A stretch of 64,000 nucleotides of DNA from Candidatus Fermentithermobacillaceae bacterium (GTDB lineage: Bacteria > Bacillota > Sulfobacillia > Fermentithermobacillales > Fermentithermobacillaceae). Below, in pieces: positions 1-64,000 of this stretch. The stretch spans positions 1-64,000 of the forward strand of contig DUSI01000044.1 in assembly GCA_012842685.1 (NCBI GenBank). The letters are read 5' to 3'. A program made the translations under genes and the position numbers. The notes below the pieces were generated by a model. It did not search any database. It saw only the letters and a program-made list of their open reading frames with translations, and was not told the DNA's origin. Every line of letters begins with the position of its first letter. The stretch's first letter is position 1.

Positions 1-35
1 CGCGGGAGACCAGATGTCTCCCGCGCGGTTTTCTT
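1..35 (+). terminator. Rho-independent terminator of a gene left of the window
   Basis: A perfect 10-bp stem (1-10 with 16-25) and a 5-base loop are followed by CGGTTTTCTT. The T-run lies on the right, so it fits a plus-strand transcript ending here; the gene it serves lies outside the window. It may also stop the converging aldehyde dehydrogenase transcript. Confidence 0.65.
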
Positions 36-71
36 GCCTATGACTGTGAATTGCTCAGACGCTGCATGCGG

Positions 72-1553
72 CTAGATCTTGTACATCCCTGACCGCTTTT
101 CTGCCAGGCTGATTATGATGCTCTTTACCTGCGTGTAGTGGTCCAGGACCATCTTGTGGTTCTCTCTGCCGATCCCCGACTTCTTGTAGCCTCCGAACGG
201 CGCGTGGAGCGGGTTGATGGAGTAGGTGTTGATCCACATCCTGCCCGTACGGACGCCCCGGGCCACGCGGAGCGCGCGGTTTATGTCCCTCGTCCACACT
301 CCTCCGGCAAGGCCGTATTCGCTGTCGTTGGCGATCCTTATGGCGTCTTCCTCGTCCTTGAATGGGATGACCGAGAGGACCGGTCCGAAGATCTCTTCCT
401 GGCAGATGCGCATATCGTTACGCGCGTCTGCGAATATCGTGGGGCTCATGAAGTAGCCTTTGGCAAGCTCGCCCTCGGTGACCCTGTGACCGCCGCAAAC
501 GAGCCTGGCCCCTTCTTCCTTGCCGATGTCCACGTAGCGGAGGACTTTTTCAAGTTGGGCGGCGCTGATAAGCGGACCCATTATAGTGTCGGGCTCCCAG
601 GGAAGGCCGACTTTGATGTTTCCGAAGACCCTCGTAAGGTCGTCAAGGAATCTCTCGTAGATGCTTTCCTGGACGAGAGCCCTGGAACCTGCGGAGCACG
701 CCTGGCCCATGTTTCGCAAGATGCCGTTTACGGCTCCCTCAATGGCTCTCTCCCAATTGCAGTCCTCGAAGAAGATGTTGGCAGACTTGCCTCCGAGCTC
801 GAGGGTGGCGGGGATCAGCTTGCAGGCAGCCGCTTCGGCGACCGTGTATCCGACCTCGGTGGAACCCGTGAAGGCCAGTTTGGTTATCCCCGGATGATCG
901 AGGAGGGCCTGCCCCGCGGTCGAGCCGCGCCCTGTGATGATGTTTACGACTCCCGGCGGGAGCACTTCCGACATGATCTTTCCGAGCTCGAGGAGAGTGA
1001 GCGGAGTCTCGGACGAGGGCTTGATGATGGTCGTGTTCCCTGCCGCGATGGCGGGAGCGATCTTCCAGGCCGCCATGGCTATGGGGAAATTCCACGGCAC
1101 GATCTGGCCCACCACGCCTATGGGCTCTCGGATGATGAGATTCAGAGTCTGCGGGTCCAGGTACGTGGCGCCGCCGTCTTCTGCCCTTATGACCGACGCA
1201 AAGTACCTGAACATGTCGACGACCCGGGGCAGGTCGCCTTCCGTCGTGTCCCTGATGGGCTTCCCGCTGTCCAAGGTCTCGATCATGGCGAGCCGCTTGG
1301 AGTCCTTCTCGATAAGATCGGCGATCTTGAGAAGAAGGTTTGCTCGCTGCTGGATGCTCGTGTTCTTCCACGTTTCGAAGGCATCCCAAGCTGCCTTGAC
1401 CGCCAAGTCCACGTCCTCGGCAGTTGCTTCAACGAACTCAGCCAGAACCTCTCCGTTGGCAGGGCAGCGGGTCGGTATTCTCTGGCCGGATGTCCCGTCT
1501 ACCCACTTTCCACCTATAAGCAGTCTGTATTGCCTGTCGATATCTGCTTTCAT
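72..1553 (-). CDS. NAD(P)-dependent aldehyde dehydrogenase (betaine-aldehyde dehydrogenase-like)
   Basis: This 493-residue protein is a full-length aldehyde dehydrogenase, a soluble enzyme oxidising aldehydes to acids with NAD(P). The active-site residues of the family are visible: Asn155 in PWNFP, Lys178 in IIKPS, the general base Glu252 in LELGGK and the nucleophile Cys286 in GQACSAGS. The cofactor loop FTGSTEVG is near 228-235, and the late EEIFGPV motif is present. The ATG start has AAAGGAG upstream in the minus direction. It looks monocistronic, with the tRNA operon diverging from it. The substrate cannot be read from sequence; betaine, aminobutyraldehyde or other aliphatic aldehydes are all possible. 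Confidence 0.95.
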
Positions 1554-1697
1554 GCAGGAGTCTCCTTTCGCGGGAGGTATTCTGAGATATTACCTAAGGA
1601 TAAGCTCTGAGATGTCAGACCCGGCGCAGGTGTCCGGTTCCGGGCATCTATGTGAAATTCGCCTGGGCACCTGTTGCATCCTTCCGGCGGCAGTCGC

Positions 1698-1726
1698 TTG
1701 ACCCGCCTGACGGTATCTTGTAAAAT
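1698..1726 (+). promoter_or_regulatory. Sigma-A promoter of the tRNA operon
   Basis: A -35 box TTGACC (1698-1703), a 17-base spacer and a -10 box TAAAAT (1721-1726) lie about 50 bases before the first tRNA. Spacing and match are near consensus, and seven close-packed tRNA genes follow on the same strand. Confidence 0.75.
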
Positions 1727-1776
1727 GTGTCGTGCGGCTCAAATAGCCGCTAAGGTTGTGTTTACGTGGATGACGC

Positions 1777-1850
1777 GCGGGTGTAGCTCAATGGTAGAGC
1801 CCCAGCCTTCCAAGCTGGTTGCGTGGGTTCGATTCCCATCACCCGCTCCA
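1777..1850 (+). tRNA. tRNA-Gly (anticodon TCC)
   Basis: A cloverleaf folds with a GCGGGTG/CACCCGC acceptor stem, an anticodon loop CTTCCAA, a GGTTCGATTCC T-arm and an encoded CCA at 1848-1850. It is the first gene of a seven-tRNA operon. Confidence 0.96.
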
Positions 1851-1852
1851 GT

Positions 1853-1928
1853 GCGCCTGTAGCTCAGGGGATAGAGCACCTGCCTTCTAAGCAGGGAGTC
1901 GTAGGTTCGATTCCTACCAGGCGCGCCA
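1853..1928 (+). tRNA. tRNA-Arg (anticodon TCT)
   Basis: The acceptor pairs GCGCCTG with CAGGCGC. The anticodon loop is CTTCTAA, the T-arm has GGTTCGATTCC, and CCA is encoded. It starts two bases after the previous tRNA. Confidence 0.96.
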
Positions 1929-1945
1929 TAATTCGAAAGATTTGT

Positions 1946-2023
1946 GGTGGATGTAGCTCAGTTGGTTAGAGCGCCAGGTTGTGGCCCTGGAGGTCACGGG
2001 TTCGAATCCCGTCATTCACCCCA
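1946..2023 (+). tRNA. tRNA-His (anticodon GTG)
   Basis: The acceptor GTGGATG/CATTCAC carries the extra 5' G (1946) opposite C73 that marks histidine tRNA. The anticodon loop TTGTGGC gives GTG, and CCA is encoded at 2021-2023. Confidence 0.96.
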
Positions 2024-2042
2024 ATTTTTGTTGAGAGTCGCG

Positions 2043-2119
2043 GCGCCCGTAGCTCAATTGGATAGAGTTGCAGACTTCGGATCTGAAGGTTGCAGGTTCG
2101 AGTCCTGCCGGGCGCGCCA
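2043..2119 (+). tRNA. tRNA-Arg (anticodon TCG)
   Basis: The acceptor pairs GCGCCCG with CGGGCGC. The anticodon loop CTTCGGA gives TCG, and CCA is encoded. It is the second arginine isoacceptor in this operon. Confidence 0.95.
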
Positions 2120-2125
2120 CGATTT

Positions 2126-2200
2126 TGGGGCGTCGCCAAGCGGTAAGGCATCAGCCTTTGGAGCTGACATTCGTAGGTTCGAATCCTACCGCCCCAGCCA
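2126..2200 (+). tRNA. tRNA-Gln (anticodon TTG)
   Basis: The acceptor pairs TGGGGCG with CGCCCCA. The anticodon loop CTTTGGA gives TTG. The D-loop is short, as is usual for glutamine tRNA, and CCA is encoded. Confidence 0.95.
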
Positions 2201-2208
2201 GGTTTGTT

Positions 2209-2283
2209 GGGCCATTAGCTCAGTGGTAGAGCACCCGCCTTTTAAGCGGGGAGTCGATGGTTCGAGTCCATCATGGCCCACCA
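2209..2283 (+). tRNA. tRNA-Lys (anticodon TTT)
   Basis: The acceptor pairs GGGCCAT with ATGGCCC. The anticodon loop CTTTTAA gives TTT. The discriminator is A and CCA is encoded at 2281-2283. Confidence 0.95.
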
Positions 2284-2305
2284 CTTTTCTCCCTCAGAGG
2301 GACAT

Positions 2306-2390
2306 GCGAGGGTGTCGGAACTGGCAGACGAGCTGGACTTAGGATCCAGTGCCGCAAGGCGTAGGGGTTCAAATCCCCTCCCTCGCACCA
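2306..2390 (+). tRNA. tRNA-Leu (anticodon TAG)
   Basis: An 85-base class II tRNA with a long variable arm. The acceptor pairs GCGAGGG with CCCTCGC, the anticodon loop CTTAGGA gives TAG, and CCA is encoded. It is the last gene of the tRNA operon; no strong terminator follows it. Confidence 0.95.
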
Positions 2391-2633
2391 ATCAGGCTCT
2401 TGTGCTTGAGCCCACGATTACTTAGTTAATCCTATTTATTTCATTATCCGCTCTGCCCGTTCATCCGGAGATGCCCTGTATCTGGCCAAAAATCGATGAA
2501 AAACGCCCTTTAGCAGGTATTTGCTTGCGCGGGTGCGAGTTTTCCCTGGTATTCAGCATTTGTGCCCGCTATTACGATAAAGCACATGTATCCACCCTAC
2601 CAAAACACCCTATGCACCGAGGAGGAACCCAGA

Positions 2634-4520
2634 TTGCGTCTCGACCGGCTCGCTCTAAAAAGCATCCGGGGAAGGGTACTACTAGGTTTTCTGCTGGTCA
2701 TCGTGCAGCTGGGAATATCCGTAGGCTATCTGTACGTGCAAATCTTGCGTTCTGTCGCGAGGATCAACGCCATCGAGAGGCGAGCGACTCAAGCTCTTCT
2801 TTCCAAGGATATCCTCTATTACGATTCGATGCTCGCTGCTGCTGTAGAAAAAGTTGTCCTAGACCCCGATGACGGCGCGGCGATGACCGTATACGAAGAA
2901 ATCGCGGAACGACGGGATGCCGCCATCAAGGCGGTTAGGAGCATGGCGGAGACGGAAGAAGACATCGCCGTGCTCCAGAGGGTCGACCAGATGAACGTGA
3001 CCCTTGTGCAGATGGAGACCGAAATGGTCTGGATGGCTCCTTCCGACCCGAGCGGGGCGCTCGCCCTTCTGACAGGGGACTATACGGTGCTCCGGAAGCA
3101 GTTCGCGGCGGAACTTGCCTCTTTTGAGCAGACGATGAACGAGGTCATGAAATCGGCGACTGCTCAGATCGTGAGGGAAGGCAACGCGGCCACCAAGATT
3201 GGTCTGGTTGCGGCCATATCAGGCATTGCGGTTGCCATCGCCATGGGCTTTTTCATCTCGAACGCGCTTGCCAAGCCCATCGTTGAGATAACTTCTCTTG
3301 CCGAAACCATCGCTTCAGGAGATCTCACGGTAGATGTGGCGGTAGGCGCTTCTCAGGACTCCGATGAGATCTCGAGGCTTAAGAGGGCTTTCAGAGAAAT
3401 GGTGGCTAACCTGCGGGCCTTTGTGGCGGGTGTCCAGGACTCGGCAAGCCAGGTGGCTGTTACCTCCGAGGAGCTGTCTGCCACCACGGAAGAGTCGGTC
3501 ACCGCGTCGGACCAGGTAGCTAGCGCAATCTCCAACATCGCCCAGACGGCCCAGGAACAAAGCGATCAAGCAGGTGGTCTGGCTTCGGCGATGGAGCAGC
3601 TGGTTAGGGCCATCGAACAGGTCGCGAGAGGCGCGGAAGTGCAGGCGGCGAGTGTCCAGCAGGCTGTGAACGAGCAGGATGAGATGCAAGCGGTGATCGA
3701 CGGAGTTGTAGACAAACTGCACCAGGTGGCAGATGTTACCACGAGCAACTCTGAAGGCGGCGCGCGGGGAATGGAGTCCATGGGTTACCTGGTAACCGGC
3801 ATGGGTAGGATAAGAGACTCTGTGATGAGCGTTGCCGGGAGGATACGCGAACTGAGCGAACTCTCCAGAGAGATCGGCGGGATCGTCACCGTCATCGACG
3901 AGATAGCGGCCCAGACGAACCTGCTGGCGCTGAACGCGGCTATAGAGGCAGCCCGCGCCGGAGAACACGGCAGGGGATTTGCGGTTGTGGCCGACGAGGT
4001 CAGGAACCTTGCCGAGAGGTCCTCGCGGGAAACCAAGTCCATAGCGGCTCTGATAAGCCGGATCGAGGCCGCCGTCGAACATGCGGTATCCTCCATAGGA
4101 GAGGCGACTAAGGAAACGGACGGGGGGAGCCTCCTCGTCCAGGAGACCAGCGCCGTGCTGGGTGAGATAGAGCAAAGCGCGCGTCACGCCGCGGAGCTGG
4201 TGGGCGAAATGCTCGAGGCTGCCTCGGCCCTGAAGGAGTCCGGTGCGCGTGTATCCCAGGCCATGGGCGAAATCGTGAGCGTTACCGAGGAAAACGCCGC
4301 TTCGACGGAAGAGATGGCTGCCAGTGCCGAGCAGGTACAGAGGCTCGTCGAAGTCGTGGCGGCTTCTTCTGAGGAGACCGCTGCAGCTTCCCAGGAAGTC
4401 TCGGCTTCCGTGGAGGAGATGAAGAGGTCGTCGGAGCAGGTAAGCCGGGCGGCACAAGAGCTGGCCGAGATGGCGGCAAGGCTTATGGAGGCCGTCGGCG
4501 GGTTCAAGGTGAGCGTGTAG
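2634..4520 (+). CDS. Methyl-accepting chemotaxis protein (transmembrane chemoreceptor)
   Basis: This 628-residue chemoreceptor would sense a signal outside the membrane and control CheA kinase. An N-terminal membrane helix (about 12-35) is followed by a helical sensor domain of about 150 residues, a second membrane helix near 180-200, a HAMP linker, and a long methylated coiled coil. The highly conserved signalling tip ([20 protein letters not shown]) is at about 425-445. I chose the TTG at 2634 because AGGAGG (2620-2625) sits 8 bases before it; the ATG at 2562 has no such site. No che genes are nearby. A weak stem at 4548-4572 follows. Confidence 0.93.
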
Positions 4521-4547
4521 GCTAAGAGCGGATGAGCCTTGTTGATC

Positions 4548-4580
4548 GGGGCGGTGCCGGGTGCGCCGCCCCTTAGGTTT
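4548..4580 (+). terminator. Probable terminator after the chemoreceptor gene
   Basis: A 7-bp GC stem (4548-4554 with 4566-4572) is followed by TTAGGTTTTG. The T-run is broken, so termination may be partial. Confidence 0.45.
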
Positions 4581-4732
4581 TGTGGGTGTTTTCCCAGGTC
4601 TTGGACGGGTCCTCAAAGCATTTCCGCGAGCTTCTTGGCTGCGCAAAGGACACTAGGCGCCTCTTAGCGAACGCTATCTTGGGGCAATATCTGTGCTTCG
4701 AGGTGTGGATTAAGCCGAGGGAGGGCGGATGG

Positions 4733-6142
4733 ATGAAATTCGAAATCTTACTTAAGAATGGACGAGTCATAGACCCCCTTACCGGACTTGACGGCAGAAA
4801 TGACGTAGGTATCAGGCACGGTAAGATAGCGGCTGTGGCTCCTTGCCTTTCGGCGGCTGACGCCGACAGCGTTATCGACGTAGAAGGCTATATAGTCATG
4901 CCGGGAGTCATCGATTCCCACGTCCACGTCTCCACCGAAGAGAGATGGATAGGGTTTTCCATGATGGCGAGCGTGGGCGTGATAACAGCCGTAGATTTCG
5001 GAGGACCCATCGAAAACACAGTGAAAGGACTCGCCACATGCGGGTGCGGCATGAGTATAGCGGGCCTCCACACCGTCACGCCGGGGCGGAACACGAAGGA
5101 TAGGGATCCAAGCGTAGAAGAGCTTTCGGAGATTGCGGACGGGGCCCTGGCAAATGGTGCCCTGGGCCTCAAGATAGTCGGCGGCCACAGCCCGGCGACG
5201 CCGGAAGCTACCGCCCGGATAGTCGAAGTGGCCAACAAGAAAGGTTGCTACGTTGCATTTCACGTCGGCACCACGAGACACGGCAGCGACATCGAAGGCC
5301 TGCGGGAAGCCGTCGAGCTGGCCGGTAAGAACCGTCTCCACATCGCCCACGTGAACAGCTACTGTCGCGGGCTGCACATGACACCTGCGGCAGAAGCGCT
5401 GGAAGCCGTGGAGCTCTTGAAGACCCACAGGAATCTGGTGTCCGAGTCCTACCTGGGGACGATAAACGGTACGTCTGCCCACATTAAGGACGGGCTGCCT
5501 ACTAGCCACGTGACGAGGAACTGCCTGAGGATGGGCGGCTATACGCCCGACGAGAAAGGTATGGGTGAAGCGATCCTGGGCGGATGGGCGCTCATCCAGG
5601 TGGTGCGCGGAGGGAAGATGGAGCTCGTGACGGGCGAGGAAGGGTACCGGATATGGAAGGATGCGGGGACCATGACCGGCGTGAGCTTCCCCGTGAACGA
5701 CACGACTGCAATGCACATACTGGCTACGGCCAAGATGGAGGGCAGCGGCGAGTTCGTGGTCGATGCGATAAGCACCGACGGTGGTGCTATACCGAGAAAT
5801 GTTCAGCTGGAGAGAGGCGCGGCCCTGGTCCGGCTTGGAGCCCTGACCTGGCCTGAACTGGTTAGAAAGCTGACCCTGAATCCGGCCCGGATGTTCGGCT
5901 TTGAGCGCAAAGGGGCCCTGGCAGAGGGCTTTGACGGAGACGTAACAGTGGCTGACCCTGTAACTGGGCGCGCCTACCTCGGGATCTCCCGCGGGCAAGT
6001 GATAATGATCGACGGCGTCGTGGTGGGGAAAGGCGGCCACCTGCTAGCGGCTACGCAAGAAGGTGCCGCGAAAGCCAAGGAGCTTGGCCTGTCTTCGGAA
6101 ACAGTGGACCTCGGGAAGAGCCTTTTCTACACAAGAACCTAG
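4733..6142 (+). CDS. Metal-dependent amidohydrolase (dihydroorotase/D-aminoacylase-like superfamily)
   Basis: This 469-residue protein has the amidohydrolase layout: an N-terminal beta-sandwich strand (NGRVIDPLTG), the metal motif DSHVHV after it, a TIM barrel with later histidines (VAFHVGTTRHG, HIAHVNSY), an aspartate in AISTDGG, and a C-terminal strand returning to the sandwich. It probably hydrolyses a C-N bond in a cyclic amide or N-acyl amino acid. The ATG at 4733 follows GAGGGAGGG at the right distance; an upstream in-frame ATG at 4580 lacks a ribosome site. It stands alone between a chemoreceptor and convergent genes. The exact substrate is unknown. Confidence 0.88.
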   Translation: MKFEILLKNGRVIDPLTGLDGRNDVGIRHGKIAAVAPCLSAADADSVIDVEGYIVMPGVIDSHVHVSTEERWIGFSMMASVGVITAVDFGGPIENTVKGLATCGCGMSIAGLHTVTPGRNTKDRDPSVEELSEIADGALANGALGLKIVGGHSPATPEATARIVEVANKKGCYVAFHVGTTRHGSDIEGLREAVELAGKNRLHIAHVNSYCRGLHMTPAAEALEAVELLKTHRNLVSESYLGTINGTSAHIKDGLPTSHVTRNCLRMGGYTPDEKGMGEAILGGWALIQVVRGGKMELVTGEEGYRIWKDAGTMTGVSFPVNDTTAMHILATAKMEGSGEFVVDAISTDGGAIPRNVQLERGAALVRLGALTWPELVRKLTLNPARMFGFERKGALAEGFDGDVTVADPVTGRAYLGISRGQVIMIDGVVVGKGGHLLAATQEGAAKAKELGLSSETVDLGKSLFYTRT

Positions 6143-6230
6143 GGCTGCCGGGACGGCGCTTCCCGGCCTTAGAGATCCATGGGCAGAGGTCACCCGGAAA
6201 CAAGATGCCGGGTACCATTCGTCTCAAAAT

Positions 6231-6261
6231 GGCAAGGGTGCGGGTAAACCGCACCCTTGCC
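6231..6261 (-). terminator. Terminator of the minus-strand membrane operon
   Basis: A perfect 13-bp stem (6231-6243 with 6249-6261) closes a five-base loop. Read on the minus strand it is followed by ATTTTGAG, so it ends the 6281-9184 operon. A second hairpin (6147-6153 with 6161-6167) follows the plus-strand amidohydrolase. Confidence 0.8.
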
Positions 6262-6280
6262 CTCCAAGTGCCTATTTGAC

Positions 6281-6898
6281 CTACGAAATGATCTTCAGCC
6301 AGTCCCTGAGCAGGAACTGCATCTGAGAAATGAGAAGCGACAGCCTCCCCTGCACTGCCGAGCCGAATGCCGCGCCGAAGCAGAGCATCAGCACCCACCT
6401 GCCCAGCCTGCCGGCGATCTGAGACGCTTTGTTCGGCTTGAAAGTGAAGAAGAAGTAAACCAGCGCAAACGCTGTGCCTAGAGACAGCACCAGGTTGTTG
6501 AAGACGCCTCCAATCCCTGGGGCTTTCAAGCTGATAATGCTGGCCTGAATTTGCCTCACGAAATCGCTTTCAATCGCCTTCATGGAGAGAGCCGAACCTA
6601 TGCCCATGAGGAGCGCCATCGGATACCGGGCTATCCATCCGTACTGCTTAGAAAGTCGGGTGAAGAGCAGGACTCCCAGGAGCATGGGGATGACCACCGA
6701 GGTCTCGCCTGCCTCCGTCAGAGGTCCCCAGGCCTGGCGCTTCAGGGTGTTGAACGCCACGACCAGGCTGTATCCTGCGGCCAGCCCCACGTAGAGGTTC
6801 TGAAAGGCCCTGAAAAACCGGTTTTCTTTCCAGAGGAAGCTGTATATGGCGAATGTGCAGAGGGCTCCGGCCCATACTTTCGCTGCTGCCAGGTCCAT
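6281..6898 (-). CDS. Polytopic membrane protein of unknown function (last gene of a four-gene membrane operon)
   Basis: This 205-residue protein has about five hydrophobic segments (near 7-22, 34-52, 68-85, 130-150 and 165-185) separated by short basic loops, and no catalytic motif I recognise. It has no signal peptide or soluble domain. The ATG at 6898 follows GGGGAGGG on the minus strand. It is the promoter-distal gene of an operon in which all four products are membrane proteins, so it is probably a structural or transport subunit of one complex. That role is inference from context only. Confidence 0.75.
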   Translation of the reverse strand: MDLAAAKVWAGALCTFAIYSFLWKENRFFRAFQNLYVGLAAGYSLVVAFNTLKRQAWGPLTEAGETSVVIPMLLGVLLFTRLSKQYGWIARYPMALLMGIGSALSMKAIESDFVRQIQASIISLKAPGIGGVFNNLVLSLGTAFALVYFFFTFKPNKASQIAGRLGRWVLMLCFGAAFGSAVQGRLSLLISQMQFLLRDWLKIIS

Positions 6899-6911
6899 GT
6901 CTTACCCTCCC

Positions 6912-7751
6912 CTAACCTCTCTTCTTGGCCTTCTGTTCTTTGCGCTCGACAAAGAACAGAAGGTTTCCGGCCACGACGAAAAGCACTACCACGATATGGC
7001 CCAGGGACTGAGCGTCCATGGCGGCGGTTGCAGGACCCGGCATGCCGACCGCGATCTCGTATTCGGCTGCCGACTTAAGACCACCACCCAAGAGGCCTAC
7101 CAGCTGGCCCGATTGGAGATAAGGTACGTTCTGCGGACCCATGACTGCCACCACACCGCATCCAAGCGGAACGTTGTACCGGGTGACAACCTGTCTGATC
7201 CATTCGGCGGGCCCTGGGATTCCGGTGGCAAACTCCGCAATGAAATCAAAGTCACCGGCGGTCTTTATGCCCTGCATAATAGGGTACGAGGTCAGGGGAT
7301 TGCCCCGAATGTCGGTGGGGAACACCTGAGCGATGTCTTGGGCGAAGGCCGAGATGGCTGTCTCGCCGCCTGCAGCATAGCCAAGGAGCAGGATATCTTC
7401 GCCGTACACTTTCCCGGCTTTTTCCCACTTCTCGATCGATTTCAGGGCGTAGTTGAGTCCGGTATCTACGAATGCGACCTCAACGACCCTAACGCCCTTG
7501 GATAGGGCATGAGCCAGCACTATCTGGGCCTGAGGATCGACGTCCGGTCCTCCGCCGATGGAATAGTCGAACACGAGGAGCATCCTGTCGCCAGGATTGA
7601 GTTTCTCGACGGCTGCAACAAACTGGGCGGTCGCCTCCGTAACGTCAACCGGGATACCCAGCGGACTTATAAGGGGCGTCACGACGACGAAAAGGAGGAG
7701 GGCATACAGCCAGCGCCTGTCCAGGTTTCCAAACCACTTGATCACGTCCAC
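6912..7751 (-). CDS. Membrane-anchored protein of unknown function, TM-ectodomain-TM
   Basis: This 279-residue protein has one membrane helix near 13-32, a globular domain of about 200 residues, and a second helix near the C-terminus (HIVVVLFVVAGNLLFF) ending in a Lys/Arg-rich tail. The middle part has Rossmann-like alternating strands (RMLLVFDYS, VRVVEVAFVD, DILLLGYAAGG) and contains GGETA. No family is certain. I chose the GTG at 7751 because AGGAG lies 9 bases upstream; a GTG at 7760 is too close to that site. It sits 13 bases after the preceding gene, and its layout matches that of the first gene of the operon. Confidence 0.72.
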   Translation of the reverse strand: MDVIKWFGNLDRRWLYALLLFVVVTPLISPLGIPVDVTEATAQFVAAVEKLNPGDRMLLVFDYSIGGGPDVDPQAQIVLAHALSKGVRVVEVAFVDTGLNYALKSIEKWEKAGKVYGEDILLLGYAAGGETAISAFAQDIAQVFPTDIRGNPLTSYPIMQGIKTAGDFDFIAEFATGIPGPAEWIRQVVTRYNVPLGCGVVAVMGPQNVPYLQSGQLVGLLGGGLKSAAEYEIAVGMPGPATAAMDAQSLGHIVVVLFVVAGNLLFFVERKEQKAKKRG

Positions 7752-7763
7752 CCTCGCCACCTC

Positions 7764-8393
7764 CTATTCTCCACCGAAGTAGGACCTGTCGATCCCGACG
7801 ATGACGCGGAAGCCCGTGAGGACCATTCCCAGCGCGGCTCCTATCATGATCGCGCGGTTTCCAGCCACGTTGGCGTAGCTCATAAACCATGAACTCGCCC
7901 TGGGGAAGAAGGGCGATACCATTGTCATGAGAGGAGCGTTTCCGAGCATAACCAGGAGTCCCGAGACCAGAAGGAACATCGCGTCTACGTTTCTGGCTCT
8001 GAATGCCCTCCTCGCCGCTGAAGCGATGAAGAAAATCATGATGGAGAACATAGCCGTGCCCAAGGGAAGGTACAATCCGTCGAATAGGAACGTGTATATA
8101 TCGCTGAGGAGAGTGCCTTTGGCCGCGAAGCCCGTCACGACCATTGACAGGATGCCGGCGTACATAACCCACGACATCCACGCGTCGGGGTGTTTGGAGC
8201 GGATCCTGCGTCCATGGATGACGATGAGATTTGCGGCCGCAAGGCCCATTGCGAAAGCGGATATGATGCTTCCCCAGTTTTGGGCTTTAGTGGCTATTAC
8301 CGAAACTCCGGGAGCCATATCTTTGAAGAAATACTCGAACAGGATGAGTGCTCCCGCGATGAACCCGATTGCGATGGGGACTTCCTTCCGCAC
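7764..8393 (-). CDS. Six-helix membrane protein of unknown function
   Basis: This 209-residue protein contains roughly six hydrophobic segments with Gly/Ala-rich stretches (GSIISAFAMGLAAANL, WVMYAGILSMVVTGFAAKG). It has no recognised transporter signature. It starts with GTG at 8393 after GCGAGGTG and ends inside the ribosome site of the next gene, so the two are probably translationally coupled. With 6281-6898 it supplies the polytopic half of the operon. Confidence 0.74.
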   Translation of the reverse strand: MRKEVPIAIGFIAGALILFEYFFKDMAPGVSVIATKAQNWGSIISAFAMGLAAANLIVIHGRRIRSKHPDAWMSWVMYAGILSMVVTGFAAKGTLLSDIYTFLFDGLYLPLGTAMFSIMIFFIASAARRAFRARNVDAMFLLVSGLLVMLGNAPLMTMVSPFFPRASSWFMSYANVAGNRAIMIGAALGMVLTGFRVIVGIDRSYFGGE

Positions 8394-8410
8394 GGTCTAC
8401 ACCTCGCTTT

Positions 8411-9184
8411 CTACTTCTTCAGCCAGTCGACCATGGCGGTACTGCCGAACGTGGCCATGATCGAACCGAGGATGATTATGACCATGGCCGCCAGCTTGCC
8501 CCAGTCTTGAGCAGCGAGGTTGCCGATCTTAATGGGGTCTCTAGATAGGTAGGCTCCCCCGGCGAATATCTCCTCACCGATCAGCGTGTAGTCGCAAGCG
8601 GCGACGAAGAAGGGGATCTGGGCGGTACGGGCGGTGCCCGCGATAGTGACCGCACCGACTTGTGCTGCTCCTTCCGCCAGCATCATGGACTCTGCCTGGA
8701 ATTCACCGATGAAGACAACGCTCGCTACTTTCTCGGTGTTCATGATCGAGAGACAAGCTGCCGCAAATGCAAACTGCTCTGCCGAAAGGAACTGGACCAT
8801 CTCAGGCTTGACTCTATCTGCCTTGCCTTCTTCAAGGTAAGACTGCTGGACGATGGCTTCTGCCACAGGGTAAACGTTTGCCGCCGCTATACCGACCCTC
8901 AGTTCAGTGTCGTAGCGGGCGGTCATCTTGGCTACATGCCCCAAGATCTCCAGGCCGGCGATGTTTTGGGCGGCTCCGGCAGTGTTGATCTCGGTTCTTC
9001 CCGGCACGTAAAACACAGGTCTACCGAGCTCAGTAGCCCTGCCTACCGCTTCCTCAATCGCGTCCAGGCCGGGGATCCTGCGGACAAACGGCGTCTTGCC
9101 GGTCTTGGCTTGCCTCATGTAGTAGATGGCGGTCGCCAAGAACAGCACGAAAAACAAGAAGGTGGTCTGCTTTCCGGCTACCAA
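8411..9184 (-). CDS. DUF6754-like membrane protein, first gene of the membrane operon
   Basis: This 257-residue protein has an N-terminal helix (about 7-23), a soluble domain of about 200 residues and a C-terminal helix (about 230-250). The soluble part resembles DUF6754 (GLDAIEEAVGRATELGRP, a following YVPG, and later a conserved GEEIFAGGAYLS); this is recognition from memory, not a search. It starts with TTG at 9184 after a G-run on the minus strand and leads a tight four-gene operon (gaps 17, 12 and 13 bases). Function is unknown. The side of the membrane on which the soluble domain lies cannot be fixed by eye. Confidence 0.74.
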   Translation of the reverse strand: MVAGKQTTFLFFVLFLATAIYYMRQAKTGKTPFVRRIPGLDAIEEAVGRATELGRPVFYVPGRTEINTAGAAQNIAGLEILGHVAKMTARYDTELRVGIAAANVYPVAEAIVQQSYLEEGKADRVKPEMVQFLSAEQFAFAAACLSIMNTEKVASVVFIGEFQAESMMLAEGAAQVGAVTIAGTARTAQIPFFVAACDYTLIGEEIFAGGAYLSRDPIKIGNLAAQDWGKLAAMVIIILGSIMATFGSTAMVDWLKK

Positions 9185-9372
9185 TACGTGGCACCCCCCC
9201 AGGGATTGGTAATGGCAGCTCTGTTCTATGCCGGGATGTCAGATCCTGCATGGAAACGTATGAATTTACTGGCGAGTGTAAGATCTGGGGGTATAGGTCT
9301 ATATGGCAGGCAGGTATATCGAGGTCAAGGTAAGCAATCTCTCATTGGCCGAGTATCTGATGTTAAGAAAGG

Positions 9373-9400
9373 CCAAGTAGTGCCATGGCTTGCCCTTCTT
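9373..9400 (-). terminator. Possible terminator after the lipoprotein gene
   Basis: On the minus strand AAGGGCAAG pairs with CTTGGCCTT with one mismatch across an 11-base loop and is followed by TCTTAAC. It lies directly downstream of the lipoprotein stop. Confidence 0.35.
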
Positions 9401-10336
9401 CTATGAGACCCGGTTGTCGTAGGCTTCAAAGGCGCCGCTCTCGATTATGTCTTCCACTTCTTCATGGCCCATGGGAAAGGCGAAGTTGTAGCGGGCCGGA
9501 AGGGCGAACACATACTCTGAGTTCCTGTCGAGTTCAGTGGGGTTTATGGGAGCCGCCCCGATATGAAACTCGCCCGCATCAAGCGCCTCCCACTGGTCGC
9601 GGGTGAAGACCATGACCGGGATATCCTGCCTCGGGTTTTCCTCGGTCCATTTCGGATGCCTGATGAGGACCATGGGGCCGGTTTCAGGGTTGTCCTCATC
9701 GACGTTCCCCTGTGCGTCGAGCCTGTAGCCTTCCCACTTCTCTTCGATAACTGAATATCCGGCCCAGGTGGCCGGAAGAGTTATCCTGAAACCGTACTCT
9801 GGGATATCGCAGACCGACGACGCGGTCGAATTCGTGCCATAGTCTCCCAGCACGACGTCGACTATGATCCACTTGCCTTCAGCCTCGGTGACGGTCAAGG
9901 TGATGGGCCTTTCGGCTGCCGGTTTGTCTTCTTCCGCGCTGGTTACTTCTACGATTTTGCCCTGGACCTTGTACCCTTCTTCCACTTCCTCAATAGATGT
10001 TATCTCTATCCGGTCAGGCCATGGGCTGGATACCAGCCTCCCCGGCGCGTTTTCGGGTCTATCCGCCCACTTGGAGAGAAGCTCCGACGAGACCAGACCG
10101 CCGTAGTTTTCCTCAAGGCTTGCCCTGAGACTGTCTTCGGGCGCGAGCAGCGACACCATCTGCAGCCTCTTTCCGAACTCGGTAACCAGCTCCCGCACGG
10201 CGCTCTCGGCCTCTTGACCGTCGTTTTCTGCCGCCGGCGGCGTGGCGTCAACTTCCGGGGCGCTGCAGCCCGCGAGCGACGCGGTAATGAACAGTGCAAG
10301 CATGACGATAATTCCGGTGAATAAGAATCGTTTCAA
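9401..10336 (-). CDS. Lipoprotein of unknown function
   Basis: This 311-residue protein has a signal peptide (basic MKRF, hydrophobic 5-20) and a lipobox SLAGC with the acylated Cys24, so it should be anchored on the outer face of the membrane. An acidic linker is followed by a region like a DUF4829/NTF2-type fold (about 45-160) and a second domain around a predicted beta-sheet (180-300). No enzyme motif is visible. It starts with TTG at 10336, nine bases after GGAGG. It is divergent from tig and separate from the membrane operon downstream of it on the same strand (216-base gap). Confidence 0.8.
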   Translation of the reverse strand: MKRFLFTGIIVMLALFITASLAGCSAPEVDATPPAAENDGQEAESAVRELVTEFGKRLQMVSLLAPEDSLRASLEENYGGLVSSELLSKWADRPENAPGRLVSSPWPDRIEITSIEEVEEGYKVQGKIVEVTSAEEDKPAAERPITLTVTEAEGKWIIVDVVLGDYGTNSTASSVCDIPEYGFRITLPATWAGYSVIEEKWEGYRLDAQGNVDEDNPETGPMVLIRHPKWTEENPRQDIPVMVFTRDQWEALDAGEFHIGAAPINPTELDRNSEYVFALPARYNFAFPMGHEEVEDIIESGAFEAYDNRVS

Positions 10337-10603
10337 CTCATTACGCCTCCCGAGTGTGTGTCCGTCCTATACTGACGCTCGAGGGAGGAAGATGTTCCGC
10401 AGGACAGGCTCTGTTTTTTCGGGAGCGGAAGAGGCGCCTTAGCCGCCAGAGAACCCATGATGGCAGCCTTTTTCAATGGGACATGATCTGGTAATATACT
10501 AAAGATTGATTTGATTTCCAGCGGAAGACCGAGGACAAGCAGCGCTTCCCGGGGAGAGTAATACGATACCACACAGGCAGAGATTTGTAAGGAGGACCAG
10601 ACT

Positions 10604-12061
10604 GTGAAGGTTAGTGCGGAAAAGCTCGAGGGCTCCAGAGTCGTTCTCACCATCGAGGCACCCGCTTCGGTCGTAGATGAGGCCCTCGACAGGGCGTATA
10701 AGAGCGTGGTCAAGAGGGTCAACGTGCCCGGATTCAGGCGCGGCAAGGCCCCCCGTCATATCCTGGAACGGTATGTCGGCAAGGGCGTACTGTACGAAGA
10801 GGCCATGAGGGAAGCTTTGCCGGCCCATTACGAAAAGGCCGTCCAGGAAGCGGGGATTGAGCCCGTAAGCGAGCCCGAGTTTGACGAGGTTACTTTCAAT
10901 CAGGGCGAACCCCTCAAGATGAAAGCCACCGTCTACGTGCGCCCGGAAGTTGAGCTGGGCGACTACGAAGACCTGTCGGTCCCTTATGAAGTGCAGGAAG
11001 TCACCGACGAAGACGTGGAAAACCAGCTGACCTTCATGCGGGAAAGGATGGCGCGTCTCACTCCTCTCCCCGAGGAACAGGCTCTGGAGAAAGGCGATTA
11101 CGCGACCTGCCACGTAAAGGGAATCGAGGGCGGTGCCTTCAAGCCTGAGGTGGATCAGGAGCTTTCCTACGTCGAGGCCGGAGGAGTATACGGCTTTGTT
11201 CCGGGCCTCACAGAAACCCTCGTAGGTATGAAGAAGGGCGAGACCAAGGAGTTCTCTGCCACCTATCCTCCCGCGAAAGAGGGCGACGAGCCCAGGATCG
11301 CCAAGTACACCGTCGAGGTCAAAGAGTGCTACCGTAAAGTCCTTCCGGCGGATGAAGAATTCCTGAAGACCCTCGGTAGGGAAAGCCTCGATGAGGTTAA
11401 AGAAGATATTAAGAAGAGGCTTACCGCAATGCGAGAAGACCTGGCCAGGCGCACCCACGTCCAGAAAGTGGAGGAGGCCGTGCTCTCCAAGGCTAAGGTC
11501 GAGATACCCCACGTCATGATCGAGCAGCGCGAAGAGGAACTGATACGGAGGTTCGCGGAGCGCCTCCATGAAGCGAACACCAGTCTGGACGCGTATCTCA
11601 GATCCACCGGCAGGACCATTGAGGATCTCAGGAAAGACTTCCACGAGGAAGCCGAGAGGGACGTGCGGAGAGAGCTCATCCTCGACGCCATAGCCGACAA
11701 AGAAAACACAGAGGTTCCTCAGGAAGCCATCGACGAGGTGCTGGAAGCGTTTGCTCGCCAGACCGGCAGAGATATTGGTACAATTAGGACGACCCTTGAA
11801 GTGAGGGGCGCCTTGGACGGCATAGTCAGGGACCTGAGAAGGGTAGAGGTCTTGAAGCAGCTCGCCGCCAGGGCAGCGGAAAAGGCCGGCACACCTCTTC
11901 CACCCGAAGAGAAGAACACCGAAGAAGCAGTAGACGGACGTCAAGATGCCGCACCCGCCGGTGATACCAGGCCGGATGAAGAAGCCCAGGCAGTCGCGCA
12001 AGACGTAGCATCTCAGGAGGCCCAGGCAGCGCCGCCCAAAGACGAAAACCCTGAGGGTTAA
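10604..12061 (+). CDS. tig: Trigger factor, ribosome-associated chaperone and peptidyl-prolyl isomerase
   Basis: The product (485 residues) binds the ribosome exit tunnel and folds nascent chains. The N-terminal ribosome-binding domain has the signature PGFRRGKAPRHI at about 44-55. An FKBP-type isomerase domain follows (about 160-245, including GDYATCHVKG and GMKKGETKEF), then the helical chaperone arms. The last 55 or so residues form a Pro/Glu/Ala-rich tail longer than in typical family members. GTG at 10604 follows AGGAGG by 8 bases. It heads the proteostasis block, 66 bases before clpP, an order common in Bacillota. Confidence 0.97.
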   Translation: MKVSAEKLEGSRVVLTIEAPASVVDEALDRAYKSVVKRVNVPGFRRGKAPRHILERYVGKGVLYEEAMREALPAHYEKAVQEAGIEPVSEPEFDEVTFNQGEPLKMKATVYVRPEVELGDYEDLSVPYEVQEVTDEDVENQLTFMRERMARLTPLPEEQALEKGDYATCHVKGIEGGAFKPEVDQELSYVEAGGVYGFVPGLTETLVGMKKGETKEFSATYPPAKEGDEPRIAKYTVEVKECYRKVLPADEEFLKTLGRESLDEVKEDIKKRLTAMREDLARRTHVQKVEEAVLSKAKVEIPHVMIEQREEELIRRFAERLHEANTSLDAYLRSTGRTIEDLRKDFHEEAERDVRRELILDAIADKENTEVPQEAIDEVLEAFARQTGRDIGTIRTTLEVRGALDGIVRDLRRVEVLKQLAARAAEKAGTPLPPEEKNTEEAVDGRQDAAPAGDTRPDEEAQAVAQDVASQEAQAAPPKDENPEG

Positions 12062-12127
12062 GAACCGACCATAAAGGCGTCTTCGGTTGGAAATGCTAAC
12101 TCTCATCGAGAACGGAGGTAAGAGACG

Positions 12128-12727
12128 ATGGGATACCTTGTACCGATGGTCATCGAGCAGACCGGTCGCGGCGAGCGCGCCTATGATATCTACTCGAGGC
12201 TCCTTAAGGACAGGATAGTTTTCGTCGGTACCCCCATTGACGACAGCGTGGCCAACCTGGTCGTCGCCCAGCTTCTGTTCCTTCAGGCCGAGGACCCTGA
12301 TAAGGAGATCTCCCTGTACATCAACTCTCCGGGTGGTTCGGTGACGGCCGGCTTAGCCATATACGACACCATGCAGCACATAAAGCCCCCTGTGTCGACC
12401 ATCTGCGTGGGGCTCGCCGCCAGCATGGCGGCAGTCCTCTTGGCCGGAGGGACCAAGGGTAGGAGGTTCTGCCTGCCTCACGCCAAGACCCTCATCCACC
12501 AGCCCCTCGGCGGAGTCCAGGGCCAGGCTACCGAAGTCCAGATTGCCGCGAGGGAGATACTCCGGACAAAGGACACCCTCAACAGGATACTGGCAAAACA
12601 CACCGGGCAGCCTATTGAGAGAATCGAGAGAGACACCGATAGAGACTTTTGGATGAACGCCGAGGAGTCGAAGGCCTACGGTCTTGTAGACGACATCCTC
12701 GTCCCGACAGGCAAAGCCTCAAAGTAA
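12128..12727 (+). CDS. clpP: ATP-dependent Clp protease proteolytic subunit
   Basis: This 199-residue serine protease forms the tetradecameric barrel fed by ClpX. The triad is present: Ser99 in GLAASM, His124 in LIHQPLGG and Asp173 in the DRDFW segment. The residue two after the catalytic serine is Ala (ASMAA) where most ClpPs have Gly (ASMGA); the triad itself is intact, so the protein should be active. The ATG follows GGAGG by nine bases. It is 10 bases ahead of clpX and almost certainly co-transcribed with it. Confidence 0.97.
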
Positions 12728-12737
12728 CCGGGGTGAC

Positions 12738-14009
12738 ATGATGTTCAGATTCGAGGAACAGAAGGGACTTAAGTGTTCGTTTTGCGGGAAGTACCAGGAC
12801 CAAGTCAAGAGGCTCATCGCTGGTCCCGGTGTCTATATCTGCGACGAATGCATCGAGCTTTGTTACGAGATAATCACCGAGGAGCTTGAAGAGGACACCG
12901 AAGAGAGCCTCAAGGATGTCCCGAAGCCGAAAGAGATAAAGGAGTTCCTCGATCAGTACGTTATAGGGCAGGAGAGGGCGAAGAAGATCCTCTCTGTGGC
13001 GGTGTACAACCACTACAAGAGGATCGGGCGGAAGCATAAGGATGACGATGTGGAGATCCAGAAGTCCAACATAGTGATGCTCGGTCCCACGGGAGTAGGC
13101 AAGACGTATCTCGCCCAGAACCTGGCCAAGATGCTCAACGTGCCGTTCGCCATCGCGGACGCGACGACGCTCACGGAGGCCGGGTATGTAGGCGAGGATG
13201 TAGAGAATATCCTTCTCAGACTGGTGCAAGCCGCAGACTACGACATCGAGAAGGCCGAAAAGGGCATCATCTACATCGACGAGATAGACAAGATCGCCCG
13301 AAAATCAGAAAACCCCTCCATTACCCGCGATGTATCGGGTGAGGGGGTGCAGCAGGCCCTGCTCAAGATCCTGGAGGGGACCGTGGCCAACGTCCCGCCT
13401 CTCGGAGGCCGCAAGCATCCCCACCAGGAGTTCATCCAGGTGGACACCACGAACATCCTGTTCATATGCGGCGGGGCGTTTGATGGCATCGAGAAGATCA
13501 TCCAGAGCCGCATAGGCCAGAAGGTGCTGGGCTTTACTTCGGAGGTCCGCTCGAGGAACGAAGGGAATGTGGGCGAGATCCTTTCCCAAATCCTGCCGCA
13601 GGACCTCCTCAAGTACGGGATGATACCCGAGTTTATCGGGCGCGTTCCGGTGATCGTCACTCTGGATGCCCTGAACGAGGATGACCTCGTCAGGATCCTG
13701 GTGGAGCCCAAGAACGCCCTCATCAAGCAGTACCAAAAGATGTTCGCCCTGGACGGCGTGACCCTGGAGTTCCAGGAGGACGCCATTCGGGCCATCGCCA
13801 AAGAGGCCATAAGGCGAGGGACAGGAGCACGCGGGCTCAGGGCGGTGCTCGAAGACCGGATGCTGGAGATCATGTACGAACTCCCGTCTCGCGGCGACAT
13901 CTCCAAGTGCATAATGACCAAGGAGTCCATCCTTGGGAACGTGCCGCCCATACTGGTTACCACCGAGAAGAAGCAAAGCGGCGGCAAGAAGAAGGAAGAG
14001 ACCGCGTAA
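12738..14009 (+). CDS. clpX: ATP-dependent Clp protease ATP-binding subunit ClpX
   Basis: This 423-residue AAA+ unfoldase recognises tagged proteins and threads them into ClpP. The N-terminal zinc-binding domain has Cys13, Cys16, Cys35 and Cys38. Walker A is GPTGVGKT (Lys122) and Walker B is IIYIDEIDK. The loop [11 protein letters not shown] and the sensor region RGTGARGLR are present. Two tandem ATGs (12738, 12741) occur; GGGGTG favours the second. A strong hairpin terminator (14147-14170) follows. Confidence 0.97.
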
Positions 14010-14146
14010 GCGACGGGGGTGAAACAAAGAAGAGACCCCGTAGGCGCCAGGCGCGGTACCATGTAGTTGCCTGGAAGCACATCCGCGGCGGGCTCACATG
14101 GTGGTGCTTGGCGTATGAGCGGCAGCGCACGATCAGTGCCGGATTC

Positions 14147-14176
14147 AGGCCTCCCCGAAAGGGGAGGCTTCGTTAT
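14147..14176 (+). terminator. Terminator of the clpP-clpX transcript
   Basis: A 10-bp stem (14147-14156 with 14161-14170, one G-T pair) carries a GAAA tetraloop and ends in TTCGTTATT. The remaining 14010-14338 interval shows only a small hairpin near 14177-14200 and no gene, so lonB probably has its own promoter there, which I could not place. Confidence 0.75.
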
Positions 14177-14338
14177 TGGGCGGCGGTCGGGGGACACCGC
14201 CGGGAAATGCCCGTCGTGTCCAGTTTCTCCTCATAATCCCATGGCAATGGGCAGAACATAGCCTGTGAAGCGTTTCTTTAGACCCCGAAACCTTTCAGGG
14301 TGCGCTGGAGACGCAGGATTAAGCGAGGGATTGTGGCG

Positions 14339-15955
14339 ATGCTGAACTCGGGCGTGCTTATATACCTTCAGCTCTTTCTCACCATCGTGATGGGGCTCTA
14401 CTTCTGGAACCTCCTCAGGTCTCAAGAAGGCCAGAAACTGGCCGTGAGCCGCGAGTCCAAGAAGGAACTGGAGCGCCTGAGACAGCTCAGGAAGATCCGG
14501 CTCAGCGAGCCCTTGAGCGAGAAGACTCGTCCCACGATCCTCGAGGAAGTCATCGGCCAGGACGAGGGGATAAAGGCTCTGAAGGCAGCCCTCTGCGGTC
14601 CAAATCCCCAGCACGTCATAATCTGCGGCCCGCCCGGCGTGGGGAAGACGGCGGCCGCGAGGCTGGTCTTGGAAGAAGCCAAGCGGAACCCCCAGTCTCC
14701 CTTCGGGAGCGACGCGAGGTTCATAGAGATGGACGCAACCATCGCCAGGTTTGACGAGCGGGGGATCGCTGATCCCTTGATCGGTTCGGTACATGACCCC
14801 ATCTATCAGGGTGCGGGTGCCATGGGGTTGGCGGGGATACCCCAGCCTAAGCCCGGGGCGGTGACCAAAGCCCACGGCGGGATACTGTTCTTGGACGAGA
14901 TCGGCGAGCTACACCCCGTTCAGATGAACAAACTCCTCAAGGTGCTTGAAGACAGGAAGGTGTTCTTTGAAAGCGCCTATTACTCCCAGGAAGACCCCAA
15001 TATCCCCGAGCACATCCACGACATCTTCCAAAACGGACTCCCCGCGGACTTCCGCCTCGTGGGCGCCACCACTAGGTCCCCGGAAGACATACCGCCGCCG
15101 CTGAGGTCGAGGTGCCTGGAGGTGTTTTTCAGGGCGCTCACCCCCGACGAAATCGGGCGTATCGCGGAAGGTGCGGCCCGAAAGGCCGGCGTGGAGATCG
15201 ACCCAAGGGCGGTCGAGATGATCAAGAAGTACGCAGGGAGCGGGCGAGACGCGGTGAACCTCGTCCAGATGGCGTCGGGGCTCATCACCGTCCAGGGTCG
15301 CAAGACGATAGAGCTCGCTGACATCGAGTGGATAATCGCCCAGGGCCGCCTGAACCCCCGGCCCACGCCGCGCATACCCGCAGAGCCAACCGTAGGTACC
15401 GCCCTGGGCCTCGCCGTCTACGGCCCGGGCATGGCGTGCGTCATAGACGTGGAATGCCAGGTTGTCCAAGAGGCGGTGGGGAGAAGGGGCGAGGTCATAA
15501 TCACCGGCGTTATTGAAGAAGAGGAAATGGGCAAGGGCTCGCACGTCTTGCGCAGGAAGAGCATGGTCATGTCCTCTGTGGAAAACGTGAGGACCGCCCT
15601 CACTTCTGTCGCCGGTATACGTCCCTATGCCTGGGACATCCACGTGAACTTCCCGGGCGGTACCCCCGTAGATGGACCTTCCGCGGGTCTTGCCATCGCG
15701 GCCAGCGTCTATTCGGCAATCACCAAGGTGCCCCTCCATCCGAAAACGGCCTTCACCGGCGAGGTTTCCATAAGGGGCGAAGTGCGGCCCGTCGGCGGCG
15801 TCGACCAGAAGCTCGAGGCGGCCAGGGAGGCAGGGCTGCAGCGCGCCTTCATCCCAAGGGCCAACTGGCAGGACAGGTATGCCGGGATGCCTTTCGAAGT
15901 GGTGCCTGTGGACCGGCTGGAGGAAGTCCTGGAACGGATGGCTGCCTCGCCGTAA
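14339..15955 (+). CDS. lonB: ATP-dependent protease LonB (membrane-anchored, spore-former type)
   Basis: This 538-residue protein has one N-terminal membrane helix (about 5-22), an AAA+ domain with [10 protein letters not shown] and LFLDEIGELH, and a C-terminal Lon protease domain with the Ser-Lys dyad: serine in DGPSAGLAIAA and lysine in GGVDQKLEAA. It lacks the N-terminal LAN domain of LonA. In Bacillus subtilis the orthologue acts in the forespore. I chose the ATG at 14339 because GAGGGA lies 8 bases upstream; an in-frame ATG at 14300 lacks a site. lonA follows 177 bases later. Confidence 0.93.
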   Translation: MLNSGVLIYLQLFLTIVMGLYFWNLLRSQEGQKLAVSRESKKELERLRQLRKIRLSEPLSEKTRPTILEEVIGQDEGIKALKAALCGPNPQHVIICGPPGVGKTAAARLVLEEAKRNPQSPFGSDARFIEMDATIARFDERGIADPLIGSVHDPIYQGAGAMGLAGIPQPKPGAVTKAHGGILFLDEIGELHPVQMNKLLKVLEDRKVFFESAYYSQEDPNIPEHIHDIFQNGLPADFRLVGATTRSPEDIPPPLRSRCLEVFFRALTPDEIGRIAEGAARKAGVEIDPRAVEMIKKYAGSGRDAVNLVQMASGLITVQGRKTIELADIEWIIAQGRLNPRPTPRIPAEPTVGTALGLAVYGPGMACVIDVECQVVQEAVGRRGEVIITGVIEEEEMGKGSHVLRRKSMVMSSVENVRTALTSVAGIRPYAWDIHVNFPGGTPVDGPSAGLAIAASVYSAITKVPLHPKTAFTGEVSIRGEVRPVGGVDQKLEAAREAGLQRAFIPRANWQDRYAGMPFEVVPVDRLEEVLERMAASP

Positions 15956-16132
15956 AATAACCCCTCTAGGAGCATAATTCCTGCTTGTCCAGAGCTTCCC
16001 ATCCTCCGAGTGAAGGACTTGTCTTCCGGATTCGAGAATAGATCTCTCGCGTTCTCCGGGACAAGTCACTTCGGCCTTATTGCCCAATATGATAAGGCTG
16101 AGAGTGACGAGGAGAACGCGGGAGGTGTAGCT

Positions 16133-18535
16133 TTGGATATGGTCAAGACCGAGAAGAAGTCCTACCCGCTCCTACCCCTTAGGAATATCCTGGTGTTTCC
16201 CGGCACCACGACTGCCTTGGAGGTTGGCCGAGCCAGGTCGGTCAAAGCGGTGGAGATGGCGCAGTCCTCTGACATGAGGATTGCCATGTGTGCTCAGAAG
16301 GACAACGATATAGTCGACCCGCTTCCCGAGAATATCTCGGAGGTCGGGACGCTTGGAGTCATAAAGGAAATCGAGAAGACTTCGCAAGGGCATTACCGGG
16401 TCGTAATCGAGGGCGTCGCGCGCATTAAGGTTGAGTCGTATCTCGTAACCTCCCCCGGTTACGTTGTGAGCGCGACGACGCTCCCCGAGGAGATCTTGCC
16501 TCCCGCGGAAGCCAAGGTCGCCATCAGGACGCTCACCGAGCACTATGAGGAATATGTGCGCGTGACCAAGAAGGTCGGCGCCGAGACCCTTATCTCCATA
16601 GCCACCCTTTCAGATCCGGGCCAGCTGTGCGATTCGATCGCCAGCCACATCCCCCTGAGCCTCGTGGAGAAGCAGGAGATCCTTGAGACGGTCCCGGTGA
16701 ACGAACGGATAAGCAAACTCATATCCTTCCTGAACAGGGAAATCGAGATGGTAAGCCTCGAGAAGCGGATACAGAGGCGCGTCCGGGACCAGATCGAGAG
16801 GAGCCAGCGGGAGTACTGGCTCCGGGAGCAGATGAAGGCCATCCAGAAAGAACTCGGCGAGCGGGACGAAACCATGAGCGAGGCCGAGGAGTTCCGCCAG
16901 AAGATTGAAAAGGCCGGGCTCACGGGTGAGGCCAGGGAGAGAGCTTTGAGGGAGGCGGACCGCCTCGAGAAAATGCCCCAGTCGTCGGCGGAAGCCGTGG
17001 TTGTGCGCACGTATCTCGAGTGGATGGTGTCCCTTCCCTGGAATATCCTCACCGAGGATACCCTCGACGTGAGGGCAGCCCAGAAGATCCTGGACGAGGA
17101 CCACTATGGGCTTCACGAGGTGAAGGAACGCATCCTGGAATACCTGGCGATAAGGAAGCTGGTTGAAAAGCCCAGAGGACCGATATTGTGCTTCGTGGGC
17201 CCGCCCGGAGTGGGGAAGACTTCCCTCGCCAAGTCCATCGCCAGGGCGCTTAACCGCAGGTTCGTCAGGATATCTCTGGGCGGCGTGAGGGATGAGGCCG
17301 AGATCCGCGGGCACAGGCGCACGTACATCGGGGCGCTGCCGGGCAGGATCATCCAAGGCATGAGGAACGCAGGTTCCAGGAACCCGGTGTTTCTCATGGA
17401 CGAGATAGATAAGCTGGCCTCGGATTTCAGGGGCGACCCTGCCGCCGCGCTCCTTGAAGTGCTCGATCCCGAGCAGAACAGCACCTTCAGCGATCATTAC
17501 CTTGAAGTGCCTTTTGACCTCTCCCGGGTCATGTTTATAACGACGGCCAACTCGACCCACACCATCCCGCGGCCGCTTCTTGATCGCATGGAGGTCATTA
17601 CAATCCCGGGCTACACGGAAGACGAGAAGATGCAGATAGGCATGCAGTTCCTCCTGCCTAAGGCCCTGAGGGAACACGGGCTCCAGCCGTCGCACCTAAC
17701 CATAGGCAAGGATGCCCTGAGGGAGATAGTGAGGGCTTACACCCGTGAGGCGGGCGTCAGGAACCTGGAGCGGCAGATCGCGACCATCTGCAGGAAAACC
17801 GCCAAGGATCTCGTTTCGGGCAAGAGGAAGCGCGTGCGCATCACGCCCAAGAACATGGTCAAGTACCTCGGGATCCCCCGGTTCCATTACGGCCAGGCCG
17901 AGAAAGAAAACCAGATCGGTGTGGCAACGGCATTGTCCGTGACCGACGTCGGAGGAGACATCCTCTCGGTAGAGGTGAGCGTCGTAAAAGGCAAGGGCAA
18001 GCTCACCCTCACCGGCCAGATGGGCGACGTGATGAAGGAGTCCGCGTACGCCGGGCTGAGCTATATCCGCTCGAGAGCCCTGGATCTGGGTCTCAGCGAA
18101 GACTTCTACGAGAACGTGGACATCCATATCCACGTTCCCGAAGGCGCCATCCCCAAGGATGGGCCGTCGGCGGGGATCACGATGGCGTGCGCGATGGCTT
18201 CCGCCCTCACGAACCGGCCGGTGAGGCACGACGTGGCCATGACCGGCGAGGTCACGCTGCGGGGACGGGTCCTGCCCATAGGCGGGGTGAAGGAGAAAGT
18301 CCTGGCCGCCCACAGGGCCGGTATCGCCAACGTGATACTTCCCGAGGAGAACCGCAAGGACCTGGAGGAAGTGCCCCCTAACATCCGGGACGAGATAAAC
18401 GTGTACTTCGTGAACCACATGGATGACGTCCTGGGGATTGCCCTCGTCAAGGAAGAACCCGAGGACATGGTGAGGCTCCCCGTAGTGGCAGAGAAGTGTG
18501 CGGCGCAGCCCCAGGCAGTGAGCGACCTCCACTAG
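16133..18535 (+). CDS. lon: ATP-dependent Lon protease (LonA)
   Basis: This protein of about 800 residues is a soluble homohexameric protease that degrades misfolded and regulatory proteins. It has the N-terminal LAN domain (starting [14 protein letters not shown]), a long helical linker, an AAA+ domain with [13 protein letters not shown] and [10 protein letters not shown], and the protease domain with the dyad serine in [10 protein letters not shown] and lysine in [15 protein letters not shown] (16121-16125) favours TTG at 16133; ATG at 16139 is the alternative, and an ATG at 16010 would add a non-conserved leader. A strong terminator follows at 18622-18661. Confidence 0.95.
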
Positions 18536-18551
18536 TCAAGGAGCCAAGACT

Positions 18552-18612
18552 TGGCCAACTCTAGTCTATGCGTTCGAATCTAGCCAACGTCTAGTCTAAG
18601 CGTCCAAGCCTA
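18552..18612. repeat. Imperfect 30-bp direct repeat after lonA
   Basis: Two copies of about 30 bases (near 18552-18581 and 18582-18611) share GCCAAC, then TCTAGTCTA, then GCGT. A third partial copy (CTAGCCA) trails them. They lie between the lonA stop and its terminator. Confidence 0.55.
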
Positions 18613-18621
18613 GCCAGCTTG

Positions 18622-18675
18622 AGGCCCAGCCACCGGCTAATCCGCCGGGCCGGCTGGGCCTATCTATCATTTTCT
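18622..18675 (+). terminator. Terminator of lonA
   Basis: A 10-bp stem AGGCCCAGCC/GGCTGGGCCT (18622-18631 with 18652-18661) with an inner CCGG/CCGG pair is followed by ATCTATCATTTT. Confidence 0.7.
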
Positions 18676-18743
18676 GCTACATACGTCTGGCCTATGTAGC
18701 AAGAAATGTATGTTGACAACCGGCAACGCAACATTTTCTGCTA
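18668..18743. repeat. Inverted repeat plus partial direct copy in the lonA-ATP-grasp gap
   Basis: Arms of 16 bases (18668-18683 and 18693-18708) match at 14 positions, with one G-T pair, around a 9-base loop. The first 12 bases of the left arm (CATTTTCTGCTA) recur at 18732-18743. No gene lies between 18536 and 18930. The structure could be an operator, a small structured RNA or a remnant of a mobile element. Confidence 0.5.
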
Positions 18744-18872
18744 GATAGACCCTCGCCGGTGTACACAAAATGCACAATGCCCAGGGGCCGTCTGTCATGT
18801 TCTGTCACTTGATCAAACATTGACTTGGTGTCTTGTGGCCAGAAGCGTCCGGCCGGACCATCGCGATTTCGA

Positions 18873-18901
18873 TTGACGGTGGTTTGACCCCGTGCAATAA
18901 T
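18873..18901 (+). promoter_or_regulatory. Sigma-A promoter for the ATP-grasp ligase gene
   Basis: TTGACG (18873-18878), a 17-base spacer and AATAAT (18896-18901) lie just upstream of the 18931/18940 start. Confidence 0.55.
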
Positions 18902-18939
18902 CACTGCGACAATCCTTACGAAGGGGGAAATTGGCTGGG

Positions 18940-19968
18940 ATGGCCGTCGTCGGCGTTATGTACAACCTGAAGGGTGCCCCGCCGGAGGAGGGAGAGCCTC
19001 CAGACCTGGGCGCCGAACTTGATTCGGAGTCGACCGTAGCCGCAGTTGCCCTCGCGCTTCGCGCCCACGGACACGAAGTGCTGCTCATCGAAGGAAATGA
19101 CACCGCCTACCTGAAACTCCTCTCAAACCGTCTGGACATCGTCTTCAACATGTGTGAAGGCCTAAGGGGCGAGTCTAGAGAAAGCCACATCCCATCGATG
19201 CTGGAGATGCTGGGCATCCCCTACACCGGCTCAGGAGTGCTGACCCTGGCCCTGACTCTCGACAAGCCTCTAACCAAGAAGGTCCTTGCATACCACGGGA
19301 TACCGACGCCTGGATTTCGAGTGTTTTCGTCGGCCGAGGAGATCGACGTTCAGGGGCTCGAGTTTCCGCTGTTTGTGAAACCAGCCCACGAGGGATCCAG
19401 CATGGGCATCACCTCGAGTTCTGTCTGTAAGGATATGGACCGGCTCGTGGGGGAGGTCCGCAGGCTGACTGCGCTTTATCGCCAGCCTGTTCTGGTCGAG
19501 GAGTTCCTCCCTGGGCGCGAGTTTACCGTGGGTATCCTGGGAAACAAGAACCCCGTCATCTTCCCGATAATGGAGATAAACTTCGATGCCATCCCCGAAG
19601 GATGCGCGCGGGTCTACTCGAGGCAATTCAAGACCGACTGGTCGGACGACATCTACTACAAGTGTCCGGCGCCCCTGGAGCCGGAACTCGAGGCGCTCAT
19701 CAAAGACACTGCCCTGAAGACGTACAGGGCCCTGGATTGCCGAGACCTGGCGCGCGTTGACCTCCGTCTCGACCGGAGGGGAGTCCCCAACGTGATGGAA
19801 GTCAACCCCTTGCCCGGGCTGGCGCCGGGGTACTCTGATTACCCGCGTCTTGCCGAGAAGGGCGGCTGGACTTACACCGACCTCATAAACGGGATACTGG
19901 AGTGCGCCCTGAGGCGCAACAACATGGAACACCTCATCGGCGCGCCGTTCGTGAGGCAGATCGCCTAG
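18940..19968 (+). CDS. D-alanine--D-alanine ligase family ATP-grasp protein
   Basis: This 342-residue ATP-grasp enzyme resembles Ddl. It has an N-terminal substrate domain (FNMCEGLRGESRESH and YTGSG), the grasp lysine in PLFVKPAHEGSSMG, VEEFLPGREFTVG, and a C-terminal metal site MEVNPLPGLAPGYSDYP. Ddl normally joins two D-alanines for peptidoglycan; the altered C-terminal loop leaves another amino-acid ligase possible. Starts at TTG 18931 or ATG 18940 are both reachable from AAGGGGG; the ATG gives the more usual spacing. It is monocistronic, with a strong terminator after it. Confidence 0.85.
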   Translation: MAVVGVMYNLKGAPPEEGEPPDLGAELDSESTVAAVALALRAHGHEVLLIEGNDTAYLKLLSNRLDIVFNMCEGLRGESRESHIPSMLEMLGIPYTGSGVLTLALTLDKPLTKKVLAYHGIPTPGFRVFSSAEEIDVQGLEFPLFVKPAHEGSSMGITSSSVCKDMDRLVGEVRRLTALYRQPVLVEEFLPGREFTVGILGNKNPVIFPIMEINFDAIPEGCARVYSRQFKTDWSDDIYYKCPAPLEPELEALIKDTALKTYRALDCRDLARVDLRLDRRGVPNVMEVNPLPGLAPGYSDYPRLAEKGGWTYTDLINGILECALRRNNMEHLIGAPFVRQIA

Positions 19969-19992
19969 ACTATCGCAACGTGACGAGATAAG

Positions 19993-20037
19993 CGGGCAGT
20001 CCAAAGGAGTCACTCGCTTCTAGGACTGCCCGAATTT
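19993..20037 (+). terminator. Terminator after the ATP-grasp gene
   Basis: A perfect 10-bp stem (19993-20002 with 20023-20032) with a 20-base loop is followed by AATTT. Confidence 0.6.
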
Positions 20038-20076
20038 ACATCTGCCGCAGGGAAGGGAAATCGTACGCCCCACGTA

Positions 20077-20110
20077 GAAACCCCAAAACTGCCTGTTAGG
20101 CATGGGTTTC
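20077..20110 (+). other. Nested hairpin upstream of the acetyltransferase gene
   Basis: GAAACCC (20077-20083) pairs with GGGTTTC (20104-20110), enclosing an inner GCCT/AGGC stem (20091-20094 with 20098-20101). It lies 28 bases before the predicted start and could be a leader structure. Confidence 0.35.
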
Positions 20111-20138
20111 GAAACTCACTTGGGAAGAGGCGTGTCGG

Positions 20139-20717
20139 ATGTCTTTTTGTCGCGAAAGAAGCGGAGCGAAGCTCCGGGTCTTGGAAGGTGAGAAAGTCAG
20201 GCTGCGGCCTGTTGAGGACGACGATATCCCTAAACTTGTGGAGTGGGAAAATGATGCGGACATAGTGCGCTGGGCAGGCAAGCAATTCGATACCGTTGAA
20301 GACGCCCGGGAGTGGCACCTCAAGCCTACCCTCCAGCACAGGACCTTCGCCATAGAGCTCCTGGACGGACGCCTCATAGGCGAGATAGAAGTGCTGAACA
20401 TAACCTGGAAGACCGGAACGGCAGAGATACGGGTTTTCATCGGAGAGAAGGACCTCTGGAACCGCGGGCTCGGGGAAGACGCCGTAAGCACCCTGGTGAA
20501 AGCCTATTTTGCCTCCACTTCCCTCAAAGAGATCTTCCTAAGGGTCGACGAGGAAAACAGGCGGGCAAGGCGGTGTTACCAGAAGGTCGGCTTTAGGACC
20601 GAAGGACGCGTCACGTGCAGGTGGGAGGATGGTTCAAGGCGCACGATCCTCCTCATGAAGCTGCGAAAAACCGACGGATCGAGAAAACACGCGGGAAAAC
20701 AATATGGTGGGGGCTGA
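20139..20717 (+). CDS. GNAT-family N-acetyltransferase (RimJ/RimL-like)
   Basis: This 192-residue protein has the GNAT layout: VRLRPVEDDDIPKL at the start, a central sheet (IGEIEVLNITW), the acetyl-CoA loop WNRGLGEDA in place of the usual Q/RxxGxG/A, and C-terminal RRCYQKVGFRTEGR. It probably acetylates an N-terminal amino group, an amino acid or an antibiotic. ATG 20139 has GAAGAGG upstream; a TTG at 20181 would begin the conserved part. The last 13 bases overlap the 3' end of the convergent tRNA-Val gene. Confidence 0.85.
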   Translation: MSFCRERSGAKLRVLEGEKVRLRPVEDDDIPKLVEWENDADIVRWAGKQFDTVEDAREWHLKPTLQHRTFAIELLDGRLIGEIEVLNITWKTGTAEIRVFIGEKDLWNRGLGEDAVSTLVKAYFASTSLKEIFLRVDEENRRARRCYQKVGFRTEGRVTCRWEDGSRRTILLMKLRKTDGSRKHAGKQYGGG

Positions 20718-20782
20718 GGGATTTGAACCCACGAAACCTCTCGGATGTGAACCGAGCGCTCTCACCGCTGAGCTAAGCCCCC
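20705..20782 (-). tRNA. tRNA-Val (anticodon CAC)
   Basis: On the minus strand the acceptor pairs GGGGGCT with AGCCCCC. The anticodon loop TTCACAT gives CAC, the T-arm has GGGTTCAAATCCC, and CCA is encoded. It converges on the acetyltransferase gene. Confidence 0.94.
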
Positions 20783-20801
20783 ACCGATTTAAGCACAGAC
20801 T

Positions 20802-20830
20802 ATGATAGCATACAAACCGGGTGAACACAA
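20802..20830 (-). promoter_or_regulatory. Promoter of tRNA-Val
   Basis: On the minus strand TTGTGT (20830-20825), a 17-base spacer and TATCAT (20807-20802) place the start site about 12 bases before the mature tRNA. Confidence 0.6.
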
Positions 20831-20866
20831 ACCCCATGTCTCGGCATTTTTGTGAGGTGAGATTTC

Positions 20867-21616
20867 GTGAAGGTTACCGTCCTGGGCAGGTATTCACCAT
20901 ATCCCCCTCGGGGCGGGGCGTGCCCCGGTTACTGGGTTGAGGCTGAAGAGGGAGGTTCGGCTTCCGGCATCCTTCTGGACTGTGGTCCCGGGTCCCTCAG
21001 ACGCTTCCAAGAGCATGTTGGGCCTTTGTCCAAGATACATACGGTGATCCTTTCGCACCTCCACTTCGACCACATCTCCGACGTAATGGCCCTGAGATAC
21101 GCGGCGGGGTCTGACAGGCGGCACGACGAGCTTCCCGATGCTGTGCGGATTTACGCTCCTCCGGAGCCGGAGAAAGAGTTTTCGCTTCTGCCATACAAAA
21201 AAGCGGTGACGGCACACGCCGTGTCAGAAGGGATGGCCCTCAAGGCCGGTCCGTTTAACGTCACATTTTACCCGACAGCGCACCCGATACTTTCCTTCGC
21301 GGTGAGGGTAGAGGGACCCGGCGGAGTCCTCGTTTACTCCGGAGATACCCGGCCGTGCGATGGTATCATCCAGGCGGCGAAGGGCGCAGACCTTTTCCTC
21401 TGCGAGGCTTCAGGCGTGGAGGCGGATGCAGATTACATTGCGCCCGGACACCTTACCGCCCGGCAGGCAGGTGAGGTGGCGGCGGAAGCCGGCGTTAAGC
21501 GGCTCCTCCTCACTCACATCTGGCCACTATGCGACGAAGAGCAGCTGCTCATGGAGTGCAGGAAACCCTTCCCCGGTGCAGAGGTGGCCCAGGAAGGTCG
21601 CACCTACACGGTTTAG
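20867..21616 (+). CDS. MBL-fold metallohydrolase (RNase Z/beta-lactamase-like)
   Basis: This 249-residue metallo-beta-lactamase-fold protein has the metal motif SHLHFDHISD near 63-72, a later histidine in TAHPILSFAV, the aspartate in YSGDTRP and a last histidine in LLTHIWP. It resembles the RNase Z-like group, but the long exosite arm of RNase Z is not evident, so it may be another phosphodiesterase or hydrolase. GTG 20867 follows GTGAGGTGAG. It converges with the nitrilase gene, the two stops overlapping at 21613-21616. Confidence 0.88.
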   Translation: MKVTVLGRYSPYPPRGGACPGYWVEAEEGGSASGILLDCGPGSLRRFQEHVGPLSKIHTVILSHLHFDHISDVMALRYAAGSDRRHDELPDAVRIYAPPEPEKEFSLLPYKKAVTAHAVSEGMALKAGPFNVTFYPTAHPILSFAVRVEGPGGVLVYSGDTRPCDGIIQAAKGADLFLCEASGVEADADYIAPGHLTARQAGEVAAEAGVKRLLLTHIWPLCDEEQLLMECRKPFPGAEVAQEGRTYTV

Positions 21617-23193
21617 AGCTCCTGGGTGAGGAGCGGGCCGTACAGAGACGGGAGCCTGTTCTTGAACACGTCGGTTCCCGGGACAACTTCCTTTATCCTG
21701 GATTCCGCGGGGGAGATTTGAGCCAGGACTGCCTGGCGCGCCGAAGGGAAGGTTTCGGCCAAGACCCTGCCTGCGGGACCGGCTACCAGCGAGGTCCTTG
21801 TCGCGCCCTTGGCCGAGCAGTTGGCGAGGGCCACAAATACCCGGTTTTCTATGGCCCTGGTGATGGCCACCTGCTTCTCTTTGCCGGTCCCCGAGTCAGC
21901 CTGCCAGACTATGAGGTCCGCTCCCTTTAGAAAGAGGAGCCTGGCTTCTTCAGGCACGAACCCCTGGTTCCCCAGGAGAAACCCTGTTCTTATGCCGCTT
22001 ACCTCAAGGATCCGGGAAGGCTCTCCCTGAGTGCCGAGGAAGGTGGCTTCGCCTTTGGGTTCCAGAACAGTCGTCACCGGGCGCATACCTGCTTTGGTGG
22101 TTACGGCGATAGTCGCTCCCGTAGAGACGCTCACAGGCAACAAAGCCTCGGTTACCGGAGCCGAAAAATCCCTCATGACGGTGACGGGGACCTCCGGGAA
22201 GACGATGAGGCTTGCCCCTTGCTCGGCCATCCTTTTTGCGAGTTCCGTGGCCGACCCCACGAATTCGTTCAGGGAGATATCCCTATCCATCTGCACGATG
22301 CCCAGGTACGAAAACGACCGGGCGGGCGCTATGGGTTCCTCAAGGACTGAGGCGAGCGGGACCCTCTCGTTGGGCGTGAGGAGGATTGAGTATTCGTCGC
22401 GGAACCATTCTCTCCGCAACGCCATCGCCCTCTGCCTGTCCCTCGGGTCTACATCGATGGTGGCGGTTATGATCTCGGGCGAGTCGCTTGAGCCCCTAAC
22501 CTGCACTGTCCCGTCGGGCGCCGCCACCAGACTCTGGCCGCAGTACACGACCGAATCGGCCTCCATACCTACTTTGTTGGCGCAGAGGAACCACACTCCG
22601 TTCTCGAGAGCGCGAGTGGGTATGATCCAGTCCGGCTGGGCGTTCCTGAGTGACTCCGGACCGGCGCCCGTGGACACCCAGTTGGTCGGGTCGACGATTA
22701 TCTCGGCGCCTTTGAGCGCCAGCGCCCTGGCTATCTCGGGGAGCCTCCCGTCCGCGCAGATGAGGACCCCTATCTTGCCGAGGGGTGTATCGAACACGTC
22801 GTAGGCGTCGCCTTGGGCGAACCACTTGGAGTCAAAGTGCCAGAGGAAAGTCTTGCGGGTCCTTCCGATGACGTCTCCGCCCGGGCCTATGAGGTACGCA
22901 GAGTTGTAAGCTTTTCCACCGTCCAGTTCGCCGATCCCTGCGATAAGGTGCACTTTGTGCTGCCTGGCTTTTTCCTTAAAGCGCCTTAGCGCCTCTTCCC
23001 ATCCCGAGAGCGCTTTTCCGGGGTTTTCTGAGAGACCCAAGTAGTACCCCGGATAGCTGCATTCGGGGAGGACTACGAGGTCAGGCCGGGCCCCGGCCGA
23101 TTGGTCTATCAGGTCAAGGACCCTCGAAAGCCCTTCCGCCGAGGACCTCACGTCGTAAGCTTCGTGCTGTATGAGGGCGACAGAGACAGCCAC
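21613..23193 (-). CDS. Two-domain carbon-nitrogen hydrolase (nitrilase superfamily) with a degenerate second domain
   Basis: This 526-residue protein is two nitrilase folds in tandem. The first (about 1-275) has the full Glu-Lys-Cys triad: Glu44 (LPECSYPG), Lys114 (RTRKTF) and Cys146 (LICADGR). The second (about 295-526) keeps a glutamate (Glu334 in VFPEVP), but the cysteine position reads GFLLGNQG, with no cysteine, so it is probably inactive and structural or regulatory. The active half likely hydrolyses an amide or nitrile. GTG 23193 follows GAGGG. It is divergent from nothing close, 168 bases after the prolyl oligopeptidase gene on the same strand. Confidence 0.88.
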   Translation of the reverse strand: MAVSVALIQHEAYDVRSSAEGLSRVLDLIDQSAGARPDLVVLPECSYPGYYLGLSENPGKALSGWEEALRRFKEKARQHKVHLIAGIGELDGGKAYNSAYLIGPGGDVIGRTRKTFLWHFDSKWFAQGDAYDVFDTPLGKIGVLICADGRLPEIARALALKGAEIIVDPTNWVSTGAGPESLRNAQPDWIIPTRALENGVWFLCANKVGMEADSVVYCGQSLVAAPDGTVQVRGSSDSPEIITATIDVDPRDRQRAMALRREWFRDEYSILLTPNERVPLASVLEEPIAPARSFSYLGIVQMDRDISLNEFVGSATELAKRMAEQGASLIVFPEVPVTVMRDFSAPVTEALLPVSVSTGATIAVTTKAGMRPVTTVLEPKGEATFLGTQGEPSRILEVSGIRTGFLLGNQGFVPEEARLLFLKGADLIVWQADSGTGKEKQVAITRAIENRVFVALANCSAKGATRTSLVAGPAGRVLAETFPSARQAVLAQISPAESRIKEVVPGTDVFKNRLPSLYGPLLTQEL

Positions 23194-23316
23194 TTGAGAC
23201 CCTCCGTTTGTCGGCGGGAGCCGGCGCTACGGACGTTGCCCGGAAGCGCCTTTCCACATTCGAGCCGCATCCTGCGCCGTCTCCCGCGGGTACTCTGCTT
23301 CTAACAGTATCACACA

Positions 23317-23337
23317 GGAAGGCTTCGGGAGCCTTCC
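23317..23337 (-). terminator. Terminator after the prolyl oligopeptidase gene
   Basis: An 8-bp stem (23317-23324 with 23330-23337) and a five-base loop lie just past the minus-strand stop at 23362. The T-run after it is poor. Confidence 0.45.
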
Positions 23338-23361
23338 AACTCAAGGACTTTGCCAGGCCTC

Positions 23362-25500
23362 TTAAGGGCTGCCCCCCGGGGCCGCCTCGTGCGCTCCCTC
23401 GGACTCGGGGATTTCCAGCCCCAGCTGCCAGGCGAGGAACGCCCACATGTTGGCCTGCTCCTGGACCACTTTGTAAAGGGGTTTTCCGACACCGTGGCCG
23501 GCGTCCGACTCGACGATGAGCAGCACAGGATTGTCGCTTCCATTCTTGAGATGTGCCGCCTGGAGCCTGGCCGCCATCTTGCGGGCGTGCATCGGGTCGA
23601 CCCTCGTGTCAGAGGACGCCGTGTAGAACAGCACGGCGGGGTACTCAACGTCTTCCCTCACCTTGTGGTACGGAGAATAGGCGTACAGCCACTTGAAGGC
23701 CTCGGGATCGTCCGGGTCGCCGTACTCGGACGTCCAGATATAGGCGATGAGGAACTTGTGGTACCTCACCATGTCGAGGAGCGGGACTCCGCAAGAGACT
23801 GCCTTGAATAAGTCCGGACGCTGGGTCATGGCCGCACCCACCAGGAGGCCGCCGTTGCTCCTACCCCAGATACCCAGGTGTTCCTTGTCGGTATATCCTT
23901 CATTTATGAGGTACTCGGCTGCAGCTATGAAGTCGTCGAAGACGTTCTGCTTGTTCTCGCGCATACCTGCCCTGTGCCATTCCTCGCCGTACTCGTTGCC
24001 CCCGCGGAGGTTCGCCGAGGCGTATATCCCGCCAGACAGTATCCACGGGAGTACAGTGCTCACGTAAGTAGGCACCCTCGCCAGGTTGAACCCTCCGTAA
24101 CCGGTGAGGACGGTGGGATGTGGACGCCCCGCGCCTTCTCCCTCAAGCAGGTCTTTCCGGTGGATTATGAACATGGGAACCCGGGTCCCGTCCTTGGACG
24201 AGTAGAAGACCTGTTTGACCTCAACGAGAGACGGGTCAAAGACCTGCGCGCTCCTGAGCACCAGTTCCGGCTTGCCCAATCCGTCTACGTAAAACCTGTA
24301 GATGGCGTTGGAGTAGGCGAAGGACTGAAAGTCGAAAAAGACCTCGGGGCTATCCACCTGAGCGGATACCGAACCTACTGTCCCGAGCGTGGGGAGGGGG
24401 ATTTCCCTCTTTCCCGACCCATCCAGATTGTAGACGAAAATGCGGGAAGACGCGTCTTTCATGGCGGTGACGACCAGAGAGTCGCACGCTATCCAGAACC
24501 CGGTCAGGGTTACCTCGGGGTCTTCAGGCACGATTTCTCGCCAGGACGATTCGGCGGTGTCGTTTAGGTCGACCGCCACGATCCGGTAACGGGATGCCTT
24601 ATAGTTGGTGAGCATGTAAAGGGTTCCCTTGTATATCTTGCCGCTGAAGATGGCGTCGATCCCCTGGACGATGGGGATAAACGGGCCATCAAGGTCCTTT
24701 GCCTCGCGGAAGAGGAGGTCGGTGCTGTTCCACCCGTGCATGACCGTGAGCAGGAGGTACTTCCCGTCGTCGGAGAGGGAGGTGCCGTACATCTCGTGCC
24801 TGGGACGCCCCTCGCCGTATATCTTCTTGTCGTCTTTGGGGTCCTGTCCCAAACGGTGGTAGAACACGTGGCGGTTGTAGTTCTCTTCACCGGGAGGCAC
24901 CTCTCCGGGCTTGGGATACTTGCTGTAGTAAAACCCGAGGCCGTCCGGCTCCCAGGTGACCCCGGCGCCGCGTGCCCTCTCGATCTCTTCGGGCAGTACC
25001 TCGCCGGTCTCAATGTCCAGGATCCTCAGCACGCTCCACTCGTCTCCGCGCTCGGAGTAGCCGTAGGCGAGCTTCGTGCCGTCCCGGGACGGGTACCACC
25101 AGTCCAAGGCCACGATACCCCTGTCGCTGGCCTCGTTGGGGTCCAGGAGCACCCTCTCGGGCGAGCCGCCCGATAGCTCCCGCATGCAGAGGACCGGCTG
25201 GTTTTGCCCGGAAGCCCTCTTTATGTAGAAGAGCCTGTTTCCCCTTACTACAGGCGAGCCCACGTAATCTTCGGAGAGAATCTCTGTCAGTTCGTCTGCG
25301 AAGAAATCTCTTGCGGGGATCTGGCTCAGGACTTCCTCCGTGCGCTTGTTCTGGAGCTCGGTCCATTCCAGCGTCTCAGGGGAAGTCCCGTCTTCAAGCC
25401 AGCGGTATGGGTCCTCGATGGCGACTCCGTGGACCACGTCCACGACGGATCTCACCGGGGCGTCTGGAGGCGGGGGAACCCGGATTTCAAGCGGTTTCAC
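23362..25500 (-). CDS. Prolyl oligopeptidase family serine peptidase (S9A)
   Basis: This protein of about 712 residues cleaves short proline-containing peptides in the cytoplasm. The N-terminus carries the family signature HGVAIEDPYRWLED, then a seven-blade propeller, then an alpha/beta hydrolase domain with the serine in WGRSNGGLLVG, the aspartate in SDTRVDP and the histidine in DAGHGVGKP. No signal peptide is present. AGGAGG (25518-25513) is followed 12 bases later by GTG 25500, which I prefer; an ATG at 25521 lies upstream of that site. Confidence 0.94.
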   Translation of the reverse strand: MKPLEIRVPPPPDAPVRSVVDVVHGVAIEDPYRWLEDGTSPETLEWTELQNKRTEEVLSQIPARDFFADELTEILSEDYVGSPVVRGNRLFYIKRASGQNQPVLCMRELSGGSPERVLLDPNEASDRGIVALDWWYPSRDGTKLAYGYSERGDEWSVLRILDIETGEVLPEEIERARGAGVTWEPDGLGFYYSKYPKPGEVPPGEENYNRHVFYHRLGQDPKDDKKIYGEGRPRHEMYGTSLSDDGKYLLLTVMHGWNSTDLLFREAKDLDGPFIPIVQGIDAIFSGKIYKGTLYMLTNYKASRYRIVAVDLNDTAESSWREIVPEDPEVTLTGFWIACDSLVVTAMKDASSRIFVYNLDGSGKREIPLPTLGTVGSVSAQVDSPEVFFDFQSFAYSNAIYRFYVDGLGKPELVLRSAQVFDPSLVEVKQVFYSSKDGTRVPMFIIHRKDLLEGEGAGRPHPTVLTGYGGFNLARVPTYVSTVLPWILSGGIYASANLRGGNEYGEEWHRAGMRENKQNVFDDFIAAAEYLINEGYTDKEHLGIWGRSNGGLLVGAAMTQRPDLFKAVSCGVPLLDMVRYHKFLIAYIWTSEYGDPDDPEAFKWLYAYSPYHKVREDVEYPAVLFYTASSDTRVDPMHARKMAARLQAAHLKNGSDNPVLLIVESDAGHGVGKPLYKVVQEQANMWAFLAWQLGLEIPESEGAHEAAPGGSP

Positions 25501-25655
25501 GGACAGTTGATACCTCCTCATTCTCTGGGCTTGGTATTCCTCTTGACCGTGATAGGGCGAATGCCGTACAACCCATGTTCTGCTACGGGAAGTCGTTACC
25601 CTGCTTTTGGCCTTACGTAATAAGAATCGCCAGGCATGAAAGAAGGTGGGTCGGT

Positions 25656-26072
25656 ATGCAGAGGACGGTAGGTAAGTACACCTTGGGCATAGTTCTCGTG
25701 GCACTCGGGCTCATGGTCGCGCTCGAGACATTCGGGACCGGCTCTTTTCTCCGCGATGGATTTCTGAAATGGTGGCCGCTGGCTATCGTGGTCCTGGGGC
25801 TCGAGTATATACTCGTATCGCGCGATCCGGAGACAAAAGTCCGGATTAGCGGCGGTGCCGTTTTCTTGATCCTCCTCGCTCTGGGATGCGCTTGGATTTA
25901 CCAAGCGGGCTACAAGTGGTCGGATATCATACAGATCGACCGCTCCTCCGGTAGACTCATCGCCGCCAACAGAGAAGCCTATGCGTTGGAAATACCGGTC
26001 GACGAGGCCTTCGGACCGTTTACCTCCGCAACATCTACTGCACAGCAGACTCAGCTTCGAGGACCGAGATGA
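25656..26072 (+). CDS. LiaF-like/DUF5668 membrane protein, probably C-terminally truncated
   Basis: This 138-residue protein has a two-helix module typical of the DUF5668/LiaF N-terminus (KYTLGIVLVALGLMVAL, then a KWWPLAIVVLGLEYIL hairpin) and a third segment AVFLILLALGCAWIY. Family members usually carry a beta-rich C-terminal domain; here the sequence breaks off after about 40 residues, and its last 12 codons run antisense through the 3' end of the HAD gene. This suggests a truncation or a frameshift. ATG 25656 follows AAGGTGGG by five bases. Confidence 0.65.
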   Translation: MQRTVGKYTLGIVLVALGLMVALETFGTGSFLRDGFLKWWPLAIVVLGLEYILVSRDPETKVRISGGAVFLILLALGCAWIYQAGYKWSDIIQIDRSSGRLIAANREAYALEIPVDEAFGPFTSATSTAQQTQLRGPR

Positions 26073-26706
26073 CCTCGCCTATGGAATCCAGGATATAGTC
26101 CGGGTTTTCTTTGGACAGCACTTCCCGGCCAAAGGGCCCGTAAGCCGCTCCGGCTGACTTCACGACGATGTCTTCGAGCCGGGCGTCCGCGCTCCTCGCC
26201 GCCCTTATGTCGTAGGTGCTGTCGCCCACCATGAGGACTGTGCCTTTCTCGATCCCGAGGAGTTCGAGGGCCTTTAAGATGGGTTCGGGCTCGGGCTTGT
26301 GTTTGGTCACGTCATCGTAAAATACCATGGCGTCAAAACGCCCGAGAAGGCCGGTGGCCTTGAGGCCGAACATGGCGGATGGCCTGCGCTTGGAGGTGAC
26401 TATGGCCAGTTTGACCCCCCGGCGCCTCAGCTCTTCGAGGGTTTCGATGGTCCCGGGGAATGCCCTCACCATTTCGTCATGGAGGGAAAGGTTGTGCCGG
26501 ATGTACACGTCCCGGGCTTCCTCTATGTGGTCCGGCAGGAGGTCCATCAGGACCTCGTCCAAAGGCACACCCGCGTATTTCCTGAACTGCTCCTTATCCC
26601 GGGTCTCCCCCGTGAAGTAGCGGACCGTGTATTGAAGGCTGTCCAAAATAGCCTGAGTAGTATCTATCAGAGTGCCGTCCAAGTCAAACAGTACCGCGTC
26701 AAACAT
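26035..26706 (-). CDS. HAD-family phosphatase (phosphoglycolate phosphatase/PpaX-like)
   Basis: This 223-residue phosphatase has the HAD motifs in order: DLDGTLIDT (nucleophile Asp within the first ten residues), the helical cap, motif II TSKRRPS, and motif III/IV in MVGDSTYDIRAA. It likely hydrolyses pyrophosphate or phosphoglycolate. ATG 26706 follows GGAGGA by 4 bases; the TTG at 26721 lies upstream of that site. The last 38 bases overlap the convergent LiaF-like gene. Confidence 0.88.
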   Translation of the reverse strand: MFDAVLFDLDGTLIDTTQAILDSLQYTVRYFTGETRDKEQFRKYAGVPLDEVLMDLLPDHIEEARDVYIRHNLSLHDEMVRAFPGTIETLEELRRRGVKLAIVTSKRRPSAMFGLKATGLLGRFDAMVFYDDVTKHKPEPEPILKALELLGIEKGTVLMVGDSTYDIRAARSADARLEDIVVKSAGAAYGPFGREVLSKENPDYILDSIGEVISVLEAESAVQ

Positions 26707-26903
26707 CGCTTCCTCCGGCAAGAGTCATTCTGTCTATTCTCCAACTGAGAATTGAGCATCTCTCCTACCAGATTACCAAACCGTATCAAGTATAGTGATG
26801 GTGGAGGTCTGAGGGAGGACTGCCGCAAAGATAAGTGAGTAAGAAGCAAGACGAGAAATAGGTAGAGGAGAAAAAGCAAAAGGAGAAAGAAGGGAGCAGC
26901 GCA

Positions 26904-28247
26904 GTGTCGTACATAGACGAATTCCTCGAGTTTCTCTCAATCCCCAGTGTGAGTGCCCTGCCTGAGCACAAGCCCGACATGGAGAGGGCGGCCCAGTGGC
27001 TTAAGGCGAGGATGGAGCGCGCGGGGATAAAGGACGTCCGGGTGTTCCCGACCGGAGGGCACCCTGTGGTCTACGGGATTGCCGAAGCTAAGGAGCCGGG
27101 AGCCCCCACCGTGCTCATCTACGGCCACTACGATACCCAGCCTGCGGATCCCCTCGACGAGTGGGTGACCGGACCGTTTGAGCCCGAGATAAGGGACGGA
27201 AAGATTTTCGCCCGCGGGGCTGCCGACGACAAAGGCGGCGTGTTCCCGGCCATCGTTGCCGTGGAGAAAGCCCTTCAGGGCGAGGGACTCCCGGTAAACG
27301 TCAAGTTCCTGTTCGAAGGAGAAGAGGAGATCGGGAGCCCCAACCTCAAAGCCTTCATGGCGGAGAACAAAGACCTTCTCAGGTGCGACCTGGTGGTCTC
27401 GGTTGACGGCGGCATGTATTCCCGGGAGATCCCGTCCATAACTACCGGTTCGCGTGGGCTTTGCGGCGTCCAGATCGAAGTGCAGGGCCCGAAGCAGGAC
27501 CTCCATTCAGGCGGTGCCGGGGGCGCGGTGAACAACCCGCTCATCGCCTTGGCCCAGATCATAGCCAGCATGAAGGATCTGGACGGAAAGGTGTTGGTCG
27601 AGGGCTTCTACGATGATGTCGTGGAGCTCACACCCGCCGAACGGGAGGCGTTCGCCAAGGTTCCCGTCGACGAGGAAGCCTACAAAGAGCTGGCTGGAGT
27701 GCCCGAACTTTTCGGGGAGCCCGGTTACACCGTGACCGAGCGCCTCTGGGCCAGGCCGACCCTGGACGTCGTCGGCATCTGGGGAGGCTTCCAGGGTGAA
27801 GGGATAAAGACCATAATCCCCGCGAGGGCTGCGTGCAAGATAACGTGCAGGCTGGTCCCGAACCAGGAGCCTGACAGGATCGTTGAGCTCCTGACGAGGC
27901 ATGTCGAAAACCATACGCCGCGCGGCGTGCGCGTCAAAGTAACGGCTTTCCCCGGGAATTCCAGGCCGTATGTGATCCCCCAGGACCATCCCGTGCTTGG
28001 GGTCATGGCCAGGGTCCTGAAAGACCTGTACGGGCGGGAGCCGGTCACGGTAAGGCTGGGAGGGACTCTCCCAATCGCCCGGACCTTCCTGGACGTGCTG
28101 GGAACCTATCTCGTGTTCTTTGCGACCTCCAGCCCGGATGAAAACGTCCACGGGCCCAACGAGTTCTTCCGCATCGAGGAGTTCGAAAGGCTCGTGGAAG
28201 GGCTTCCCGTACTGCTCAAAGAACTTGCCGGAGTCCTCAGGCGCTGA
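26904..28247 (+). CDS. M20-family peptidase (dipeptidase)
   Basis: This 447-residue zinc peptidase hydrolyses dipeptides or N-blocked amino acids in the cytoplasm. Its two-metal site is visible: His and Asp in IYGHYDTQP, the bridging Asp in GAADDKGG, the catalytic Glu pair in EGEEEIGSP, Asp in VSVDGGMY and the final His in ENVHGPNE. A dimerisation domain is inserted between about 185 and 300. GTG 26904 lies about 10 bases after GGGAGC. The upstream 180 bases are unusually purine-rich. A perfect 13-bp hairpin overlaps its stop codon. Confidence 0.93.
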   Translation: MSYIDEFLEFLSIPSVSALPEHKPDMERAAQWLKARMERAGIKDVRVFPTGGHPVVYGIAEAKEPGAPTVLIYGHYDTQPADPLDEWVTGPFEPEIRDGKIFARGAADDKGGVFPAIVAVEKALQGEGLPVNVKFLFEGEEEIGSPNLKAFMAENKDLLRCDLVVSVDGGMYSREIPSITTGSRGLCGVQIEVQGPKQDLHSGGAGGAVNNPLIALAQIIASMKDLDGKVLVEGFYDDVVELTPAEREAFAKVPVDEEAYKELAGVPELFGEPGYTVTERLWARPTLDVVGIWGGFQGEGIKTIIPARAACKITCRLVPNQEPDRIVELLTRHVENHTPRGVRVKVTAFPGNSRPYVIPQDHPVLGVMARVLKDLYGREPVTVRLGGTLPIARTFLDVLGTYLVFFATSSPDENVHGPNEFFRIEEFERLVEGLPVLLKELAGVLRR

Positions 28248-28273
28248 GCGGCCCAGGCCACTCAGCGCCTGAG
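28236..28273 (+). terminator. Hairpin overlapping the M20 peptidase stop codon
   Basis: A perfect 13-bp stem (28236-28248 with 28261-28273) spans the TGA. No T-run follows, so it may protect the 3' end rather than terminate. A second 10-bp stem (28389-28398 with 28421-28430) lies before the next gene. Confidence 0.5.
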
Positions 28274-28463
28274 GGATTCCCCGGGTAGGGGAGGGCCTTG
28301 AGGCTTTCAGGATAGGTTTTCATGGTGGATTTTGAAGATTCGCCGAGACCTTTTCTTCCCTCCGGTGTAGTAGGTTACTGAAGGGACAAGCTCCGGCCAG
28401 CGGGGACACGACGTCCGTCCGGCCGGAGCTACCCCCGTGCCAAGACAAGGGAAGGTGGCTTGG

Positions 28464-29354
28464 ATGGCTTTCCTCACGGCGGCTCTTCTGTTTGTGGCCA
28501 AGGTGGTCGTGGCAGTGGCGGCAGGCTGCTTCCTCGCGGTGCTGCTTTTCTTGGCCCTTCCTGTGAGGGCCGCCGTCCAGGGAGAGTGCCGGCTTGAGGT
28601 TGACACGGAGACCCTCGAAGACCTCGAGGATGCCGGCGCGTCTGGCTCAATCGAGACGACCGGATGGGCGCGCCTCGCTGTCTTGGGAGGTTTCTTGGGA
28701 GCGAGCTTCGCCGTGGGCGATCCGCCGGAGATCCGGGTGGCAGGAGTGACCGTCGCTAGACCGGTCCCCAGTGAAAGAGCCCGGCGGAAGACGGTTTCTC
28801 AAGAGCCGGTGTATCGGACATCGGGACGGGTTCCTCCGAAGCCGCCGAGCCGCGAAAAGAAGGGTTCCTTGGGCGCGATTAAGTCTAGGCTGAGCGCGGC
28901 GCGCATGCCGGAAAGGGATAAGGCCGCGGCCGGTAGCGCCAACAGAAAGCGCTTTTCGTTTACCTTGAGACTCGAGAAGCTGAAGCGGTGGCTTGCCCCA
29001 GAGGTGAGGGATGCCGTTCTAGGGGCCGTCGTGAGCCTCGTGAGAGCGCTCCATCCCAGTGGCAAGGTATCCGTCCGTGGCGGCTTGGGAGACCCGGGCG
29101 TAACCGGGATGGCGTACGCGGCCTTCGTCACGTGGTCCGGGATGACGGGGCAGAAGTGGCTCAGCGTGGAGCCGGAATTTGTGACCTCCTCCGTATCGGT
29201 GAAAGCGCGTGGAGAAATATGGTTCTTGCCGGTTCAGCTGGTCTATCTACTGGCGAGGTTCTTCTTCGCGCGAGAGATAAGGCCTCTTTGGCTCAAGAAG
29301 CGCGCGGGGAAGTTCGGGAAAGCGCCGCTACTCGGGGCGCATAGATCCGGGTAA
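28464..29354 (+). CDS. DUF2953 domain-containing protein
   Basis: This 296-residue protein has an N-terminal hydrophobic stretch (MAFLTAALLFVAKVVVAVAA, then FLAVLLFLALP), a basic middle part (about 95-165), and a C-terminal DUF2953-like region with GKVSVRGGLGDPGVTG and VSVKARGEIWFLP. It likely sits in the membrane. It is followed 30 bases later by a GerW/YtfJ gene, the pairing seen in many spore-formers, so a sporulation role is inferred. ATG 28464 follows GGAAGGTGG by five bases and is preferred to the GTG at 28437. Confidence 0.78.
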   Translation: MAFLTAALLFVAKVVVAVAAGCFLAVLLFLALPVRAAVQGECRLEVDTETLEDLEDAGASGSIETTGWARLAVLGGFLGASFAVGDPPEIRVAGVTVARPVPSERARRKTVSQEPVYRTSGRVPPKPPSREKKGSLGAIKSRLSAARMPERDKAAAGSANRKRFSFTLRLEKLKRWLAPEVRDAVLGAVVSLVRALHPSGKVSVRGGLGDPGVTGMAYAAFVTWSGMTGQKWLSVEPEFVTSSVSVKARGEIWFLPVQLVYLLARFFFAREIRPLWLKKRAGKFGKAPLLGAHRSG

Positions 29355-29384
29355 GAGAAAAAAGTACAACGAGGAGGGATTCGG

Positions 29385-29783
29385 ATGGATCTACAGGAGA
29401 TGCTGGGGATCACGGTGTCGGGCCTCGAGAAGTTCATCTCCACCAAGACCTGCATTGGCGACCCGATCGTCGTGGGCGAGGTTACCCTCATCCCCGTCCA
29501 GGTCGTGTCATTCGGCTTCGGGTCCGGCGGCGGAGAGGGTAAGCAGACGGAGCAGTCCGGTACAGGAGGAGGTTCCGGGGCGGGCGCCGCGCTCAGGCCC
29601 ATAGCCGTGATAGCGGTGAAGGGCACGGACGTCCAGGTGTTCCCCTTCGGAGGCGGAAAGAGCGTATTGGACAAAGTCACAGCTTTACTTCCGGAAGTGA
29701 TCTCCAAGATAAAGGTCGGGAAAGGCAAGAAAGACGCGGAGGAGTCCAAAGCTGAATCCAAGCAAGAAGCAAAATCCGAATGA
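29385..29783 (+). CDS. GerW/YtfJ-family sporulation protein
   Basis: This 132-residue protein matches the GerW (YtfJ) family: GDPIVVGEVTLIPV, then VSFGFGSGGGEG, then a Gly-rich linker, then RPIAVIAVKGTDVQVFP, and a Lys/Glu-rich tail. In Bacillus the family localises to spores and assists germination. Start ATG 29385 follows AACGAGGAGG by a few bases. It sits with DUF2953 and ends with a good terminator at 29812-29835. Confidence 0.88.
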   Translation: MDLQEMLGITVSGLEKFISTKTCIGDPIVVGEVTLIPVQVVSFGFGSGGGEGKQTEQSGTGGGSGAGAALRPIAVIAVKGTDVQVFPFGGGKSVLDKVTALLPEVISKIKVGKGKKDAEESKAESKQEAKSE

Positions 29784-29811
29784 GACCTAAGAACCAGAGA
29801 ACGCGACCGGC

Positions 29812-29845
29812 AGGAGCCTGTTTCGGCAGGCTCCTTTCCATTTCA
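29812..29845 (+). terminator. Terminator of the DUF2953-GerW operon
   Basis: A perfect 9-bp stem (29812-29820 with 29827-29835), loop TTTCGG, then TTCCATTTC. It lies 28 bases after the GerW stop. Confidence 0.7.
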
Positions 29846-30505
29846 GAGGAAGCTTTCCATGCCGAGTTTCAAGAAATACGCTCCGAAAAGGAACAGGAAG
29901 ATGCCGCAGGCAAAGAGGATACCCCGGTAGGCTTTGTCGTTAAAGAACCGGGTTCCTGTCGCTATGGCCAGCGAGACGAAGGAGTACCACGCGAAGTCCG
30001 CCGCGATGTGGCCGGCGAAAAAGGCCGCGGGTCCGAAGGCGCCGTAAGATGTGGAAGTCGCCACATGGGCCGCCCCGACAGTCGCCCACCAGAGGATCCA
30101 GTATGGGTTTGATATGCTCGCCGCTATACCCGCTATCGCTGTGCTCAGGAGGCCTTTTCCACTCCCGGTGCCGGATGTCCTGGCGCTCTCCGCGGCTCGT
30201 TCAAGGGAGAGCGTGGCGTTCCTCGCGGTCTTCACGGTGCCGTAGCCGAAGTAGAAGAGCATGGCGCCTCCGATGAGTCCCACGGCTCCCAGCACCTTTT
30301 CGTAGGCCAAGACTTTCCCGAGCCCCAGGCTGAGCAGTGCGACCACGGCTATCTCCGCAGCCGCGTGGCCCACGATGGCTGCGGGACCTGCCCAAAAGCC
30401 CCGCTTCACCGTATCGGTTACCACGACGACGAGCAGGCTCCCCGGCCCCATCGCTCCGGAAAGCCCGACTACAAACGCGGTTGATATAAGGCCAAGGATA
30501 CCCAC
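29843..30505 (-). CDS. LysE/RhtB-family amino-acid exporter
   Basis: This 220-residue protein has about six membrane segments and the family N-terminus GLSGAMGPGSLLVVVVTD, followed by GHAAAEIAVV and a NPYWILWWATVG motif, all typical of LysE-type exporters. It would export basic or neutral amino acids or homoserine lactones. GTG 30505 lies 11 bases after GGAGG; a GTG at 30514 is only two bases from that site. It stands downstream of the MATE gene on the same strand with a 52-base gap and may be co-transcribed with it. Confidence 0.9.
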   Translation of the reverse strand: MGILGLISTAFVVGLSGAMGPGSLLVVVVTDTVKRGFWAGPAAIVGHAAAEIAVVALLSLGLGKVLAYEKVLGAVGLIGGAMLFYFGYGTVKTARNATLSLERAAESARTSGTGSGKGLLSTAIAGIAASISNPYWILWWATVGAAHVATSTSYGAFGPAAFFAGHIAADFAWYSFVSLAIATGTRFFNDKAYRGILFACGIFLFLFGAYFLKLGMESFL

Positions 30506-30557
30506 TGGACACACTCCCTCCGCCTTTCGGCTCCTTAGTCTTGAGACCTGCTCCTAT

Positions 30558-31970
30558 TCAACCGGCTCCCGAGGATGCGCTTTGAGTCCTTAAGGTTTCG
30601 CCGGAGACCCACGGGATCCTGCGGTATCGCATAACCGTAAGCGTGAACCTCACGAAAAGGTCAACCGTCATGCCCGTCCAGACTCCGGCTATGCCCATGC
30701 CCATGGGGAAGGCAAGCACGTAGGCGAGGGGCAGCCTTACGCACCAGAGGCCCAGCGCCGCGACGTACATGGGAGTCCTGGTATCTCCGCTCCCTCTAAG
30801 GGCCCCCGACAGCACGCCGCCGAGCTGTTGAGGTATCTGGGCGGTACCCATAAGCCTCAGGTAGATCGCGCCCAACGCGATGACTTCAGGATCGTTTGTG
30901 AGGAGGGCCAGGATCTGCTCGGGGAGGAATATGAGGAGCCCTGCAGTGAAGGCCGTGATGATCGTTATGAGGACGCCCAGCTCCCGGGTAACCCGTTTCG
31001 CCAGATGGTAGTTTCGCGCTCCGATGGCCTGGCCGACCAACGCCGTGGCTGCAATGCCGAAACCGGCGGTCGGCATGTACGAGATGGATTCCGCTTGGAG
31101 GCCGAGCTGGTGGGCAGCCAGGGCTTCGGTTCCGAACCCGGTGATGAATAAGGTCAGGATTATGGCCGCGGCCTGCCAGAAGAGGGACTCTCCCGTGGAG
31201 GGGAGCCCTATATCCAGCATCTCCCTGAGTTCTTGTCTGGCGAACTTCCACGGCCCGCGAGCTACGAGCCCGAGGGGAGAATTCCTGCCCATTATCGCGA
31301 AGAGGGCGAGAAATGCGCCGGTCCACTGGGCCAGGACCGTCGAGATGGCCGAACCCGTGATCCCCAAAGCGGGGAAACCCAGCCGCCCGTAGATGAGCAC
31401 GCTGTTTCCGGCGAGGTTCATTAGGTTCACGAATACCGCGATGACCATGGGAGTCCTGGTATTCCCGGCTCCCCGCAGGCAAGCTCCTGCCGCGGTCATG
31501 ATGCCTACCGCCGGCATCCCTATGACCACTATGCGGAGGTACTTGGTGGCCGTGTCTAGGAGAGATGGGTCGGGCTTGAAGATGGCGAGCAGCCTTGAGC
31601 CCAGCAAGGCGAAGACAGCTGCCAGGGTGAGCACGCCGGTGGTGCCGAAGAGAAGCGCCTGCGTCGCTACGGTCTTGGCCCTATCGCGCCGCCCCGACCC
31701 TACTGCCTGAGCAACGAGGACGGTGGCCCCGGTGGATACCGCCTGGAAGAGCGCCCAGGCTACCATGGTGGCTCTGTTTGTCAGCCCGACTGCGCCGATG
31801 GCAGTAGCGGACAGGTGTCCGACCATCCCCGTGTTGACCAGACCGACGCCCATCTGGAGAACGCTCTCTACGGTTGCCGGCCACACCAGGTGCGCGATGG
31901 TCCTCCGGATCTCTTTGGCCGACGGCTCCGCGGGGAAAGGTTCACTATGAAAAGATGTGATCTCCGGTAT
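30558..31970 (-). CDS. MATE-family multidrug efflux transporter
   Basis: This protein of about 470 residues has the 12-helix MATE arrangement in two halves, with NTGMVGHLSATAIGAVGLTN in helix 2 and LSGALRGSGDTRTPMY in the second half. It exports cationic drugs or metabolites using an ion gradient. The usual MATE N-terminus (AKEIRRTIAHLVWPA) is encoded before the first canonical start (GTG 31886). The frame is open to a TAG further upstream, and the only codon well placed after a perfect AGGAGG (31984-31979, 8 bases) is ATA at 31970. I therefore propose an ATA start; GTG 31886 would cut helix 1. Confidence 0.85.
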   Translation of the reverse strand: MPEITSFHSEPFPAEPSAKEIRRTIAHLVWPATVESVLQMGVGLVNTGMVGHLSATAIGAVGLTNRATMVAWALFQAVSTGATVLVAQAVGSGRRDRAKTVATQALLFGTTGVLTLAAVFALLGSRLLAIFKPDPSLLDTATKYLRIVVIGMPAVGIMTAAGACLRGAGNTRTPMVIAVFVNLMNLAGNSVLIYGRLGFPALGITGSAISTVLAQWTGAFLALFAIMGRNSPLGLVARGPWKFARQELREMLDIGLPSTGESLFWQAAAIILTLFITGFGTEALAAHQLGLQAESISYMPTAGFGIAATALVGQAIGARNYHLAKRVTRELGVLITIITAFTAGLLIFLPEQILALLTNDPEVIALGAIYLRLMGTAQIPQQLGGVLSGALRGSGDTRTPMYVAALGLWCVRLPLAYVLAFPMGMGIAGVWTGMTVDLFVRFTLTVMRYRRIPWVSGETLRTQSASSGAG

Positions 31971-32034
31971 GGCTATCTCCTCCTACACAATATATCGATT
32001 CTATACCAACTGCCGCCGGTAGGCCAGATGGTAA

Positions 32035-32072
32035 GAGGCGCGGCCCCCGGGGGAGGTAAGGCGCCGCGCCTC
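32035..32072. other. Hairpin in the MATE-aminotransferase intergenic gap
   Basis: A perfect 10-bp stem GAGGCGCGGC/GCCGCGCCTC (32035-32044 with 32063-32072) with an 18-base loop. No T-run follows on either strand. The rest of 31985-32299 has no gene. Confidence 0.45.
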
Positions 32073-32184
32073 ACCCCAAGTTATGTTGACATAATGCAGA
32101 AGGTTACATAAGTCCGATGGTTGGCTCTCGCGCCGAACCAAATCCCTATTGTGCGCGGGGCTCGGGGCAGTGTAAGATAACGGC

Positions 32185-32202
32185 GTGCACAAGTATGTGC
32201 AC
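32185..32202. promoter_or_regulatory. Possible operator upstream of the aminotransferase
   Basis: A 7-4-7 perfect dyad GTGCACA-AGTA-TGTGCAC lies about 100 bases before the aminotransferase start. Its size and symmetry fit a dimeric repressor; no regulator gene is adjacent. Confidence 0.4.
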
Positions 32203-32299
32203 ACAATACATGAGAGACCCAGTTCCCACTCTGGCATCTTTGGGCTACCCGGTAGGCTGCCGGCGGCCCGGAAGGAAACCGTCCACAAGGAGGATCTCA

Positions 32300-33664
32300 A
32301 TGGCAAACAAGGAGCTTTTGGGTGTGAGAGGAGCGCTCGGCCTCAGCGAGGAGCGGATGGGAGATCTGTTCGGCAGGTATGTAAACCCGGGTCTCCGCAC
32401 CCTCCAGTCCGTGGTGGGTTTCAACAAGAAGTTCGTGAGGGGAGACGGGGTATCGGTGTACGACGAAGAAGGCAACCGGTACCTCGATTTCGTCGGCGGC
32501 TACGGGTGTCTTCCCTTCGGACACAGCCCCAAGGACATCCTCGCGGCGCTTCGCGAGGTGGAGGAACTGCCCAATTACCTCCAGGTCATGACGAATCCGT
32601 TCCAGGCAGCCCTTGCCCACGACCTCGCGAAGGTCGCGCCTGAGGGGCTGGAGATAACCTTTTTCTCCAACAGCGGCGCTGAAGCGGTAGAGGCAGCCCT
32701 GAAGCTTGCGAAAGGCGCGATGGGCGACGGGGTTTTCGTCTACTGCACCGGCGCGTTTCACGGGAAAACCCTGGGTGCCCTTTCAGTAGGCGGAAGGGAG
32801 AAGTACAAGAAACCGTTCTACCCGCTTATCCCCGGAACCGTGGAGGTACCTTTTGGCGACGTAGCCGCGCTTGAGAGAGTCCTCAGGGAAAACAAGGTCA
32901 TCGCGTTCATAACCGAGCCTATCCAGGGCGAGGGCGGCGTGATAGTCCCTCCTGAAGGCTACCTGAGGAAGGCCAGAGAGCTCACGGAGAAGTACGGCGC
33001 CCTGCTTATACTCGACGAGGTCCAAACGGGTTTCGGGCGTACGGGGAAGATGTTCGCCGCCGGCCACGAGAACGTCCGCCCCGACATCCTGTGCCTGGCG
33101 AAGGCCCTGGGAGGTGGGGTGATGCCCATCGGGGCCACCATGGCCACGAGGAAGGTGTGGGAGAAGGCGTACGGAGGTCTCTCGAAGGCGATCCTCCACA
33201 CATCCACTTTCGGAGGTGGGACGAGGGCTTGCGCGGCCGCCCTGGCTTCCATCGAGAAGATCGTGAACGAAAACCTGCCGGAGAGGGCCCGGGAACTCGG
33301 AGATTACTGCTTGGCGGGTCTCAGGACCCTCAAGGAACGCTATAAGATCATAGAGGACGTCCGGGGGAGAGGGCTCCTTATCGGTATCGAGTTCCGCAAG
33401 CCCGGAGGCATCCTCGATGTGCTGACGGCAGGGTCTGTGAACAGGATCGCCGAGGAGTACTGCGGTGCCCTGGTCGCTTCCGAGCTCCTCAAGCGCCACA
33501 GGGTCATAAGCGTCTACACGCTGAACAATCCCAACGTAATCCGCCTGGAGCCGGCCCTCATCGTCGAGAAAGAGGACATAGACTACGTCTTGAACGCGCT
33601 CGAAGACGTCCTTTCCCGCAACAAGTCCTTCTTCAGCTTGGTCGCGTCCGTCGTACGGAAGTAG
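32300..33664 (+). CDS. Class III PLP-dependent aminotransferase (putrescine/ornithine type)
   Basis: This 454-residue enzyme transfers an amino group to 2-oxoglutarate or similar, with PLP on the lysine in CLAKALGGGVMP. Other family marks are SNSGAEAVEAALKLAK, YCTGAFHGKTLGAL and LILDEVQTGFGRTGK (the Asp that holds the PLP nitrogen). The N-terminal extension resembles putrescine aminotransferases; acetylornithine or 4-aminobutyrate remain possible. ATG 32300 follows AAGGAGG by five bases. It is monocistronic, preceded by a dyad and followed by a terminator. Confidence 0.92.
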   Translation: MANKELLGVRGALGLSEERMGDLFGRYVNPGLRTLQSVVGFNKKFVRGDGVSVYDEEGNRYLDFVGGYGCLPFGHSPKDILAALREVEELPNYLQVMTNPFQAALAHDLAKVAPEGLEITFFSNSGAEAVEAALKLAKGAMGDGVFVYCTGAFHGKTLGALSVGGREKYKKPFYPLIPGTVEVPFGDVAALERVLRENKVIAFITEPIQGEGGVIVPPEGYLRKARELTEKYGALLILDEVQTGFGRTGKMFAAGHENVRPDILCLAKALGGGVMPIGATMATRKVWEKAYGGLSKAILHTSTFGGGTRACAAALASIEKIVNENLPERARELGDYCLAGLRTLKERYKIIEDVRGRGLLIGIEFRKPGGILDVLTAGSVNRIAEEYCGALVASELLKRHRVISVYTLNNPNVIRLEPALIVEKEDIDYVLNALEDVLSRNKSFFSLVASVVRK

Positions 33665-33676
33665 CCGTATCGAATC

Positions 33677-33718
33677 CGCCTGCGCCTGGCCCCGGAAAGC
33701 CGGGCGCAGGCGCATCTT
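33677..33718 (+). terminator. Terminator after the aminotransferase gene
   Basis: A perfect 10-bp stem (33677-33686 with 33703-33712) is followed by CATCTTG. Confidence 0.55.
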
Positions 33719-33880
33719 GATGGTCTTAAGCGCTGATTGCCTCGAGTACTCCGCCCTGTCCCTGTTACCAACCGTCGATATTTCGCCTCTAGAAGGAAAA
33801 CTAGGACTTACGGGGGAAATCCTTAGGGCGGCAGGCCTTAAGGACTGCCCCGAACGAGTCCTGGCAGCCAAGAGGACGAA

Positions 33881-33906
33881 AGGAGGAAAGGCGCCGCTTG
33901 AGGCGC
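33881..33906 (+). promoter_or_regulatory. AGGAGG followed by a small hairpin before the M14 peptidase start
   Basis: AGGAGG (33881-33886) is 27 bases from ATG 33914, too far to act linearly. Between them GCGCC (33891-33895) pairs with GGCGC (33902-33906). Folding this stem leaves an effective distance of about 11 bases. Confidence 0.4.
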
Positions 33907-33913
33907 GGCAAGA

Positions 33914-36466
33914 ATGCCTGCTATCCCGCCAAGAGAGTTCTTAGGTTTCACTCCCGGCGACGACCGGAAACTCGCTGATTGGACGCAGCTTACCGAGTAC
34001 TACAAGATGCTGGCCGAAGGAGCCCGCAGGCTCCGGATCGTCCACATGGGAGAAAGCACTGAAGGTAGGCCCTTCTACTACATCGTCATGACCTCGCCGG
34101 AGAATCTCAGAAGGCTCGACGAGTACAGAGAGATCCAGGCTAGACTCGCAGACCCTAGGGGCCTCAGCCCCGAAGAAGCCGAGGCGCTCATCAAGAAGGG
34201 CAAGACCATCGTCATGATCTCGTGCTCCATCCACGCGACCGAGGTAGGCGCAGTCCAGATGGCGCCCGAGCTCCTCTATGAGCTGGAGACGAGGGAAGAC
34301 GAAAAGGTAAAAGAGATACTGGACAACGTGATTTTGCTTTTCGTGCCGTCTTTGAACCCCGATGGGCTTGACCTGGTCGTGAACTGGTACAGGCAGACGC
34401 TTGGTACGCCCTATGAGGGTTCGGCGCCTCCCTTCATCTACCAGAAGTACGCGGGACACGACAACAACCGAGACTGGTTCATGCTGAACCTCGCCGAGAA
34501 CAAGCTCACAGTAGAGAAACTCCACAACGTCTGGCATCCCCAGATCGTGTTTGACCTCCACCAGATGGGCGACCAGGGATTCCGCTTCTTCCTGCCTCCG
34601 TTTATGGACCCCTACGACCCCAACGTGGACTACATACTCCAGCAGGAAGTGGCGGAGCTCGGGATCCACATGGCCGGAGAGCTCCTGGCAGAAGGAAAAA
34701 CCGGCGTTTCGTGGCTCAATACCTACGACGGTTTCGCGCCGTCCCGTGCCTACCAGCACTACCACGGCGGAGTACGCATCCTGTCCGAGGCGGCGAGCGC
34801 CAAACTCGCCACGCCTACCGTGAGGAAGTTCGAAGAGCTCCGTCCGACCCGGGACGGGCTTGACCCCAAGGTATCCACGTGGAACCACCCCGCTCCCTGG
34901 AAGGGTGGAGAATGGCGGCTCAGGGACATCGTGGATTACGAGAAGATCGCCTGCTACGCCTGTCTCAGCCACGCGGCCAAGTTCCGGCATCTCTGGGTCG
35001 GGAATTTCTACAAGATCCACAAGCGGGCCGTAGAGAGAAAGGAGCCCTACGCCTACGTTTTCCCGAAAGACCAGCGAGATCCCGTGATGCTCCACGAGCT
35101 TCTGAAGGTCCTGGAAAACGGGCTTGTGGAGATACATGTGGCCAAAGAGCCATTTGAGGTTGAAGGAGTCCGGTTCGACGCAGGTTCATACGTGGTGAAA
35201 CTCGCCCAGCCCTACGGCGCCTACGCCAAGACCCTCCTGGAGGTACAAGAATACCCCGACCTAAGGCAGTACCCCGGCGGGCCGCCCAAGCTTCCATACG
35301 ACGTGACGGGCCACACCCTCCCGCTCATGATGGGTGTGAAGGCGGTACTGGCCAAGAAACCGTTCGATGCGGTCCTTGAGAAGGTGGAGAGGCTCGAGAA
35401 GCCCAGGGGCGGCGTGGCCATCGCGTCGTCTGTGGCAATCGGGGAAAGCCCCAGGCCCGCCGAAGGCGCACCTTCCGCGTCTGACCGTCATGCTGCTCTG
35501 GAAGCCTCCGGGAGCAAGTACCTCGCCATTCCTGCTTCTGTGACCGCGTCTGTGAAGATGGTGAACAAGCTCCTGGATATGGACATCCCGGTCTTCCGCA
35601 CCGTGACTTCTTACAAGTCTGAGGGAGCCCTCGTGGAGGCCGGCACGTTCCTGGTCCCCCTCTCCGAGGCCGAGGTCCTCGCGAGGCTTGCCGGAGAGTA
35701 CGGGGTGGACGTCAGCGCCACCGGAGTGGTCAGGAGCCCGCTCATGAAGCTCAAGAAGCCCAGGATCGCCGTTTACAAGAGCTACAGGGGCTTTGCCGAC
35801 GAAGGCTGGCTCCGCTATGTGCTCGAAGAGTACGGGTTCTCCTATGAGTCCGTGGTGAACGGCCGTATAAGGGAAGGCGATCTGGCCCGGGATTTCGACG
35901 TAGTCGTGTTCCCGTCCCAACCCGCGGCCTTCATGACACACGGAAACAGGCCAGGAACCTACCCGCCCGAATACACAGGAGGCCTCGGCCAACAGGGCAA
36001 AGAATCGGTGGCCGAATTCCTGGAGCAGGGTGGGACCGGAGTGTTCGTGGCCGGAGCGGCCGATTGGGCCATCGAACAGCTGGGGCTCGACTGCACCAAC
36101 GTCGTCGGGGACAAGAAGCCCCAGGAGTTCTTTGTCCCGGGCTCCATCCTGAAGACCGTAATAGACACCGAGCATCCCCTCGGGTTTGGGCTTCCCAGGG
36201 AGCTCCCGGTGGTGTTTGAGCGGAACGCGGTTTGGGAGACGAAGGAAGGTACCGTGGTTGCACGGTACCCTGCCGTGAATCCTCTTATGTCCGGATGGCT
36301 CCTTGGCAGCCAGTACATGCTCAACAAGGCCGCGCTCGTCGACTATCCTGTGGGGCTCGGGCGGGCCGTGCTCGTAGGGTTCCATCCATACTTCCGCGGG
36401 CAGGCCAGGGGCACGTACAAGGTCCTTTTCAACGCACTGTACCTGGCGTCAGCCGAGAGAGTATAA
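33914..36466 (+). CDS. M14-family zinc carboxypeptidase with a C-terminal glutamine-amidotransferase-like domain
   Basis: This 850-residue protein has an M14 catalytic domain: zinc ligands His107 and Glu110 in SIHATE, a third histidine in FDLHQMG, the NNRDWF substrate motif and a glutamate in RILSEAAS. The last 300 residues resemble a class I glutamine amidotransferase fold (VVVFPSQPAAF, then GTGVFVAGAADWA) without an obvious catalytic cysteine. No signal peptide is visible, so it is probably cytoplasmic. A stop codon lies in frame at 33899, which forces the start to ATG 33914 or later. A terminator follows. Confidence 0.9.
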   Translation: MPAIPPREFLGFTPGDDRKLADWTQLTEYYKMLAEGARRLRIVHMGESTEGRPFYYIVMTSPENLRRLDEYREIQARLADPRGLSPEEAEALIKKGKTIVMISCSIHATEVGAVQMAPELLYELETREDEKVKEILDNVILLFVPSLNPDGLDLVVNWYRQTLGTPYEGSAPPFIYQKYAGHDNNRDWFMLNLAENKLTVEKLHNVWHPQIVFDLHQMGDQGFRFFLPPFMDPYDPNVDYILQQEVAELGIHMAGELLAEGKTGVSWLNTYDGFAPSRAYQHYHGGVRILSEAASAKLATPTVRKFEELRPTRDGLDPKVSTWNHPAPWKGGEWRLRDIVDYEKIACYACLSHAAKFRHLWVGNFYKIHKRAVERKEPYAYVFPKDQRDPVMLHELLKVLENGLVEIHVAKEPFEVEGVRFDAGSYVVKLAQPYGAYAKTLLEVQEYPDLRQYPGGPPKLPYDVTGHTLPLMMGVKAVLAKKPFDAVLEKVERLEKPRGGVAIASSVAIGESPRPAEGAPSASDRHAALEASGSKYLAIPASVTASVKMVNKLLDMDIPVFRTVTSYKSEGALVEAGTFLVPLSEAEVLARLAGEYGVDVSATGVVRSPLMKLKKPRIAVYKSYRGFADEGWLRYVLEEYGFSYESVVNGRIREGDLARDFDVVVFPSQPAAFMTHGNRPGTYPPEYTGGLGQQGKESVAEFLEQGGTGVFVAGAADWAIEQLGLDCTNVVGDKKPQEFFVPGSILKTVIDTEHPLGFGLPRELPVVFERNAVWETKEGTVVARYPAVNPLMSGWLLGSQYMLNKAALVDYPVGLGRAVLVGFHPYFRGQARGTYKVLFNALYLASAERV

Positions 36467-36486
36467 CCCGTCTTCCGTCCTTAGGG

Positions 36487-36540
36487 CGGCCACCTGGGGC
36501 CTCGTCTCTTGTCTCGCCTCAGGTGGCCGTGAGATTATTT
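36487..36540 (+). terminator. Terminator after the M14 peptidase gene
   Basis: A perfect 10-bp stem CGGCCACCTG/CAGGTGGCCG (36487-36496 with 36520-36529) is followed by TGAGATTATTT. Confidence 0.6.
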
Positions 36541-36585
36541 ACTCGGCATAGATTTCCAGAACGAGGTCCGGGGGAGGTTGCCCTG

Positions 36586-36993
36586 ATGAAGGCGATACTC
36601 AATGTGGACGGCGCATCCCGGGGAAACCCTGGAGAGGCGTCTTGCGCGGCGGTGATCAGGACGGAAGACGACAAGGAACGGAGGCTGGGCCTGTACCTCG
36701 GCGTTGCCACGAACAACGTGGCCGAATATTCGGCCCTCATCGCGGGACTCACCGAGTGTCTCGATATGGGCGTCACCGAGGTCGAGATAAGGTCCGACTC
36801 AGAGCTGTGCGTCCGCCAGATAAAAGGCGAGTATAAAGTGAAAAACGAAGGCCTCATCCCGCTCCACAAGAAGGTCGTCGGGCTCCTTTCCCGGTTCGAG
36901 CGATGGGAAATCCGGCATGTCCCCAGGGACGAAAACAAGGCTGCCGATTCCACATCCAACAGGGTGCTGGACCTAAGGGCCATGATAGGCTGA
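36586..36993 (+). CDS. RNase H-like protein (RNase HI, archaeal/YpdQ type)
   Basis: This 135-residue protein is a single RNase HI domain. The four acidic residues of the active site are visible: Asp8 (VDGASRGNPG), Glu47 (NNVAEYSAL), Asp71 (RSDSELCVRQ) and Asp121 (ENKAADS). It lacks the basic handle loop of Escherichia coli RNase HI. It would cleave RNA in RNA-DNA hybrids such as primers. ATG 36586 follows GGGGGAGG by 8 bases. It is a short lone gene between two terminators. Confidence 0.9.
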   Translation: MKAILNVDGASRGNPGEASCAAVIRTEDDKERRLGLYLGVATNNVAEYSALIAGLTECLDMGVTEVEIRSDSELCVRQIKGEYKVKNEGLIPLHKKVVGLLSRFERWEIRHVPRDENKAADSTSNRVLDLRAMIG

Positions 36994-37115
36994 GAGGTCT
37001 CATGTCTGGAGGGCGGAAGAAGACTTCCGGCAACGTCCCAAATCTATGCGTGACCTCATACCGCTCCTGCGTAGACTCGTAATGGTAGATGATATCTCGA
37101 GGAGGTGACTGGGCG

Positions 37116-38072
37116 ATGGGAGCGACTAGAGCGGATGTCCTTCAAATCAGAACACGCAGGGCCGCCTTTATCCTTGTTGTGGCTGCTTCCTTCGTCATGG
37201 TCGCCGGATCCGCGGCGTTTGCGGCGTATCCGCAGCCCACGGGAAATATCAACGATTTCGTAGGGGTGTTGAGCTCCGAGGACAAGACGAACTTAGACGC
37301 CTTGGTGAACGCGGTTCTTGACCAGACCGGGGTCACGTTTGCGGTGGCGATAGTCCCGGATCACGGAGACGAGACCATCGAGCAGTACGCGGTCCATCTT
37401 TACGAAACGTGGGGCATCGGTAAGAAAGGCGAAGACAAAGGGCTCCTCATTGTCGTCTCTATGAAAGAGCGGGATATGAGGGCCGAGGTCGGCTACGGGC
37501 TGGAGCCCGTCATCACCGACGCGCGGGCCGGAGACATACTCGATGAGATGATCCCGTACTTTCAGCAGGGCGAGTACGGTAAGGGCCTTTATGCCGGGCT
37601 GCTTGTGGCCGCCAACTACGTAGCCAAAGATGCTGGGGTTACGCTGGACCTTAAGGCTGCCACGAAGAAGTACGAGGACTTCTACGTCGAGCCGGTCGAG
37701 GTGCCCCTTGGGCTCATCGCTCTGGTCTTCGGGCTTCCCGTGCTCGCCATGGCATATCTTGCCGCAAGGGGCAAACGTTGCCCGAGGTGCAAGAGTCGCC
37801 TGACGGTGACCGACCGCGTCGTGCAGCAGGCAACCTACGATACACATGGCATTGCCAGGACGATCTACCACTGCACCAAGTGCGGCTATCACGATGAGAA
37901 GGAAAGAAGGATCGGCAGGCTCCAGCGTCCCACCATGGGTGGAGGGTTCCCGGTAGGTCCCGGGCCGTTCTGGGGTGGGCCTGGAGGCGGCAAAGGTTCG
38001 GGTGGTTTTTCCGGCCCTAGAGGATTTGGCGGCGGCCGGAGCGGCGGCGGCGGAGCCAGCAGGAAATGGTAG
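37116..38072 (+). CDS. TPM-domain (YgcG-like) membrane protein with zinc ribbon and Gly-rich tail
   Basis: This 318-residue protein has a signal peptide ending at SAAFA, a TPM domain (about 40-180; GIGKKGEDKGLLIVVS and VEVGYGLEP-like motifs), a membrane helix near 205-228 (GLIALVFGLPVLAMAYL), then a four-cysteine ribbon (CPRC...CTKC) and a Gly-rich C-terminus of about 50 residues. TPM proteins are linked to cell-envelope or photosystem repair functions, and in bacteria are often paired with LemA, as here (13-base gap). ATG 37116 follows AGGAGGTG by nine bases. Confidence 0.88.
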   Translation: MGATRADVLQIRTRRAAFILVVAASFVMVAGSAAFAAYPQPTGNINDFVGVLSSEDKTNLDALVNAVLDQTGVTFAVAIVPDHGDETIEQYAVHLYETWGIGKKGEDKGLLIVVSMKERDMRAEVGYGLEPVITDARAGDILDEMIPYFQQGEYGKGLYAGLLVAANYVAKDAGVTLDLKAATKKYEDFYVEPVEVPLGLIALVFGLPVLAMAYLAARGKRCPRCKSRLTVTDRVVQQATYDTHGIARTIYHCTKCGYHDEKERRIGRLQRPTMGGGFPVGPGPFWGGPGGGKGSGGFSGPRGFGGGRSGGGGASRKW

Positions 38073-38085
38073 GAGGAGGATATCG

Positions 38086-38649
38086 GTGAAGAAAGCAGGA
38101 CTTGTTTTGCTCGTAATCCTGGGTATCATTGTGCTCTTGGGCGGATGGGCCATCGGGGCCTACAACTCGCTGGTCAGGGAGAACGAGGCGGTAGACGGCC
38201 AGTGGGCCCAGGTTGAGAACCAGCTTCAGAGGCGCAACGACCTGATCCCCAATTTGGTTGCCACCGTTAAGGGTTACGCTGCCCATGAAGAGGAAGTTTT
38301 CACTGCCATCGCGGACGCGCGGGCGCGACTCGCGGGAGCCAGGACAGTGGATGAAAAGGCAGAGGCGGCCAGCGAACTGGAATCGGCCATCTCGCGACTC
38401 TTGGTGGTCGTGGAGAATTACCCCCAGCTCAAGGCCGACGCCCAGTTCAGGGCCCTGATGGATGAGCTGGCGGGTACAGAGAACCGCCTAGCCACAGAGC
38501 GCGGCAGGTACAACGAGGCTGTGAGGGTGTTCAACTCCAAGATCAAGCAGTTCCCTATGGTCATATTCGCGAGGCTCGCTGGGTTCTCGGAGAGGGCCTA
38601 CTACGAGGTCTCACCCGACGCGAGGACCGCGCCCAAGGTGGAGTTCTAG
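38086..38649 (+). CDS. LemA family protein
   Basis: This 187-residue membrane protein has an N-terminal helix (4-24), then the LemA coiled-coil body with NSLVRENEAVDGQWAQVENQ, LQRRNDLIPNLVATVKGY and a GRYNEAVRVFNSKIKQFP motif. Function is not established; the family is widespread beside TPM-domain proteins. GTG 38086 follows AGGAGGAGGA. A hairpin terminator follows at 38709-38732. Confidence 0.93.
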   Translation: MKKAGLVLLVILGIIVLLGGWAIGAYNSLVRENEAVDGQWAQVENQLQRRNDLIPNLVATVKGYAAHEEEVFTAIADARARLAGARTVDEKAEAASELESAISRLLVVVENYPQLKADAQFRALMDELAGTENRLATERGRYNEAVRVFNSKIKQFPMVIFARLAGFSERAYYEVSPDARTAPKVEF

Positions 38650-38708
38650 GATCAGGCGTGATCGCCGGGCTGTCTTAGCGATGCTTTACCGGCGCTCAGT
38701 TCAAGAGG

Positions 38709-38740
38709 AGGCCTCCCGAAAGGGAGGCCTCTCTTCCTGA
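38709..38740 (+). terminator. Terminator of the TPM-LemA operon
   Basis: A perfect 10-bp stem GAGGCCTCCC/GGGAGGCCTC (38709-38718 with 38723-38732) with a GAAA loop, then TCTTCCT. Confidence 0.75.
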
Positions 38741-38882
38741 GGGCTCACAAGTGCACAAGGATTGGTCTTCCGTTGTTCGTTCGGCCCGCTATTGTATGCT
38801 AAAAAACATCCGGCTCGCCTTCTTGTTCGGCCCCGACTGGGGGCGAAACCCATCCTCTGGGTTTACCGGTTGGTCTACGGCT

Positions 38883-39540
38883 TCATACACCAACTTGGTC
38901 GCCGTCCTTGCCGCCGTGGTAGGTTTCTTCCACCAACTTGCGATATTTCCCGGACAGGGCCATGAGATCTCCGTGGGTTCCCCTCTCGACGATAGAGCCG
39001 TCTTCCATCACCAAGATCTCGTCTGCGTCCTGCACCGTGGAAAGACGGTGGGCCACGACCAGGGTAGTTCGGGTAGCCATGAGCCTTTCCAGGGCTTCTT
39101 GCACCAGCGCCTCTGACTCTGCGTCCAGGGAAGATGTCGCCTCGTCTAGGAGAAGGATGGGAGCGTCTAGGAGGATCGCCCGCGCGATGGCTATGGCTCC
39201 CGCGATAAGGTCTGACATCCTCTGTGTGAATGTCGACTGTGCCGCCTGGTATTTCGCTCCGGCATCACGCAGAGGTTTCGCGAAAGGAAGGTTCACGACG
39301 AGGGACAATGCGCTCGAGAGTATCCCGGCGATTCCCATCCGGACATCAAGCCTGAGCATGTATACCGCGCTTCCCACGCCCGAGAACACTACGTTGGCGA
39401 ACCTTTGGGCCTCGCCTACAAAGAGGCTGGTCACCTGATTGAGCGAGGTGGTGAAGCTTCTCTCCTCTGGAAACACGGTTTCCCAGTTCGCCGGCGGTGC
39501 GAGCCTGCGTTGGCCGGGAGAGCTTGGCTAGCCACCCGGA
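38883..39540 (-). pseudogene. ABC transporter (exporter type) remnant with internal deletion
   Basis: A 197-codon open frame (38883-39476) joins the end of a transmembrane domain ([20 protein letters not shown], then [20 protein letters not shown]) to the last part of a nucleotide-binding domain starting at [11 protein letters not shown]. Walker B ([12 protein letters not shown]) and the H-loop (VVAHRLSTV) remain, but Walker A, the Q-loop and the LSGGQ signature are gone, so it cannot bind ATP. The junction reads [14 protein letters not shown], as expected from a deletion of at least 200 codons. Frame-shifted remnants seem to continue to about 39540. It has no partner gene. A decayed gene is the best reading. 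Confidence 0.85.
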
Positions 39541-39722
39541 CTTCCTCCCCTATACACAGATGATGCCGGCGGCATAATTTTCCGGAACTTGGTACAATTC
39601 CTTCTGACAGCTGTGTTCCATGTTCGTACAAGCACACAGAGTTGACATAATATTTCAACCGAAGTAGACTAGATTAAGCCGGTACGCGGGGATTTCCCCG
39701 CGAGTCAGGCGCTTAGGGCGCT

Positions 39723-39751
39723 TTGACGCCTTCCGCCGGCCTTGTTATTAT
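39723..39751 (+). promoter_or_regulatory. Promoter of rnpB
   Basis: TTGACG (39723-39728), a 17-base spacer and TATTAT (39746-39751) place transcription start at about 39758, at the first base of the P1 helix. A second promoter-like TTGACA-17-TAGACT lies at 39642-39670. Confidence 0.75.
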
Positions 39752-39758
39752 CTCTGTG

Positions 39759-40176
39759 GGTAAGCAGGTCGAGTGGTCGCGGGTGCGGTCCGGCCGAAAG
39801 GCCGAAACTCGCGCCTGAGGAAAGTCCGGGCTCCATAGGGCAGGGTGCTGGGTAACGCCCAGCGAAGGTGACTTCAGGGAAAGTGCCACAGAAACATACC
39901 GCCTCGAGAGCCGGGGCCCATGCCCTGAGGCATGCCCAGCCTCAGAGCAATCACGGCACCGGAGGCTCGCGGGGTAAGGGTGAAAAGGTGGTGTAAGAGA
40001 CCACCGGCAGTCGGGTGACCGGCTGGCCAGGCAAACCCCACCCGGAGCAAGACCAAATAGGAGGGCAATGACGTGGCCCGCCGAGCCCTCGGGTATGGTC
40101 GCTTGAGGAGAAGGGTAACTTTCTCCCCAGATGGATGACCACTCTCGACAGAACCCGGCTTACAGACCTGCTTACC
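39759..40176 (+). ncRNA. rnpB: RNase P RNA, bacterial type A
   Basis: The catalytic RNA that matures tRNA 5' ends. The P1 helix is formed by 39759-39770 and 40165-40176 (12 bp). The universal 5' P4 motif GAGGAAAGTCCGGGCTC is at about 39818-39834. GCAGGGTGCTGGGTAACGCC follows, then AGTGCCACAGAAACATACCG, and the 3' strand ACAGAACCCGGCTTA at about 40149-40163. The order and the GGGTGCTGGGTAACGC region match type A. A T-run (CTCTTTTTCT) follows directly and would end transcription. The type B RNA of Bacillus is excluded. Confidence 0.95.
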
Positions 40177-40204
40177 GACTCTTTTTCTCCCCAGGCGGTG
40201 CGAG

Positions 40205-41551
40205 ATGTTCTCAGTGGAGAGGCTCTTGGAATACGGCCCTCTGGGGCTTTTCCTTGTGGCCTTCTTCGAATCCACCGTGTTTCCAATACCCCCTGACGTC
40301 CTGCTCTTTCCTCTTTGCCTGATGAACCCCAGGCTGTCCTGGTGGTATGCGTTCCTGGCCACCGCCGCTTCGATCTTGGGCGCGTTTCTCGGCTACGCGG
40401 CCGGCCGCAAGGCGGGTAGGCCCGTGGTGGAGAGGTTTTTCGCCCGCGAAGTGGTCGAAAAGGTGGAAGCACTGTTCAGGAAATACGGAGGCTGGGCTGT
40501 CGGCATAGCCGCGTTCACTCCGGTGCCATACAAAGTCTTCACGTTGGGTGCGGGTCTCTTTCGCGTGCCGTTCTTCACCTTCACGGTGGCTTCGGTGATA
40601 GGGCGCGCCGGGAGGTTTTTCCTTGAAGGGGGCATGGTCTATTTCCTCGGTGAGCGAGCCCGGAGTTACCTCGGAAGGGATTTCGAGATTGCCACGCTGG
40701 CACTTACCGCAGTCTTGCTCGTTGGTGTGGCTGTGTTCCCCAAGATAGGCGCATACCTCAGGAAGTATCGCATCTTCGACCGCCCGGTGTACCGCAGACT
40801 GGCGAGGATTGCTTCCGGAACAAAAGCCAGTTTGAGCTCGCTCAGGGCCTTGGGTATAAGGTTCCTGGCGGGAGTGAGCGCTTCCCTGGTCTTGCTCTTG
40901 CTGGTAGTCTCCTTCTTGTGGGACCTAGCGGGGCCTGAAAGGGCGGCACTCAACCGGAGTCTTACGCCCGTCTATGAGCGGATGTCCGAAATATTGGGGG
41001 TACGGTCCGGCCCCGGCTTCTGGAGCATATGGAGGGTGCCGTGGATCTGGGCTTCTCTGGCGCTCGCCGGGATCGTGCGGTGGATATCCTGGGAGTCCCG
41101 GAGGAGGTCTGGGTACATGTTCGATGCCTGGAGTACTGAAGCCGGAGACTCCGGCGCAACACGCCCACTGGTTCCTCGGTCGGAGCCATCCCTCTTGTCC
41201 GGGAACGTCCTCCGGATGGTCCTGCTCGTCGTGGGTTCCTTCACATGCGAGATCGTCGTAGGTGGTTTTGTCAGTCGTGCATACGGGACGCGCCCCCTGT
41301 TCTCGGGGGGAGAGGCCTTCCTGGCGCCATACTTCCTGGTATTTGGGACCTACCTCCTGTCCAAGGGGATCCCCAAGGCGGTCCAGATTCCGCTGTTGGT
41401 CGCCGCATCTTTCCTCGCCGCCGGGAACCTGGTACACGTTGTTTCGGCTTCCACGCTGGACGCGGCCGCTGCCACCGCCTCACTGCTTGTAAGCTTCCTC
41501 ATGTCCGCCGTTTCCTACACCGTGTTAGTCTACCGCCGTGACGGCGGCTAG
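40205..41551 (+). CDS. DedA/VTT-family membrane protein fused to a second membrane domain
   Basis: This 448-residue protein starts with a DedA (VTT) domain (about 1-190): FFESTVFPIPPDVLL, then GAFLGYAAGRKAGRP and AAFTPVPYKVFTLGAGLF with the reentrant-loop prolines. DedA proteins are implicated in lipid-carrier recycling (UPP or phosphatidylethanolamine). The second half (about 215-445) has six more hydrophobic segments that I cannot assign; the PAP2 motif PSGH is absent. At 448 residues it is about twice a normal DedA. ATG 40205 is 28 bases after rnpB, preceded by GGCGGTGCGAG. Confidence 0.82.
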   Translation: MFSVERLLEYGPLGLFLVAFFESTVFPIPPDVLLFPLCLMNPRLSWWYAFLATAASILGAFLGYAAGRKAGRPVVERFFAREVVEKVEALFRKYGGWAVGIAAFTPVPYKVFTLGAGLFRVPFFTFTVASVIGRAGRFFLEGGMVYFLGERARSYLGRDFEIATLALTAVLLVGVAVFPKIGAYLRKYRIFDRPVYRRLARIASGTKASLSSLRALGIRFLAGVSASLVLLLLVVSFLWDLAGPERAALNRSLTPVYERMSEILGVRSGPGFWSIWRVPWIWASLALAGIVRWISWESRRRSGYMFDAWSTEAGDSGATRPLVPRSEPSLLSGNVLRMVLLVVGSFTCEIVVGGFVSRAYGTRPLFSGGEAFLAPYFLVFGTYLLSKGIPKAVQIPLLVAASFLAAGNLVHVVSASTLDAAAATASLLVSFLMSAVSYTVLVYRRDGG

Positions 41552-41588
41552 ACTACGGACGGATCAGATGGAATCGGTCAGCAGGCTT

Positions 41589-42115
41589 GGGACGGTTCCT
41601 TTTCGTCAAAGACTTGCGGAAAATCCGGACGATCTGTCTGTGGGCTCCGTGAGCTGGTTACGTCTTGTCCGGGACTTCTGAGACACGGTGACGATATGTC
41701 TGTGGTCTCGGCGAGACGGTTACGTTTTGTCCGGGACTTGCGGAAGACGGTGACGGTATGTCTGTGACCTCGGCGAGACGGTTACGTTTTATCCGGGACT
41801 TGCGGAAGACGGTGACAGTATGTCCGTGACCTGGGCGAGACGGTTACGTTTTGTCCGGGACTTGCAGAGGACGGTGACAATATGTCCATGACCTCGGCGA
41901 GACGGTTACGTTTTGTCCGGGACTTGCAGAGGACGGTGACAATATGTCCGTGACCTCGGCGAGACGCTTACGCTTCGCCCGGGTCTTCCAGAAGACGGTG
42001 ATGATTTGTCTGGGAGATTGACGAGTTGGTTACGTTTTGTCCAAGAACCACGGGAGATGGTTACGATCTGTCCCCAAGGGCTCGCGGGAGAGAGACATTT
42101 CGTCCCGGACTTCCT
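41589..42115. repeat. 31-bp tandem repeat array with 62-bp A/B higher-order period
   Basis: About 17 consecutive 31-base units fill most of the 645-base gap between the DedA fusion and the next gene. Type A units start at 41651, 41713, 41775, 41837, 41899, 41961 and 42023 (core GGTTACGTTTTGTCCGGG). Type B units start at 41682, 41744, 41806, 41868, 41930 and 41992 (core GGTGACGGTATGTCTGTG). A and B alternate and share ACGGT-ACG---TGTC. Units before 41651 and after 42053 are more decayed. No spacer lies between units, and no reading frame runs through it. The rest of the gap (42116-42196) contains one stray repeat fragment near 42131. Confidence 0.85.
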
Positions 42116-42196
42116 GGCAGATTTCCTGCCGGTTCGTTACGTTCTGTCTACCGGGTTCGTCCCCTGCCCGCCGCCAGGCTAACCCGCGACTTACCC

Positions 42197-42661
42197 TCAG
42201 CTTCTTTCCCGGTTAGCTTCCCTGACGGATTCCTCGCTGACCGCGTAGCCGAGGATTAGACCGTATGCCAGGCTGCCCGCGAGGGTGAACAGCGTTGTGG
42301 GCGTGCCGAGGCTCCAAGGAGCCGATGCCAGTCCGGATGGCGCCGAAAGCGCCCCCCAGGCGAGCCAGATGAGCAGCCCGTAGATGACGCCGCCGATCAG
42401 GTTGTGCCTCGAATGGAGCGCCCGGGTGATGGCGGCGAAGATGATCGCCAGCAGGGCTCCTATCAGTATGTGCACCACGAAGCCGAGGATCTGCCCGCTG
42501 GGAGTCGTAGACACGGCTTGGGTCGTGAACAGCCTTGCCAGCGCCGACAGCATGTTCGTCTGCACCCATCCCGCGCCGCGTCCTATGAGAAGGAGTACGT
42601 CTTGCGCTACCGTTCCGATTACGCCGCCCCAGAGGGCTCTCGTCCAAAGATTCCTAGTCAA
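42197..42661 (-). CDS. YqhR-like/DUF1440-like small membrane protein
   Basis: This 154-residue protein has four hydrophobic segments and resembles small conserved membrane proteins of Bacillota (WGGVIGTVAQDVLLLIG, then ILGFVVHILIGALLAIIF and GGVIYGLLIWLAWG). No function is known to me. TTG 42661 follows GGGAGGG by six bases and is preferred to the GTG at 42676. It lies next to the repeat array and 86 bases from the dinB stop, on the same strand, so it may share the dinB transcript. Confidence 0.7.
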   Translation of the reverse strand: MTRNLWTRALWGGVIGTVAQDVLLLIGRGAGWVQTNMLSALARLFTTQAVSTTPSGQILGFVVHILIGALLAIIFAAITRALHSRHNLIGGVIYGLLIWLAWGALSAPSGLASAPWSLGTPTTLFTLAGSLAYGLILGYAVSEESVREANRERS

Positions 42662-42747
42662 CCCTATCCCTCCCACCCGTAGTATTGGCAGGGTGGGGGA
42701 GGGAGATATGCAGTGGTTTCAGCGAGCGAATGGCCAACCTTCCGCAG

Positions 42748-43923
42748 TCAGCCTTCAGTTGGTTTGTCCTTCGCGATACTTAGCGCCGCGCCGAGGTTCA
42801 CGACGTTCTTACCGTACTTCTTCCTCAGGTTATCCACCGCCTTGGACACGTTTTCCCAAGGCTTCGCTTCTTCCGAGAAGAGCCGGGGCTGCCTGGTGTC
42901 ACCGGTCGAAAGGTTGCTGGCGGCCACTCCGAGCAGGCGGACGGGGCGGGAGGGCGAAAGGCCGTCAAAGAGCCCCTTTGCGCAGGTGTATATCTCTGCG
43001 TCGGAGTTCACGGGATAGGGTAGGGTCTTGGCCCTGGTGACAGTGGAGAAATCTGAGTAGCGCACCTTGATCCCGATGGTTTTCGCCCTGAAACCGTGGT
43101 TTCTCAGCCTGTATCCGACGTCCTGGGATAGTTCGGCCAGGATGGCGTAGAGGATCTCCCTGTCCGATTCGTCTTCTTCCAGGGTCGTCTCCTCGCTTAT
43201 GGATTTGGTCTCGTGGACCGGCACCACGGGGCTGTCGTCTATCCCGTTCGCAAGTTCTACCAAACGCGTGCCGTATTTCCCGAAGCTCGCTTCCAGGTAT
43301 CCCGGTGGGACGGACCTCAGGTCACCTGCGGTGCGGATCCCCTGGGATTCGAGGAGCCTGGCGGTCTTCGGGCCAACGCCGGGGATCTTGACGACGGGCA
43401 GGTCCTTGAGAAATCTCAGGGCTTCATCAGGCCCGATGACGCCAAGCCCGTCGGGCTTCGCTTCTTCGGCGGCGATCTTGGCCAGGAACTTGCAGTAGGA
43501 AACGCCTGCAGTGACCGGGATGCCGACTTCCTCCCGGATTTCTTCCTTGATGCGCTGGGCTGTCTGGGCGCCGTCGCCGGGAGTGACGTCCAGGTAACCT
43601 TCGTCCACCGAAACCCGTTCCACCAGCGGCGTGTACTTCTCGCAGATGGCGAACATCGCGTTTGAGGCCTCCACGTATTTCCGCATGTTCGGCCGTATGT
43701 AGATTCCGTGGGGGCAGAGCCTGTAAGCCTGGGAGATGGGCATGGCCGAGCGCACGCCGTACTTGCGCGCCTCGTAGGAGCAGGTTGAGACTACCCCTCT
43801 GGTACCGGGCAAGGCGCCGATGATGAGAGGTTTTCCCCGGTATTCGGGGTTATCCCTCATTTCGACGGCGGCGAAGAAGGCGTCGGCGTCTATGAGGATT
43901 ATCACTCTCGGCCACCGGGACAT
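42748..43923 (-). CDS. dinB: DNA polymerase IV (Y-family translesion polymerase)
   Basis: This 391-residue polymerase copies past DNA lesions. The catalytic residues are visible in ILIDADAFFAAVE and RVSVDEGYLDVT (Asp and Glu). SYEARKYGVRSAMP, a helix-hairpin-helix (KIPGVGPKTARLL) and the C-terminal little-finger domain follow, with a probable clamp-binding QPRLF near 364. ATG 43923 follows GGGAGGA by 8 bases. I found no convincing LexA box upstream. Confidence 0.95.
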   Translation of the reverse strand: MSRWPRVIILIDADAFFAAVEMRDNPEYRGKPLIIGALPGTRGVVSTCSYEARKYGVRSAMPISQAYRLCPHGIYIRPNMRKYVEASNAMFAICEKYTPLVERVSVDEGYLDVTPGDGAQTAQRIKEEIREEVGIPVTAGVSYCKFLAKIAAEEAKPDGLGVIGPDEALRFLKDLPVVKIPGVGPKTARLLESQGIRTAGDLRSVPPGYLEASFGKYGTRLVELANGIDDSPVVPVHETKSISEETTLEEDESDREILYAILAELSQDVGYRLRNHGFRAKTIGIKVRYSDFSTVTRAKTLPYPVNSDAEIYTCAKGLFDGLSPSRPVRLLGVAASNLSTGDTRQPRLFSEEAKPWENVSKAVDNLRKKYGKNVVNLGAALSIAKDKPTEG

Positions 43924-44113
43924 GCGTCGTTCCTCCCGGAAAGAGTATACCAAACAAATGTATTCCCCTGTATTTTCGAAAGCCGCCCCTCCCGGAAAAG
44001 CGAAGGGTATTTCCGGCTAACCGAGAATATGGAAAATCTGAAGAAAGGACGCGGATCGGAGCGGAAACAAGAAGACGCCGGAAAAGGAGACGACACGGGA
44101 AAAAGCTACGAAG

Positions 44114-44569
44114 ATGGCACTGCGGCTGACTCTTACCGAAGAGCTTAACAACGATATGAGAATCGCGGCCAGGACGTTGGCCGAAGGCTGGTCTATCGTT
44201 GCCGTGAGAAACGGCGCGGTGATTGCGAAAAGCGAAGGCAGGCGTCTCATGCCTGCCCTTGAACTCCTCCACGAGCTGAGAGGCCCTGAACTTGACAGAG
44301 CCGAGGTCCCTTGCGTGGTTGCTGACAAGGTGCTCGGGCTCGCCGCTTTTCGGCTGGCCTGCCTCCTGGGAGCCCGGGCGGTGTACGGGGAGCTGGTGAG
44401 CCGGCTCGCGGTACGCGAGGCGAGCCTGAGACGCATACCGGTGGCCTGGCATAGGCTCGTCCCGGCGATCATGAACATCCGTCAAGATGGGCTTTGTCCG
44501 ATGGAGCATCTGGCCTGGAGAAGCGGGAGCGATTACGAGTTCTACAGGGCACTCAGGGAAAGACGCTGA
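44114..44569 (+). CDS. DUF1893 domain-containing protein
   Basis: This 151-residue protein has the marks of DUF1893: an N-terminal helix-strand region, the conserved core ADKVLGLAAFRLACLLGARA, and the near-C-terminal GLCPME motif. The family has a cytidine-deaminase-like fold but lacks an established function. ATG 44114 has only a weak ribosome site. It is divergent from dinB and directly precedes a FlaA1/CapD-type gene (17-base gap), so co-transcription with it is likely. Confidence 0.85.
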   Translation: MALRLTLTEELNNDMRIAARTLAEGWSIVAVRNGAVIAKSEGRRLMPALELLHELRGPELDRAEVPCVVADKVLGLAAFRLACLLGARAVYGELVSRLAVREASLRRIPVAWHRLVPAIMNIRQDGLCPMEHLAWRSGSDYEFYRALRERR

Positions 44570-44586
44570 GTGGGGGGACTTTCGAG

Positions 44587-46686
44587 ATGCGGACCATGCT
44601 CATACTGCGAAAGGTCTATCTCCTGATCCTCGATATAGTCCTCGTCAACTTCGCCGCTCTCGCGGGGCTCTATTTGAGGTTCGACGGGAATGTGGCGCCT
44701 CGTTACCTGGATATGTACCTGAGGGTCGCGCCGGCCCATACCGCCATCACCATAGCCTTGTTTGCTTTTCTGGGCCTGTATTCGTGGGTGCTTCGCTACG
44801 CGAGCATCGACGAGATGCTTGGGGTCGCGGCAGGGAGCATGGGCTCAGCCGTGAGCCTGTTTGTGCTCACAAGGATCCCGCCGGCCCAGGGCTTCCCCAG
44901 GTCCGTGCCCATCATAGCCGGAGTGTTGGTGCTCATCCTCTCGGGTGGAGTGAGGCTCTCCGTGAGGCTCTATCTCAGGATCACCCAGAAGCTGGCGGCC
45001 AATGGCCGTTCCATCCGGGTCCTCATTGTGGGAGCGGGGGATGCGGGTGCCATGCTTGCCCGGGAATTGGCCAAGCCGGAGGCCGGCGATAGAAAAGCAG
45101 TCGGATTCATCGATGACGATCCGGCAAAGATTGGCGCGGTCATGCTGGGGATTAAGGTGCTTGGGGACAGGAAGGCCATCCCCGAGATAGTCCGGAGCCT
45201 GGACGTGGACGAGGTAATCCTGGCGATGCCCAGCGCTCCGGCACACGTGCTCAAGGAAACGGTGCAGATCTGCGAGGGGTTGGGAGTGCGGATCAGGGCT
45301 ATCCCCAAGCTCCTAGATATAGCCGGAAAAGCCTTCTCCCTGAACATGGTGAGGGACATAGACATCGAAGACCTCTTGGGCCGCTCCGAGGTGAAGCTCG
45401 AGACGGAGAAGATCAGGGATTACCTGAGCGGCAAGAGGGTGCTGGTTACGGGAGCAGGCGGCTCAATAGGCTCTGAGATCTGCCGTCAAGTGGCCCGTTT
45501 CGGCCCGGACAAGCTCATCATGCTCGGACACGGCGAAAACTCCATCTTCACTACGCGGATGACGCTGGGCTTCGATTTCCCCGACCTCAAGGTGGAAACG
45601 GTTATCGCCGACGTGAGGGATTCGGCGAGGATAAGAGACGTATTTGCGATCCACAGGCCTGAGGTAGTCTTCCACGCTGCAGCGCACAAGCACGTCCCCC
45701 TCATGGAAGAAAACATGGTGGAGGCCATAAAGACCAACGTATTCGGGACGTACAATGTGGCCAAGGCTGCCTTGCTCTATGAGGCGGAGAAGTTTGTGAT
45801 GATCTCGACCGACAAGGCCGTGAACCCCACCAGCGTGATGGGGGTTTCCAAGCGAGTGGCCGAAATGCTCGTCCAGTCCATGAACGCGCGCTCCAAGAAG
45901 ACCCAGTTTGTTTCGGTAAGATTCGGAAACGTCCTTGGTTCGAGCGGCAGCGTCATACCGGTATTCAGGGAGCAGATAGCGAGAGGCGGGCCAGTCACCG
46001 TGACTCACCCCGATATGCGCCGCTATTTCATGACCATCCGTGAGGCGGTCCTCCTGGTACTTCAGGCCGGGACGATGGGGCACGGGGGAGAAGTGTTTGT
46101 GCTGGATATGGGGGAACCTGTGAAGATAGTCGACCTCGCAGAGCAGATGATACGTCTTTCGGGCCGGACGCCCTATACGGATATCCCGATCGTCTTCACG
46201 GGCGTAAGGCCCGGCGAGAAGCTCTTCGAGGAGCTCCTGACCGCCGAAGAAGGCACGACCGCCACCCATCATACCCAGATATTTATCGCCAAGCAGAAGC
46301 CCTTGCCTCTAGAATGGTTCGAAGACTGCTTGAGGAAGCTGGAGAGAGAGGTCTTCCCTCCCGACTACCGGTGCAGGCTCTTTGATACGGATGAGGCAGA
46401 ATCGGACCTCAGTGAAGCCCTGTGCCAGACGGCTGCCTCGGAGACGGACTCCCTAAAGGAGCCGCCCTACTCGAAGGCTAGGTCTGACAGCCGGCCCCGG
46501 CCCTGGGCAGACGGCCGAGACCGCTTCCTGGGAGACGAAAGCCGCAGGCATCGTGGAGACGAGCGGGACCGCCTCGTGCTTGCGGGCAGAGAACAAGACA
46601 TTATCCGCATTCTCAAGGAAATGGTCCCGAGCTACAATCCGGGCTATACCGCGGAGCCGGCCAAGAAACGGCGTGGGGTGTCGTAG
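44587..46686 (+). CDS. Membrane-bound NDP-sugar epimerase/dehydratase (FlaA1/CapD family)
   Basis: This 699-residue protein has four N-terminal membrane helices (about 5-130), a first Rossmann domain (LIVGAGDAGAM), and a second, catalytic SDR domain with LVTGAGGSIGSEICRQ. The active-site segment reads STDKAVNPTSVMGVSKR, where FlaA1/CapD-type dehydratases replace the SDR Tyr with Asp/Met-type residues. It likely makes a modified UDP-GlcNAc for surface polysaccharide. A basic, disordered tail of 60-70 residues follows the domain. ATG 44587 has GGGGGG about ten bases upstream. Confidence 0.93.
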   Translation: MRTMLILRKVYLLILDIVLVNFAALAGLYLRFDGNVAPRYLDMYLRVAPAHTAITIALFAFLGLYSWVLRYASIDEMLGVAAGSMGSAVSLFVLTRIPPAQGFPRSVPIIAGVLVLILSGGVRLSVRLYLRITQKLAANGRSIRVLIVGAGDAGAMLARELAKPEAGDRKAVGFIDDDPAKIGAVMLGIKVLGDRKAIPEIVRSLDVDEVILAMPSAPAHVLKETVQICEGLGVRIRAIPKLLDIAGKAFSLNMVRDIDIEDLLGRSEVKLETEKIRDYLSGKRVLVTGAGGSIGSEICRQVARFGPDKLIMLGHGENSIFTTRMTLGFDFPDLKVETVIADVRDSARIRDVFAIHRPEVVFHAAAHKHVPLMEENMVEAIKTNVFGTYNVAKAALLYEAEKFVMISTDKAVNPTSVMGVSKRVAEMLVQSMNARSKKTQFVSVRFGNVLGSSGSVIPVFREQIARGGPVTVTHPDMRRYFMTIREAVLLVLQAGTMGHGGEVFVLDMGEPVKIVDLAEQMIRLSGRTPYTDIPIVFTGVRPGEKLFEELLTAEEGTTATHHTQIFIAKQKPLPLEWFEDCLRKLEREVFPPDYRCRLFDTDEAESDLSEALCQTAASETDSLKEPPYSKARSDSRPRPWADGRDRFLGDESRRHRGDERDRLVLAGREQDIIRILKEMVPSYNPGYTAEPAKKRRGVS

Positions 46687-46688
46687 AT

Positions 46689-47918
46689 ATGTGGAGAGCC
46701 GCAATCCGCCGGACAGCTGCGGTCCTGTGGATCGCGTCGGTGATATTCGCTCTGGCCTTCGTCGTAAGCGGGCTCCTTCCGCGCAAGGCCTCACCTGAGG
46801 TCCTCAGGTATTTCGAACCCGAGTTTCTGGAGCGGGCCTGGGCGAGGGCCAATGCGGGATACGTGAACTCAGGCCTCTCCGCCCTCGCGACCTTCGTGGT
46901 CCTTTATCTCTATAGCCGAAGCAGTTTCCTATCCAGGCGGCTTGGTTCTCTCATGAGGAGCACCGGCGCCCTAACCCTCAAGACGGCCGTCCTTTTCGGC
47001 TCCATCCTGGGTATGGCGACATCTCTATTGTTCGCCCTGGTGAGCCTCCCTTTCAGCGCCTACGGCGGCTTTTTCCTGGAGAAGGCATATGGCTTATCCC
47101 GGGCGAGCTTCGGGGCGTGGCTCCTGGACTATGGGAAAGGGACCCTGCTGGACCTTATCGCCTACGGAGCAGGAGGGGCTTTCTTGGCCTGGGCGGTGCT
47201 CAGGTTCCGACGTAGATGGCATGTGGTGGCCGCCCTGGCTTTCGTGGTGGTGAGCGTGGTCATGGCCGCCCTGTATCCTCTGGTTATAGCCCCGATTTTC
47301 AACGAATTCCACCCCCTCGAGGACAAAGCGCTTCTTGCCGAAGTGCACGCCCTGGCATCGGGCGCGGGGCTTCAGGTGGATGAAGCCCTGGTGATGAAAG
47401 CGTCTCTAAAGACGGCGAGGGCCAACGCTTACTTCGCAGGGATAGGGAAGACCCGCCAGGTAGTCCTTTACGACACCCTCATCGAGAACAGGTCCCTCGA
47501 GGAGATTAGGTTTGTCTTGGCCCACGAGCTGGGCCACTGGAAGTACGGGCACGTGCTTTGGGGTACGGTGCTTTCTGGGATAGGGACGCTCGCCTGCCTC
47601 ATCCTGTTCCGAATGGCCCACGATGGGATGCCCGATTCGCCCAGCCTCAGGGACTTGGAGGCGGTCCTTCTGGCCCTGTTTGCCTTCATAGTCCTGTTTT
47701 CCTACGCGACGAACCCAATCTCGTCGTACGTATCACGTTCCTTCGAAAAGGCAGCCGATGCTTTCGCGCTGAGCCTTACCCGGGACGGCGGTTCCTTCAT
47801 CAGGGGACAGGTAAATATTGCCACTATGAACCTCACGGATGTCCAGCCTCCGCCCTTCATACGCTGGTTCGCTTGGACGCACCCCACGACGATAGAGAGG
47901 ATCCTGTCGGCGGAATAG
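46689..47918 (+). CDS. M48-family metalloprotease (Ste24/CAAX protease 1-like)
   Basis: This 409-residue integral membrane protease has about six to seven membrane helices and the zinc motif HELGHWKYGH near 280. The third ligand glutamate is probably in RSFEKAADAFAL. Membrane placement and sequence (FNEFHPLEDKAL, MKASLKTARANAYFAGIG) match the Ste24 branch. It probably degrades or processes membrane proteins. ATG 46689 is two bases after the preceding stop, so it is translationally coupled to the CapD-type gene. Confidence 0.92.
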   Translation: MWRAAIRRTAAVLWIASVIFALAFVVSGLLPRKASPEVLRYFEPEFLERAWARANAGYVNSGLSALATFVVLYLYSRSSFLSRRLGSLMRSTGALTLKTAVLFGSILGMATSLLFALVSLPFSAYGGFFLEKAYGLSRASFGAWLLDYGKGTLLDLIAYGAGGAFLAWAVLRFRRRWHVVAALAFVVVSVVMAALYPLVIAPIFNEFHPLEDKALLAEVHALASGAGLQVDEALVMKASLKTARANAYFAGIGKTRQVVLYDTLIENRSLEEIRFVLAHELGHWKYGHVLWGTVLSGIGTLACLILFRMAHDGMPDSPSLRDLEAVLLALFAFIVLFSYATNPISSYVSRSFEKAADAFALSLTRDGGSFIRGQVNIATMNLTDVQPPPFIRWFAWTHPTTIERILSAE

Positions 47919-48038
47919 GCGGTCTTGCTGGGATAATGTACCGGCGCGCTCTTGCCCAGCTGTTTCCATCTCCAACCATATTCCTCACGCCTCTTGCGAT
48001 ATATATGGACGAATCGCAAAAGAGGAGGAGGCGGTATC

Positions 48039-50528
48039 GTGTACAAGCAGCGCAAACTGCGGAGCACGTCCGCAGTGGTCACGCTGGCTCTCGCCCTGGC
48101 GCTTGTCTTTGTCTCTGCAGCGCCGGGCTTTGCGCAGGCGAAAAGCCCGGGCAAAGGTAAGGACGTCGCGAAAATCGTCCAGGAAGCCCAGAAGAACTTG
48201 GCAAAGCAAATAAGCCTCTATTTCTATGACCTGCAAGACGCCCTCTGGGCGATAGCGGCTATCGCCAGGATGAAAGGGTTTGGCATCATAAACGGCTATG
48301 AAGGCAACGTGTTTAAGCCCAACAACCCTGTCACTCAGGCGGAAGCCCTGGCGATGATCGTCAGGGCCCTCGACATGGAGAAAGAGGCCCAGGAGATCGC
48401 CCGCAGGTTCGCGGGAACTTATGATGCTTTTGGCTATGAGCCGGATAACAGCATGTATCTCATGGACTGGGACCGGTTCAGCGATGTAAGAGAGCTCGAG
48501 GAGTACCTGGAGAACCTCGCCGCTTACCTGCAGTCCAAGAGCAAGAAGGTAAACGGACAGTACCTGCCCTTCGTGCCCTCAAACACGCGTTGGGCCCTCG
48601 GGTATATCCTCCTGGCGGTTGACCAGGGATGGGTTAGAATCTCCGAAGTGAACCCCAACGCTCCGGCGAGCAGGGCATGGGTTTCCATGGTGATGGTCCG
48701 AGCCCTCGGATATGAAGACGAAGCCCTCGCCCAGATGAAGGTGAAGCTCCCCTACAAGGACGCGAGTGCCATACCCAAAGACATGGTCGGGTATGTGGCG
48801 GTTGCGGTTGAGCTTGGTCTTTTCCAGGGATACCCTGGCGGCACGTTCCAGCCGAACAAGGCCGTGACGAGGGCCGAGATGGCGACCATCATCGACCGTT
48901 TCCTGACCGGGGAGCTCCCTGAGGAGACCGATTACCGCGTCCGGGGCACCGTAACGCAGATAAGCAAGAACAAGGTTACCGTGAAGACTTCATCCGGCCG
49001 GACGGTTGCGTTCACCATATCCAAGGATGCCCTCATCCTGGTGGGCAATAGGCCCGGCGGGTGGGACGACCTGAGCGTAGGCGACACGGTTGAGATCCTT
49101 TCCAACGGTCAGGGCGTGGCCCTTCTCATAACTCTCTTGGAGGATGTCTCGAAGCCCGAGCCCAAGACCGTTTCCGGCGAGATAGTCTTTATCGCCAGCG
49201 AGAGGAGGCTCTTCGTCGAAGACTCCGGCGGCGACATCCATCTCATCAAACTCGCCCCGAACTGCAAGATCACCTACGGTTCCGCGACTTTGGCCTTCGA
49301 AGACCTGCGTGTGGGAGATAAGGTGCAGGCGACGGTCGGGGCGAATGACCTCGTCACCGCGCTCAAGGTAACGTCGAGACCTCAGGTAACGGTCACGGGT
49401 ACCATAGTGTCTATCCCCGGAAGCCGCAGGCTCAGTATCGAGACTTCTGCGGGCACGGTGCAGACGATCAGGCTGGCGTCGAATTGTAAGATCACCTACG
49501 GTTCTGCCACTCTGGCCTTCGAGGACTTGCGTGTCGGAGACAAGGTCCAGGCGACCATAGGTCCCGACGACCTGGTTACCGCCCTCAAGGTGACCGCCAG
49601 GGGCGAGGTAAAGGTGACCGGCACGATCGTGTCTATCCCTGGAAGCCGCAGGCTGGACATTGAAGGCTCAACAGGGAAGGTCCAGACCATCAGGCTGGCG
49701 CCTAGCTGCAAGATCACCTACGGTTCCACGGCACTGGCCTTCGAAGAGCTGCGCGTGAGCGACAAAATCGAGGCCACTATCGGCGATAGCGACCTCGTGA
49801 CGGCCATCAAGGTGATCGAGCGGGCGCCGGAGACTGTCACCGGCAAGATAGTCTCCATCCCCGGAGTGAGGAGGATTACCGTCAAGGACGCCGGTGGCGA
49901 CGTTCAGATCGTAAGGCTCGCTTCCGACTGCAAGATAACCTGGGGCTCCCGCACACTCGTCTTCGACGACCTCCGCATCGGAGATGAGGTCGTGGCTACG
50001 CTCGGCGATAGCGGCATGGCCACTTCGGTAAAGGTGACTACCCGCGGAGAGAAAAACGAGACCCTCACCGGAGTCATAGAGACCATCACCAAGACGAAAA
50101 CGGGATACACCGTGGTCATCGCCAAGCAGGGCGGAGGCGACGTGGCCCATGCTTTGGCGGGCGATGTGTACATTTCCTACGGGACCGAAGTGCTGAAGCC
50201 CGAAGACTTGAGGGTAGGCGATGAAATCAAGGCCACGGTCGCCGGAGGGAAACTGGTCGAGATCATAATAAAGATCCGCGGAAATAGCATAGAGTTCGGC
50301 GATGTGGGCGGAGTCATCATATCCATCAGCCAGAGTGCCCAGCAGTTCATCGTGACGGTCGACGACGACGGCGACCCCACCTCGTTCTCGGTGCCGTCCG
50401 GATGCACCATCAAGTACGGCACGACGACGCTGAGACGCACCGACCTTCGCCTCGGCGACGTGATCAGGGCCGAGCTCGATGCCAGGGGCGAGGCCGTGGA
50501 GATACGAGTGATTTCCCGGGATCAATAA
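48039..50528 (+). CDS. S-layer homology (SLH) domain protein with seven beta repeats
   Basis: This 829-residue protein has a signal peptide (ending about AAPGFA), then three SLH domains (about 55-105, 170-230 and 245-295; the last with GLFQGYPGGTFQPNKAVTRAE) that bind secondary cell-wall polymer. From about 300 to the end seven DUF5666-like repeats of about 75 residues each carry the pattern of a TGTIVSI strand, CKITYG and LRVGDKVQA. Repeats 2-5 are very alike, also in DNA (49260-49780). It is probably a surface-layer or adhesion protein. GTG 48039 follows GAGGAGGAGG by seven bases; a bidirectional terminator follows. Confidence 0.92.
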   Translation: MYKQRKLRSTSAVVTLALALALVFVSAAPGFAQAKSPGKGKDVAKIVQEAQKNLAKQISLYFYDLQDALWAIAAIARMKGFGIINGYEGNVFKPNNPVTQAEALAMIVRALDMEKEAQEIARRFAGTYDAFGYEPDNSMYLMDWDRFSDVRELEEYLENLAAYLQSKSKKVNGQYLPFVPSNTRWALGYILLAVDQGWVRISEVNPNAPASRAWVSMVMVRALGYEDEALAQMKVKLPYKDASAIPKDMVGYVAVAVELGLFQGYPGGTFQPNKAVTRAEMATIIDRFLTGELPEETDYRVRGTVTQISKNKVTVKTSSGRTVAFTISKDALILVGNRPGGWDDLSVGDTVEILSNGQGVALLITLLEDVSKPEPKTVSGEIVFIASERRLFVEDSGGDIHLIKLAPNCKITYGSATLAFEDLRVGDKVQATVGANDLVTALKVTSRPQVTVTGTIVSIPGSRRLSIETSAGTVQTIRLASNCKITYGSATLAFEDLRVGDKVQATIGPDDLVTALKVTARGEVKVTGTIVSIPGSRRLDIEGSTGKVQTIRLAPSCKITYGSTALAFEELRVSDKIEATIGDSDLVTAIKVIERAPETVTGKIVSIPGVRRITVKDAGGDVQIVRLASDCKITWGSRTLVFDDLRIGDEVVATLGDSGMATSVKVTTRGEKNETLTGVIETITKTKTGYTVVIAKQGGGDVAHALAGDVYISYGTEVLKPEDLRVGDEIKATVAGGKLVEIIIKIRGNSIEFGDVGGVIISISQSAQQFIVTVDDDGDPTSFSVPSGCTIKYGTTTLRRTDLRLGDVIRAELDARGEAVEIRVISRDQ

Positions 50529-50553
50529 GCGCGCTGAACCGGGCGCAACAGAA

Positions 50554-50590
50554 AGGGGACCCTCGCGGGTCCCCTCTCGTTTTTCTTGGT
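50554..50590. terminator. Bidirectional terminator between the SLH gene and the purine permease
   Basis: A perfect 9-bp stem (50554-50562 with 50567-50575), loop TCGC, is followed by CTCGTTTTTCTT on the plus strand and by TTTCTGTT on the minus strand. Confidence 0.8.
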
Positions 50591-50602
50591 TCTCCGTGCT
50601 CC

Positions 50603-51907
50603 TTAGAGCCCAAGGAAGGCGAACATTCCGGGCGCCAGGTGGATGAGGGAGAGGACGCCCAGGACGTACACCAGCCAGTGGACCTCGTCGGCCTTGCCGG
50701 TAGCCAGCTTGATAATCGGGTAGGTCACAAAACCGGCGGCGATGCCGTCGGAGATGGAGTAGGCGAAAGGCATCATGACGATGGTGATGAAAGCGGGGAG
50801 CGCCTCGCTGAAGTCTTCCCAATCGATTTCCTTGACGGGCAGCATCATGAGCACGCCAACGATTATCAGGGCAGGCGCGGTTGCCTCGCTCGGAACCATG
50901 CCCGCCAGGGGGGCGAAGATCAGGGATGCCAGGAACAGTAGGCCCACCACGACCGCGGTGAGGCCGGTCCTTCCGCCTTCGGCTATACCGGCGCTCGACT
51001 CAACGTAAGTGGTGACGGTGCTGGTACCGAGGACCGCACCGACGACGGTACCGATGGCGTCGGCCGTCATGGCCTCTTTGATCCTGGGTAGCTGGCCGTT
51101 TTCGTCGAGCATGTTGGCCCTGGAGGCGGTCCCCATTAGGGTCCCGACGGTGTCGAACACGTCGACGAACCAGAAGGAGAATATGGTCATGAACCCAAGG
51201 CTAAGGGCGCCCTTGATGTCCAACTTCATAAAGATGGGCGCGAGCGAGTCCGGTTTTCCTATGATGCTTCCCGTTATCTGTGTGACGCCCATGGGTATTC
51301 CTATGACGGTGGTGATGAGGATACCGATGAGCATCGCGCCGCGGATCCTGAGCGCCATGAGTATTCCGGTGACGAGGAGACCGATGATCGCGAGCGCAGG
51401 TCCCTTATCGGTGAGGTTGCCCCTGGTGATCAGCGTCGCGGGGCTCGCCTGGATGAGACCTGCGTTGTTGAAACCGATGAGGGCTATGAAGAGGCCTATG
51501 CCGACACCCACCGCGCGTTTGAGGGTTTTCGGGATGGCGCGGTCGATGGAGTTGATGGCACCTGTGACAGAGAGGATGAAGAAGATGACGCCCTCGAGGA
51601 AGACGACTCCCAAAGCCGCCTCCCACCCAGCCTTCGCGGCCACGGTGAACGCGAAGAAGGCGTTAAGGCCCATGCCGCTGGCCAGCGCGTACGGGTAGTT
51701 GGACAGGAACCCGGAGAGGATCGTCGTGAGTCCTGCCGCCAGGACGGTTGCGGTCATTACGGCACCGAAGGGCATGCCGGTGGCTGAAAGGATGTCGGGG
51801 TTCACGAAGATTATGTATGCCATGGTCATAAACGTGGTGACTCCGGCAAGAACCTCCGTCCTTACGTCGGTGCCGTTTTCCTTAAGCTTGAAGATTTTCT
51901 CCAGCAA
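50603..51907 (-). CDS. NCS2-family purine permease (AdeP/PbuG-like)
   Basis: This 434-residue transporter has about 14 membrane segments and the AzgA-branch N-terminus EVLAGVTTFMTMAYIIFVNP, with ASGMGLNAFFAF and the conserved MTADAIGTVVGAVLGTSTVTTYVESSAG. This branch imports adenine, guanine or hypoxanthine. TTG 51907 follows AGGGAGG by about eight bases. I searched the upstream 200 bases for a purine riboswitch core and saw none. It is single-gene. Confidence 0.94.
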   Translation of the reverse strand: MLEKIFKLKENGTDVRTEVLAGVTTFMTMAYIIFVNPDILSATGMPFGAVMTATVLAAGLTTILSGFLSNYPYALASGMGLNAFFAFTVAAKAGWEAALGVVFLEGVIFFILSVTGAINSIDRAIPKTLKRAVGVGIGLFIALIGFNNAGLIQASPATLITRGNLTDKGPALAIIGLLVTGILMALRIRGAMLIGILITTVIGIPMGVTQITGSIIGKPDSLAPIFMKLDIKGALSLGFMTIFSFWFVDVFDTVGTLMGTASRANMLDENGQLPRIKEAMTADAIGTVVGAVLGTSTVTTYVESSAGIAEGGRTGLTAVVVGLLFLASLIFAPLAGMVPSEATAPALIIVGVLMMLPVKEIDWEDFSEALPAFITIVMMPFAYSISDGIAAGFVTYPIIKLATGKADEVHWLVYVLGVLSLIHLAPGMFAFLGL

Positions 51908-52262
51908 GTTAATACCTCCCTAGAGATACCTTGCAAGTGCGAAGGTCTTGGAAACCAGGGATCCCGTTTTCTCGTTTCCCGAGTCTCGACAGGCCGTATA
52001 GGTGTCAAGGTTCGGGAACTCTGGGCTTGTCCCTCCTCTCGGATAGCGTTCCCCATGACGCCCCGCCGGGCTTGTCCGGGGTCTTCCGGAGATAGTCTAT
52101 CACGATTCAAGCAAAGCTGCTATACACAACTAAAAGTGACATACAATTTCAACCACGTGGGAAGAAGCTGTCAGATTCAAGGAGGATAACCGGAGGCCGG
52201 TGTGAAAGATTACTGAAGGCCCTGAGGAGCACTCAAGCAATCTAGGAAAGCGGGGATCTCAA
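51908..52262. other. 355-base divergent intergenic region without a gene
   Basis: It separates the permease and the dipeptidase. Two promoter-like minus-strand boxes lie near 52105-52150 (TTGTAT, 16 bases, TATAGC). AGGAGG (52179-52184) and a GGAGG about ten bases later precede a four-codon GTG frame near 52201 that could encode a tiny leader, but support is weak. A shared GTGACATACAATTTCAACC motif (52136-52154) recurs near 39642. Confidence 0.4.
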
Positions 52263-53735
52263 GTGAACGAGAAGGAATTTGCGGCGTATCTGGATGCTTG
52301 GCTTGAGCCCAAGCGGGATGAAATAGTCGATTGCCTCGTCAGGCTTATCCGCATCCCCAGCGTGGGGACCGAACCCGTGGACGGCAAGCCGTTTGGCGAA
52401 GAGGTGGACAGAGCCCTGCGGTTCGTCGTAGACGAGGCCGGACGCTTCGGCATGAAGACGAAGAATGTGGACGGGTACGCCGTGCACGCCGAGATCGGTT
52501 CCGGCGACGAGATGGTTATGGCCCTCACCCACGTGGACGTCGTGCCCATCGGGTCGGGGTGGACCAAGGACCCGCTGGGCGAGGTGGCAGGCGGGTTTGT
52601 CTACGGCCGCGGCGCCCAGGATAACAAGGGACCTACGGTGGCGTGCCTCTACGCTTTGCGGGCCCTCAAGGAGAGCGGCGTGCCCCTGAAGAGGAGGGTG
52701 CGCCACGTGGTGGGAGGCAACGAGGAATCCGGGTTCAGGTGCGTGAGGCACTATTTCGAGGTCGAAGAGAAGCCTACATACGGTTTTTCGCCCGACGCCA
52801 TGTTCCCGCTCGTCTACGCCGAGAAAGGGAGCATGAACATTCTGGTGACAGTGGATTTCGGCGAACCGGTAGGGGCTTCCGAAACTGATGGCCATACCGG
52901 GCCGGTCGCCAGCCTCGAGCATTTCGAGGGTGGAGAACGTCCGAATATAGTGGGTGAGAAGGCCGAGGCTGTCCTGAGAGTAAGGAAAGGCAGAGAAGAC
53001 GAAGTCATCTCTTCTCTCGAGTCCGCAATACCCAAGGCGAAAGAGTTCGCCGGCGGTCCCGGACCTCTCGAGTTCAAGTTCGAGAAGGGTGAGGGCACGG
53101 TAAAGGTCGAGTCCAAAGGAAAGGCCGCCCACGCGTCGGTTCCCGAAGAGGGTACCAACGCCATCGCGGCGCTCCTTTACCTCTTGGGGACGCTGGGTCC
53201 GCGCCTGGTGGCTTCTGAGGGGATAGCCTTCGCGGCGCAGGCGGCGGCGATCCACGGCGAGGGGCTCAACATAAGGTGCGAAGATGACATCTCCGGTCTC
53301 CTCACGTGCAACCTGGGCGTCGCTCGTCTGGAGCGCACGGGTAGCCACAGGACCCTCAGATGCATATACAACATCCGCTTCCCCGTGCGCGCCAGCGGGG
53401 AAGAGTTGAGGCAGAGAGCCCTGTCTTGCGACCATCCAGGAGGAGCGCAGATCGAAGTCATGTCGGTGGGCAAGCCCCACTATACCGACCCCGAGTCGTT
53501 CCTTGTGAAGACGCTCCTCCGGATCTACAGGGAAGAGACCGGTGATAACTCGCCTCCCATGGCGATCGGCGGCGGGACTTACGCGAAGGTGATCCCTGGC
53601 GGCGTCGCCTACGGGCCCGTGCGACCCGGGGAGGTTGAGACTGCCCACCAGGCGGACGAAAGGATATCGGTAGACGAGCTCATGTTCCTCGTGAAGATAT
53701 ACGCGCGGGCGCTGTTCGCTCTGGCGGTGTCTTGA
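52263..53735 (+). CDS. PepV-like M20 dipeptidase
   Basis: This 490-residue zinc dipeptidase belongs to the PepV branch. The two-metal site is visible: TLHVDVVP-like LTHVDVVPIG, GAQDNKGP with the bridging Asp, the Glu pair in GGNEESGFR, Asp in FSPDAMFP and the last His in ETAHQADE. A large lid domain (about 190-380) is inserted. It hydrolyses dipeptides with broad specificity. GTG 52263 has GGGG at a short distance. It is alone, convergent with the CofE-like gene. Confidence 0.93.
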   Translation: MNEKEFAAYLDAWLEPKRDEIVDCLVRLIRIPSVGTEPVDGKPFGEEVDRALRFVVDEAGRFGMKTKNVDGYAVHAEIGSGDEMVMALTHVDVVPIGSGWTKDPLGEVAGGFVYGRGAQDNKGPTVACLYALRALKESGVPLKRRVRHVVGGNEESGFRCVRHYFEVEEKPTYGFSPDAMFPLVYAEKGSMNILVTVDFGEPVGASETDGHTGPVASLEHFEGGERPNIVGEKAEAVLRVRKGREDEVISSLESAIPKAKEFAGGPGPLEFKFEKGEGTVKVESKGKAAHASVPEEGTNAIAALLYLLGTLGPRLVASEGIAFAAQAAAIHGEGLNIRCEDDISGLLTCNLGVARLERTGSHRTLRCIYNIRFPVRASGEELRQRALSCDHPGGAQIEVMSVGKPHYTDPESFLVKTLLRIYREETGDNSPPMAIGGGTYAKVIPGGVAYGPVRPGEVETAHQADERISVDELMFLVKIYARALFALAVS

Positions 53736-53839
53736 TGGGCTAAGACTAGCCGGTATAGGGCCGGAGTGCCCAAAGACTCGTCCGCTGGGTCACCGTGACG
53801 GTCATATCCCGGTAGCGAACGCTAGCCAGGTAGAAAACG

Positions 53840-54526
53840 TTAACCGGCAGCCTGGTCGCCCCGCCGCGAGCGGGGCGGCTTTATCACTATGAGGGGAGTC
53901 TTCTGGTCGTCGTTCCCGAAGGGGTTCGACCTCAGGAGCTCCTTGATCTCCCTTTCCATACGAGGGTTTACCGGGAAACTGGACCCCAGGATATCCACGC
54001 AGCCCTTGTCGTTTACGTCGAGGATGAGGGTCCAAAGGCCGGTCTTTCGCCACGCTTTCCGGGCCACCTCGTCGGGGTCTTTTGGGCCTAGGATGATGCT
54101 TCGGTGGTAGGGAGGCATGGTACCGCCGGAATCGTCGATCTCTGCCACGCCATGTCCCGCCACTTTGAAGAAGAGGCCTTTCTTTCCCGTGAGCTTTCCC
54201 ACGAGCCCGGCGACCGCCGCCAGGAGGATCCTGGGCAGTCCCACTTCACGGATGGCCATCTGCATGCTGCGGGGCGCCGATATGGACGCGTCGGGATGGG
54301 CGAATCGCGAGATCAGCCTGGCTATGAGGCTCGGGTGGACCGTGTCCGGATCTATCGCCCGGCCCTGGGTTATGGCCACCACTGACTCGGCGATGCCCAC
54401 GATATCGCCGGGCTCGGCTATGTCTCCCGCGTATCTTCTGATTATATCGGCCACGTCGTCTTTATCCGTGATGAGGTGAGTCCGGATCCTGAGGATGGCC
54501 GAGTTCTTGAGACTACCTGCGCTCAT
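53840..54526 (-). CDS. F420-0:gamma-glutamyl ligase-like (CofE-like) protein
   Basis: This 228-residue protein matches the F420_ligase fold of CofE, including LRIRTHLITDKDDVADII and GDIVGIAESVVAITQGR, plus a late VDILGSSFP segment. Family members attach glutamates to cofactor F420, but many Bacillota carry stand-alone relatives of unknown substrate. No other F420 gene (cofC, cofD, cofG/H) is in the window. ATG 54526 follows GGGAGGTG. It is the last gene of a minus-strand run with the amidase (41-base gap). Confidence 0.75.
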   Translation of the reverse strand: MSAGSLKNSAILRIRTHLITDKDDVADIIRRYAGDIAEPGDIVGIAESVVAITQGRAIDPDTVHPSLIARLISRFAHPDASISAPRSMQMAIREVGLPRILLAAVAGLVGKLTGKKGLFFKVAGHGVAEIDDSGGTMPPYHRSIILGPKDPDEVARKAWRKTGLWTLILDVNDKGCVDILGSSFPVNPRMEREIKELLRSNPFGNDDQKTPLIVIKPPRSRRGDQAAG

Positions 54527-54567
54527 ACGCACACCTCCCGGTTTCCTCACCAGAAACGGACGAGCCG

Positions 54568-55503
54568 TCATTTATGGGGAGGTCTTACGCCTTCTACGAC
54601 GGATCTCACATAACGCACGATCCCGTTCATGATGCCCTGGGCGATCCGCCTCCGGTAGAGGGGCGCGCGGAAATTGGCTTCGTCGGCAAAGTAAGTGAGG
54701 CAAAGGGGCTCCACCCTCACCACGGGGAAGCCGGGGTAGGTCTCGCCCGGGAGCTCCTCGATAGGGCCGAAGGCTGTCCCCATGTTCTCCTTGAGCGCCT
54801 CCGAAATGCTTGCAGCCAGCGCTCTGGACAAAGGGCACCCCGGCTTGGCTCTTATGTGATATGACCTCCCCAGGGGATCTTTTTCTCCGGCCATGTGTAT
54901 CTCTACGGCCATCTCGGGGGACGACCGTGCGACTTCCTTGAGCCTCGCCCCGGGCTCCAGGTAGGAGTCGTCTTCCCTCGTGAGGAGCGCCACGGTGCCG
55001 CAAGACGCCATGATGGCCGCGAGCTCCCGGGCCACTTCTAAGTTGCAGTCCTTTTCGAGGAGGTTCACCGGGCCCCTCACGCCCCGGTCCTTCCCTCCGT
55101 GACCCGGGTCCACCGCTATCCGGCGTCCGGACATGAGGGAAAAGAGGGGGTCCCTTGGGAGGGCGATCCTTATCACGCAGGGCATCCCCTCGGCGACCGA
55201 TACCGACGCTCCCGTCTCGAATTCGCTGTGGATCTCGAGGAGGACCGTATCGGGAGATGCGCCCCGGAAGACGAAAAAGCGTCTGAGGAGCCCGTCTGCG
55301 ACCAGTATCTCGTCCTCGGCCATGGTGAGCCCGATTCCGTTCAGCGTGACTCTCATGACGTAATCGTGAGGCCCAGCTTCAAAAGGCCCGTCGATGTCCA
55401 CGGACCGGGGAACACCGGTGGATTCAAGGGATATGACGGATTCGCCTCCGCGGAGCGGACCGTTCCTCACGGAGGCCCATGCGTTTAGAAGCCGGGACTT
55501 CAC
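54568..55503 (-). CDS. N-acetylmuramoyl-L-alanine amidase (Amidase_3)
   Basis: This 311-residue enzyme cleaves the bond between the glycan and the stem peptide in peptidoglycan. After an N-terminal beta-rich domain of about 120 residues it has the zinc motif AVDPGHGGKD, Glu in LLEKDCNLEV and His in AVEIHMAGE. A signal peptide is not obvious, which is unusual for a cell-wall amidase; the N-terminal domain may serve export or spore-cortex placement. GTG 55503 overlaps the stop codon of the decarboxylase (TAGTG), so the two are coupled. Confidence 0.85.
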   Translation of the reverse strand: MKSRLLNAWASVRNGPLRGGESVISLESTGVPRSVDIDGPFEAGPHDYVMRVTLNGIGLTMAEDEILVADGLLRRFFVFRGASPDTVLLEIHSEFETGASVSVAEGMPCVIRIALPRDPLFSLMSGRRIAVDPGHGGKDRGVRGPVNLLEKDCNLEVARELAAIMASCGTVALLTREDDSYLEPGARLKEVARSSPEMAVEIHMAGEKDPLGRSYHIRAKPGCPLSRALAASISEALKENMGTAFGPIEELPGETYPGFPVVRVEPLCLTYFADEANFRAPLYRRRIAQGIMNGIVRYVRSVVEGVRPPHK

Positions 55504-57038
55504 TAGTCCTTCACCACCCGGATGGTTTCGAGGCTCGTGTCTTTGGGACCGGATATGCCGAATGCCAGTTTCCTCATGACTTCGAGGTAGGCGATGGTAT
55601 CGCCGGTTATGACCTCGCCGGGGTACAGTATCGGGATCCCCGGTGGGTAGCATGTTACGACTTCGGCAGAGACCCTGCCCGTCGCGTCCTGCAAGGGGAC
55701 GCTTTCCCACGGGCTCTGCACTGCCTTCCTGGGCGTCAATGCCATCTCCGGGATGGGCGGGAGGTCTGGGACAGACTTCGGGGAAGACGCCAGGTCCCTG
55801 GCCACCTCACCCCTCGCCACGGCGGCGGTGAGGTCCCTAAGGCCTTCCAGGAGCTTCTCCACTTGGGCTCCTGTGTTGCCCCAGCTCACGATCACGAGCA
55901 CGTTGTAGAGATCTGACATCTCCACTTGTATGCCGTGGCGCTGCCTCAGGAACTTCTCTGCCTTGTAGCCGGTTATGCCCAGCTCCCGTACGGTGACGGT
56001 CACCTTCGTAGGATCCAGATGTCCGGGTGTTTCGGAGCCGAAGCTCAAAAGCCCGGGGATCTTGTTGACCTCGTGCCTCAGGTATTCGGCGAGGTTTATG
56101 GCATACTCCAGGATGTCGTGACCGTAGAGAGCCATCTGTCGCCTGGCCATATCCAGCGACGCGAGGAGGAGGTAAGACGCGCTCGTGGTCGTGAGGTGCT
56201 GGAACATGGCCTTGAGCCTATCGATGTCGATCCGGTTTCCTTTCACGTGCAGGTAAGACGCCTGGGTAAGGGCGCCCAGGATTTTGTGGGCTCCCTGGGC
56301 TACCGCGTCTGCTCCCGCGTCAAGGGCCGGTTCGGGCAGCCTCGGGTGGAACCTGAAGTGCGGCCCGTGGGCTTCATCCACGAGGAGGACGACGCCGCGC
56401 TCGTGGAGGTACTCTGCGACCGGTGCTAGGTCCACCGAACTGCCGTAATACGTGGGGTTTACGAGGAGAGCCGCCTTGGCGTCTGGGTTCCTTTCTACGC
56501 ACTCTTTCAGAGATGCGGCGTTTATCCCCTTGAAAATGCCGAGATAAGGGTCATAGTCTGTCTGGGCGAATACCGGGATGGCTCCTGAGAGGATGATGGC
56601 CCCGAGTATGGACTTGTGGATGTTGCGGGGAATCACGATCTTTTCCCCGTCTCCGACGGTCCCGAGCACCATGGCCTGGATGGCTCCGGTGGTCCCGCCC
56701 ACAGAGAAGAACGTCCGGTCCGCGCCGAAAGCCCTGGCGGCCAGCTCTTGGGCTTCGCGTATGCATCCCTGGGGCTCATGGAGGTCGTCCATCCCGGGCA
56801 CGCCGGTTACGTCGGCCTCGAAAGCGTGGCGGCTGAGCAGTGCGATTATGCCGGGCTCGGCGCCTCTTCCGCCTCTGTGACCCGGCATGTGGAAGCGCGT
56901 AACTCCGGCGTACGCGTCCAGAGCCTCGCAAATAGGCGCCCGCTCTTGGGACAGATCGCGGGAAAGCGATGAGATGGCAGCGGCTTTCTCGGGCGTGGAC
57001 TGTCTCACGGACTGCCTGGCAATACGCATCCTTCTCAC
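55503..57038 (-). CDS. Orn/Lys/Arg decarboxylase family PLP enzyme
   Basis: This 511-residue fold-type I decarboxylase has the PLP lysine in AQGAHKILGALTQ and the conserved RFHMPGHRGG, then SVGGTTGAIQAM near residue 125, and LLVDEAHGPHFRFH with the PLP-ring aspartate. It removes CO2 from arginine, lysine or ornithine to make polyamine precursors; the substrate cannot be told. GTG 57038 follows GGAGG by 6 bases; ATG 57029 is the alternative. It is 100 bases downstream of the ChlD-like gene and coupled to the amidase. Confidence 0.92.
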   Translation of the reverse strand: MRRMRIARQSVRQSTPEKAAAISSLSRDLSQERAPICEALDAYAGVTRFHMPGHRGGRGAEPGIIALLSRHAFEADVTGVPGMDDLHEPQGCIREAQELAARAFGADRTFFSVGGTTGAIQAMVLGTVGDGEKIVIPRNIHKSILGAIILSGAIPVFAQTDYDPYLGIFKGINAASLKECVERNPDAKAALLVNPTYYGSSVDLAPVAEYLHERGVVLLVDEAHGPHFRFHPRLPEPALDAGADAVAQGAHKILGALTQASYLHVKGNRIDIDRLKAMFQHLTTTSASYLLLASLDMARRQMALYGHDILEYAINLAEYLRHEVNKIPGLLSFGSETPGHLDPTKVTVTVRELGITGYKAEKFLRQRHGIQVEMSDLYNVLVIVSWGNTGAQVEKLLEGLRDLTAAVARGEVARDLASSPKSVPDLPPIPEMALTPRKAVQSPWESVPLQDATGRVSAEVVTCYPPGIPILYPGEVITGDTIAYLEVMRKLAFGISGPKDTSLETIRVVKD

Positions 57039-57138
57039 GGTTAGGCCTCCCCCAATCCCTTGACGAACAACATGGTATTCAGCCGAAGGGAAAAACGTCA
57101 CTGTCTCGCTGGACTCGAAGCCGGCTTACACGGTCCGG

Positions 57139-58881
57139 CTAGCGGAGACTTTCTTTTCTGGCGATCGCCGCAAGGGTGGCGGCTTCCAGCTCCTCAACAA
57201 TGTAAAGGGTGCCTCTCGCGCACGCAACCATCTCTTTGAGGAAGTTCCTGTTAGGCTCGAGACCTATGCAGCCGAGGCGGATCCCTCTCCGGGCGATCGC
57301 TTTGGCCGCGTCAAGGGCGTCCTGGATGGGCGAGAGGCTCTTTGAGGGGACGGTGGGGATCCCGTCGGTAATCACAAGTATGAGAGGTTTCTTGGGAGAG
57401 TGAGCCGCCAGCTCCAGGGCTTTCTCGAGCCCTGAGGCGAGCGGAGTGAGTCCCAGGGCGTGTATTTCCGAAAGCCCTTCTTCGATCTTTCGCCTGTTTC
57501 GAGTGAAACCGGATACGACCTTTACATCGGTATCCTGGAAAGCGACCACAGACACCTTGTCTTTTCCCGACAGTACCAGGTGCCGGGCGAGGTCTTTGGC
57601 TGCCCTGATCCTGCTTCCTGCCATGGACGCTGAAGCGTCGATGAGGAGTATCACGGGCGTCCCTTTCCGCTCCCGGCCGTAAGAGAATCTGAGGTCAGAC
57701 CAGGTAGGAGGGCAGCCGGTGGGCAGGAGGGCCAGAGTCCTGGCCTTCCAGGCGAGAATCGTCTCGGGGATCGCCAGGGTGGGGAGGGGCTCTCCTTTGA
57801 CCGGCGGTAGGGCGATTCCCCTGCCCCTTGGCGTTACGGGCTCGAGGCCAATTCCTTTGCGTGTGCCCGAAGACACCTTGCGGGACGGTAGGAGCCACAG
57901 GAGCCGCCTGAGGTATGCCTCCACCTCGGAGGAGTGGTTCTTCAGGTAGGAGAGGGCCATCATCCCGTCTCTCGTCAGGAAGTACTTGCTTCCGTCGTAC
58001 GCGGCGAGGCCGGATCCGGTCACTATCCTCCGGATCTCTTCGGGCGTCTTGTCGGTGTCAAGACGCAGCCTCGCGAAATCCCATGCCCTCATGCCCTTTG
58101 CCAGTTCTTCCAGAAGCCGCCCGGAAGCTCTTGCCGAGCCCAGATCCTGCGCTATCTTCCTCGCCAGCGCTTCCTGGCGGTAGAGGTTTCCGGGCGCTTT
58201 TTCGTTGTCGCCCGGGTCGTTTCTGAGCAGTGAGTCGCCCGATGCCCGGTATTCGGACATATCCAGCGGCACCGTGCCCTTGGAGAGGCGGACCTTCTTA
58301 ACCTTTCTGAGCTCCAGTCCTGCTTCGATCGTGGCGGATTCGACGGAAGCCACGATGGTGAAGACCGATGCCAGCATCTCCGGCTTCATGAGGCACGCGA
58401 TGTGGACGTGGGTCGTGTGGGCCTCCCGCACTGTCTCTTCCTGTCCGTGGGTAAGCGTCCCGTCGAGCCTCCCCCCGCCGGCTCCGGTCTGGATGTCGAT
58501 GTAGGAAAGGAGGGGCTCGAGGCTTTGGGGCGACGGTGCCCCCGGGACAAAGAACCGAAGGCCTGAGAGGGCGGAGAGGAGGTGCCTCCGGACCAGTTGC
58601 GGGTCGAGACGCCCCGGGGAGTGGAAGACGTCTATATGTAGCACCTCACCCGGATGCTCGCGGGTGTAGAAAACCTTCCCGGCGTCCTGGTTCGCGATGA
58701 CCGTCACCTGGTCGGGTTGAGAGGGGTCTTGCACGTGGACTTTGAGGGAGACGACCGCCGTTTCGCCCACACGGGCAGCGCCCTTTTCTTCCAGGAGGCG
58801 CTTGAGCCTCATGAGGGCGGTCTTTTGTCCGGCGGACGCCCCTTCGGGAAAGGGGAAAGATGGAGGAAAGGACGTCACCAC
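57139..58881 (-). CDS. ChlD-like VWA-domain protein (partner of the ChlI-like AAA protein)
   Basis: This 580-residue protein ends in a von Willebrand factor A domain (about 410-575) with a complete MIDAS: LLIDASASM (DxSxS), Thr in LTPLASGLE and Asp in VITDGIP. A helical middle region precedes it. The pairing with a ChlI-type AAA ATPase copies the D/I subunits of magnesium chelatase, but no ChlH or tetrapyrrole gene is near, so another chelatase or remodelling job is likely. GTG 58881 overlaps the stop of the AAA gene (GTGGTGA), indicating coupling. Confidence 0.85.
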   Translation of the reverse strand: MVTSFPPSFPFPEGASAGQKTALMRLKRLLEEKGAARVGETAVVSLKVHVQDPSQPDQVTVIANQDAGKVFYTREHPGEVLHIDVFHSPGRLDPQLVRRHLLSALSGLRFFVPGAPSPQSLEPLLSYIDIQTGAGGGRLDGTLTHGQEETVREAHTTHVHIACLMKPEMLASVFTIVASVESATIEAGLELRKVKKVRLSKGTVPLDMSEYRASGDSLLRNDPGDNEKAPGNLYRQEALARKIAQDLGSARASGRLLEELAKGMRAWDFARLRLDTDKTPEEIRRIVTGSGLAAYDGSKYFLTRDGMMALSYLKNHSSEVEAYLRRLLWLLPSRKVSSGTRKGIGLEPVTPRGRGIALPPVKGEPLPTLAIPETILAWKARTLALLPTGCPPTWSDLRFSYGRERKGTPVILLIDASASMAGSRIRAAKDLARHLVLSGKDKVSVVAFQDTDVKVVSGFTRNRRKIEEGLSEIHALGLTPLASGLEKALELAAHSPKKPLILVITDGIPTVPSKSLSPIQDALDAAKAIARRGIRLGCIGLEPNRNFLKEMVACARGTLYIVEELEAATLAAIARKESLR

Positions 58882-60293
58882 CGCAGGTCATCCTGCCACT
58901 CGGGAGGTGTGACCACCTCTTCCCAGGGCAGGCTGGAAAGCCTCCTGGCAGGTTGGGGCGGCGACGCGGGTACTGCGCTGGAGCGCGGGCCGAGTCTCCC
59001 GCGCACTGCTGCCATGTACCTCTGGAGGGCCCGCTGCAGCCTGCCCGGTCGCGTCTTTCCGTCAAGCGTCTGCCTTTGGCCCTGCGGGTCGCCAGCACTG
59101 ATCTTCGGTGTGTCCATAGCTCCGCCGCTACCTGTTCCCACCGCCTGCGTAAACCCTTTGAGCCCGTCTCCCATATCGTCCCTGGGATGGACCTGTTCGC
59201 TTTCGGGTTTCTTGGAGCTTTCGGCCTCATCTGCGCCGGTCGTATCGGCAGGTCCCAAAGCGTCCCGCACCGGCCTCACCCCGGCCGCTTTCCGCATCTC
59301 CAGGTCCTTTAGGATTTCCGACAAGGCCAGCGGTTCCACTCTGTGCCTGAGCACCAAAGGAGCAACCAGGGCCAGTTCGTCGAAAGACACTTCGGTCTTG
59401 CCCGCGACGAGCGCCGCAAGGCGAGAGGAAAGCTCCATCGCCTCTACCGCCCGGAGGCTCTCCACGTTTCTGTAGACGTAAAGGTTCGCGAGGTATTTGA
59501 GGATTGGCCTCGGGACGACCACGTCTTTCAGCGAGCTTGCCTTCAGGAGCAAGTCCTTGAGGAAAGAGTCTTCACTTAAGTCGCACCCGGTTTCCCCGGC
59601 GAGGATCCGTTCGACGACGGCAGGGTCACCCGGTCTCTGGACGGGGACGACCAGGTCGAACCTGTCCGCCAGCTGCCTGCGGATGTCTTCCAGGGGACCC
59701 GGGTCTTCATCAGGGTTTGAGGCAGCCCAGACCGACGCGCACACGTCTATCTCAAAGGGCCTCAGCCCTACCTCTTCGATCTTGACGCATCCGGGCTTGG
59801 TGCCCATCACCGAGAGCAGGACGTCGGTTATCTCGGGCGCGGTTTCTGCCAGTCGGTTCACTTCGTCTATGAAGATGATGCCGCGGTTGGCCATGGGGAT
59901 GGCTCCGGGCATAAGCGACGCCTGCGGCCTTCCGGGGTCGGTAAGCCTTTCCAGGTCGATGCTGCCGAGCACCGTACCCAGCTTCGCTCCGTGGCCTATC
60001 TCGACGAAAGGCATGGGGACTTCTTCGACCATGTCCCCGGGGATGGGACCCGCGTCTCTATGTACCGGGCAATGGGGGCTTTCCGGCAGGCAATGGTAGG
60101 GACAGCCCAGGATGCGGCGGATCTTTGGTACCCTGTGCCTCACCCACCGCATCACGGTCGTCTTGCCTGTCCCGCGGAGCCCCTCGGCGTGTATATGGAG
60201 GGGGATGCCGGCCAAAGTCGAGATGAGGGACATCTCGACGGCCAGGAAGAGACTTTCATTTCCCTTATGTCTGAGCGGTAACGGTTTAGCCAA
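58875..60293 (-). CDS. ChlI-like AAA+ ATPase (magnesium chelatase subunit I family)
   Basis: This 472-residue AAA+ protein has Walker A GLRGTGKTT (Lys44), Walker B IIFIDEVNRL and the Cys-containing insert GCPYHC...HCPVHR (Cys64, Cys68, Cys75) seen in ChlI/BchI relatives. A helical lid and a linker with a Pro/Lys-rich tail follow (about 350-472). It would drive conformational change in a target together with the VWA partner. TTG 60293 follows AGGAGG by seven bases. That ribosome site is inside a strong hairpin (60297-60340). Confidence 0.87.
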   Translation of the reverse strand: MAKPLPLRHKGNESLFLAVEMSLISTLAGIPLHIHAEGLRGTGKTTVMRWVRHRVPKIRRILGCPYHCLPESPHCPVHRDAGPIPGDMVEEVPMPFVEIGHGAKLGTVLGSIDLERLTDPGRPQASLMPGAIPMANRGIIFIDEVNRLAETAPEITDVLLSVMGTKPGCVKIEEVGLRPFEIDVCASVWAASNPDEDPGPLEDIRRQLADRFDLVVPVQRPGDPAVVERILAGETGCDLSEDSFLKDLLLKASSLKDVVVPRPILKYLANLYVYRNVESLRAVEAMELSSRLAALVAGKTEVSFDELALVAPLVLRHRVEPLALSEILKDLEMRKAAGVRPVRDALGPADTTGADEAESSKKPESEQVHPRDDMGDGLKGFTQAVGTGSGGAMDTPKISAGDPQGQRQTLDGKTRPGRLQRALQRYMAAVRGRLGPRSSAVPASPPQPARRLSSLPWEEVVTPPEWQDDLRW

Positions 60294-60296
60294 ATC

Positions 60297-60340
60297 AAAA
60301 CCTCCTGCGGGGTCTAGTGTTCCCGCCCGGCAGGAGGTTT
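60297..60340 (-). promoter_or_regulatory. Hairpin sequestering the ribosome site of the ChlI-like gene
   Basis: A perfect 11-bp stem (60298-60308 with 60330-60340) includes the AGGAGG of the ChlI-like gene in its 3' arm, read on the minus strand. It could act as a translation switch, or as a terminator for the upstream gene with the tail TTTTGATTT. Confidence 0.5.
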
Positions 60341-60368
60341 CTTACTGGTTATTCTTTTCCTGTACAGC

Positions 60369-61052
60369 CTATTTGCGCAGGTACGACTGGATGCTGTTGA
60401 GCGCCTGCTCAAACTCGGCTTTCCTGGACAACAAGAAGGTTATGGCATTGTCTGCTTTCTTGGCCTTTGTTATATCGTTTGCGTCGTACTGCGGCATCTT
60501 GCCGTCGGAGATCTCCAGGATCCCGTAGAGGTTGCCGAGCTTGAGGTCTACCGACTTCACCTGGCTCCAGGGAAATTTCGAACACTTGCGCCCTGTGATA
60601 GAACCTACGGCCATGCCTGATTTTAGGATGAAGATGTTGGAGCTGGAGCACGCCAGGCCTTCACCGGCGTTTCCCTGGATAGCGAAGGTGACGGTCTCAC
60701 CCGGCGAGAGGTTCTGGTCGAGAAGCATGCGCAGCGCGCCCAACTTCTCGGCTACGTCGCTCCCGGCTGTCGGCGGTTTGGACACCGTCACGTTCTTGGC
60801 CAGGGACTGCATGATGTAATCGTACTTCTTCATTATGCCGGACTTTTCCATGCAGTCGGTGCAGAGGTAATGCCCTTGTACCGTCTTGAAATGGTTGTCC
60901 GATTCAAACGCTTCGCTGCCGCACTGGTGACATTTTACGCGGCCCTTCTTCTTGGGTAAGCAGTCTTCGCAGTACCACTCCCCATCTACGATCACCAGTG
61001 GTGCCCTGTTTATGCCCAGGTTAGAGGCACCGCAAGAGACACAGTTGGCCAA
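60369..61052 (-). CDS. Zinc-finger and PH-domain-like protein
   Basis: This 227-residue protein has two CxxC...CxxC zinc modules in the first 70 residues (Cys4, Cys7, Cys28, Cys31; Cys41, Cys44, Cys64, Cys67), a short helical linker, and a C-terminal PH-like domain (about 100-200: SPGETVTFAIQG, then PWSQVKSVDLKLGNLYGILE). It ends with a helix. Such proteins are mostly uncharacterised. TTG 61052 follows AAGGAGG by about nine bases. It lies 75 bases before the ChlI-like gene on the same strand. Confidence 0.72.
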   Translation of the reverse strand: MANCVSCGASNLGINRAPLVIVDGEWYCEDCLPKKKGRVKCHQCGSEAFESDNHFKTVQGHYLCTDCMEKSGIMKKYDYIMQSLAKNVTVSKPPTAGSDVAEKLGALRMLLDQNLSPGETVTFAIQGNAGEGLACSSSNIFILKSGMAVGSITGRKCSKFPWSQVKSVDLKLGNLYGILEISDGKMPQYDANDITKAKKADNAITFLLSRKAEFEQALNSIQSYLRK

Positions 61053-61156
61053 AGGTGGATTCCTCCTTCCGCAATGTTCTTATCGCCATTCGGGCGGAGG
61101 TTCTTTATAGAAACTTGAGTTTGCGTCACAAGAACGTTCAAAATGAGACTTTGGAC

Positions 61157-62146
61157 CTACCCCGGTGAACCCAGTTTCCGGCGCAGCTCCTGGACGAGCC
61201 TCAGAGTCTGGGCCGCGTCTTCGTACGTCTGCCCTGCAGTTTCTTCGAATTTCTTAATGGATTTGCTAAACCAGTCTGCTTCTGCGAGCTCCTTTATGGT
61301 CTGCGAGTTCTGGTTTGAGATCAGGGTTACGTCTTCTACGGCGCTCACCAGGTTTTCTATTCTGCTTGCGGTGTCTATCGTGCTCTCGGATATGAAGGTT
61401 ATCTCGGTCGCCGAGCTTTCTACCGCCGCCTCGATGCTCTCGAGCGCTTTGCCTGCCTCATTGGCCAGTACGACTCCTTGCTCCACCTGTTCGGTGCCTT
61501 TTTTCATGGAGGCTATGGCCCGTTCGGTCCTCCTGTTTATGTCCTCGACGAGGTTCGAGATGTCTTTGGCGGCAGAGTTCGATTTCTCGGCGAGCTTCCT
61601 CACTTCGGAAGCTACGACCGCGAAGCCGCGCCCGTGCTCTCCCGCCCTGGCTGCTTCGATGGCCGCGTTTAGAGCCAACAGGTTTGTGCGCTCGGCGATC
61701 TCGCTGATGAGGGCCACTATCTCTCCGATCTGGGCGGACCGTTCACCGAGGTCCGCTATTTCGTCGGCGTTCTTGATCACCATGTCCCGGATGGCCCGCA
61801 TCTCCAGAACGGTCTTCTTCACGGTGTCGGAACCTGACCGGGCCAGAGACCTCATCTCTTCCGCGGATACGGCCAGCTCTTCTGTCTTGGCCGAAACCGC
61901 GTTCATGGATTCGGCCATCTGCGAGGCCAGTTCCGCTATTTCTTTGTAGGAACCGGCCTGGCGGTTGACACCGTCTGAGACCTGCGAAAGGGCCGTGTTT
62001 ACATCCCCGGTGAGCCTGTAGACGTCTTCAAGGCAGTTTTGGAGGACTCTCGCGCCTTCCATGACCGAGGCCGCGATCCTCTCAAGGGCATTCATATCCC
62101 GGATAATTTCGGCCACGGTGTTCTTGTCCGCAGGCATACCCAACAT
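61157..62146 (-). CDS. Soluble methyl-accepting chemotaxis-like protein
   Basis: This 329-residue protein has a methyl-accepting signalling domain with the hairpin tip [20 protein letters not shown] near 165-185, but no membrane helix and no HAMP domain. About 60 residues of helix precede it. It is probably a cytoplasmic receptor that reports to CheA or another histidine kinase. ATG 62146 lies two bases from GGGGTGA; ATG 62137 is a good alternative. It diverges from the D-aminoacylase gene. Confidence 0.9.
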   Translation of the reverse strand: MLGMPADKNTVAEIIRDMNALERIAASVMEGARVLQNCLEDVYRLTGDVNTALSQVSDGVNRQAGSYKEIAELASQMAESMNAVSAKTEELAVSAEEMRSLARSGSDTVKKTVLEMRAIRDMVIKNADEIADLGERSAQIGEIVALISEIAERTNLLALNAAIEAARAGEHGRGFAVVASEVRKLAEKSNSAAKDISNLVEDINRRTERAIASMKKGTEQVEQGVVLANEAGKALESIEAAVESSATEITFISESTIDTASRIENLVSAVEDVTLISNQNSQTIKELAEADWFSKSIKKFEETAGQTYEDAAQTLRLVQELRRKLGSPG

Positions 62147-62342
62147 TCACCCCTGGTTCCGATATGAATATCGGAGTCTCTACGGATGTGATTAGTGATG
62201 AACCACTTAAATTTCCATCAGGCCTTGCACGCGGGGGACGTCTACACGCTGCGCAGTTCGCTTGTCGTGGGCTTCGCATGGCACAAGGTATTGCACCTTC
62301 CGATCTCGAATTCAGCTCCTTAAGCAGAAGGAGGCGCGATAC

Positions 62343-63932
62343 ATGCTGGACTTCAAGATCAAGAACGTACGCATCGTAGACGGAACCGGATCTCCCTATT
62401 TCCACGGCGAGGTCGGCGTGAAAGATGGGAAAATCGTAGAGGTTGGCTGGCGAGTGGATGGAGAAGCCGAGAGGGTCATCGACGGACGCGGCTTGGTCCT
62501 CGCGCCCGGCTTTATCGATTCCCACAGCCACTCCGACACCACGTGGTTCCTGGACCGCCGCGGCGAGTCCAAGCTCATGCAGGGCGTGACCACCGAAGTC
62601 ACCGGGCAATGCGGCGCTTCGGCGGCGCCCTACGGCGAAAAGCGACGGGCCGCACAGATGGACTCGGACACGGAAGAAGGAGTGCCCGTAACCTGGACGA
62701 CGTTCGCCGAGTACCTCGACGCTCTGGAGAAAAACGGTGTCGGCCTGAACATCGCACCTCTCGTCGGGCACAGCGCCATAAGGGCTTCGGTGATGGGGTA
62801 CGACAGGCGGCCCCCGACCGAGGCCGAACTGGAAGAGATGAAGAAGCACATCGTCGAGGCCATGGAGGCGGGGGCCTTCGGCTACTCTTCCGGGCTGATA
62901 TACCCTCCCAGCTCCTACGCGGATACGCAGGAGCTCATCGAACTGGCCAAGGCCATGGCGCCCTACGGCGGCATCTACGCGACCCACATGAGGAACGAGG
63001 GTCTTGGGCTCCTCGAGTCGGTGGAAGAAGCGATTACCATAGGACGCGAGGCTAAGGTCCCGGTGCAGATATCCCACCACAAAGTCACCGCCGAGAAGGC
63101 CTGGGGCGCGGTGAAGGATTCTCTCAGGATGATAGAAGAGGCCCGTGCCCAGGGGGTGGATGTCCTCTGCGACCAGTATCCGTACATCGCCTCTGCTACA
63201 TCTCTTACCTCCATAATCCCCGGATGGGCCCATGAAGGCGGGCCCAAAGCCCTGCTGGCGAGGCTGAAGGATCCGGAAACGTCGGCGAAACTGAAACAAA
63301 TCGTGGATGAGAGCCGGGCCGGCGGCGGGTGGAACAAGCTCCTCATAACCAGCGTCCGCTCCGAGAAAAACCGCTTCGCCCAAGGGAAGCGTATCCCCGA
63401 GATAGCAGCCATCTGGGGCGTGAGCGAAGTCGAAGCGGCGTGGCGGCTCCTCATAGAGGAAGAGCTGGAGGTCGGCGAGGCCAACTTCGGCATGTGCGAG
63501 GAAGATGTGAAGACGGTTATGTCCAGCAGGCTCGTCATGATCGGCTCCGACTCCAGCGCGACGGCCCTGGACGGCCCGCTGGCCAAGGGGCATCCCCATC
63601 CCCGTACGTTTGGAACCTTCCCGCGGGTCTTGGGCAAGTACACCAGGGAAGAAAAACTCCTGACGCTGGAGCAAGCGGTGTACAAGATGACGGGAATGGC
63701 CGCCATGCGCCTGAAGCTCTGGGACCGCGGGGTTATAAGGCCCGGGGCGTGGGCGGACCTCGTGCTGTTCGACCCAGATACCATAATCGACACCGCGACC
63801 TTCGAAAACCCGCGCCAGTACCCCAAGGGCATAGAGTGGGTAATGGTGAACGGCGTGATGGTGATTGAAGACGGGCGGCACACCGGGAAGTTCCCCGGAA
63901 AGGTGCTAAGGAGACCTGGGTACAAGAAGTAG
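62343..63932 (+). CDS. N-acyl-D-amino-acid deacylase (D-aminoacylase)
   Basis: This 529-residue amidohydrolase has the D-aminoacylase pattern: IDGRGLVLAPGFIDSHSHSD with metal histidines, the metal-ligand cysteine in TGQCGASA, histidines in ATHMRNE and QISHHKVT, and the catalytic aspartate in GSDSSAT. It frees D-amino acids from their N-acyl form. ATG 62343 follows AGAAGGAGGCG. It is alone; a hairpin terminator (63956-63977) follows. Confidence 0.93.
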   Translation: MLDFKIKNVRIVDGTGSPYFHGEVGVKDGKIVEVGWRVDGEAERVIDGRGLVLAPGFIDSHSHSDTTWFLDRRGESKLMQGVTTEVTGQCGASAAPYGEKRRAAQMDSDTEEGVPVTWTTFAEYLDALEKNGVGLNIAPLVGHSAIRASVMGYDRRPPTEAELEEMKKHIVEAMEAGAFGYSSGLIYPPSSYADTQELIELAKAMAPYGGIYATHMRNEGLGLLESVEEAITIGREAKVPVQISHHKVTAEKAWGAVKDSLRMIEEARAQGVDVLCDQYPYIASATSLTSIIPGWAHEGGPKALLARLKDPETSAKLKQIVDESRAGGGWNKLLITSVRSEKNRFAQGKRIPEIAAIWGVSEVEAAWRLLIEEELEVGEANFGMCEEDVKTVMSSRLVMIGSDSSATALDGPLAKGHPHPRTFGTFPRVLGKYTREEKLLTLEQAVYKMTGMAAMRLKLWDRGVIRPGAWADLVLFDPDTIIDTATFENPRQYPKGIEWVMVNGVMVIEDGRHTGKFPGKVLRRPGYKK

Positions 63933-63955
63933 TCTCAGAACACGGGCTTGCGCGG

Positions 63956-63995
63956 AGGGCTCTCTTGGCGGAGCCCTTCGCCTATCTCGGTTTCT
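63956..63995 (+). terminator. Terminator after the D-aminoacylase gene
   Basis: A 7-bp stem (63956-63962 with 63971-63977) with an 8-base loop is followed by a moderately T-rich TCGCCTATCTCGGTTTC. Confidence 0.45.
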
Positions 63996-64000
63996 CTGAC

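Follow-up and report, generated by a model that had tools for sequence, protein, structure and literature searches.

Intergenic arrays of a 31-bp repeat in Candidatus Fermentithermobacillaceae, putative rows of protein-binding sites with a clade-specific distribution

Background

Dispersed repeats of bacteria are usually palindromic, derived from transposons, or plain minisatellites. The locus described here raises the question of where a long run of exactly 31-bp units, situated between two genes of a Candidatus Fermentithermobacillaceae bacterium, belongs: is it a row of protein-binding sites, the remnant of a mobile element, a partition site, or repetitive DNA without function? We analysed the window, i.e. 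the whole stretch of 64,000 nucleotides that contains the run, along with its own genome (G000; 1.89 Mb in 66 contigs, 97.5% complete) and those of relatives, among them the congeners G001, G002 and G003. The class of Bacillota to which the host belongs has been described (PMC10215811).

Structure and setting of the array

The tandem array proved genuine. A scan for the core sequence delimited 18 head-to-tail units at 41594-42149, each made of the core GGTKACGNTNTGTCY followed by approximately 16 less conserved bases. The regular part (41594..42089, + strand) comprises 16 units of exactly 31 bp, as seen by core scan, spacing table, Tandem Repeats Finder and lag identities alike; fifteen exact 31-bp intervals follow in succession from 41594 to 42059. 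At the frayed end (42091..42149, + strand), two degenerate cores at 42091 and 42135 come after intervals of 32 and 44 bp. The limits first given for the array, 41589-42115, therefore needed slight correction, to a start near 41594 and a fraying out near 42149.

Superimposed on this register is a longer one. Tandem Repeats Finder reported a period of 62 bp in 6.7 copies (41628-42042) and a period of 31 bp in 9.7 copies (41666-41966), and the self-identity of the array was 0.61 at a lag of 31, 0.84 at 62, 0.62 at 93 and 0.81 at 124, while neighbouring lags reached just 0.23-0.29. The strict 62-bp alternation of the original prediction holds from 41687 to 41996, where units of type A (GGTTACGTTTTGTCCGGGACTTGC...) and type B (GGTGACRATATGTCCGTGACCTCGG...) take turns; it does not extend to the ends of the array, where the outer units are degenerate and the super-period is absent.

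Upstream, the array is preceded at a distance of 43 bp by the stop codon of a gene for a VTT-domain (DedA-like) membrane protein (40205..41551, + strand; Pfam PF09335). Downstream, a convergent gene for a DUF6789/YqhR-like membrane protein (42197..42676, - strand; Pfam PF20587) ends 47 bp past the last degenerate core. The view that the array is non-coding was supported. Elsewhere in the window, a 222-bp tandem repeat of 2.5 copies (49257-49815) lies inside a coding region, an 858-aa open reading frame at 47952-50528.

The array was also compared with CRISPR arrays. These require identical repeats and unique spacers of about 25-40 bp, whereas the spacers found here measure 12-16 bp and are reiterated in 62-bp dimers, so that a CRISPR origin was rejected.

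Dispersed arrays of the same family

The original prediction had proposed to search the genome and its relatives for the 31-mer. Arrays of the same family, termed F1, with the core GGTTACGNTTYGTCC in 31-bp register, occur at at least nine intergenic loci of G000 (contigs C8, C10, C26, C34, C38, C47, C52 and C63, plus C42). At up to three mismatches, 50 core pairs were found in this genome and none with the reversed control pattern. Individual arrays hold 5-18 units. All loci examined are intergenic, those on C8, C10, C26, C34 and C63 being bounded on one side by the end of the contig. Numbers and lengths of F1 arrays are lower bounds, because some arrays lie at contig ends (C8 in G000 and C108 in G002 end within an array) and an N gap interrupts one of a relative (C106 in G002). 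A core variant, GTTCCNTTTCGTC in place of GTTACGTTTTGTCC, is frequent near array ends (41594 in the window; L028:8157; L027:37; L111).

Such dispersal bears on the suggestion of a single partition site. Plasmid-like iterons or a centromere-like array would share the architecture of direct sites at integral helical turns; plasmid Rep iterons and parC-type repeats, too, are direct repeats with a 15-20 bp core at near-integral turns. However, F1 arrays occupy at least nine dispersed chromosomal loci, have no adjacent partner gene and step by 31 bp, not by the roughly 11 or 20-22 bp known from those systems. No par or rep gene was present among the flanking genes examined, and phage and plasmid collections contained no match. 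A role in partition or replication is thus highly improbable, and that part of the prediction was not supported.

The genes next to F1 arrays are diverse. Pfam matches identified a VTT protein, DUF6789, Rrf2, DUF438, NusG_II, an S10 peptidase and a deacetylase, and recN, spoIVB and purC were read from sequence. Neither the contents of the neighbouring genes, nor their geometry (convergent, tandem or divergent), nor the replication strand yielded a common rule. The missing rule is unusual for a regulatory site and counts against the explanation that we favour below; it might also point to a role in structure and not in the control of particular genes.

Where the two genes are in tandem, the array runs in the sense direction. 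This would suit a transcribed repeat, in which each unit forms a hairpin or binding motif within the 3' untranslated part of the upstream gene's transcript, and the + strand of the window array folds somewhat better than shuffled sequences (z -3.7). Nevertheless, divergent gene pairs have arrays between them as well, fold energy is biased by the mere presence of repeats, and no column pair or antidiagonal covaried consistently among 79-128 non-redundant units. Rfam returned no match in the window array, and nearby only RNase P. We consider a structured RNA very unlikely. In several units the spacers appeared palindromic by eye; a hairpin per unit was rejected when the column-pair tests over all units proved negative.

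Occurrence in related genomes

Beyond G000, 31-bp arrays were detected in two of its congeners, at three loci in G002 and four in G003, with a species-specific core; that of G003, GGTTACYTTTTGTACATGA, is slightly unlike the core of G000. At the search sensitivity used, no F1 array was found in G001 or in 117 further relatives. The G000-type core pair had no occurrence in 84,980 GTDB genomes, a search pattern that would miss the core of G002 and G003, while neither core type had a match in IMG/VR. Nothing relevant on intergenic arrays of 31-bp repeats came up in searches of the literature.

Two loci could be followed between species, each species being represented by one draft genome. An array lies between recN and spoIVB in G000, G002 and G003; the corresponding gap in G001 and in other genera with an intact locus is plain and 79-148 bp long. 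The gap downstream of the DedA-like gene holds an array in G000 and G002 and none in G003, so that presence varies among congeners at conserved loci, a point against the explanation that we favour below. The empty sites (the DedA gap of G003 and the recN gap of G001) are too diverged to define junctions, at which terminal inverted repeats and a target duplication would be looked for.

A degenerate GGTCTC-rich repeat (L068:100-280) occupies the DedA-like gene gap of G001, where G000 and G002 hold the 31-bp array. The same genome, which lacks both F1 and the second family described below, contains on contig C99 (L198:1361-1554) an array that also has a 31-bp period but is built on a further motif, GGACGTGGTACCCATGAAAACCCGCCACCTG.

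The array had been suspected to be the end of a lost transposon, i.e. a set of transposase sites left by an IS21, Tn7, Mu or other DDE element. The ends of such elements typically carry several adjacent direct sites at fixed spacing, and the C38 array has a fragment of IS21 IstB at a distance of about 1.1 kb. However, G000 has no match to the rve domain, the motif is absent around 21 IstB and 9 rve loci of relatives, and the arrays stand singly, with neither transposase nor cargo. To our knowledge, 5-18 units also exceed the number of sites in known transposon ends. The transposon-end reading is therefore largely refuted, and we regard it as scarcely probable. Two contigs of G000 that each carry an array also contain, respectively, a probable IS1182-type transposase read by eye (L024:2521-3897) and an IS21 IstB fragment (L025:519-917), beside which the core motif does not occur.

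Conserved core, free spacer and fixed register

Comparison of units revealed a marked contrast within them. An F1 unit consists of a conserved core of 15-19 bp and a variable spacer of 12-16 bp. Between neighbouring units of G000, spacers mismatched at 0.61 of positions, or about 1.23 substitutions per site, and cores at 0.28; for G003 the corresponding values were 0.50 and 0.10. The conservation of the core is somewhat inflated, as units were detected through it. The contrast was reached in none of 20,000 column permutations (108 pairs). In G003, columns 3-6, 9, 12, 13, 15, 16 and 19 are invariant among 34 units from four loci, and the spacer is variable.

The register is kept with similar strictness. 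Of 138 intervals between detected cores, 112 measure exactly 31 bp and nine 32 bp, and some of the remainder are inflated by missed or spurious units; among near-regular intervals, 78 of 84 in G000 and 25 of 29 in G003 are exactly 31 bp. As most register positions of each array were detected, detection bias was judged unable to explain either the contrast or the near-absence of indels. The spacer is thus near saturation, yet register and core are kept, which is not predicted of a purely neutral minisatellite. Absence of conservation had been named beforehand as the mark of neutral DNA, and the core is conserved.

A conserved core, a fixed register and a free spacer are what distinguishes a phased array, and the proposal of phased protein sites accords well with them. 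Together with the position between recN and spoIVB and the species-specific change of the core, the conserved core, three-turn step and free spacer are expected of rows of protein sites. The explanation we favour, tentatively and at close to an even chance, is that F1 constitutes a clade-specific family of intergenic arrays which serve as direct sites for a putative sequence-specific DNA-binding protein. Since 31 bp is about three helical turns, bound copies would all lie on one face of the helix, evenly spaced, and might bind cooperatively. The benefit could lie in local DNA organisation or in regulation of neighbouring genes. As for wrapping of 30 bp by a histone of archaeal type, this idea was dismissed, the four genomes of the genus encoding no CBFD_NFYB_HMF protein.

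Evolution of the arrays

In most arrays, identity is higher at a lag of 62 bp than at one of 31 bp, in keeping with growth by dimers. Several pairs of G000 loci share the order of their units but not their flanks: C38 and C52 (73% over 544 bp), C34 and C47 (79% over 419 bp), and C10 and C26 (86.5% over 178 bp). Core positions 7 and 14 come close to identifying the species. The recN cores of G003 are more similar to other G003 loci (0.89) than to the orthologous recN cores of G000 (0.785). The less homogeneous recN array of G000 shows no such difference (0.783 against 0.785), and concerted evolution is therefore clear in G003 only. Homogenisation by dimer duplication and exchange is the best reading of these patterns.

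The same patterns form the case for a serious rival, a recombination-driven minisatellite. It would be a dispersed family without host function, growing by slippage or unequal exchange in steps of 31 or 62 bp and homogenised through exchange among loci. Dimers in most arrays, unit order shared without flanks, frayed ends, gain or loss between species, and the many tandem arrays with other periods between genes of the genus all agree with it. Under pure neutrality, on the other hand, core and spacer should diverge equally and indels build up, neither of which was seen. A further point against the rival is the period of exactly 31 bp common to two unrelated motifs (see below). Persistence of the core would be understandable if it drove its own copying, as a recombination or replication-stalling motif, or if seeds spread from locus to locus. 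We hold this rival to be possible, with chances clearly below even.

A second family and arrays of other periods

When 1.01 Mb of G000 was scanned by autocorrelation, a period of 62 bp came up nine times, one of 31 bp three times, and every further period between one and three times; a first-order Markov control of the sampled sequence contained no such arrays. About seven further loci of G000 belong to a second family of intergenic arrays, F2, with a core of approximately GGYGGANGAAATCGGAYGGTC and likewise a 31-bp period. Among these, with 16-26 units, are L227 and L228 on contig C20 (35.04-35.52 and 56.72-57.33 kb), L233 on C26 (82.69-83.56 kb) and L215 on C34 (18.1-18.7 kb). A sequence model of F2 gave 40 matches in G000 (also on C7, C48 and C65), 17 in G002 and two in G003. 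It had none in G001 and the remainder of the family, while genomes further away yielded three isolated matches of borderline quality. F1 and F2 were thus found in the same three species.

A common origin of the two families was considered but found no support: comparison of their position weight matrices gave p = 0.053 and 0.54, and the F2 model recovered no F1 array. As no similarity is demonstrable, the common period would reflect either very old descent or a common constraint. The geometry is thus better conserved than most of the sequence, two unrelated motifs holding the three-turn register across species.

Among known bacterial repeats, F1 recalls the mycobacterial interspersed repetitive units (MIRU) and other families of tandem repeats dispersed between genes. 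The likeness is one of architecture only: one type of repeat arranged head to tail at many intergenic loci (at least nine in G000, four in G003 and three in G002), with locus-specific copy number and similarity within the genome. MIRU units are longer, whereas F1 combines a fixed 31-bp register with a conserved core and a hyper-variable spacer, and is accompanied by a second, unrelated motif of equal period.

The shared register of unrelated families could be explained by a hitherto unknown DNA-organising system of the clade, in which proteins would sit at three-turn intervals on intergenic platforms, at least about 16 per genome, and species-specific cores would co-evolve with their binder. 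Such platforms could be regarded as a bacterial counterpart of satellite DNA, organised in higher-order dimers. We regard this wider proposal as unlikely. Should a protein read the arrays, it would amount to a new system of chromosome organisation or of regulation in an as yet uncultured class of Bacillota; otherwise, the arrays would offer a clean model of bacterial satellites that grow as dimers and evolve in concert.

The period of 31 bp is dominant but not unique, as arrays with periods of 17, 20, 26, 32, 34, 64 and 67 bp, apparently intergenic, also exist in the genus. In G000, two arrays with a 34-bp period (L215:15844-16096 and L239:7395-7619) consist of different motifs. An AT-rich tandem repeat of 63-64 bp occurs in G001 (L068:2142-2402), G002 (L113:7806-7997) and G000 (L239:8418-8586), and in G001 and G002 it is located upstream of the RNase P RNA gene.
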